Below the pieces are notes generated by a model that did no database searches, had not been told where the DNA came from, and saw only the letters and a list, made by a program, of their open reading frames with translations. From NCBI RefSeq assembly GCF_000934845.1, contig NZ_JXIQ01000141.1, positions 1 through 33,052 on the forward strand: a stretch of DNA of 33,052 nt, read 5' to 3'. Source of the stretch: Mesobacillus subterraneus. Lineage in GTDB: Bacteria > Bacillota > Bacilli > Bacillales > Cytobacillaceae. Shown piece by piece: positions 1-33,052 of this stretch. The translations under genes were made by a program, and so were the position numbers. How positions within the stretch are numbered: the stretch's first letter is position 1; the number at the start of each line of letters is the position of its first letter.

Positions 1-67
1 CACATGTTTCCCTTGTATGTGACCGTGAACCACTGCTTCCTTTTTTCACGGGCACATGTTTCCCTTG
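1..67. repeat. Edge of a ~52-nt palindromic direct repeat
   Basis: A 15-nt word (CACATGTTTCCCTTG) occurs at 1-15 and again at 53-67, a 52-nt period. Each copy can be followed by small dyads: CACAT at 1-5 faces ATGTG at 17-21, and CCGTGA at 23-28 faces TCACGG at 46-51. The array probably continues to the left of the window. It resembles in style, but not in sequence, the 53-nt repeat near 7.4 kb. Confidence 0.55.
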
Positions 68-97
68 CTTATCTTTTAAAAAAAGCTACGCGTCCAA

Positions 98-130
98 AAG
101 AACCTTGACTTTTCCATCAAGGTTCTTCTT
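98..130 (-). terminator. Terminator of iadA, probably bidirectional
   Basis: There is a perfect 11-bp stem, AAGAACCTTGA at 98-108 with TCAAGGTTCTT at 117-127, and an 8-nt loop. It lies directly downstream of the iadA stop. The T tract is short on both strands. Confidence 0.75.
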
Positions 131-131
131 T

Positions 132-1301
132 TCATTCAAATGTCCCTTTCACTAACGGACGCTTATTTTCCACCATTACTTGCCCCTTTGCGATAACGGT
201 ATCAATCTCGAGGTCTTGATCAAGCAGCACCAGATCTGCGTCTCGTCCAACTTCAATCCGGCCTTTTTGCGAGAGCTTTAAAACCGTTGCCGGGTTCGCT
301 GTGATGACGCGGATGGCAACCTCCAGCGCAATCTCCTCTGTCACTACCGCTTCCTTCACCGCTTCATACAAAGAGGAAACTTTGCCAATTTGCAAACCGA
401 TCAGTTCTCCATTTTCATCAAAATCTGGCAGGCTTGCCTGTCCATCGGATGTGAAGGTAATTTGGCTGATGTCGACACCCGCTTCAAGCATCCGCTTCAA
501 GGCGACGCTGCATTTGACCTCCCCCTCTTCCAAAAACTTAGGGATGGAGCTGGTAGTGAAGTCCACCCAGCCGCCCTTTTTCGCATAGTCGATACCTGCT
601 TCAAATAAGTGCGGATTTCGGTTGATGTGGGTCGGGTAAAATTGCCGGATCGGGATATCGGTATGCTCGACCACTTCCTCGATTCGCTTCAAATGGTCTA
701 GGCTATCGCCAACATGAATATTGACGATGCCGCTTTTTCCAGCCAGCATCCCGCCGATCCTCGCAGCCGAGGCAATCTTTGCCAACTCCTCGACCGTCGG
801 CTGAGAAGAACGATGATCGGCAATCGCAATCTCGCCCGCTCCAATTACTTTATCAATCAGAATGATGTCGTCCTCGATTTTGCCAGTAAGCGTTTTGACT
901 GGAACCTGATAGGAGCCAGTCTGCACATAGGTGGTAATCCCCTCTTCCTCTAACGCCCGTGCCTTGGCGATGAGACCCGGCATCGTTCGTGTCGTCCCAT
1001 CTGTACCGAGAACGCCGACAAGCGTAGTGATGCCAGCAGTTGTCGCATCGGTCAGCTGAATTTCAGGCGTCCTAGTGCGGAATCCACCTTCGCCACCGCC
1101 GCCAATCAGATGAACATGGGAATCGATGAAGCCAGGAACAATCTTTTTCCCAGCCGCCTCGATGACCCTTACTTCGACAAACTCATCGGGAATCTTCATT
1201 TCCTCCTCGATAAAGCCAATTTTCCGATCAACTACGAGAATATCTTTTTTGCCAAGATACTCAGGAGCGTAAACCTCTCCATTCTTAATCAGTAGCAGCA
1301 T
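132..1301 (-). CDS. iadA: Isoaspartyl dipeptidase (beta-aspartyl peptidase)
   Basis: This is an M38/amidohydrolase-superfamily metallopeptidase that hydrolyses isoaspartyl dipeptides arising from damaged Asp/Asn residues; it is cytosolic. The 389-aa product is the usual family length. It carries the metal motif HVHLIGGGGEGG (H62, H64), a substrate-site tyrosine (Y132), DHRS (162-165), H196, PTHINRN (H225) and SDG (D286). At the position of the carboxylated bridging lysine of the E. coli enzyme (five residues before DHRS) this protein has Glu157, so metal bridging must differ. The ATG at 1299-1301 is preceded by a GGGAGGAGGGG ribosome binding site. It is divergent from an SLC6-family transporter, so a shared role in amino acid/dipeptide use is possible but inferred. 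Confidence 0.93.
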   Translation of the reverse strand: MLLLIKNGEVYAPEYLGKKDILVVDRKIGFIEEEMKIPDEFVEVRVIEAAGKKIVPGFIDSHVHLIGGGGEGGFRTRTPEIQLTDATTAGITTLVGVLGTDGTTRTMPGLIAKARALEEEGITTYVQTGSYQVPVKTLTGKIEDDIILIDKVIGAGEIAIADHRSSQPTVEELAKIASAARIGGMLAGKSGIVNIHVGDSLDHLKRIEEVVEHTDIPIRQFYPTHINRNPHLFEAGIDYAKKGGWVDFTTSSIPKFLEEGEVKCSVALKRMLEAGVDISQITFTSDGQASLPDFDENGELIGLQIGKVSSLYEAVKEAVVTEEIALEVAIRVITANPATVLKLSQKGRIEVGRDADLVLLDQDLEIDTVIAKGQVMVENKRPLVKGTFE

Positions 1302-1330
1302 ATGCTGTCCCCTCCTCCCTAAAAAGCTGC

Positions 1331-1359
1331 TTGACAGCCTATTCTTATCATACTATAAT
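1331..1359 (+). promoter_or_regulatory. Consensus sigma-A promoter of the SLC6 transporter
   Basis: TTGACA at 1331-1336 and TATAAT at 1354-1359 are separated by exactly 17 nt, a perfect match to the vegetative consensus. The expected transcription start is near 1366, only about five bases before the T-box motif at 1371. Confidence 0.88.
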
Positions 1360-1370
1360 TTCGAATTAAT

Positions 1371-1433
1371 AGGGTGGCACCGCGTGTTCAGCCACGTCCT
1401 ATCCAGATGGATAGCGGCGTGGCTATTTATTTT
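1371..1433 (+). promoter_or_regulatory. T-box antiterminator/terminator without stem I
   Basis: The T-box signature AGGGTGGCACCGCG at 1371-1384 is followed by CGTCCT (1395-1400), which can close the antiterminator by pairing with AGGG. The competing terminator pairs AGCCACG (1390-1396) with CGTGGCT (1418-1424) and CTATCC with GGATAG, followed by ATTTATTTT. The tRNA-acceptor-pairing tetranucleotide is TGGC (1375-1378), which would suit tRNAs with discriminator base G73. The predicted transcript starts at about 1366, so there is no room for the specifier-containing stem I or stem II/III. The element is either vestigial or a minimal variant. Confidence 0.75.
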
Positions 1434-1457
1434 GCCATAAAGAGAGGAAGAATCAAC

Positions 1458-2795
1458 ATGGAGAAAGAGCAATGGTCATCAAAAATAGGCTTTATCCTTG
1501 CCGCAGCAGGTTCGGCAATAGGAATTGGGGCGATCTGGAAGCTTCCGTATGTGACAGGAGTCAGCGGCGGCGGAGCGTTTTTCCTCTTATTCCTTTTATT
1601 TTCGTTATTCATCGGTCTGCCGCTGCTGCTGGCGGAATTTGTGATTGGCCGCAGCACTGGGAAGGAAGCCATTCGTGCTTATTTACAAATTGCTCCAAAA
1701 AGCAATTGGTATTTCATCGGAATTTTAGGGGTGGTCACGAGCTTCGTGTTGCTAAGTTTTTACAGTGTCGTCGGCGGCTGGATCTCGCTTTATTTTATAA
1801 AAGGACTTGCTGGCGGAATTGTCCAGGAAGGTGCTGATTACGGTGCTTTGTTTGGGACGACGATCAGCGATTCGACGAGCGTCCTCGCTGCGCAGGCGAC
1901 GTTCTTGCTTGTCACGATCCTCGTCGTCGCCAAAGGCGTCCAGTCTGGGATTGAAAAAGCGAGCAAACTTCTCATGCCAGCTTTGTTCCTGCTTTTCCTC
2001 ATCCTCATCGTCCGTTCTTTAACTCTTGATCACGCGCTTGCTGGCGTAAAGTTTTTCCTGGCGCCCGATTTCGCAAGTATCACCTCCGAAAGCATTTTGT
2101 TCGCGATGGGACAGTCGTTTTTCTCTCTAAGTATCGGTGTTTCAGTGATGGTAACCTATAGCTCTTACTTGCCGAAAAAAAGCAGCATCATCCAGCCTGC
2201 CTTATCGGTCGTCGGAATGAACCTGTTCATCGCACTGCTTGCCGGATTGGCGATCTTTCCGGCTGTATTCTCACTTGGTTTTGAACCAACTGAAGGGCCG
2301 GGACTATTATTCGTCGTCCTCCCAGCCGTTTTTGAAAAAATGGTGTTTGGCGAGCTGTTCTTGCTGCTGTTTTTGGTCCTTTTCCTGTTCGCAACTTTGA
2401 CTTCGGCATTCTCGATGCTGGAAATTGTCGTTGCCACGCTTGCGAAAGGTGATCGTACGAAACGAGCTAAATTTTCCTGGATTGCCGGCGGATTGATCTT
2501 CCTGCTTGGCATCCCATCTGCGCTGTCGTTTGGATCGCTTGCAGAGGTAACCTTGTTTGGAAAAAACATCTTTGACTTAGCTGATTTTCTAGTAAGCAAT
2601 ATCCTGATGCCGCTCGGCGTCCTGCTGATTTCGATATTCGTTCCGCTAAAAATCAAGAAAGAAGTATTGCGGCAGGAGCTGCTGCAACATTCCAAAGCAG
2701 GCAGCTGGTTCTTCCATCTCTGGTATACGGTCATGAGATTCATCGTACCAGTCGTGATCATCATTGTATTTCTTGATTCTCTTGGCCTGATTTAA
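1458..2795 (+). CDS. SLC6/NSS-family sodium-dependent amino acid transporter
   Basis: This membrane symporter of the neurotransmitter:sodium symporter family (LeuT fold) probably imports an amino acid with Na+. The hallmark first helix reads [14 protein letters not shown], followed by [11 protein letters not shown] and AEFVIGR. The 445-aa protein shows about eleven to twelve hydrophobic segments, typical for bacterial members. The start is placed at ATG 1458 because GAGAGGAAG lies just upstream. A longer in-frame opening from 1374 would run through the T-box terminator and is rejected. The strong promoter and T-box relic suggest control by amino acid supply. The substrate cannot be read from the sequence, because the specifier loop is missing. 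Confidence 0.88.
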
Positions 2796-2833
2796 CAGAA
2801 AGCTGGCGTTTATTACGCCGGCTTTCTGTTTTT
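2796..2833 (+). terminator. Terminator of the SLC6 transporter gene
   Basis: A 13-bp stem (2796-2808 with 2816-2828, one G-U pair) begins right after the stop codon and is followed by five T residues. Confidence 0.92.
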
Positions 2834-2914
2834 ATACACTACTGTTTCAGAAGTATAATTTTTCCCTGTATTGCAAAACCTGTTAGGTAGATGACTGCAT
2901 CGGAGGAATTCTGT

Positions 2915-4420
2915 ATGTTCTTCAAGAAACAGCAAAGCCTGGCTCCTGACAGAATAAAGAAAGAAACGACGGATGACAAGGAGCTAATCCCAGTATCTAA
3001 AGATGAGTTCATCTCCATCATGAAACAGCGTCTCCAAGATGGTGCGGATTTTAAGACAAAGGAATTAGCCAATGGATTCACGCTTGTTTTTCTCGACACT
3101 TTGACAGATAAGAAAATGCTGAATAAGGATATTTTGGCTCGTTTGGGAGGAATTTCTGCTACTCCGGATGAGGCTCTAAAAAGCATCACCGTTTCCAGTA
3201 CTTCAAAACAGAAGTATATAGAAGATGGTGTCGATGCGATATTGAAAGGCGCTGTATTGGTGCATTCTGCTGGGTACCCTGTCATCATCAGCGCAGTGGT
3301 AGCTACCCAGGAAAACCGTTCATTGACCAAACCGGAAACCGAATCCCAGGTAATGGGACCACAAATTGCTTTCAATGAGAGCCTGGCGACGAATATTTCC
3401 TTGCTCCGCCGGTTTCTCACCAATGCCAATTTATGCAATGAAAGTTTTACAGTAGGAAAACAAACGAATTCAGCTGTCGCACTGCTTTATTTAAAAGACA
3501 TTGCCGATGAAGAAATGGTGGACCGGATGCGTGAGCGTATCCAGGGGATTGAGATCGATTCAGTTATGGACAGCTCCAACCTGAGCCAGCTTATCGAAGA
3601 CAATTCGATGGGGATTTTCCCGCAAATGCTGCTGACGGAAAGACCGGACCGCGCCTGTTCTTGGCTATTGAACGGGAAGCTAGTGGTGCTCGTCGATGGC
3701 AGTGTCCAGGTCATCGGGGCTCCACAATCCTTCATGGAATTCTTTGAGAGTATGGAGGATCAAAATGTCCGGTGGCAGATCGCTACTTTTCTCCGCCTTC
3801 TCAGGATGTTTTCCATGGTTGTCTCGGTTTTTTTCACCCCCATTTATGTAGCGGCTTTGACTTTCCATTACGAAATCATTCCGCAGACCTTGCTGGTTCC
3901 GCTTGGTGAGTCCAGGTCGCGTGTCCCTTTCCCGCCGATTATTGAGGCACTATTGCTGGAAACGATGATTGAACTCCTGCGGGAAGCAGCAGCCCGGCTA
4001 CCAACGAAAGTCGGGCAGACTATGGGTATCGTTGGCGGTATCGTTGTAGGAACAGCTGCCGTCGATGCCGGATTCACCAGCAACATCCTGATCATTATCA
4101 TCAATGTTAGCGCCCTGTCATCCTTTACCTCACCAAACTATATGATGGGCAATGTGATCCGGATCTTGCGCTTTCCATTAATTATCTTAGCTGGTTTTTG
4201 GGGCTTTTATGGACTAATGTTCGGCTTCTGCTTCCTATTGATTCACTTGATTCGCCAATCCAGTCTGGGAAGCCCGTTTTTGGCTCCGTTTTATCCGCCA
4301 AGGTTTGCCGATTGGCGAGATAGCATCATCCGCCTGCCAATCGGCTGGACTAATTATCGGCCAGCACAGACAAGACCGCTGGACCGAAAGAAATACAGAG
4401 CTCGAAAAACCAAACAATAA
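2915..4420 (+). CDS. Spore germination protein, GerA family A subunit (operon 1)
   Basis: This is the A subunit of a GerA-type germinant receptor, expected in the spore inner membrane with the B and C subunits. The 501-aa product has a soluble N-terminal half (to about residue 290), the family motif with TERPD (about residues 241-245), and then several transmembrane helices with the segment GESRSRVPFPP. The stretch that in classical GerA proteins resembles GPREGFVE here reads GPQIAFNES, so this is a divergent branch. ATG 2915 is chosen because CGGAGGA ends 8 nt upstream. An earlier in-frame ATG at 2891 overlaps that ribosome binding site. It is first in an A-B-C operon. No clear sporulation promoter was found between the preceding terminator and the start. 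Confidence 0.9.
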   Translation: MFFKKQQSLAPDRIKKETTDDKELIPVSKDEFISIMKQRLQDGADFKTKELANGFTLVFLDTLTDKKMLNKDILARLGGISATPDEALKSITVSSTSKQKYIEDGVDAILKGAVLVHSAGYPVIISAVVATQENRSLTKPETESQVMGPQIAFNESLATNISLLRRFLTNANLCNESFTVGKQTNSAVALLYLKDIADEEMVDRMRERIQGIEIDSVMDSSNLSQLIEDNSMGIFPQMLLTERPDRACSWLLNGKLVVLVDGSVQVIGAPQSFMEFFESMEDQNVRWQIATFLRLLRMFSMVVSVFFTPIYVAALTFHYEIIPQTLLVPLGESRSRVPFPPIIEALLLETMIELLREAAARLPTKVGQTMGIVGGIVVGTAAVDAGFTSNILIIIINVSALSSFTSPNYMMGNVIRILRFPLIILAGFWGFYGLMFGFCFLLIHLIRQSSLGSPFLAPFYPPRFADWRDSIIRLPIGWTNYRPAQTRPLDRKKYRARKTKQ

Positions 4421-4436
4421 AGACGTGGTGTTTTAA

Positions 4437-5567
4437 ATGAAAGTCCTTATCGAGCCTAAACCGCAAAATATGATCAATACGATCCTGCTTATGTTCGTGA
4501 TCCATTCGATGCAAGTAGGAGTTGGCATCCAAGGTTTCCAGCGGATCATCTATATGGAAGCCAAGCAGGATGCCTGGATTTCCGTCATACTCAGTGGAAT
4601 CGCAGCCGCTCTTGTCGGATTTATCATGGTCAAAACTTTACATTCCTATAAAAATTCGGACCTTTACGGAATTCAATACGATGTGTTTGGGAAATGGCTT
4701 GGGAACCTGTTGAATATCCTTTTTGTCTGTTATTTTCTCGCAGCCTTTCACATGGTCGCCCGAAACTATATTGAAGTCATTCAGGCATGGATCTTCCCTG
4801 AAGTTCCGAGCTGGCTGTTTTTTTTCTCGCTCCTTTCCCTAGTTTACTACGGGTTAAATGGCGGGCTAAGAACTATTGTCGGCGTCAGCTTCTTTAGTGT
4901 TGTCCTTGCCCTTTGGCTGATTCTCCTGATGGCTTTTCCCTTCCAGTTCGCCAACTGGGATTATTTATTGCCGGTTTTTGAAGCGAGCATTCCTGAGATC
5001 TTAATGGGGGCGAAGCAGATGACCTTTACCGTAGTCGGCTTTGAAATCATCTATGTCCTCTATCCGTTTTTAAAAGAAAAGGATCAGGTCCATAAATATA
5101 TGCAATTTGGCCTCGGCTTCACCACCATTCTGTACCTTGCGATTATGGTCATTTCAATCGCCTATTTCAGCGGCGACCAGCTTGAAAGAACGATTTGGGG
5201 CACTCTGTCTCTTTTTAAAATCGTGCGTTTTCCGTTTATCGAAAGATTCGAGTATGTTGCCATCTCTTTTTGGATGCTATTGATTTTGCCTAATCTGATG
5301 CTCTATTTGTGGGCCGCCACCCGCGGATTATCGCGAATATTCAATAAAAAAGAACAGAAGGTCAGTTGGAAGCTGCTCGTCTTTTTATTCCTGACTCTCC
5401 TCTATCCCCTTAATAGGATCCAAATCAATATGCTGGATGATTATTTTGCAAAGGGCGCTTTATTTTTGATTTTTGGATACCCTTTCCTCCTATTTATTGC
5501 GGTTGTGATGAAAAAGAAATTTTTTTCAAAAAAAGGAGGAAGCGCCAATGTCCCCAAAAATAAATAA
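4437..5567 (+). CDS. Spore germination protein, GerB family B subunit (operon 1)
   Basis: This is the integral membrane B subunit of the receptor, in the APC/amino acid permease superfamily, and it is thought to hold the germinant-binding pocket. The 376-aa product has about ten hydrophobic segments along its full length and starts with the amphipathic KPQNMINTILLMFVIHS. It begins 16 nt after the A gene with only a weak purine-rich site (GTGGTG), suggesting translational coupling. Its 3' end overlaps the C subunit gene by 20 nt. Confidence 0.9.
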   Translation: MKVLIEPKPQNMINTILLMFVIHSMQVGVGIQGFQRIIYMEAKQDAWISVILSGIAAALVGFIMVKTLHSYKNSDLYGIQYDVFGKWLGNLLNILFVCYFLAAFHMVARNYIEVIQAWIFPEVPSWLFFFSLLSLVYYGLNGGLRTIVGVSFFSVVLALWLILLMAFPFQFANWDYLLPVFEASIPEILMGAKQMTFTVVGFEIIYVLYPFLKEKDQVHKYMQFGLGFTTILYLAIMVISIAYFSGDQLERTIWGTLSLFKIVRFPFIERFEYVAISFWMLLILPNLMLYLWAATRGLSRIFNKKEQKVSWKLLVFLFLTLLYPLNRIQINMLDDYFAKGALFLIFGYPFLLFIAVVMKKKFFSKKGGSANVPKNK

Positions 5568-6672
5568 ACTCTTCCTAGTCCTCCTTGTCGTGCTCCTGTC
5601 AGGCTGTGCGGATTCGAGAACGCTCGAGAGAATGGGCTTGATTACAACACGTGGTTATGATTTGACGGAAGACAAACAAATTCTCGTTACCATGGTACTG
5701 CTGCAAATCGATCCCGAGGCGAAAGAGCAAACAATAGCCTTGTCGGCAACAGCAGATACTAGCAAAGGAGCGAGAAGCAAGGCCGATTTAAAGAGCCCCA
5801 AAAAATTGCAGTCAGGCCAGCTTCGGGTAGCGCTGTTTAGCGAAGAGGTAGTTCGTGCAGGTTTGATTAATCTTACAGACACACTGTCACGCGATCCTGC
5901 AATCAGTGATCTTATCTATCTAGGTGTTGTCGAAGGAAGCGTCCACGAACTTCTCACACAAAAGACCGAGGGTATCTCTGACACGAGCCAGTTTATTTAC
6001 AAGGAACTGGAGCAAAATATTAAAGGCGAGAAAATCCCCTCGTCAACCATGCAGGAAGTCATGCATGATTTTTATGCCCCTGGTGTTGATCCTGTCATGC
6101 CAACTTTAAAAGGAGGAAATGGGGAAATCACTATTACCGGCATGGCGTTGATCAAGGAAGACAAAATGGTTGGCAAAATCAATACCCAGGAGGCCTTTTA
6201 CCTCAAGCTGATTAATGACCGTTTTGAGGCTGGATCAATCGAACTTTCGATCGACAAATCGGAGTTTGACATACCTGATTCTGAGGAGACTCCCGAGAAG
6301 CTGACAGTGGTAATCGACACCATCACCAGCTATGGCGATATTGATCTGATTAACAAAAATAACCTACAATTCGAATTGAAGGTCAAGTTAAAAACAAGGC
6401 TGCTTGAAATCAACCAGGCATACGATTTAAAGAGCCCAGCAAAACTAGAAAAACTGGAAACGAAGCTTTGCGAAAAAATAACCTCAGACTTGGAAGCACT
6501 AATTGAAAAAGCACGCCAAACTGGGGCAGACCCATTCGGTTTTGGCGAAATCTATCGAAAGAGCGTCAGAGGATCGAATCTAACCTCAGCCAAATGGCAC
6601 AAAATGTACCCAGAAAGCAAGGTAAATGTAAAAGTAGACCTGGAAATTTTACGGACCGGTGTAGTGGAATAG
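5548..6672 (+). CDS. Spore germination lipoprotein, GerC family C subunit (operon 1)
   Basis: This is the C subunit of the receptor, a lipoprotein anchored on the outer face of the spore inner membrane. The 374-aa protein has a short hydrophobic signal and a lipobox LLSGC, with Cys20 as the lipidated residue. It then has the Ger(x)C family layout of an N-terminal domain, a middle region and a C-terminal domain ending with DPFGFGEIY and a WHKMYP motif. GGAGG at about 5537 precedes the ATG. The N-terminal block after the lipobox (RTLERMGLITTRGYD) differs from the classical ELRDVGIVSGIGID seen in operon 2, matching the divergence of the operon 1 A subunit. Confidence 0.9.
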   Translation: MSPKINKLFLVLLVVLLSGCADSRTLERMGLITTRGYDLTEDKQILVTMVLLQIDPEAKEQTIALSATADTSKGARSKADLKSPKKLQSGQLRVALFSEEVVRAGLINLTDTLSRDPAISDLIYLGVVEGSVHELLTQKTEGISDTSQFIYKELEQNIKGEKIPSSTMQEVMHDFYAPGVDPVMPTLKGGNGEITITGMALIKEDKMVGKINTQEAFYLKLINDRFEAGSIELSIDKSEFDIPDSEETPEKLTVVIDTITSYGDIDLINKNNLQFELKVKLKTRLLEINQAYDLKSPAKLEKLETKLCEKITSDLEALIEKARQTGADPFGFGEIYRKSVRGSNLTSAKWHKMYPESKVNVKVDLEILRTGVVE

Positions 6673-6830
6673 ACAGCAAAGCGCCGGGCAACTCGGCCAA
6701 ACGCTTCTACGCCACATTCGATGGCAGGCGGGGCTGGCGCTTCTTAGTGCCTCACCGCCTATCACGCCACGTCTGGCTGCTGGCTGGCGCGTTTGCTGGA
6801 GGAACGCGATGAGTGGAAGCCTGGCAATCG
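6673..6830. other. GC-rich non-coding stretch after operon 1
   Basis: These 158 bases are clearly richer in G+C than their surroundings, contain repeated GGCTGGCGC words (near 6732 and 6782) and no convincing gene. No terminator with a T tract follows the GerC gene. Inverted words AGCGCC (about 6681) and GGCGCT (about 6736) could fold. It may be part of another dispersed repeat, but a single copy is not enough to say so. Confidence 0.4.
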
Positions 6831-6833
6831 AAA

Positions 6834-6893
6834 GATACCCTTATGTAGGCAAATCCATCCTCATAAGGGCACCATTCCGGACGAAAGTTACCC
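6834..6893 (+). repeat. 53-nt palindromic repeat, upstream copy
   Basis: One full unit runs from GATACCCTTATG at 6834 to 6886. The first bases of a second unit (GTTACCC, 6887) follow exactly 53 nt later. Inside the unit ACCCTTATG faces CATAAGGG, so each unit forms a hairpin. It matches the tandem array at 7350-7543 on the other side of the 72-aa gene. Confidence 0.8.
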
Positions 6894-6997
6894 TCTTAGA
6901 AAACCCGTAAGTTATAAATTTCAAAAAAATTGAGGGTAAAATCTTTTTTTTGAAGGATTCTATACTTTGTACTTAATACAAAAAGGAGGAAATAAAC

Positions 6998-7216
6998 ATG
7001 GCTAATCAAATTGATACAAATAAATTGAAACAAGCAGAGGCAATTACTTCTATTGTAAAAGATATGATCACTTCTGCAATTGAACAATCTGCTGCGAACA
7101 CTACACTTACTTCAGAAGCATTAAAACAAGCATCAAATGATGTTGCACAAGTACAAACATTAATTAGTCAAGTACAATCGCAGATACAAACTCAATCTTC
7201 TTTATCAGAAGAATAA
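6998..7216 (+). CDS. Small protein of unknown function, 72 aa
   Basis: I do not recognise this protein. It has no cysteine, tryptophan, phenylalanine or tyrosine. It is rich in Gln, Ser, Thr and Ala, predicted largely helical with a possible coiled coil (residues 8-65, SQVQSQIQTQ near the end), and shows no signal peptide or membrane segment. The case for a real gene is strong: an ideal AAAAAGGAGG site lies 8 nt before the ATG, and a good terminator sits at 7274-7302. The AT-rich composition contrasts with the GC-rich stretch upstream. A dyad TGTACTTAATACA lies just before the ribosome binding site. It sits between two parts of a 53-nt repeat array, behind a germination operon. A spore-related role is only a guess from position. 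Confidence 0.7.
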   Translation: MANQIDTNKLKQAEAITSIVKDMITSAIEQSAANTTLTSEALKQASNDVAQVQTLISQVQSQIQTQSSLSEE

Positions 7217-7349
7217 AATCAATGGATCTTTTCTAGAAAGCATATATTGGTATTTAATACAAAACGCAATTATGGGGGATTTTGTGAGATACAAAAACCC
7301 CCTTTCATTTTAAGTAATCGCCGGCACCAGATTATTCTAAAAGAACTAA
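7217..7349 (+). terminator. Intergenic with terminator of the 72-aa gene (7274-7311)
   Basis: GGGGG at 7274-7278 pairs with CCCCC at 7298-7302 and TTTTGT with ACAAAA, with loop GAGAT, followed by TTTCATTTT. The preceding bases contain GTATTTAATACAAAAC (about 7250-7266), which echoes GTACTTAATACAAAAA just before the gene. The cassette is therefore flanked by a short imperfect direct repeat. Nothing else coding is visible here. Confidence 0.75.
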
Positions 7350-7543
7350 AGCGAATCCTTCCTCATAAGGGCACCTTTCTGGATGAAAGATACCCTTACG
7401 CAGGCAAGTCCATCCGCATAAGGGCACCATTCCAGCTGAAAGATACCCTTATCCAAGCGAATCCTTCCGCATAAGGGCACCATTCCGGACGAAAGATGCC
7501 CTTATGCAGGCGAACCTATCCGCATAAGGGCACGAAAGATACC
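7350..7543 (+). repeat. Tandem 53-nt palindromic repeat array
   Basis: Units begin with GATACCC at 7389 and 7442 and GATGCCC at 7495, exactly 53 nt apart. A partial unit lies before 7389 and a last one begins at 7538 after a 10-nt deletion. Each unit has the arms CCCTTATGC and GCATAAGGG around a short variable loop, then a constant CACCATTCCGG-type linker. Any open frames through this stretch are repeat artefacts. Confidence 0.9.
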
Positions 7544-7557
7544 AAAATAAACACAAA

Positions 7558-7590
7558 GAAGCAGCGCCTTTCATATTCAGGCGCTACTTC
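7558..7590 (-). terminator. Terminator of the K+ channel gene, near-bidirectional
   Basis: An 11-bp stem (7558-7568 with 7580-7590, one G-U) with an 11-nt loop sits three bases past the end of the potassium transporter gene. It is followed on the minus strand by TTTGTGTTTATTTT. Confidence 0.85.
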
Positions 7591-7593
7591 TTT

Positions 7594-8955
7594 TTATCCG
7601 ATCATAATTCTTTCTTCGGCATGTTTCACTGCTTGTTTTTTGTTTGCCTTTGCTAAGGCAAACGCGAGGGTTAATGGTCCTACTCTTCCGATAAACATCA
7701 TTAAGGAAATCAGTACTTTTCCAGTTGGGCTTAAGTCAGGAGTTAGCCCCAATGACATACCAACCGTTCCAAAAGCAGATATAACCTCGAATAATAGTAC
7801 GTTTAATGGCACGCCTTTTTCCGTAATCGTTAAAATAAATAAGATTAACAGCACAATAAAAGCGGAGTAAATCGTAATAGAAAAGGCTCTAAAGATTAAT
7901 TCCTTTGGTATTCTTCTTCCCATTACTTCGACATCATCTCTGCCTCTGATTATCGTCCCTACCGCCAAAATGATTACTGCAAAGGTAGTAACCTTTATCC
8001 CCCCTGCTGTTCCGCCTGAACCTCCCCCAATAAACATTAACAACATAGTTAAAAATTGGGAGCTTAACGTCATATCCGCTGTATTCAGTGAGTTAAACCC
8101 AGCAGTACGAGGGACAACAGCATGGAAATATGCGCCAAGAATTTTTTCCTTTAATGGTAACTCACCTAATGTACCAGGATTGTTATATTCTAAAAACAAG
8201 ATAAAAATCGTGGCAGTAATATTTAAGATGAACGTGATTAGTAAGACTATCTTTGTATGCAACGCTAACTTCCGGAGGGACTTCTTTTTTATCAAATCCA
8301 AAATCACGGTATAACCAATCCCGCCAACGATGAGCAGGGAACTCAATGTCAAGATGACGGTTGCATCCCCTACATAACTTGTGACACTGTTGAAATTTCC
8401 CATGATGTCAAATCCAGCATTGTTGAAGGCTGATACAGAATGAAAAATTCCATAATAGATCGAGTTTGGAAAACCAAAGTCAGGTGCCCAGCGAATCGAT
8501 AAAATTACGGCACCGGTCGCTTCGATTAAAAAAGTAAAGCCGACAACAAACTTCACGAGTTTAACCATACCCTCTAAGGAAATTTGATTTAATGATTCTT
8601 GGATCATCATACGTCCTTTTAATCCAATATTTTTCCCAAGGAAAAGTGCAATTAGGATTCCAAAAGTCATAAATCCAAGTCCGCCAATTTGAATGAGCAG
8701 CATCAGAACAATTTGACCAAAAAGGGTAAAGGTTGACTGAGTATCAACAACTACCAATCCCGTCACGCAAACTGCAGAGGTAGCTTCAAACAAAGCATCA
8801 ATAAACGATAAATAATTTCGATCCTTTGTAGCTCCTGGCAACATCAACAGCATGGTTCCGATAAAAATAAGGACTAAGAAACCAAGCGCAAGCGTCTGGG
8901 CAGGATTTATTTTAATTAACCTTTGAAAACTTAAATAAGATTTGAAATGATCCAT
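7594..8955 (-). CDS. Ktr-type K+ channel subunit (KtrB/KtrD, TrkH family)
   Basis: This membrane subunit imports K+, usually Na+-coupled, and normally works with a cytosolic KtrA/KtrC RCK ring. The 453-aa protein has four M1-P-M2 repeats with filter segments VTGL (64-67), NNAGF (178-182), RTAGF (283-287) and GTVGM (396-400). It also has the flexible gating loop GGGSGGTAGG (310-319) and the conserved Arg423 of the last M2 helix. No KtrA/KtrC gene is next to it, so the partner must be elsewhere, as for KtrD of B. subtilis; KtrB and KtrD cannot be told apart here. The ATG follows AAGGAGACAG. It lies behind a c-di-AMP riboswitch. Confidence 0.92.
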   Translation of the reverse strand: MDHFKSYLSFQRLIKINPAQTLALGFLVLIFIGTMLLMLPGATKDRNYLSFIDALFEATSAVCVTGLVVVDTQSTFTLFGQIVLMLLIQIGGLGFMTFGILIALFLGKNIGLKGRMMIQESLNQISLEGMVKLVKFVVGFTFLIEATGAVILSIRWAPDFGFPNSIYYGIFHSVSAFNNAGFDIMGNFNSVTSYVGDATVILTLSSLLIVGGIGYTVILDLIKKKSLRKLALHTKIVLLITFILNITATIFILFLEYNNPGTLGELPLKEKILGAYFHAVVPRTAGFNSLNTADMTLSSQFLTMLLMFIGGGSGGTAGGIKVTTFAVIILAVGTIIRGRDDVEVMGRRIPKELIFRAFSITIYSAFIVLLILFILTITEKGVPLNVLLFEVISAFGTVGMSLGLTPDLSPTGKVLISLMMFIGRVGPLTLAFALAKANKKQAVKHAEERIMIG

Positions 8956-9043
8956 TGATACTGTCTCCTTATAAAGTTATTTTCCTGTACCTGGAACACT
9001 TCGGTTGGTACCATCAACCTTATCAATTCATTCCCATATGAAA

Positions 9044-9069
9044 AGACCATTCCAAAAAAACGAATGGCC
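9044..9069 (-). terminator. Expression-platform terminator of the c-di-AMP riboswitch
   Basis: Read on the minus strand, GGCCATTC (9069-9062) pairs with GGAATGGTC (9053-9045) around a T-rich loop, followed by TTTTCAT. It lies between the aptamer and the K+ channel start, where a ligand-stabilised terminator is expected. Confidence 0.8.
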
Positions 9070-9095
9070 TGTACTCTTCCAATACATCCACTCTC

Positions 9096-9202
9096 AATAA
9101 CGCTTACGAGGTTAGCTGACGGATTAGGAGTTGAGAGTCTCCTTCTACATGAATAGATTCACCCCAAAAAATGGTTCCCCCGCTCAAAATGATTAAGCTA
9201 TT
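9096..9202 (-). promoter_or_regulatory. c-di-AMP riboswitch (ydaO/yuaA)
   Basis: On the minus strand the hallmark conserved words appear in order: GGGGGAACC, GGGGTGAATC and AATCCGTCAGCTAACC, then CGTAAGCG. P1 pairs AATAGCTT (9202-9195) with AAGCGTTATT (9105-9096). A second possible pairing, CTCTCAA (9138-9131) with TTGAGAG (9097-9091), may act as the alternative fold. In the known class, c-di-AMP binding favours termination and lowers K+ uptake. Here it controls the KtrB/KtrD gene. Confidence 0.95.
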
Positions 9203-9216
9203 TTTATCTTGTATTA

Positions 9217-9245
9217 AAATAACTCTTTAGTCCTTCATTTGTCAA
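9217..9245 (-). promoter_or_regulatory. Sigma-A promoter of the riboswitch-K+ channel unit
   Basis: Minus-strand TTGACA (9245-9240), a 17-nt spacer and TTATTT (9222-9217) place the transcription start just before P1 of the aptamer. Confidence 0.75.
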
Positions 9246-9344
9246 TACCACCATAAGGCAGGTCATCCTAAATCAATAGCTACTACCCGATAAAACGCTT
9301 ATAATGAAAGTGAATGGAAAAACCAGAAAGGGAGACATGATACG

Positions 9345-9588
9345 ATGGCACTTAGAGCAATTTTTAGCGATATTGACGGAACATTATTAAAACTATTTCG
9401 GCATAACAAATCAGGAAATCATGGCAATCGGAGATAACTTTAATGATATGGATATGTTAACCTACGCAGGCTTAGGAGTTGCAATGGGAAATGCTCCAGA
9501 CGAGGTGAAAAAGATCGCCGATGAAGTAACTTTAAGTAATGACCAAGATGGTCTAAAGTACATATTGCAAAAGCATTTTCCTTTCTAA
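9345..9588 (+). pseudogene. Cof-type HAD phosphatase with internal deletion
   Basis: The first 15 or so codons (ATG 9345, GGGAG upstream) encode the start of a Cof/HAD-IIB hydrolase with motif I, SDIDGTLL. From about 9391, in a different frame (+1), the sequence encodes the C-terminal end: YFGITNQEIMAIGDNFNDMD, then the family's AGLGVAMGNAP and a natural stop at 9586-9588. The cap domain and most of the core are missing, roughly 190 residues compared with a usual length of 250-290 aa. The junction is near TTATTAAAACTATTTC. Both ends are well conserved, so the deletion looks recent. The frames do not join, so no functional product is expected. Confidence 0.9.
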
Positions 9589-10812
9589 TCAACTATTTAT
9601 CGTTTCTTTTAGCCTCACTTTTGAAAGAATACCCGATAGGAATGGTAGGAATGCAACTAACCCAATTGCCCAATCGACACCTAAACTATCTGCAATCATT
9701 CCTGCCATTAATGCACCGAATGCATAACCGCTATCACGCCAGAAGCGATAGACGCCCATTGAGGAAGCTCTCCATTCGGGTCCAGCCAAGTCGCTTATCG
9801 CAGCCTGCAGTGTTGGATAAACCATTGCAGTTCCAAGACCCAGTAGCATTGCTCCTGCTATCCACAACCAATATTGGTCAACAACGAGAATGAACCATAA
9901 TGCGGCAGCTTGTGTCCACATTCCATAGGTAATCAGAATTTTTCTGCCAATCTTATCACTCAATGTACCAGTGAATAACTGGAAAATGCCCCAGGCAGCC
10001 GGATATACTGCTACAATCGTACCGATTTGCCCGACAGTTAATCCAGCAGCAGTGAAGTAGATTGGAAACAGACCCCAAGCCATTCCATCCTTCAAATTCG
10101 TGGATAACCCCGCAAAGCTGATGCTTGATAGACTTTTATCCTTCCAAGTTGTCAGAGCAAATACTTCCTTTGCCGATCGGGTCGGTTCAGAAGTTCCTGC
10201 TCCACTATTCTTGATTTGAAGCTTTACATGCTCTCCCGTATCCTTAACAATTAATGATAGCAGAATCCCGACCACGACAATGCCGATTCCAATATAGAAT
10301 GGCTCTGGTCTTAGTGAATAGGATGAAGCAATATAACCCGAAACAGCAGCCATGATCGCTACACCTGAATAGCCAGCAAACTCGTTCAAACCTACTGCGG
10401 TACCGCGCTGGTTTGCCTTTGATATATCGATTTTCATATTCACCGTCATTGACCATGCCAGTCCCTGGTTAATCCCGAGCAGGATATTCGCAGCAATGAT
10501 GACCCACCATGCATGTGCAAATATGATTAGGATTGGCACGAAAAAACCTACAGACCAACCTAGTAATAAAACTTTCTTCCGTCCAAGCCGGTCCGCAATT
10601 TGTCCTGCAAAATAGTTTACAATTGCTTTAGAAAAGCCAAAACTGATAATGAATGATAACGCGGCGCTGGTAGATGCCAGTCTGAACTGTTCCTCCCCCA
10701 GCAAGGGAAGAACAATTCGCTCAATCCCGACCATAGAACCAACAAACAGGTTCGTCACAACCAACAGGATGAATTGAATGATATTTTCCTTCATTCCGAT
10801 TTTAGGTTGCAT
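9589..10812 (-). CDS. MFS transporter
   Basis: This is a major facilitator superfamily permease of 407 aa with about twelve hydrophobic segments. It has two copies of the loop 2-3 signature, GQIADRLGRKKV (about 70-81) and GTLSDKIGRKIL in the second half. The substrate is unknown. The start is set at ATG 10810-10812 because GGAGG lies 8 nt upstream. A longer in-frame opening to 10929 would translate a hairpin (AGCCTGAA/TTCAGGCT, 10834-10853) and overlap the upstream gene, so it is less likely. It follows an ArsR-rhodanese regulator on the same strand, probably as an operon whose regulator senses the transported compound or a sulfur species. Its stop abuts the HAD pseudogene with no terminator between them. 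Confidence 0.85.
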   Translation of the reverse strand: MQPKIGMKENIIQFILLVVTNLFVGSMVGIERIVLPLLGEEQFRLASTSAALSFIISFGFSKAIVNYFAGQIADRLGRKKVLLLGWSVGFFVPILIIFAHAWWVIIAANILLGINQGLAWSMTVNMKIDISKANQRGTAVGLNEFAGYSGVAIMAAVSGYIASSYSLRPEPFYIGIGIVVVGILLSLIVKDTGEHVKLQIKNSGAGTSEPTRSAKEVFALTTWKDKSLSSISFAGLSTNLKDGMAWGLFPIYFTAAGLTVGQIGTIVAVYPAAWGIFQLFTGTLSDKIGRKILITYGMWTQAAALWFILVVDQYWLWIAGAMLLGLGTAMVYPTLQAAISDLAGPEWRASSMGVYRFWRDSGYAFGALMAGMIADSLGVDWAIGLVAFLPFLSGILSKVRLKETINS

Positions 10813-10833
10813 CCATTTAACCTCCATGAAGAA

Positions 10834-10853
10834 AGCCTGAAAAAATTCAGGCT
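10834..10853 (-). terminator. Hairpin between ArsR-rhodanese and MFS genes
   Basis: AGCCTGAA and TTCAGGCT form an 8-bp stem 22 nt before the MFS start. On the minus strand only a weak TTTCTTC follows, so it may be an attenuator or an mRNA-processing/stability element rather than a full stop. Confidence 0.45.
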
Positions 10854-10903
10854 CCTTTTCCTTGATTCTCTTTTCCCATTTTCTTAAAATTTTCCTAATC
10901 GTT

Positions 10904-11578
10904 TTAATGCTGGATTTGTTTCCACTCATTTATTCCTGCCTCAAGTAATGTGGCACGAAAACCCTTTGCCTTTAAAAGCTCTACCGCTTCAGTCGCATAA
11001 ACACAATATGGTCCACGGCAATATGCCACAATTTCTTTGTCCTTTGGCAATGAGTCTAGGCGGTCTTCCAATTCCGAAATCGGAACTGATAAGGCATGAG
11101 GCAAATGATCATGCCTATATTCTTCCATTGGCCTTACATCCAATAAGGTGATAGCATTTCTATTCATTTTTTCAGCTAATTCCGCAAACGAGATAGGACT
11201 TAGTGAGTTTTCTCTAAGAATGTGAGCTTCCCTTACTATATTTACTTCTGATATACGGTCCTCCGCAGTCCCTCTTAAAGCAAATACAAACATTAACACC
11301 TGTTCACTTGCCAATCGATAGATTACATAGTTTTTATCCTTTGAGTATGTGACAAGTTTCGCATCAAGCAAGGTTTGTAAATGTTTGGATGTATTAGCTA
11401 TGCTCATTTGAGTGTCCGCAGCCAAAGCTTCCACTGTTTTTGGCCCTTGAGTTAGCAAGTCCAGCAGTTCAATTCTCTTTGGGCTGGAGATCGCTTTTCC
11501 AATCCGGGCGAACTCTCCGTATACGAAATCCTTAAATTCCCGTGCTTGTATGTAGATCACCTCCAAATCATTATTCAA
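10904..11578 (-). CDS. ArsR-family regulator fused to a rhodanese domain
   Basis: This 224-aa protein joins an ArsR winged helix (about residues 20-90, recognition region SIANTSKHLQTL) to a rhodanese domain (about 130-222). The rhodanese active-site loop is CRGPYC (C187, C192), so it can plausibly carry a persulfide and sense sulfane sulfur or a thiol-reactive compound. The start is uncertain. The longest frame opens with TTG at 11578, inside a palindromic operator and without a ribosome binding site. An ideal Shine-Dalgarno GGAGGTGATC lies a few codons further in, with no ATG, GTG or TTG at proper distance after it; an ATA codon is 8 nt downstream of GGAGG. It probably regulates itself and the MFS gene. 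Confidence 0.87.
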   Translation of the reverse strand: MNNDLEVIYIQAREFKDFVYGEFARIGKAISSPKRIELLDLLTQGPKTVEALAADTQMSIANTSKHLQTLLDAKLVTYSKDKNYVIYRLASEQVLMFVFALRGTAEDRISEVNIVREAHILRENSLSPISFAELAEKMNRNAITLLDVRPMEEYRHDHLPHALSVPISELEDRLDSLPKDKEIVAYCRGPYCVYATEAVELLKAKGFRATLLEAGINEWKQIQH

Positions 11579-11602
11579 CTATTCAACCTATTAGTTGAAT
11601 AA
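11571..11602 (-). promoter_or_regulatory. Palindromic ArsR operator
   Basis: A perfect 11-bp inverted repeat, TTATTCAACTA (11571-11581) and TAGTTGAATAA (11592-11602), has a 10-nt centre. TATTCAAC is also directly repeated. This is the size and ATTCAA...TTGAAT style of ArsR-family operators. It sits at the 5' end of the regulator gene, which fits autorepression. Confidence 0.75.
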
Positions 11603-11647
11603 TAACACAGCAAATTATTACTGTAAATACGCTTGATTTAAACTTAA

Positions 11648-11684
11648 AAAAACATGCCATCGTTTTACCTTTTGGCATGGTTTT
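11648..11684. terminator. Bidirectional terminator hairpin
   Basis: CATGCCA (11653-11659) pairs with TGGCATG (11673-11679), flanked by an A run on the left and GTTTTC on the right. It can stop transcription from either side between the regulator and the cysteine desulfurase remnant. Confidence 0.65.
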
Positions 11685-11688
11685 CAAT

Positions 11689-11803
11689 TTAAACCTGTAC
11701 TTGATCGATTTCTTCTTTGGTTGTATACCTTACCAAGGCTGAATCTGATTGCGCCCATCCCCATATGATCAGGTATTCCCATCTCCTTCAATACAGGAGA
11801 CAA
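11689..11803 (-). pseudogene. Cysteine desulfurase (NifS/IscS-type) C-terminal remnant
   Basis: Minus-strand translation gives LSPVLKEMGIPDH, then MGMGAIRFSLGKVY. After one extra base it continues TKEEIDQVQV and a stop at 11689-11691. This is the typical C-terminal end of class V aminotransferase cysteine desulfurases (S-x-V-L-x-x-M-G ... GAIRFSLG). A stop codon lies just upstream in frame (11804-11806) and the rest of the gene is absent. It is about 37 codons of a roughly 380-residue protein, so clearly dead. The remaining bases to 11888 show nothing recognisable. Confidence 0.8.
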
Positions 11804-11888
11804 TTAATTCGATCTATTGGCTGGAGGATACCGGTTTCAATATTGGAATGCATGATCGTAATCAGTATGGTATCTTCCTAATTCTTTT

Positions 11889-12581
11889 CTATTCCCCCTT
11901 AACCCATCGTACAGCAAAGTAGCCTGCTTCTTTTTCAGATCCAACTACCCTTTTCTCAGTTTCCAATGCATCGGCCTGTTCCGCATTTAAAAAATCCGCT
12001 TCTGTCATAAAGAGTCCCAGTTGCACCTTATCAGTTCCCAATGAATACAACTTCTTTGCAGTATCTGGAGAGAAGAAAGAAGCATTAGCAAAAACACTTT
12101 CCGTCTTTTCTTCTCCTTGTATGCGATATTTCTCACCCCAGGAACTTTCCTTCCCAATAAAGCCGCATACAAATCTTCCCCCCTTTTTAAGCACTCTGAT
12201 TGCTTCATTTACGACAGCTTCAGGGTCCTTTACAAATTCAAGCACGATATTGGCAACGATTAAATCAAATGTTTCATCATCAAAAGGAAGTTTTTGTATA
12301 TCGAATTGAACATAATCGATATTCAAAGAAGAAGCAATTGTTTTTTCTTTTGCAATCTCAAGCATGTTACTTGAAATATCCACACCTGTAACATTCAACC
12401 CCATTCTCGCCATCCAAATGGAGTAAATACCAGTGCCGCACCCCAGGTCTAGTGCTTTCTCACCTTTTCTCGGCAGTGATAACTGGAAGATAATATTCTT
12501 CTCTAGATTGTCGACATATGATCCAATTTCTGTCGTACACCACGCATCATAAGTTGCAGCAGAACGATCAAAAAGTGCCAT
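11889..12581 (-). CDS. Class I SAM-dependent methyltransferase
   Basis: This 230-aa cytosolic methyltransferase of the UbiE/Methyltransf_11 type has motif I DLGCGTG (45-51), post-I acidic motif VTGVDIS (64-70), a motif IV region LPFDDETFDLIVANIVLEF and VLKKGGRF. The substrate is unknown. The ATG follows TGAGGAGATAT. It stands alone between a gene remnant and the second germination operon. Confidence 0.9.
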   Translation of the reverse strand: MALFDRSAATYDAWCTTEIGSYVDNLEKNIIFQLSLPRKGEKALDLGCGTGIYSIWMARMGLNVTGVDISSNMLEIAKEKTIASSLNIDYVQFDIQKLPFDDETFDLIVANIVLEFVKDPEAVVNEAIRVLKKGGRFVCGFIGKESSWGEKYRIQGEEKTESVFANASFFSPDTAKKLYSLGTDKVQLGLFMTEADFLNAEQADALETEKRVVGSEKEAGYFAVRWVKGE

Positions 12582-12655
12582 TAGTATATCTCCTCACTAT
12601 CTTTATATTTTACTAAATTATAACAAAAGTTCAGCAGCGAACATCCTTATTTTCG

Positions 12656-12680
12656 CAAAAAACCTCCGCAATAGCGGGAG
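12656..12680 (-). terminator. Orphan hairpin with minus-strand T run
   Basis: CTCCGC (12664-12669) and GCGGGAG (12674-12680) form a hairpin with loop AATA. On the minus strand it is followed by GGTTTTTT. It faces no current minus-strand gene to its right, so it may be a leftover of a lost neighbour or a guard for the methyltransferase promoter. Confidence 0.5.
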
Positions 12681-12798
12681 AAACCAATGACAATAATCTG
12701 GTGTTTAACGTAACCCTTAATATTCCTTCTAATTCGAACTGTAGTTTAAAAATATAAGAAACAGCATCTTATTTCACTGGTAATCCATATTGACATTT

Positions 12799-12829
12799 TG
12801 AATAAATAACCAATTGCTTGTAAATGTTA
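12799..12829 (+). promoter_or_regulatory. Candidate sigma-G promoter of germination operon 2
   Basis: TGAATA (12799-12804), an 18-nt spacer and AATGTTA (12823-12829) fit the forespore sigma-G pattern TGAATA/CATnnTA with one mismatch in the -10. It lies about 50 nt upstream of the A subunit start. Forespore expression is what is known for germinant receptor operons. Confidence 0.6.
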
Positions 12830-12875
12830 TTGATAGAACTATTTAATTAACAGAACCTAGATTGGGTGATGGGAA

Positions 12876-14453
12876 ATGTACAAATGGATTCAACGGAAAA
12901 TTCACTTCAAAAAGTTAATGAATGAGAAAACAGAAATATCGGCACACTTTGTTTCATCGGAACTAAAAGAAAATGTCAATTTTATAGAGAGCATTATTCA
13001 AGAAAGCTCGGATATCATTTTTCGAAGTTTTGATATAGGAATAAATCAAGAAGTTAAAGCTTTTTTGGTCGCAGTGGAAGGATTATTTGACCAAACAGCC
13101 ATACACGAAAATGTCATCAAACCGCTTATGAATCTTGATTGTGGCAGCCGCGATCTGCTGGATTGTCTAGATCATTTAGATAAAGAGCTTATTAGTTTGA
13201 GTAGCATCAAAAAGGAATTGACCATGGACAAAAGTATAGAATTCCTATTGAAAGGCGATCCCGTTCTTTTCATTAACGGGATTAACAAGGCATTTATCCT
13301 GGGAGCCAGAGCATGGGAAATGCGAGGTATTGAAGAACCTGTAACAGAAACTGTCATACGCGGACCAAGGGAAGGGTTTGTAGAAACTTTACGTACAAAT
13401 ACTGCCATGCTTCGGAGAAAAATTCATCATCCTAAACTTCGGATTGAACAAACAGTGATTGGAAAAATGTCAAGTACAGATATTGCCATTGTTTATCTGG
13501 ATGGAATCGTCAATCCTGAGATATTGAAGGAAGTCAAAAAAAGATTGCGAAAAATCAATATTGACGCAGTCCTGGAATCTGGATATATTGAGGAATTCAT
13601 TCAGGATGCGCCCTATTCAATCTTCCCCACGGTATCAAACACGGAAAGGCCGGATGTTGTCGCAGCCCGCCTCCTTGAAGGAAGAGTGGCCATCATGGTC
13701 GACGGTACAACAACGGTCCTGATGGTTCCATATCTAATGATGGAATCTTTTCAGTCTCCTGAGGACTACTACTCACGTCCCTATTATGTTTCCTTGGTCC
13801 GGAGTCTGAGGTTGATCGGATTTCTTTTATCCACTTTGGCACCGGCAGCTTATGTTGCCTTCCATGATTATCATAAGGAGATTTTCCCTACCGAATTATT
13901 GATTACCATTGCTTCGTCCCGGGAAGGAGTGCCTTTTCCCATCTTCATTGAAGTCATCCTGATGCTGGTCAGTTTTGAGTGGCTTCACGAAGCAGGAATC
14001 CGGATGCCAAGACCGGTGGGCCAGGCAGTATCCATTGTCGGCGCCCTTGTACTTGGAGAATCCGCTGTCAATGCCGGTTTAGTCAGTGCGCCTACGGTCA
14101 TTGTCGTTGCCCTGACTGCCATCACCGGTTTTCTTGTAACTCCTTTATATGACGTGACGGCGTTGCTCCGCATTTTTTATCTGGTTGCTGCCGAAATTTT
14201 AGGGGTTTACGGAATTATGTGTGTCCTTGCTTTTTTCTTGCTGCATGTTGCCTCTCTTCGATCATTCGGGATTCCATATACTGCCCCATGGTTTCCAATC
14301 ACATGGAGTGGATGGAAAGATTTTGTAGTTAGAGTTCCATTGAGAAACTTAACCCGGCGGCCTGAGGACCTACGGGTGTTGAATGAAGTAAGACAGAATA
14401 GTGAACAGGGCCCAAACAACCTTAATCCCAATGAAAGGGGAAAAGGAAGATGA
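12876..14453 (+). CDS. Spore germination protein, GerA family A subunit (operon 2)
   Basis: This is the 525-aa A subunit of a second GerA-type germinant receptor. It has classical motifs: EEPVTETVIRGPREGFVETL (about 153-172), IFPTVSNTERPD (249-260), then membrane helices with ASSREGVPFPIF and a basic C-terminal tail. The ATG at 12876 follows GGGTGATGGG, which can pair with the 16S rRNA 3' end. Its last codon overlaps the C subunit start (ATGA), so the two are translationally coupled. Compared with operon 1 it keeps the canonical GPREGFVE block. Confidence 0.93.
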   Translation: MYKWIQRKIHFKKLMNEKTEISAHFVSSELKENVNFIESIIQESSDIIFRSFDIGINQEVKAFLVAVEGLFDQTAIHENVIKPLMNLDCGSRDLLDCLDHLDKELISLSSIKKELTMDKSIEFLLKGDPVLFINGINKAFILGARAWEMRGIEEPVTETVIRGPREGFVETLRTNTAMLRRKIHHPKLRIEQTVIGKMSSTDIAIVYLDGIVNPEILKEVKKRLRKINIDAVLESGYIEEFIQDAPYSIFPTVSNTERPDVVAARLLEGRVAIMVDGTTTVLMVPYLMMESFQSPEDYYSRPYYVSLVRSLRLIGFLLSTLAPAAYVAFHDYHKEIFPTELLITIASSREGVPFPIFIEVILMLVSFEWLHEAGIRMPRPVGQAVSIVGALVLGESAVNAGLVSAPTVIVVALTAITGFLVTPLYDVTALLRIFYLVAAEILGVYGIMCVLAFFLLHVASLRSFGIPYTAPWFPITWSGWKDFVVRVPLRNLTRRPEDLRVLNEVRQNSEQGPNNLNPNERGKGR

Positions 14454-15565
14454 AACAGAAGATTGCCCTCGTCCTCATATGTATATGTATTGTGACCATG
14501 TTAACAGGTTGTTGGGGGAAATCAGAATTAAGGGATGTTGGCATTGTCTCTGGAATAGGAATAGATGCAGGGACGGAGGCTGGCTTCGAACTAACAACCC
14601 AAACGATTAAACCAGGGGATCCTAAGGCAGGCACCCCAGCTTCAGTCCTTATACAAACCAGCAAAGGAGCCACTGTTTTTGATGGGGTACGAAATTTCAT
14701 TATTACTGCAAAGAAAAAACAAATTTTCCAACATATCCAGGTCGTCATTATTGGAAGAGAGCTGGCAATGACCGGAATATCCCCAGCTTTGGATTTTTTT
14801 ATGAGAGACCATGAACCCAGGTCCTCAATGGATGTCTTCATAGCTGATCAAACAGCAGGAGAAATTTTACAAATAAAAAATAAAGATTTCCCGATTCCTT
14901 CTTTAACGCTAAAAGAATCAGTAAGAGTGCAAGAATTTTTATCCAAGGCTCCCCAAGTAAGTATTCATAATTTTTACCAGGGTATACTAGAGCCTTATCA
15001 GGATCCCTACTTGCCCATCATCCATAAGGTCAAAGACAATTTTGAAGTATACGGAACTGCCATCTTTAACGGTGAAAAATTGGTTGGTGACCTAACCGCT
15101 TTCGAAACCCGTGGAATGTTAAGGGTTTTGGGAGATGCCAAAGCAGGCATTCAAGTTGTCAAATTGCCCTCTTCAGAAAACGAACCTATCCTGATATCCA
15201 TTGAAATCAAGAAGTCCAAAAGCTCAATCAAAGCTTTATTTCAAAATGGCCAGCCATCCATACAAGTTGAAATCAAAGAAACCGGGTTCATAGGTGATGT
15301 TTCAGGGCAGATTCGGTTGGATCAACAAAAGATCAACGAAATCAAGGGACTGTATGCGAAGGCGATAAAACTAGAAGTTGAAAAGACCATTATTAAAATC
15401 CAAAAACAATTTAAATCCAATGTTTTTGACTTTGCGGGCACCATCCAACGGACAAATAAAAAATATTGGAAGGAGAATGCCAAACAATGGGATGAGATTT
15501 ATCCCGAACTCAGCGTCAATGTAAATGTCCAAACGGATATTACTGCAAATGGTTTAGAAGAATAG
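14450..15565 (+). CDS. Spore germination lipoprotein, GerC family C subunit (operon 2)
   Basis: This 371-aa receptor lipoprotein has a signal peptide ending in the lipobox MLTGC (Cys21). After it come the classical WGKSELRDVGIVSGIGID block and C-terminal domain features such as FDFAGTI and a KQWDEIYPELSV motif. The start overlaps the A gene by 4 nt, with GGGGAAAAGGAAG upstream. Placement directly after the A gene gives A-C-B order, as in the gerK operon of B. subtilis. Confidence 0.93.
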   Translation: MKQKIALVLICICIVTMLTGCWGKSELRDVGIVSGIGIDAGTEAGFELTTQTIKPGDPKAGTPASVLIQTSKGATVFDGVRNFIITAKKKQIFQHIQVVIIGRELAMTGISPALDFFMRDHEPRSSMDVFIADQTAGEILQIKNKDFPIPSLTLKESVRVQEFLSKAPQVSIHNFYQGILEPYQDPYLPIIHKVKDNFEVYGTAIFNGEKLVGDLTAFETRGMLRVLGDAKAGIQVVKLPSSENEPILISIEIKKSKSSIKALFQNGQPSIQVEIKETGFIGDVSGQIRLDQQKINEIKGLYAKAIKLEVEKTIIKIQKQFKSNVFDFAGTIQRTNKKYWKENAKQWDEIYPELSVNVNVQTDITANGLEE

Positions 15566-15579
15566 GAAAGGAGGAAATA

Positions 15580-16680
15580 ATGTTGGAAGTCATTTCATAC
15601 AGGCAATCGGTCTTTCTGCTTTCCATGATTCTTCCTGTCACTGGCCACTTTCTTCTTTTGCCAACGATTTTCAGTTTTTCAGGTCATGAAGCATGGGTGG
15701 CAATCTTGCTTGCAGCGCCGTTAAGTTTTCTTTTCGGGTTCATTTTGTACAGGTTGCATACTATCTTTCCAAATTATACATTTAACGATATGCTTACACA
15801 AACATTCGGCAAGATAGCGGGCAATTTTTTGAATATTGGCTTACTGTGTTATTTCTTCTATTTAATGCTGATCACCTTTTATGGAATGATCGATTTTATC
15901 CAGGTTATTTTTTTACCTGAAACACCAAGGTTTGTTATTGCCATTCCCTTCTTCCTTGTTGTTCTCTATGCATCTTATTCAGGAATTGAAAGCATTGCAA
16001 GGATTAGCGAAGCCCTTTTGCCGATCATCATTTTCACAGGTTCTACCATTGGAATTGCCACCATTCCTGAAAAAAACTACAAATTGCTACTCCCTGTATT
16101 TGAGAATGGGCTTATCTCCCTGACTTCCAGTATTGTTTTGACAATTGCTTTATATGGTGAAACGTTATTGCTTTTGATGATCCATATAAAAAAAGACCAT
16201 GCCAAATCGAGATCATTAATGTTTACCAACACCTTGCTGATGGTTTTAATAACCTTCATGTTTTTAGGAACCGTTACCGGCACTATTTCTGTATTTGGAG
16301 AGAAATTAGTCCAAACTCTCGAATATCCAGCACAAAGCATTGTGCGTTTGGTTTCTTTTGGTTTCATAGAACGCTTTGATATCTATGGGATTGCTGTGAT
16401 CGTCTTGGGGAGTGTCATCAGGGCATCCGTTTTACTGATTTCTATTTATCAGATCTTTCGCAAATGGGTTTCAAGCGAAAAAGCTAAATGGCCAATTCAA
16501 TTGGCCATTATCATTGCTATCGTATTTTTTTCTTTTGCTGTGATTGATAGCCACAGGCATTTCATAAGCATCTACATCACAAACTATTATCCATTGACCG
16601 CAGTTATTTCCTTTGGTCTGCCTCTTATTACATGGATTGTGTCCGAATTCAAAAGAATTGCAAAACCTTTAAAATTGTGA
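15580..16680 (+). CDS. Spore germination protein, GerB family B subunit (operon 2)
   Basis: This is the 366-aa B subunit, an APC-superfamily membrane protein with about ten hydrophobic segments, starting with YRQSVFLLSMILP. It ends the operon. An excellent AAAGGAGG site lies 6 nt before the ATG. It is 14 nt downstream of the C gene. Confidence 0.92.
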   Translation: MLEVISYRQSVFLLSMILPVTGHFLLLPTIFSFSGHEAWVAILLAAPLSFLFGFILYRLHTIFPNYTFNDMLTQTFGKIAGNFLNIGLLCYFFYLMLITFYGMIDFIQVIFLPETPRFVIAIPFFLVVLYASYSGIESIARISEALLPIIIFTGSTIGIATIPEKNYKLLLPVFENGLISLTSSIVLTIALYGETLLLLMIHIKKDHAKSRSLMFTNTLLMVLITFMFLGTVTGTISVFGEKLVQTLEYPAQSIVRLVSFGFIERFDIYGIAVIVLGSVIRASVLLISIYQIFRKWVSSEKAKWPIQLAIIIAIVFFSFAVIDSHRHFISIYITNYYPLTAVISFGLPLITWIVSEFKRIAKPLKL

Positions 16681-16820
16681 AGACTCCTGACAGTGCAACC
16701 CTTTTAACCGTATCACCAAGCGTGTCCGACGTGTTACTTGGATTGTTAAAGAAAGAATCCAAAAACCCGAGAAAGTGCGTACCAGAAGCGGTAAATAACC
16801 AACCAGATTCATTCATTAAT

Positions 16821-16870
16821 AAATGCAGACTCACCTTGGCCGAAGTGGAGTCTGCATTTATGGGTTGTTT
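16821..16870 (+). terminator. Strong hairpin, likely terminator of germination operon 2
   Basis: A perfect 12-bp stem, AAATGCAGACTC (16821-16832) and GAGTCTGCATTT (16848-16859), has a 15-nt loop that can pair further (CTT/AAG). It is followed by ATGGGTTGTTTT. It lies 140 nt past the last operon 2 gene. Confidence 0.7.
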
Positions 16871-17229
16871 TAACTAAAAATAACTTGAGCCTTGCAAAAA
16901 TTCGAAACGAAAAAACCGGTGAATACGATATTATTGTTAGCTCCTGCATTGTTTGTTTTTCTCCCCCTTTTAGATTACATATATTATTGTACTTAAGGAG
17001 TAACGAGCGGAGAAACTAAAGAACATTTAAGAAGTAAAAACTTGATTTAATAGTTGATCGATCTGACTTCCAACTTTGAATTTATGACCTATTTATGAAG
17101 TACCTTAGTTTACAATTTGTTTTTAATTTATGTGATCACTTCTATATGCTTCCCCATCTTAAAATTCAATATAAGCAATTGGATTAGTCGCCTATTTGTA
17201 AGTGAAAAGAATCATAAATAAATTAAATG

Positions 17230-17268
17230 AAAAAGCCCTTTCAAGATGATTCTCTTAAAGAGCTTTTT
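17230..17268. terminator. Bidirectional terminator-like hairpin
   Basis: AAAAAGC plus CTTT pairs with AAAG plus GCTTTTT across one mismatch (17230-17241 with 17257-17268). The flanking A and T runs work for either strand. Confidence 0.65.
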
Positions 17269-17314
17269 AGTAAAAAAATATTTTATTAAGTTTTGTAAAA
17301 CAGTCCAAATAATC

Positions 17315-17392
17315 TTTCCAATAAATTATGACAAGTTTTCCAGTGGATTTTGACAAATTTCCAATTAATTTTGAAAACCTACAAACTTTCCA
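17315..17392. repeat. Degenerate TTTCCA/TTGACA-containing short repeats
   Basis: TTTCCA words start at 17315, 17337, 17358 and 17387 (spacings 22, 21 and 29). The first three units share the form TTTCCAnTnnATTnTGACAA. They lie just downstream of minJ. The two embedded TGACA words look like -35 boxes but have no matching -10 elements. Confidence 0.45.
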
Positions 17393-17398
17393 GTTATT

Positions 17399-18568
17399 TC
17401 ACCCCCACTTTTTCTCATCCTGAACGAAGAGGATGCCTAGTTCGTGGTGGTCTCCTTCAAACAGTGCCCGCTGCACGAAGCGGATTTGTCCGTTCGTATC
17501 AAGTACTTCCAGTTTGCAGTGTGCTCTGTTGCGCGATAGTGCCTCATAAAATGATGATTCGTCATGGACGTATGTGCCATTGACCTTGGTGATATTCTCT
17601 CCGACTTCCAAAGCCATTTTTTCCGCTGGTGATCCTCTTAGGATACCTAGAATCATCACGCCCTGGTTCTTTTTTGCAAAATAAAACGGCCTGTTCTCTT
17701 CCTGCATTTGTTGCAAAAGGGTCAATGCTTCGCGTCCGATAATCGCGATGGATACAGCTGCGATTGCTGCAATTGGATACCAGTAGCCGATTGCCGCAAT
17801 CAATGCGATCAGGATGCCAAGTCCGATTACCCGTCTGCCCTGCTGCTGAACGGCTTCCCTCGGCAGCATCCCCTTGATTTGCTGCTGCATGCCGATCGCA
17901 AATGGTACGAGCAGCAATGAATAGGAATTTTCGCCAAGCGTGAACACCGGCCACCAGTCGAACGGCAAGGTGAGGGTATTTCCCGGAATCAGCATAAAAG
18001 CCGGAACCAGCCACAATCGTTTCACCTCATGGACACCGACTGTCTGGCCGCGCTTGCTCTTGATTAATTTTGGAGAAGTTCCTTTTTTCGCATTCTTTAA
18101 AATCAGAAATCCTTCGCCAATTGTCAGCAATGCCAGCAATATAGCGATGGATGGGTATATTTTTTCATCGAGATTTGTAAATAGATCGCCGACGATTTTT
18201 TTTCCAGACAGAAAGGCTAGTGCAAAGAACGCAGCACCCACGGTATAGGCTGGAGCGAGCAGTCTGAGTCTCGCGGTAAAGCTCCAAAGCAATGTCGCTG
18301 CAGCAATTAATACAATTGCAGCGAACGGAAGGACAATTCCTGCTCCTATAATAATAAGGGAAATCACTAAACCAATCACAATACCAACGGGAAAAAGTTG
18401 CCTGAGTTCAAAAAAGGCATCCTCCGATCGGACCGTGAAGTTTTTCCGTTCTCGTTTCACGCGCGAAACACCAAAAAGCGCCGCTAGAAAAAGAGAATAA
18501 TAGAACACAGGGTGAAGCAGCAGCCTGCCCGTCCCTTTCACTAGTTCCAAGAACCAATCTTGTGCCAC
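17399..18568 (-). CDS. minJ: MinJ-like division topological protein with PDZ domain
   Basis: This 389-aa polytopic membrane protein ends in a PDZ domain (about residues 300-385, GILRGSPAEKMALEVGENITKVNG region). In B. subtilis MinJ (YvjD) links DivIVA at poles and septa to MinD and so controls where division occurs. Length, the seven or more hydrophobic segments, the C-terminal PDZ and its place next to ctpB match that protein. The start is GTG at 18568, with GGTGA six bases upstream. The adjacent CtpB also has a PDZ domain, but the two are otherwise unrelated. Confidence 0.85.
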   Translation of the reverse strand: MAQDWFLELVKGTGRLLLHPVFYYSLFLAALFGVSRVKRERKNFTVRSEDAFFELRQLFPVGIVIGLVISLIIIGAGIVLPFAAIVLIAAATLLWSFTARLRLLAPAYTVGAAFFALAFLSGKKIVGDLFTNLDEKIYPSIAILLALLTIGEGFLILKNAKKGTSPKLIKSKRGQTVGVHEVKRLWLVPAFMLIPGNTLTLPFDWWPVFTLGENSYSLLLVPFAIGMQQQIKGMLPREAVQQQGRRVIGLGILIALIAAIGYWYPIAAIAAVSIAIIGREALTLLQQMQEENRPFYFAKKNQGVMILGILRGSPAEKMALEVGENITKVNGTYVHDESSFYEALSRNRAHCKLEVLDTNGQIRFVQRALFEGDHHELGILFVQDEKKWG

Positions 18569-18724
18569 CCTATGTCACCAGCCTTTCATGATTTTAAGCT
18601 TATTCTATCAAATGTACGGGGGAAAACCTATTAATAGTTGAGGAATATGGAAGGGATTTTTTTCTTATGTCTAATGCGGAGGCATTTTGCCGAACTTTTC
18701 GATCACGAGAGAGGATAAGAAAAT

Positions 18725-18764
18725 AACCAAAAAGCTGCACCCAATAAGGTACAGCTTTTTGGTT
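18725..18764 (-). terminator. Terminator of ctpB
   Basis: A perfect 13-bp stem, AACCAAAAAGCTG (18725-18737) with CAGCTTTTTGGTT (18752-18764), overlaps the end of the ctpB stop codon and is followed on the minus strand by ATTTTCTT. It separates ctpB from minJ. Confidence 0.9.
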
Positions 18765-20205
18765 ATTTCGCCAGCAGCCTCAAGGCGGTTTGCAGCTGCA
18801 GGTCATTTTCTTCCAGTTTCATTGCCTGTCTGACCGCTTCCTCGAGTGCCGAGGCAGTTTTTGCATCGATGGCACCCGTCACCGGCAGATCATTTTTCCG
18901 TTGGAATGCTTTGACGGCAATTTCGGTCATGCCGTTGAAATAGCCATCCGTACGGCCTGGCTCCAATCCAAGGCCGACAAGAATTTCCTGCGCATTTTTG
19001 ACTTGTTCATTATTCATATCGAGCTTGAGCGGTTTTTCGGCTTGGATGGGATGGGTATCATAAAGCGCCGGCTGCATCACTTCGACGGTTGGCTCGATGC
19101 CTTTCTTGTGGATCCAGTTTCCATTCGGCGTCAGCCATTTAAATACCGTCAGTTTAATATTGCTGCCATCCCCCATCGGTACAGCCTGCTGGACTGTTCC
19201 CTTACCAAAAGTCTTCTCGCCGATTACTGGATAGCCACCCGCTTCCTTCATTGCCCCGGCCAAGATTTCCGATGCTGATGCACTGCCGTCATTTATCAGC
19301 ACACCAATTGGGTAGTCTTTCGCTTTATCCAAATTGGAAAAATAGCGTGTCTTCTCGCCGTTTCGTTCCTCTATTTGATAAAGCGGCTTATCTTTAGGGA
19401 TCAGTTCCCGCAAGATCTCCTCGACACTCGAAAGCAGCCCGCCAGGATTTCCGCGCACATCAATCAACAGGGCATCCAGCCCCGCTTTTTCCAAAGCTGT
19501 CAGTTCCTTATCGAACTCCTTTGAGGTTTCCTCGGAAAAAGAGGTGATCTCCAGGTAGCCAACTTTTTCGCCATTTACCTTTTTCATATCACTGTAAACG
19601 GTAATTTGGGGGATTTCATCTCGAGTTACTTTTACTTGAACGGGATCATTCAAGCCTTCCCGTCCAATCTCGAGAACGACTGACGTCCCTTTTTTTCCGC
19701 GAATTTTCATAGTTGCTTCAAACAAATCCAGCCCTTCAATACTATCTCCATTGATCTTCAGAATTTGATCGTTCGGCTTCAGTCCCGCTTTTTCTGCAGG
19801 TGAATTTTTAAATGGTGAAACAATCACCACTTTCCCATCGACGGAACTGACTTCCGCGCCAATCCCTTCAAATGATGACTCCAATGTCTGATTGAATTGC
19901 TTGGCCGTTTCCTTGTCCATATAGACGGAATAGGGATCCTCCAATGTGGACAGCATTCCTTGTATCGCACCCTCCACCAGCTTTTCTTCTTCTACCTTTT
20001 CCAGATAATTAGTGAAAATCAAACTGTAGGCCTGCGCAACTTTTTCAAGATGGTCCGACTCGCTAGAATTTGCTGGCCCATTTTCCTTGGAAGGAAAAAT
20101 CTGATGGTCTAGCACTCCAGCGTACCATTGCATTCCGGCGTATGTACCTCCCGCACCAGTCAGCAGCGATCCCGCCATCAAAATGGCAATCCATTTACGA
20201 TCCAT
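18763..20205 (-). CDS. ctpB: C-terminal processing peptidase CtpB (S41)
   Basis: This is a secreted or membrane-anchored S41 serine protease. In B. subtilis CtpB cleaves SpoIVFA (with SpoIVB) to release pro-sigma-K processing in the mother cell. The product is 480 aa from ATG 20205, which has GGGAGGAG 7 nt upstream; the in-frame TTG two codons earlier is too close to that site. Counting from that TTG, the order is N-terminal membrane segment (about 6-30), PDZ domain (about 113-185), protease core with the nucleophile in GSASASE (S312), Lys337 and Gln341 in FGKGTVQ, and a C-terminal peptidoglycan-binding domain (about 402-462). All catalytic residues are present. Confidence 0.95.
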   Translation of the reverse strand: MDRKWIAILMAGSLLTGAGGTYAGMQWYAGVLDHQIFPSKENGPANSSESDHLEKVAQAYSLIFTNYLEKVEEEKLVEGAIQGMLSTLEDPYSVYMDKETAKQFNQTLESSFEGIGAEVSSVDGKVVIVSPFKNSPAEKAGLKPNDQILKINGDSIEGLDLFEATMKIRGKKGTSVVLEIGREGLNDPVQVKVTRDEIPQITVYSDMKKVNGEKVGYLEITSFSEETSKEFDKELTALEKAGLDALLIDVRGNPGGLLSSVEEILRELIPKDKPLYQIEERNGEKTRYFSNLDKAKDYPIGVLINDGSASASEILAGAMKEAGGYPVIGEKTFGKGTVQQAVPMGDGSNIKLTVFKWLTPNGNWIHKKGIEPTVEVMQPALYDTHPIQAEKPLKLDMNNEQVKNAQEILVGLGLEPGRTDGYFNGMTEIAVKAFQRKNDLPVTGAIDAKTASALEEAVRQAMKLEENDLQLQTALRLLAK

Positions 20206-20318
20206 TGCCAAACTCCTCCCTGTTTACCGCATTCTATGATTCCCATTATATGACGAAGATGGACAGGTTATGAAGGATTAATTTTCACATGGCTTGGATA
20301 TAGGACTAGCAATTGGGA

Positions 20319-20352
20319 ATAAAAAAAGGAAGAGAATGGAAGTCTCTTCCTT
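20319..20352 (-). terminator. Terminator of the M23 hydrolase gene
   Basis: A 10-bp stem, AAGGAAGAGA (20326-20335) with TCTCTTCCTT (20343-20352), is followed on the minus strand by seven T residues, just past the stop codon. Confidence 0.92.
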
Positions 20353-20358
20353 ACATGC

Positions 20359-21690
20359 TTATCTCAAATACGGAATAGGGTTGACGTAGTTTCGCTTGTC
20401 AGGAGTCCAAGGTCCATCATGCAATTCGAAGTGCAAATGTTGACCGCTAGATTGCCCTGTATTGCCCATTGTCCCAATTCTTTGACCTTTGGAGACGACG
20501 GACCCAGGTCCCACTGTTCTTGAACCAGTTCTCATATGTGCATAAACTGTCGTATAGATTTTGCCGTTTATCGAATGGGTAATAAAGATAACTTCCCCAT
20601 AACTGCTGGATGTATAAGATTGACTGACATACCCATCAGCTGCGGCGACGATTGGAACCGTTCCACCGCTCGCTATATCGATTCCGTAGTGGTAAGCTCC
20701 CCCTCTGGAGCCAGTGGATGAAGATACATAACCGCGGGCCGGCCACATAAACATGCCATTAGATACGGGAGGCGCCAAAACTTGGGGTGCAGATGCAGGT
20801 GCAGAAGACTCTGAAGTCCCGCTTTTCTTCTGTGCCGCTGCTCGATCTCTAGCCAGCTGAGCTTGTTCTCTAGCCAGTTTAGCTTGTCTTTCCTGTTCAG
20901 CTGCAATCTCCGCTTGACGTTTCTTCTCGAGAGCAATTGCTTTTTCGATGGCATCGGCTTGTGAAGCTAAAATTTTCTGCTGTTCAGCAATATCGTTGAT
21001 TTCTCCGTGCATTTGGTGCTCTTCCTGTTCGAGCTCTTTCATCAACTCTTGCTGTCTAGCTATTTTCCCTTTTAGCTGACCTTTCAAGGCTTCTAATTCC
21101 TTCTTCATCGATTGAAGATCGGAAAGCTTTGTTTCCACTTGCTTTTGCTTTTTTTCCAAGTCATCTTTATCCTTCTGATGCTGCACAAGAATATCCTTGT
21201 CAGCTTGTACAATCGTAGTAACTGCATTTACTCTGTCAATGAAGTCGCTGAAGCTTTGTGCGCCGAGAAGAACATCCATATAGCTGATCGTTCCTCCGCT
21301 TTCTTGCATCGAGCGAGCTTTATCCTTCAGCAATGCATTTCTTTTATTAATACGCTCGATCAATTCTGCTATCTCCACTTTCAGCTGCTCGATTTCAGCA
21401 GTGGTTTGATCAATTTGAGCATTTTTTTCTTTAATTTTGTTTTCCGTGTCCTTTACTGCAGTATCAAGTGCTCCAATCTCACTCTTTACTTTTTCCTGGT
21501 CCGATTGAATTTCCGTAATTGCGGATTTTTTTTCATCAATCTCACTGTTTAATCCGGAGCGTTTATTTAACGCTTCCTGCTTCTTCTGTTCCAAACTGGA
21601 AATTGATTCGGCGTTGGCATACATTGGGCTTATCACTGCACCTAGGCTTAAAGTACTGACTACTGCTAGTGAGAGTATCTGCTTTTTCAC
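20359..21690 (-). CDS. M23 murein hydrolase with coiled coil (EnvC/PcsB-like layout)
   Basis: This exported 443-aa peptidoglycan endopeptidase has a signal peptide (MKKQILSL..., likely cleaved after YANA at 27). Long coiled coils (about 30-125 and 160-290) flank a short non-coiled part, followed by a C-terminal LytM/M23 domain (about 312-443). The zinc ligands are intact: H334 and D338 in HYGID, H420 in HLH, with H385 and H418 as catalytic histidines. It is therefore probably an active enzyme rather than a degenerate activator like E. coli EnvC. It lies directly behind ftsE-ftsX, the pair known to switch on coiled-coil murein hydrolases, so FtsEX control is a strong inference. The start is GTG with AGAGGGGAAAG upstream. 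Confidence 0.9.
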   Translation of the reverse strand: MKKQILSLAVVSTLSLGAVISPMYANAESISSLEQKKQEALNKRSGLNSEIDEKKSAITEIQSDQEKVKSEIGALDTAVKDTENKIKEKNAQIDQTTAEIEQLKVEIAELIERINKRNALLKDKARSMQESGGTISYMDVLLGAQSFSDFIDRVNAVTTIVQADKDILVQHQKDKDDLEKKQKQVETKLSDLQSMKKELEALKGQLKGKIARQQELMKELEQEEHQMHGEINDIAEQQKILASQADAIEKAIALEKKRQAEIAAEQERQAKLAREQAQLARDRAAAQKKSGTSESSAPASAPQVLAPPVSNGMFMWPARGYVSSSTGSRGGAYHYGIDIASGGTVPIVAAADGYVSQSYTSSSYGEVIFITHSINGKIYTTVYAHMRTGSRTVGPGSVVSKGQRIGTMGNTGQSSGQHLHFELHDGPWTPDKRNYVNPIPYLR

Positions 21691-21789
21691 TAGATCTTTC
21701 CCCTCTCTTACTCATGATAGTTTCGTAACTTTTTGTTTCTATCTCTCGTCTATTGGGTATGTAGTGTTTAGGAGAAACGTTCGACTCCC

Positions 21790-22683
21790 TTACACTTTTA
21801 AAAACTTGCGGACGGACATGAGACTTCCCCAGATTCCAATTGCAGCACCCATGATAATCAGGATCGCAGACAGCTGGTAAACAAACGGGTTGAATTCGAG
21901 TAATGTAATAAAATGATCTTTTAGCTTTTCGTTTAAGAAGTCAACAGCGTAATAATACGCTGTTGACACTACCGCAATCGGAATGATTGCTCCGAGAACA
22001 CCGAGCCATAACCCTTCAAGGAAAAACGGCCACCTGATAAACCCGTTTGTTGCTCCTACGAGTCTCATAATCTCAATCTCTCGTTTGCGCGCCATGATCG
22101 TGATTTTAATGGTATTCGAGATCAGGAACATGGCCGTAAAAAGAAGTCCGACAATCAGAACGAGTCCGACATTCCGGCTAATTTTTATAAAACTGAATAA
22201 TTTCTCAACCGTACCTTGACCATATTTGACGGTCGTTACATAATTCAGTTTCTCGAGCTTCTTTGCGACATTCATTGTGTCAGTAGGATTTTTCGTCTTT
22301 ACGACGAACACATCGTTCAAAGGATTGTCCTGTTCAAACAGCTGGAAGGCTTCCCCCTGGTCGCCAAGACTGGCAATTAGGTTCTCAAGTTCCTTTTCCT
22401 TAGGGGAAAAAGTGACATTCTTGATGCCAGAAACTTGATTAATCTGTTGTTCCAATACCTCTTTATCTTTGTCGTTCGCTGCTGCATCCACATGAACTCG
22501 GATTTCTACATCCTCCTCGATTGTGGTTGCGACTTTATTTAAATTCATCATAATGACGAAAAAGACACCGACCAAAAGCAGGGTAACCGTTACGGCACTT
22601 ACGGATGCAAAGGTCATCCAGCCATTCCGGGCTATACTTTTAAAGCTTTCACGAATGTGGCGGCGGAATGTTCTAGCCTTCAT
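21790..22683 (-). CDS. ftsX: Cell division protein FtsX
   Basis: This is the permease-like subunit of the FtsEX complex, which transmits ATP hydrolysis across the membrane to activate wall hydrolases (CwlO in B. subtilis). It has four transmembrane helices, one after the N-terminal amphipathic stretch and three in the C-terminal half, and a large extracellular loop (about residues 45-165) that would contact the hydrolase. The product is 297 aa from ATG 22683, which is preceded by AAAGGTGAG at 7 nt; the in-frame GTG at 22695 is part of that site. It overlaps the end of ftsE by 11 nt, so the two are coupled. Confidence 0.95.
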   Translation of the reverse strand: MKARTFRRHIRESFKSIARNGWMTFASVSAVTVTLLLVGVFFVIMMNLNKVATTIEEDVEIRVHVDAAANDKDKEVLEQQINQVSGIKNVTFSPKEKELENLIASLGDQGEAFQLFEQDNPLNDVFVVKTKNPTDTMNVAKKLEKLNYVTTVKYGQGTVEKLFSFIKISRNVGLVLIVGLLFTAMFLISNTIKITIMARKREIEIMRLVGATNGFIRWPFFLEGLWLGVLGAIIPIAVVSTAYYYAVDFLNEKLKDHFITLLEFNPFVYQLSAILIIMGAAIGIWGSLMSVRKFLKV

Positions 22684-23359
22684 ATCCGTACTCACCTTTC
22701 ATTTCATCACGCGCAATCCGGCCGTTCTCAATCGCAATAACGCGATGCTTAATTGTGTTGACGATCTCTTTGTTGTGGGTGGCCATGACAATGGTGGTTC
22801 CCCTCATATTAATTTCTTCAAAGATGTTCATAATTCCCCACGAGGTGTCCGGATCAAGATTCCCCGTAGGCTCATCGGCGATCACCACTTTTGGCGCATT
22901 CACGATCGAGCGAGCAATGGCAACGCGCTGCTGCTCCCCGCCTGATAGCTCTGTCGGGAGCGCCCTGGCCTTATGCTTCAAGCCCACTAATTCCAAAGTT
23001 TCCATAACCCTCTTTTTGATATATTGTGGGGATTCCTCAACAACCTCCATCGCGAACGCGACATTTTCATAGACTGAGAGAGTAGGAAGCAATTTGAAGT
23101 CCTGGAATACGACGCCAATATTACGACGAAGCAACGGTACTTTGCTGTCCTTAAGCTTTGCGAGGTTAACACCATTTATAACGATGGATCCTTTTGAAGG
23201 CTTTTCTTCCCGGTACATCATTTTTATAAAAGTAGATTTTCCAGCACCGCTAGGTCCTACCACGTATAAAAATTCACCTGCGTCTATATGGACATTCAAT
23301 CCATTGGCGGCCAAAATGCCGTTGGGATAAGTCTTATACACATCCTGCATATCAATCAT
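22673..23359 (-). CDS. ftsE: Cell division ATP-binding protein FtsE
   Basis: This is the ABC ATPase partner of FtsX, 228 aa. It has Walker A GPSGAGKST (about 35-43), the Q-loop in GVVFQDFKLLP, signature LSGGEQQRVAIARS, Walker B VVIADEPTGNLD and the switch histidine in VMATHNKE. The ATG follows AAGGTGATAC. It is the first gene of an ftsE-ftsX unit with the M23 hydrolase downstream. The C-terminal GEYGYEG overlaps the ftsX ribosome binding site. Confidence 0.96.
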   Translation of the reverse strand: MIDMQDVYKTYPNGILAANGLNVHIDAGEFLYVVGPSGAGKSTFIKMMYREEKPSKGSIVINGVNLAKLKDSKVPLLRRNIGVVFQDFKLLPTLSVYENVAFAMEVVEESPQYIKKRVMETLELVGLKHKARALPTELSGGEQQRVAIARSIVNAPKVVIADEPTGNLDPDTSWGIMNIFEEINMRGTTIVMATHNKEIVNTIKHRVIAIENGRIARDEMKGEYGYEG

Positions 23360-23425
23360 TTTTGTATCACCTTAGATAGTTAGTCTTATCACGTGGCTAT
23401 TCATTCGACAATTTGTAACAAAACT

Positions 23426-23431
23426 ATTATA
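23426..23431 (-). promoter_or_regulatory. Extended -10 promoter of ftsE
   Basis: The minus strand reads TGCTATAAT (the TATAAT is complementary to 23426-23431), an extended -10 element about 70 nt before the ftsE start. No good -35 is at 17 nt; a T-rich stretch lies there. Confidence 0.6.
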
Positions 23432-23664
23432 GCATCTTGTTCTATCAAAAAAACCCTTTTCTATATTACAGTTTCTTTTCAAATTTCATAAAAGGTCCCA
23501 TAATCCACTGTTCACGTGAATTTAGCTTTACATTTCCGATGCCTTGTTCCCTATTTATCTAGTAAAAACCCTTTTGGTAGGAAGTTTTGAGATTAGTCGA
23601 ATTTTTAGTTTTATTACGATAGCATAAAATTTTTGTCGATAACTTGTTTGTACAAAATGTGAAT

Positions 23665-23697
23665 GCAAAAAAACGTCCTGCTTTTAACAGAACGTTT
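23665..23697 (-). terminator. Terminator of cccB
   Basis: AAACGTcCTG (23671-23680) pairs with CAGaACGTTT (23688-23697) across one mismatch. The minus strand then runs into seven T residues. Confidence 0.85.
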
Positions 23698-23707
23698 CCA
23701 ATACTCG

Positions 23708-24025
23708 CTATTTTTTGTTTGCCAACCATTCAGCCACGGCTGAAGCGTCAGCTCCTTCCAATAACTTAGGTGGCATTGCTCCTTGACCATTCGCGATTGT
23801 ACTTTCAATCTGATCTTGTGATAGCCGGGATCCTACATCACTTAATTTTGGCCCTACGCCGCCTTCCAAGTTGCCGCCATGGCAACTGGAGCATTTTTGG
23901 TTAAAAAGTTTTTCTGGGTCTGCCCCAGCCTTGTCGCCGCCAGCTTGATCGCCGCCACCGCCACCGCCACAGGCTGCCAGCGCTAACGTTGTACCCATTA
24001 ATAATGCCGCTAGTTTTTTCTTCAA
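23708..24025 (-). CDS. cccB: Cytochrome c551 lipoprotein CccB
   Basis: This small c-type cytochrome is anchored to the outside of the membrane by a lipid and shuttles electrons in respiration. The 105-aa product, from TTG 24025 (GGGGAGATACG upstream), has a lipoprotein signal ending LALAAC, a Gly-rich linker, one haem-binding CSSCH, and a likely axial Met in GAMPP. The in-frame ATG at 24058 gives an extra 11 residues without a ribosome binding site. In B. subtilis cccB also lies next to ftsE; here it has its own terminator. Confidence 0.93.
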
Positions 24026-24079
24026 ACGTATCTCCCCTTTCGAAAGTTTTACAAACATGACTACTATATTATACCAATA

Positions 24080-24943
24080 TTAAGCTCTTTTAAAACCCTC
24101 CCCCAATACTTCCGAGGCATCCATTACAATCACGAATGCAACGGGATCAATGGATTGGACTAAATGTTTCAATTTTGTGAATTCCGTCTGATCGACGACA
24201 CACATGATAATCGGCCGTTCTTGGTCGGTATAACCTCCGTATGCTGATAGTTTTGTCACACCACGGTCAATTTTATTCAAAATCGCTTCACGAACTTCAT
24301 CCTGGCGATTCGTGATGATCATTGCCATCTTTGAGCGACCGATGCCGACCTGAACGAGATCAATTGTTTTACTAGTCACATACAGCCCGATCAAAGCATA
24401 AAGTCCACGCTCGATATCAAAGACAATCGCTGCCGACAAGACGATTAGTCCGTCGATCAACGCCACGCATGTACCAATTGAAAGTCCCGAAAATTTTTGG
24501 ATAATTTGCGCTGCCAAATCCGTTCCGCCGGTGGAAGCATTTCCTCTAAAGACAATTCCAAGCCCCAATCCGACGCCTATTCCTCCGAATAAGGATCCTA
24601 ACAACGGATCGAGAGTCCATGGCTCCACATCGCTTGTCAGGAACACGACGAAGGGCAGAAAGATCGTTCCTGCAAGTGTTTTATACCCATATTGCCTTCC
24701 TAGAAAAATAACTCCCGCGATAAATAATGGAATATTTAAGGCCCATTGCACGTATGCCGGCTCCCAGCCAATCGTCGCATCCAAAATCGTACTAATTCCG
24801 CTCACTCCACCCGAAGCAATCCGGTTCGGCAGCAGAAACACATTAAACGATAGAGCAACAATCCCAGAACCGATCAACACATAGCCATATTCCATCAACC
24901 TGGATATAGCTGGATGAATCTTCTGATTTCGCCGTTTTTTCAC
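24080..24943 (-). CDS. YitT-family membrane protein (YvjA-like, DUF2179)
   Basis: This 287-aa protein has about five or six hydrophobic segments followed by a cytosolic C-terminal DUF2179 domain (about 220-280). Family motifs include ASGGVSGIS in the membrane part, GNASTGGTDL, and SAYGGYTDQERPIIMCVV at the soluble domain. The biochemical role of the family is not established. The GTG start at 24943 is chosen because AAAAGGGGATAG lies upstream; the longest frame adds 24 residues without such a site. Position before cccB-ftsEX matches yvjA of B. subtilis. Confidence 0.88.
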   Translation of the reverse strand: MKKRRNQKIHPAISRLMEYGYVLIGSGIVALSFNVFLLPNRIASGGVSGISTILDATIGWEPAYVQWALNIPLFIAGVIFLGRQYGYKTLAGTIFLPFVVFLTSDVEPWTLDPLLGSLFGGIGVGLGLGIVFRGNASTGGTDLAAQIIQKFSGLSIGTCVALIDGLIVLSAAIVFDIERGLYALIGLYVTSKTIDLVQVGIGRSKMAMIITNRQDEVREAILNKIDRGVTKLSAYGGYTDQERPIIMCVVDQTEFTKLKHLVQSIDPVAFVIVMDASEVLGEGFKRA

Positions 24944-25245
24944 TGTCCTATCCCCTTTTCCGTTTATGCCGTCAGTGAGTATAGCATGTCGCAAATTTTC
25001 TGTAAACGATAACAATGCGCCGTGTTAAAGGAGAAAAGTGGCAGGAGTTTTTACAGGCTTTTGTCGCTTGTGAAATTATGAACATTTTTTGACGTTTTCC
25101 TAAATACCCTTACCCCTAGTCGTACTTTGTGATATATTTCACGTATAGGATTGATTAGTATTCCTGTCTGGAGATGAAATTATTTTTTTTAACAAAGATT
25201 GCTCAATATTACACAATAAATTTTTTCAGAAAGAGGGTATTTTAA
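24944..25245. other. Divergent intergenic, YitT gene / CoA-disulfide reductase
   Basis: This 302-nt AT-rich region contains no gene. Its one clear signal is the TGTGA...TCACG dyad listed separately. TTGACG at 25089-25094 could be a -35 box, but I see no matching -10. Confidence 0.5.
25127..25143 (+). promoter_or_regulatory. Rex- or Fnr-like operator upstream of CoA-disulfide reductase
   Basis: TTGTGATATATTTCACG contains TGTGA-N6-TCACG. It differs by one base from a TGTGA-N6-TCACA dyad and resembles the known Rex box TTGTGAAnnnnTTCACAA. It lies about 100 nt before the start codon. Either a redox (NADH-sensing Rex) or an oxygen (Fnr/CRP) regulator could bind; the sequence does not decide. Confidence 0.5.
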
Positions 25246-27744
25246 ATGGCTAAAAAAGTGGTAATCGTAGGTGGAGTTGCTGGTGGTGCTACAACGGCTG
25301 CCCGGTTGAGAAGATTGGATGAACAGACAGAAATCATAATGATCGAACGGGGAGAATACATTTCTTTCGCCAACTGCGGCCTTCCTTATTATATTGGTGG
25401 GGCGATTCAGGAACGCGACGCTTTGCTTGTACAAACAGTGGAAGGCATGTCAAAAAAATTCAATATGGATATTCGCAATTTGAGCGAAGTAACGCGCATT
25501 GATCGGGAGCGCAAGATGGTGGAAATCAAGAATTTGAAAACTGGCGAATCATACGAAGAAAATTATGATGTGCTTGTGTTATCACCCGGAGCGAGCCCTA
25601 TTAAGCCTCCGATTCCAGGCATTGATGAGGCACAAGCATTGTTTACGCTTCGCAATATTCCGGACACTGATAAAATCAAGGCGTATGTTGATGAGCAGCA
25701 GCCAAGGAAAGCGGCAGTGATTGGCGGTGGCTTCATCGGTGTCGAAATGGCCGAAAACCTCCGGGAACGCGGAATTGAAGTAACACTGGTTGAAATGGCG
25801 AACCAGATTATGGCGCCAATCGATTTTGAAATGGCTTCTATTTTACACCAGCACGTTCGTGAAAAAGGCGTAAACCTTGTGCTTGAAGATGGGGTGAAAT
25901 CTTTTGATAACAATGGAAAACTGATCAACCTCACCAGCGGAAAGCAGCTCGAAACGGATTTGATCATCCTTGCGATCGGTGTCGTTCCTGAAAATAAATT
26001 GGCGAAGGAAGCGGGCTTGGAGCTGGGACTTCGCGGTGCGATTCGTGTTAATGAACGATTGCAGACAGCAGACGAAAGCATCTATGCCATTGGCGACGCG
26101 ATTGAAGTGAAGGATTACATCAATGGCCAGGCGACTCACATTCCGCTTGCATGGCCAGCAAACCGCCAGGGACGCATCGTCGCTGACCGCATCAACGGCA
26201 TCGATTCTAAGTACCAAGGAACCCTTGGCACATCGATTGCGAAGGTATTTGACATGACAGTTGCCGCAACAGGCAATAACGAAAAAACATTGAAGCGACT
26301 TGGCATTTCTTACGATGTTGTGCACGTTCACCCAAGCTCTCACGCCGGATACTATCCAGGTGCGTTCCCAATTGCCCTGAAATTGATATTCGACCGTGAG
26401 ACAGGAAAAATCTTTGGCGCTCAGGCTGTATCGTATGATGGTGCCGACAAACGAATCGATGTGTTGGCAACAGCCATCAAAGGCGGCATGACCATTTTTG
26501 ACTTGCCAGATCTTGAGCTCGCATACGCACCGCCTTACTCTTCCGCTAAAGATCCGGTCAATATGGCGGGATATGCAGCCAAAAATATCGCCGAAGGTCT
26601 TGTGGACACTGTGCAGTGGCACGAGATAAATGACATTCTAGCGGACGGCGGATATTTGATTGACGTTCGCGAACCAATCGAGCGCGACATGGGGATGATC
26701 GACGGCTCTGTGAACATTCCGCTTGGTGAGCTGCGTGAGCGACTTGACGAGATTCCGACGAAAGACGTATACGTGTACTGCCAAGTTGGACTTCGTGGAT
26801 ATTTGGCTTCACGGATCCTCAAGCAGGCTGGATTCAATGTGAAGAACCTCGATGGCGGATACAAGACTTATTCTTGCGTGTTCGAGCCAGATGCGAGCGA
26901 AAACTGCGGAACACCAATCAGCGATAACGGCGTTGCCCAGCGGAATGCTGCAATGGAGGAACTCGCAGCTGGTGCAGCGCAGGCAAGTGTTGGATTAGCA
27001 TTAGAGTCTTCGGCGAAAACAACGACTCTTGACGCTTGCGGCTTGTCTTGTCCTGGCCCAATCATGAAGGTTTACAAAACAATTGGCGACATGAAGGAAG
27101 GCGAGGTGCTGGAAGTTCACGCGACCGACCCAGGCTTCGGAAAAGACATCAACGCATGGTGCGAAAAGACCGGCAACAAGCTGCTCAGCTATAAATTTGA
27201 GGATAAAAAGTTCAAAGCTCAGATTAGGAAAGGGAACGTTGTCGCGATGGCCGCTCCTATCGAAGTGCCAGCCAGAAAGGGTGCGACAATGGTCGTATTC
27301 AGCGGAGAGCTCGACAAGGCCATCGCTACCTTCATCATCGCATCTGGCGCCGCGGCGATGGGAAAAGAGGTAACTTTGTTCTTCACCTTCTGGGGACTGA
27401 ACATCTTGAAGCGCAACGATGCACCATCTACTGAAAAAGACATGATGGCAAAAATGTTCAGCATGATGATGCCAAAAGGCGCTAGCGACCTGCCGCTGTC
27501 CAAAATGAACATGGCCGGCATGGGATCAAAAATGATCAAGACTGTCATGGCCAACAAAAACGTCGACAGCCTTGAAACCTTGATGAAAAACGCCATCGAC
27601 GCCGGTGTGAAACTGGTTGCTTGCGGCATGAGCATGGATATTATGGGAATTTCCAAAGAAGAGCTAATTGACGGAGTCGAGATTGGCGGCGTTGCAGCAT
27701 ATCTTGGAGATGCAGAGGATTCTGGGTTGAATTTGTTCATCTAA
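25246..27744 (+). CDS. cdr: CoA-disulfide reductase fused to rhodanese, TusA and DsrE domains
   Basis: This 832-aa cytosolic enzyme combines four modules. Residues 1-450 are an FAD/NAD(P)H pyridine nucleotide-disulfide oxidoreductase with VVIVGGVAGG, the single active cysteine in FANCGLPYY (Cys44), a second nucleotide site VIGGGFIGVE and the FAD motif YAIGDAIEV. Residues 455-545 are a rhodanese domain with active loop CQVGLRG (Cys512). Residues 594-662 are a TusA/SirA domain with CGLSCPGP (Cys598, Cys602). Residues 675-832 are a DsrE-like domain with VACGMSMDIMG (Cys793). The chain of cysteines suggests reduction of CoA-disulfide/persulfide and relay of sulfane sulfur within one polypeptide; the relay is inference. 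AGAGGG precedes the ATG by 9 nt. It is a single-gene unit with its own terminator. Confidence 0.94.
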   Translation: MAKKVVIVGGVAGGATTAARLRRLDEQTEIIMIERGEYISFANCGLPYYIGGAIQERDALLVQTVEGMSKKFNMDIRNLSEVTRIDRERKMVEIKNLKTGESYEENYDVLVLSPGASPIKPPIPGIDEAQALFTLRNIPDTDKIKAYVDEQQPRKAAVIGGGFIGVEMAENLRERGIEVTLVEMANQIMAPIDFEMASILHQHVREKGVNLVLEDGVKSFDNNGKLINLTSGKQLETDLIILAIGVVPENKLAKEAGLELGLRGAIRVNERLQTADESIYAIGDAIEVKDYINGQATHIPLAWPANRQGRIVADRINGIDSKYQGTLGTSIAKVFDMTVAATGNNEKTLKRLGISYDVVHVHPSSHAGYYPGAFPIALKLIFDRETGKIFGAQAVSYDGADKRIDVLATAIKGGMTIFDLPDLELAYAPPYSSAKDPVNMAGYAAKNIAEGLVDTVQWHEINDILADGGYLIDVREPIERDMGMIDGSVNIPLGELRERLDEIPTKDVYVYCQVGLRGYLASRILKQAGFNVKNLDGGYKTYSCVFEPDASENCGTPISDNGVAQRNAAMEELAAGAAQASVGLALESSAKTTTLDACGLSCPGPIMKVYKTIGDMKEGEVLEVHATDPGFGKDINAWCEKTGNKLLSYKFEDKKFKAQIRKGNVVAMAAPIEVPARKGATMVVFSGELDKAIATFIIASGAAAMGKEVTLFFTFWGLNILKRNDAPSTEKDMMAKMFSMMMPKGASDLPLSKMNMAGMGSKMIKTVMANKNVDSLETLMKNAIDAGVKLVACGMSMDIMGISKEELIDGVEIGGVAAYLGDAEDSGLNLFI

Positions 27745-27751
27745 TAAGTGG

Positions 27752-27787
27752 AGCGGTCCTCTATGTTGAGGGACGCTTTTTTTCCTT
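27752..27787 (+). terminator. Terminator of the CoA-disulfide reductase gene
   Basis: AGCGGTCCTC pairs with GAGGGACGCT around TATGTT (one mismatch, one G-U), followed by a run of seven T residues. Confidence 0.9.
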
Positions 27788-27809
27788 TTTTTCCATATTG
27801 AGGTTAAAT

Positions 27810-27922
27810 GAGAGATAGAGTCCCTTTTGGGAGAGATTTTATTAATAATCCGAGAGAATATTTTGTCACGCTGAGAGAATCTCACTGTGTGCCGAGAGAT
27901 TCCGCTTTTTAAATGAGAGATT
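27810..27922 (+). repeat. 21-nt phased GAGAGA array, upstream of NERD gene
   Basis: GAGAGA starts at 27810, 27831, 27852, 27873, 27894 and 27915: six copies with an exact 21-nt period. The extended consensus is GAGAGA(T/A)T followed by 13 variable bases. In one frame five of the six units read as a short open frame (x-R-D/E heptads), but the equivalent array downstream is full of stops, so coding is unlikely. There is no conserved dyad within the unit. Confidence 0.93.
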
Positions 27923-28002
27923 CCATTTTTCTGAACTTCAAGCAGGACTTTTCAATCGTCATGTTGAATATAATCATCAAAATAATAAGGAGTGATTCCA
28001 TT

Positions 28003-28959
28003 TTGATTGTAAAAAAGAGAGAAATACCATTACGAATCTTGATTGATGAGGCTTTATTGAGGCGCCTTCCTCTCAATCATCCAAAAAGAACCGAAATTAC
28101 CCAAGATCTTTTGATTCGAAGAGCCGGATTCAAAGGGGAACAGGACATGGACTATTATCTCAGCCTGCTAGACGATTCCGAATTCTATATTCTCCAGAAT
28201 ATCCGCCTTCCTTTGGGAAACAATCACTTCCAAATCGATTTCCTCTTGCTCTCCATTACTTTCATCCTTTTAATCGAAAATAAAAATATGCCTGGCTATA
28301 TTGAATTCGACGCAGATTTTAACCAGGTCATTCGCAGGAATAATGGTAAAACGGAGATTTACGATGATCCAGTCTTGCAAGTAAAAAGGCAATTGATTCA
28401 GCTGGCCCATTGGCTCAAACTGAACCACTTCACAATTCCTCCACTGGAATTCCTCGTCACCTACAGCAATCAAGGCTCCATCCTTCAAAACCCAACCAAA
28501 AATGAAGAAATATATAAAAGAGTTTGTAAGGGCGGAGCTGCAGTCATGAAAATAGAGGAATTCAAAAATCGAAACACCAAAGAAATCTTTTCGCAAAAGG
28601 ATATAAAAAGATTAGTTAAATTTTTGATTAAAAGCCATGAACCCGAGGGATCCCATCTGAATAAATTCAGTCTTTCTTCAGCGGATTTCGTTCTAGGGGT
28701 TGCTTGTCCATCCTGCAGCCGGCTGTATATGGAGCGAATATCAGGGAGCTGGCACTGTGCCAATTGCGGAACCAGCTCATCTGATGCACATGTACAAACG
28801 ATAATGGATTACTTTTTAATCGGTAACCCCTCCATCACAAACAAGCAGCTCCGGCTGCTGTTAAAGCTTCCATCAGATAAAACAGCTTCTAGGCTCCTCC
28901 TCAACACGAAACTCCCCTTTTCAGGGACCACAAAAAACAGAGTTTATTTTCCAAAGTAA
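28003..28959 (+). CDS. NERD-domain protein with C-terminal zinc ribbon
   Basis: This is a 318-aa protein with an N-terminal nuclease-related (NERD) domain. It carries the fold's acidic/basic core, GEQDMDYYL, then IDFLLLS and IENKN, as in the PD-(D/E)XK-like NERD family. After the domain comes a zinc ribbon (CPSC ... CANC, about residues 240-262) and a short helical C-terminal part. NERD proteins are thought to act on nucleic acid, but their targets are mostly unknown. TTG 28003 is taken as start because AAGGAG lies about 10 nt upstream; the longest frame opens inside the phased array at 27913. It is flanked on both sides by six-copy, 21-nt arrays. Confidence 0.8.
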   Translation: MIVKKREIPLRILIDEALLRRLPLNHPKRTEITQDLLIRRAGFKGEQDMDYYLSLLDDSEFYILQNIRLPLGNNHFQIDFLLLSITFILLIENKNMPGYIEFDADFNQVIRRNNGKTEIYDDPVLQVKRQLIQLAHWLKLNHFTIPPLEFLVTYSNQGSILQNPTKNEEIYKRVCKGGAAVMKIEEFKNRNTKEIFSQKDIKRLVKFLIKSHEPEGSHLNKFSLSSADFVLGVACPSCSRLYMERISGSWHCANCGTSSSDAHVQTIMDYFLIGNPSITNKQLRLLLKLPSDKTASRLLLNTKLPFSGTTKNRVYFPK

Positions 28960-28987
28960 TTCCTTAGAATCCATTATTTGGATAAAT

Positions 28988-29100
28988 GAGAGAATAGAAT
29001 GTGTTGGCGAGAGATTCTTGATTTATTATGAGAGATTATCCACATTAAACAAGAGATAATGAGCTTTTACAGAGAGAATCATCATCTATACCGAGAGATT
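28988..29100 (+). repeat. 21-nt phased GAGAGA array, downstream of NERD gene
   Basis: GAGAGA starts at 28988, 29009, 29030, 29051 (as AAGAGA), 29072 and 29093: again six copies at exactly 21 nt, on the same strand as the upstream array. The variable 13-nt parts are unrelated to those of the first array. Stops occur in the frames, so it is non-coding. It reaches to within a few bases of the prfB terminator. Confidence 0.93.
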
Positions 29101-29105
29101 CCCTA

Positions 29106-29132
29106 AAAATCCCCCGCCAAACCCGGCGGGGG
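29106..29132 (-). terminator. Terminator of prfB
   Basis: CCCCCGCC (29111-29118) pairs with GGCGGGGG (29125-29132). On the minus strand it is followed by ATTTTTAG. It lies about 20 nt past the prfB stop. Confidence 0.92.
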
Positions 29133-29150
29133 ACTCCCAAAACACCTATT

Positions 29151-30261
29151 TTACTCACTCAAACTCAACTTGGAGCGCAAATATGCGTCGATAAACTGAT
29201 CAATATCCCCGTCCATGACGGCTTGCACGTTGCCGGATTCCGTTCCAGTCCGGTGATCCTTCACCATGGAATACGGATGGAACACGTAGGAGCGGATTTG
29301 ACTGCCCCAGCTGATTTCTTTTTGCTCGCCACGAATTTCGTCGAGTTCTACTTGTTGCTGTTCAATTTCACGCTGGTACAACTTTGCTTTCAGCATTTTC
29401 ATCGATGTATCGCGGTTTTTGATCTGCGAACGTTCTGCTTGAGATGATACAACGACACCAGTCGGCAAGTGGGTAATTCGGACGGCTGAGTCAGTGGTGT
29501 TAATGTGCTGACCGCCAGCGCCGCTTGCACGGTACGTATCGATTTTCAAGTCTTCCGGCCGAATGTCAATCTCGATTTCGTTATTGAATTCCGGCATGAC
29601 TTCACAGGAAACGAATGAAGTATGGCGGCGGCCTGACGAGTCAAACGGCGAAATTCGAACGAGGCGGTGTACGCCTTTTTCCGCTTTCAAATATCCGTAT
29701 GCATTATGACCTTTGATCGCTAGCGTGACACTCTTAATGCCCGCTTCATCGCCGGGAAGATAATCCAATGTCTCCACCTTGAAGCCGCGCTTCTCCGCCC
29801 AGCGTGTATACATACGCAGCAGCATCGAACCCCAATCCTGGGACTCGGTTCCGCCAGCCCCTGGATGCAACTCGAGGATTGCATTATTTTTATCAAACTC
29901 TTCACTCAACAACAACTGAAGCTCAAACTCACTCAGGCGCTCTTTAAACTCGACGAGCTCCTTCTCCAATTCCTCGCGAAGATCTGTGTCGTTTTCCTCT
30001 TTCACCAGCTCATACGTCAGATCGAGATTTTCGTATATCTCGCTTAGCTCCTTAAAAACATCTACCTGTTCTTTCAGCTCATTGGTTTCGTTGATGACAA
30101 CCTGTGCTTTTTGCTGATCATCCCAGAAATCGGGCGCAAGCATACCGTCTTCTAATTCAGCGATGCGCGCTTCCTTATTTTCCAGGTCAAAGAGACCCCC
30201 TAAAGCCCGCTAATTTCTTAGCTGTTTTCTCAAGCTCATTTCTGATATCTGCTAATTCCAT
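29151..30261 (-). CDS. prfB: Peptide chain release factor 2 with programmed +1 frameshift
   Basis: RF2 releases the finished peptide at UAA and UGA. The first 24 codons run from ATG 30261 (GAGGTGA upstream) to CTT TGA C at 30192-30186, with the stimulatory Shine-Dalgarno-like AGGGGG just before. Ribosomes that pause at the in-frame TGA (30189-30187) slip by +1 and continue as [12 protein letters not shown] to the end, about 369 aa in total. The rest has the stop-recognition domain and the catalytic GGQ in [19 protein letters not shown]. The frameshift is the classic autoregulation by RF2 level. A TATAAT at 30296-30291 (minus) may give it a promoter separate from secA. Confidence 0.97.
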
Positions 30262-30308
30262 ACCATTCACCTCATATAAAGTTAATTACTATTATACCCC
30301 ATTCAGAA

Positions 30309-30338
30309 AAAAAAGAGCCGGTCCCCCGCGCCCTCTTT
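30309..30338 (-). terminator. T-rich terminator between secA and prfB
   Basis: Minus strand AAAGAG pairs with CTCTTT around a G-rich loop, followed by a long T run (complement of 30307-30314). It lies between the GC-rich hairpin after secA and the prfB -10 element. Confidence 0.6.
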
Positions 30339-30341
30339 AGT

Positions 30342-30388
30342 ACCGCATCACCGCACTGGGGGTCTGACCCCCGATGCGGCGATGCGGT
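30342..30388 (-). repeat. GC-rich long hairpin after secA
   Basis: ACCGCATC-A-CCGCA (30342-30355) pairs with TGCGG-C-GATGCGGT (30375-30388). Inside it GGGGG (30358-30362) pairs with CCCCC (30368-30372) around TCTGA. The whole is one hairpin of about 20 bp beginning 4 nt after the secA stop. The inner GGGGTCTGACCCC word is of a kind seen scattered in many genomes, which suggests a dispersed repeat. Confidence 0.8.
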
Positions 30389-30392
30389 GAAG

Positions 30393-32906
30393 TTATTCTG
30401 CTTTGCCGCAGCAGTTTTTGTATTTTTTGCCGCTGCCGCAGATGCATGGGTCATTGCGGCCGATATTCATTGTTTTGACGACTGGTTTCTTTTTCACTTT
30501 TCCGCCTTCGTCTTCTTTCGGATTCACTGCCTGGCCTTTCGCTACTTCCTGGCGCTCGAGATTGCTGCGGATTTCTGCCTTCATGATGTACTTCGCAACA
30601 TCGTCTTCGATGGAAAGGACCATGCTTTCGAACATCGCAAAACCTTCATGCTGGTACTCGCGCAGTGGATCGATCTGGCCGTAAGCACGCAGGTGGATCC
30701 CTTGGCGCAGCTGGTCCATCTGGTCGATATGGTCCATCCACTTGGAGTCAACGGAACGAAGCACGATGACTTTTTCAAACTCACGCATTTGCTCGTTTGT
30801 CAGCATTGCTTCTTTCTCGTCATAGCGCTCCTTCACCTTGGCCATGATGACTTCGATGATTTCCTCCTGCTCTTTGCCGCTAAGGTCGTCGACGGTGACG
30901 TCTCCTTCGTGAAGCAGGTTGCCATTCACGTAGTCGATGATGCTGTTCAGATCCCAATCTTCCATCTCTTCGCCGCTTGGCGTATGAGCGAAAACATTGC
31001 GCTCTAAGGAAGACCTGATCATTTTTTCAACGATGTCGCGCAGGTTTTCAGACTCAAGCACCTCATCACGCTGCTTATAGATGATTTCACGCTGCTGGCG
31101 AAGAACATCGTCGTACTGCAGCAACTGCTTACGGGCATCGAAGTTGTTGCCCTCCACACGTTTTTGCGCAGATTCAACCGCTTTCGATACCATCTTGCTC
31201 TGGATTGGCTGGGTATCATCCATGCCAAGGCGCTCCATCATCGTCTTCATATTGTCAGAACCGAAGCGGCGCATCAGCTCATCTTCCATGGAAAGGTAGA
31301 ACTGCGTTACACCTGGGTCTCCTTGACGACCGGAACGTCCGCGAAGCTGGTTATCGATCCGACGGCTCTCATGGCGCTCGGTACCAATGACGGCAAGACC
31401 GCCAAGATCTGTGACGCCCTCGCCAAGCTTGATGTCTGTACCGCGACCCGCCATGTTTGTTGCAATCGTCACCGCACCCTTCGAACCTGCTCCTGCGATG
31501 ATTTCCGCCTCTCGCTCATGGTTTTTCGCGTTGAGGACATTATGCTTAATGCCTTTTTTTGATAAAAATGCAGAGATGATTTCCGACGTTTCAATCGCAA
31601 CCGTACCAACGAGCACTGGCTGCCCAGCCTGGTGGCGCTCGGCGATATCATCGGCAACTGCCTTGAACTTGCCCTGCATCGATGCATAAATTAAATCCGG
31701 ACGGTCGTCACGGACGATCGGACGGTTCGTCGGGATAACCACTACGTACATATTGTATATATTACGGAATTCCTCTTCCTCCGTCTTTGCTGTACCAGTC
31801 ATACCGGAAAGCTTTTCATACATACGGAAGTAGTTTTGGAAGGTGATCGTCGCAAGCGTCATGCTTTCATTCTGGATTTCAAGGCCTTCCTTCGCCTCGA
31901 TTGCCTGGTGCAAGCCTTCGCTGTAGCGGCGCCCCTTCATCAGACGGCCGGTGAACTGGTCGACAATAACAATCTCGCCGTCCTGAATGACATAATCAAC
32001 ATCCTTGTGCATACTCGCGTGTGCCTTCAATGCCTGGTTGATATGGTGCAGCAAGGTCACATGCTTGATGTCAAAAAGATTATCGACGCCGAAAGCCTTC
32101 TCGGATTTCGTAATCCCTTCCTCCGTCAGCTGAACACCCTTCGTTTTTTCATCATAAGTGTAGTCCTCTTCCCGCTTCAAGGTACGCACGAAGGCATTCG
32201 CTTGAATGTATAGCGCCGCAGACTTTTGCGCCGAGCCTGAAATGATCAACGGCGTCCGGGCTTCATCGATCAAAATGGAGTCTACTTCATCGATGACACA
32301 GAAATGAAGCGAACGCTGAACTTTCTGGTCCGTATACAGTACCATATTGTCACGCAAATAGTCGAAGCCAAACTCATTGTTCGTACCATACGTAATGTCC
32401 GCGCGATACGCTTCCTGCTTTTCTTCCTTCGTCATGCTGTTTAAGTTGAGGCCAACAGACAGGCCCAGGAACTCATACAGCTTGCCCATCTCAACCGCGT
32501 CACGGCTTGCGAGGTATTCATTGACCGTGATGACGTGCACGCCGCGTCCAGTGATCGCATTCAAGTAAACCGGCATGGTCGCTGTTAGTGTTTTCCCTTC
32601 CCCAGTCTTCATCTCGGCAATATTTCCCTCGTGGAGAGCGATCCCACCCATCAGCTGAACCTTATAAGGATACAGGCCAAGAACCCGCTTGGCACCTTCC
32701 CGGACAACCGCAAATGCCTCCACAAGCAGATCATCCGTGGATTCGCCTTGCTGGTAGCGATTCTTGAACTCTTCCGCTTTTTCCCTTAGCTGGTCGTCAG
32801 ACAGTTTTTCCATATCAGCTGCAAGCGCATCGATTTGATCCGCCATTTTCGTCAATTTCTTAATATCGCGTTTATTCTGGTCGAAAATTTTCGTTAAAAT
32901 CCCCAT
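30393..32906 (-). CDS. secA: Protein translocase ATPase SecA
   Basis: This motor ATPase drives preproteins through SecYEG. At 837 aa it is close to the B. subtilis length. It has Walker A in MKTGEGKT (99-106), [15 protein letters not shown] (206-220, Walker B), [12 protein letters not shown], the arginine-finger region [13 protein letters not shown], the HWD/two-helix finger region, and a C-terminal zinc-binding tail with C821, C823, C832 and C833. AAAAGGAGCG precedes the ATG. It lies upstream of prfB on the same strand as in other bacilli, but strong hairpins separate the two. Confidence 0.98.
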
Positions 32907-32944
32907 ACAGACGCTCCTTTTATCGATTGAATCTCAGTGAATTC

Positions 32945-33052
32945 GAAAAGCGCAAGCGCCTTGTCCAGCCCCCGACAGCGCTGGAGGGCCTGCCAGTGAA
33001 GTCGTTCTTTGACTTCATTGGGCCGACCGAAGCGTCTCGAGGGGCTAGGCGC
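32945..33052. repeat. GC-rich dispersed palindromic repeat (cut by window end)
   Basis: The stretch begins GAAAAGCGCAAGCGCC and ends GAGGGGCTAGGCGC. AGCGCC/GGCGC and AGCCCC/GGGGCT form outer arms. CAGTGAAGTC (32994-33003) and GACTTCATTG (33011-33020) form a 10-bp inner hairpin. This kind of GCGCAAGCGCC...GGGGCTAGGCGC element recurs in Bacillaceae intergenic DNA from memory; only one copy is in the window. Confidence 0.65.

Follow-up and report, generated by a model that had tools for sequence, protein, structure and literature searches.

RAYTs are resident chromosomal genes for HUH/Y1 transposases that are flanked by their cognate palindromic REP sequences, and copies of these sequences are scattered between other genes. 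The iterons of plasmid origins are direct sites about two helix turns apart, which are read by an adjacently encoded Rep protein. REPIN populations are reported to persist for millions of years (PMC8049555). Another study describes TAACTGA direct repeats in the Beggiatoaceae, which occur in sets of two to six, with 169 sets in one genome (MacGregor, 2015, PMC4679880). For Bacillus methanolicus, PMC12802215 mentions a NERD gene that lies 456 bp downstream of upp.

The locus described here lies in a 33,052-nt stretch of DNA from Mesobacillus subterraneus, the whole of which is called the window below. It consists of a NERD gene between two arrays of a short, regularly spaced word. Searches of the open-access literature, to which most subscription journals do not belong, turned up neither a description of such arrays nor one of array-linked NERD genes. 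Like iterons, the arrays are direct sites about two helix turns apart that adjoin the gene of a candidate reader; unlike iterons, they are found at a host chromosomal locus and in many other places. The neighbours are host genes (the reductase in 18 and prfB in 20 loci), and the NERD protein of the window has no Rep domain above the Pfam cut-off and no match in the plasmid collection. The conserved word is 6-8 nt and the linker 13 nt, dimensions that do not fit a CRISPR, and no cas-like gene was seen by eye among the open reading frames of the window. With the TAACTGA repeats, as far as the available text of that study goes, the arrays share a short word in intergenic sets whose reader is unnamed. 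They differ in that TAACTGA is one word in many taxa, located mostly just before start codons, and in that no linked gene is named there (PMC4679880).

The NERD locus and its two arrays

The order of the genes and elements is a CoA-disulfide-reductase-like gene, a terminator, the left array, the NERD gene, the right array and a convergent prfB, where the names of the genes other than NERD were assigned by eye. The features are as follows:

27753-27783, plus strand: intrinsic terminator of the upstream CoA-disulfide-reductase-like gene, followed by the left array (hairpin and T run, by eye)
27810-27922, plus strand: left array, six GAGAGA words with a period of 21 (pattern count and cross-species word conservation)
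27987-27994, plus strand: probable ribosome binding site AAGGAGTG (by eye)
28003-28959, plus strand: NERD protein of 318 aa with a probable TTG start (Pfam, conservation, weak model)
28988-29100, plus strand: right array, six words with a period of 21, the fourth being AAGAGA (pattern count and cross-species comparison)
29110-29133, strand not assigned: terminator-like hairpin that separates the right array from the convergent prfB (by eye)

The longest open reading frame of the NERD gene covers 27913-28959. Translation probably starts at the TTG at 28003 behind AAGGAGTG, and the left array thus ends about 80 nt upstream of the start. The protein matches the NERD family (PF08378) with an E-value of 2.6e-17 and 63.8 bits against a gathering cut-off of 22.1, and this is its sole Pfam domain above the cut-off. 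It can be divided into a NERD core (G45, E46, D79, E92, K94, and Q126), a C4 zinc ribbon (C235, C238, C252, and C255) and a C-terminal helical part. We take G45, E46, D79, position 92, K94, and Q126 to be PD-(D/E)XK-like catalytic residues. In an alignment of 128 proteins out of 132 loci, G45, E46, D79, K94, and Q126 are invariant (128/128), position 92 is E in 87, D in 40 and S in one, and each of the four cysteines is present in 126-127 proteins. The conservation of the core residues and the cysteines thus suggests an active nuclease. A model predicted from three sequences was weak (pLDDT 67.7), and a structure search with it gave no match at an E-value of 0.001; PD-(D/E)XK enzymes (Bax1, Can2/Card1, McrC, and RecU) were found among unrelated proteins in the non-significant matches. 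Across the NERD part there are also weak matches to the defence kinases MADS6 and PglW.

The words of the left array start at 27810, 27831, 27852, 27873, 27894, and 27915, and those of the right array at 28988, 29009, 29030, 29051, 29072, and 29093. All 12 are on the plus strand in exact 21-nt steps, and the pattern GAGAGAWT-N13-GAGAGAWT has seven matches in the window and none in 100 dinucleotide shuffles. The original prediction of twin six-word arrays on the same strand with an unbroken period was thereby borne out. It had further stated that all words are GAGAGA, which is true for 11 of the 12, the exception being AAGAGA at 29051, and that the linkers vary freely; they are indeed much less constrained than the words, but T-rich and therefore not wholly free. 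When a period scan was slid across the window, z exceeded 4 in 11 of 218 segments; of these, five coincide with the arrays, two have period 27 and fall at the end of the reductase gene, and four (of 201) are elsewhere. In the whole host genome, GAGAGA-N15-GAGAGA is restricted to the locus and two further places, one (C16) with six in-register units (at most one mismatch each) and one (C7) with two exact units, while the reversed control gave zero.

Comparison with related genomes separates words from linkers. Between the window and genome G004, the orthologous left arrays differ at 0/36 word positions and 36/78 linker positions (p = 4e-8), and the right arrays at 1/36 and 27/78 (p = 1e-4). Between the window and G001 the differences are 1/36 in words and 36/78 in linkers, and 2/36 and 45/78. 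For an orphan array behind a beta-phosphoglucomutase-like gene, all pairwise comparisons among eight genomes give a mean identity of 0.936 for the words and 0.576 for the linkers. Five close pairs were also tested one by one; three gave p of about 0.03 and two were not significant. Judged by these alignments, the array words are under selection, the linkers much less so. Selection for spacing rather than sequence, as first proposed, therefore describes only half of the pattern, since the spacing is selected but so is the word.

It had also been argued that tandem duplication alone would leave similar linkers. The linker identity between the left and right arrays is 0.32 and similar units throughout are not seen, so duplication is not the explanation. 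The idea that the arrays are ordinary minisatellites that arose by chance near NERD genes draws on the situation elsewhere in bacteria and archaea, where linker identity is above 0.6 in all but five (L076, L079, L105, L110, and L111) of 88 loci with GAGAGA at 21 nt. Recent duplications are found inside some arrays (L076, L132, and L338). With dissimilar linkers in the window, values of 0.30-0.46 in L079, L105, L110, and L111, and words kept across species where linkers are not, this origin is barely conceivable.

An element acting in RNA, with the words as protein-binding motifs in the leader and tail of the mRNA, would agree with the observation that where loci share a word, it is on the sense strand of the NERD gene. 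Orphan arrays are, however, on either strand relative to their neighbours, several come after terminators, and the window arrays fold no better than shuffled sequences (z of -1.38, -0.32, -0.81, and -0.62). RNA structure was rejected on these values, and the regularly spaced RNA-binding motif that had been offered as an alternative is very unlikely. Rfam gave no match above threshold on the window arrays, with one sub-threshold match only, and on the loci of 14 relatives it gave two T-boxes, neither of them on arrays. A coding function was also rejected; most of the six frames contain stops in both arrays (two frames are open over the full length of the left array and none over the right), and the period-20 arrays described below would break any frame.

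Arrays, private words and apparent exchange at one locus

The flanks of 90 NERD loci from 21 genomes of the genus (30 plus a further 60 chosen by score among the matches listed) were scanned for any period from 15 to 30 with a threshold of z > 4. A 20/21-nt array is present in some flank of 74 of the 90 loci, while the interiors of the NERD genes, used as control, gave 0/90. Upstream, 65 of 89 flanks exceed the threshold, all with period 21 (44) or 20 (21). Downstream the number is 32 of 90, with 14 at period 21, and a period-30 signal is seen in 15 of the 90 loci; still further upstream it is 14 of 89, nine of them at 20/21. Sixteen loci are without a 20/21-nt array at this threshold. In other genera, 29 of 40 NERD loci picked among the matches listed have such a flanking array, and the interior control exceeded the threshold in one of 42, at period 27. 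Arrays are also found beside NERD genes in Psychrobacillus vulpis (L076) and Lysinibacillus boronitolerans (L132), whose proteins are 30 and 32% identical, but as both loci were retrieved with the GAGAGA pattern, they do not count as independent support for the link. NERD genes as such occur in at least 62 of the 71 genomes that were sampled in the window's family.

NERD genes are thus enriched next to such arrays, as the proposed gene link requires, and this strong tie makes the NERD gene the best candidate for the reader. The suggestion that it reads the arrays gains from the tie but is weakened by the dispersed GAGAGA arrays, which genomes with a GAGAGA-linked NERD do not contain in greater number than others (see below). 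We infer that the NERD protein may read the array directly. The predominance of arrays just upstream of the gene would also be expected if the array were only a multi-site operator repressing the NERD promoter and the dispersed arrays a small regulon. This autoregulatory role is improbable; L331, L333, L334, and L342 have the array downstream only, and of 76 arrays with both neighbours called (79 were tallied, some NERD-adjacent), only seven are between divergent genes, against 20 between convergent genes.

The words differ by NERD lineage. Within the genus they include GAGAGA, GGGAGA, GTGCAATTA, TCGTAGTGAT, CGTAGAGAAT, TTTCGCGGAAT, TCGCCAATAA, TCGCTATAAA, and CAACCGT, and outside it TATATCGGCG, CTATCCGCG, TATCGGTC, AAAAATCGC, GATATATT, and TGCAAATAG, with others in both cases; the word TAGAGA was assigned to L148, L151, and L153 from three-unit matches, and these loci are below the z threshold. 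The number of units, counted with at most one mismatch per word and with NERD-adjacent arrays included, is six in 17 of 20 GAGAGA and 17 of 30 TCGCTAT arrays and five in 19 of 25 TCGCGG arrays, while the 25 TGCAATT arrays have five units in nine cases and six in seven. Five of eight arrays inspected by eye in other genera have six. An inverted repeat, CTGGAAA...TTTCCAG, was seen by eye directly before many TCGCTAT and TCGCGG arrays (L175, L193, L198, L160, and L163), and at locus B it extends into the first word.

Most of the fetched NERD genes are found at about six conserved loci, with exceptions that include L147, L154, L156, and L203. At the window's place, between the reductase gene and prfB, five words occur across 19 species. 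Pairs with the same word have a median NERD identity of 83.4% (72.4-99.7, n = 40), and pairs with different words 50.0% (43.8-74.9, n = 131), while the neighbours hardly change (reductase 95.1 vs. 93.8 and PrfB 97.9 vs. 97.3 for same vs. different word). The ranges overlap slightly: the 12 pairs of the similar words TAGAGA and TAGTGA have 67.7-72.6% NERD identity, and the highest value among the remaining 119 different-word pairs is 72.2%, against a same-word minimum of 71.2% in the same alignment. Identity between the word groups is lowest at residues 211-225 (0.35) and also low at 136-150, 181-195, and 286-300 (0.42-0.44).

Since NERD identity drops with a change of word while the neighbours stay constant, the gene and its arrays behave as one replaced unit, apparently a cassette that is exchanged as an allele at a fixed chromosomal locus. 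The proposal that the gene is cargo carried between the arrays is in part consistent with this, as gene and arrays seem to be exchanged together, but the gene stays at a fixed locus. A mobile NERD gene that jumps with its arrays is not supported within the genus, because most of the genes are at the conserved loci. Searches with the NERD protein found nothing among 72,556 plasmid and 50,697 phage records, and viral contigs gave one match of 32 residues.

A distant NERD subfamily of about 308 residues has arrays that are built differently. Eighteen loci were fetched; L414 (no match), L400 and L411 (wrong ORF), and L413 (downstream too short) could not be read. A 20/21-nt array is found upstream in 0/15, while 11 of 14 readable loci have a downstream array of period 26 (L398, L399, L401-L403, L405, L407-L410, and L412). 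Among the exceptions, L404 has period 17, and L406 and L415 have no array. In most of nine arrays inspected by eye, the unit is about 52 nt long and contains two half-words in inverted orientation, which differ between genes (for example GACAG...CTGTC, CCGTG...CACGG, and CCAAT...ATTGG).

The window contains an array that by eye resembles those of this second subfamily, with no NERD gene beside it:

7351-7533, strand not assigned: tandem array of 3.5 copies of a 53-nt unit that contains the inverted half-words CATAAGGGCAC / TACCCTTATG (TRF)

Dispersed arrays

Dispersed arrays were counted in each genome as exact three-unit matches, with the reversed pattern as control; the controls were zero in all word counts except one, which had one match. 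Association with the cognate NERD was tested one-sided in 20 genomes, with G010 (66% complete) excluded and NERD-adjacent arrays removed, and the p values are per word over five words and treat the genomes as independent of ancestry. TCGCGG arrays number 8-33 in the seven genomes with the cognate NERD and 0-7 in the 13 without (p = 1.1e-4). The median for TCGCCAAT is 33.5 with and 12 without (p = 0.0015), and TCGCTAT gives 61 and 24 (p = 0.012). In the same 20 genomes, no link to the cognate NERD was found for TGCAATT (6.5 vs. 2.5, p = 0.18) or GAGAGA (1 vs. 1, p = 0.39); with NERD-adjacent arrays included the values were p = 0.091 and p = 0.034, respectively. The link is thus seen for words that belong to two NERD loci other than the window's, but for neither of the two words tested from the window's locus, and a rule of one word to one NERD is too strict, GAGAGA and TGCAATT being the failures. 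Several genomes keep GAGAGA arrays with intact words, and no NERD gene with GAGAGA was found there. G012 has neither array type of the TCGC-CAAT/CTAT locus, and no NERD for that locus was found among the matches listed. Outside the genus, 58 of 65 genomes of the family were searched. TATCGGCG is present in seven of the 58, including all five searched of one genus, with NERD-adjacent copies in three, and TATCCGCG is present in nine.

A site behind a phosphoglucomutase-like gene was followed by eye in 21 genomes. Ten have a GAGAGA array, two a decayed and one a displaced array. Three genomes lack the array, and in two of these one terminator directly adjoins the other; in G010 the surroundings differ and the array has the word GTAGTG. 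In G015 there are six consecutive GGGAGA units and behind them about five more that are degraded or of another kind, ending with GAGAGA. Six units with one new word would suggest a reader acting on the whole array; alternatively, the GGGAGA units may stem from replacement by another array. The convergent gene at this site was by eye seen to be missing in L379, L382, and L396, where a thioredoxin-reductase-like gene follows.

In five closed genomes (G003, G005, G007, G009, and G011), 75 of 85 tallied arrays are in the chromosome half that is centred on coordinate 1 (36/38, 5/6, 12/14, 19/21, and 3/6 by word). These are raw counts that assume coordinate 1 to be the origin and include NERD-adjacent arrays; TCGCCAAT and TCGCTAT were taken from G003 only, and G020 was excluded for its different numbering. 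This bias is regarded as a lead only.

The arrays might be sites of a different factor, for instance a nucleoid or replication-associated protein, with NERD either regulated by it or embedded in array-rich regions. Such a factor would fit the conservation of GAGAGA arrays in genomes where no GAGAGA-linked NERD was found, the failure of dispersed GAGAGA and TGCAATT arrays to track the cognate NERD, and the chromosomal bias of the 85 arrays. It leaves unexplained that at one locus a change of word goes with a change of NERD allele, that the second subfamily has differently built arrays, and that other words lie beside the NERD genes of other genera. We consider this reading rather unlikely.

Proposed function and relation to known systems

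The explanation that we find somewhat probable is that the NERD protein of the array-linked subfamily reads a private phased word, that the gene and its arrays form an exchangeable cassette, and that the dispersed arrays are targets of this protein or of those encoded by former alleles. Each NERD protein would then bind DNA sequence-specifically, possess an intact PD-(D/E)XK-type nuclease core and read a word of 6-10 nt presented five or six times at 20-21 bp. With this spacing the words would all be on the same helix face, and several copies of the protein could load next to each other. At its fixed place in the chromosome, the gene would be exchanged together with its flanking arrays, and arrays with the same word elsewhere between genes would be other targets of the protein or of its former alleles. 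By acting at or near the arrays, the nuclease would cause them to be kept or spread. In short, we infer that NERD may bind the words, several copies together, and cut, spread or maintain the arrays. The NERD genes with private words suggest an undescribed family of proteins that read spaced chromosomal words. If this is true, a gene family without known function gains a testable one. There would also be many protein-word pairs with which the reading of DNA by a compact nuclease-fold protein could be studied.

A wider reading, which is doubtful at present, is that NERD and its word arrays represent an undescribed class of nuclease-linked intragenomic site populations. Each protein would read its private word in sets of about six that are in phase with the helix. 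Protein and word would diversify as a pair by cassette exchange at fixed loci, the arrays would be moved or kept by the protein, and the whole would be a second, unrelated solution of the RAYT/REPIN kind in two architectures, with direct words at 20-21 bp and with inverted half-words about 26 bp apart. It would also amount to a natural library of nuclease-fold proteins that differ in DNA specificity. If so, it would bear on the question why populations of short non-coding repeats are retained in bacteria.

From known NERD (PF08378) proteins, the protein of the window differs by the zinc ribbon and helical tail after the NERD part and by its linkage to arrays. The best reading of the comparison is that NERD and its arrays are nearest in function to RAYT and REPIN without being a member of that system. 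In both, a gene is flanked by cognate repeats of which copies are dispersed between genes, although the numerical link fails for two of the five words tested here. Unlike a RAYT, the protein combines NERD with a zinc ribbon and has no HUH/Y1 transposase domain above the Pfam cut-off. Unlike REPs, the window arrays consist of direct words at 20-21 bp and not of palindromes, while inverted half-words are found in the arrays of the second NERD subfamily.
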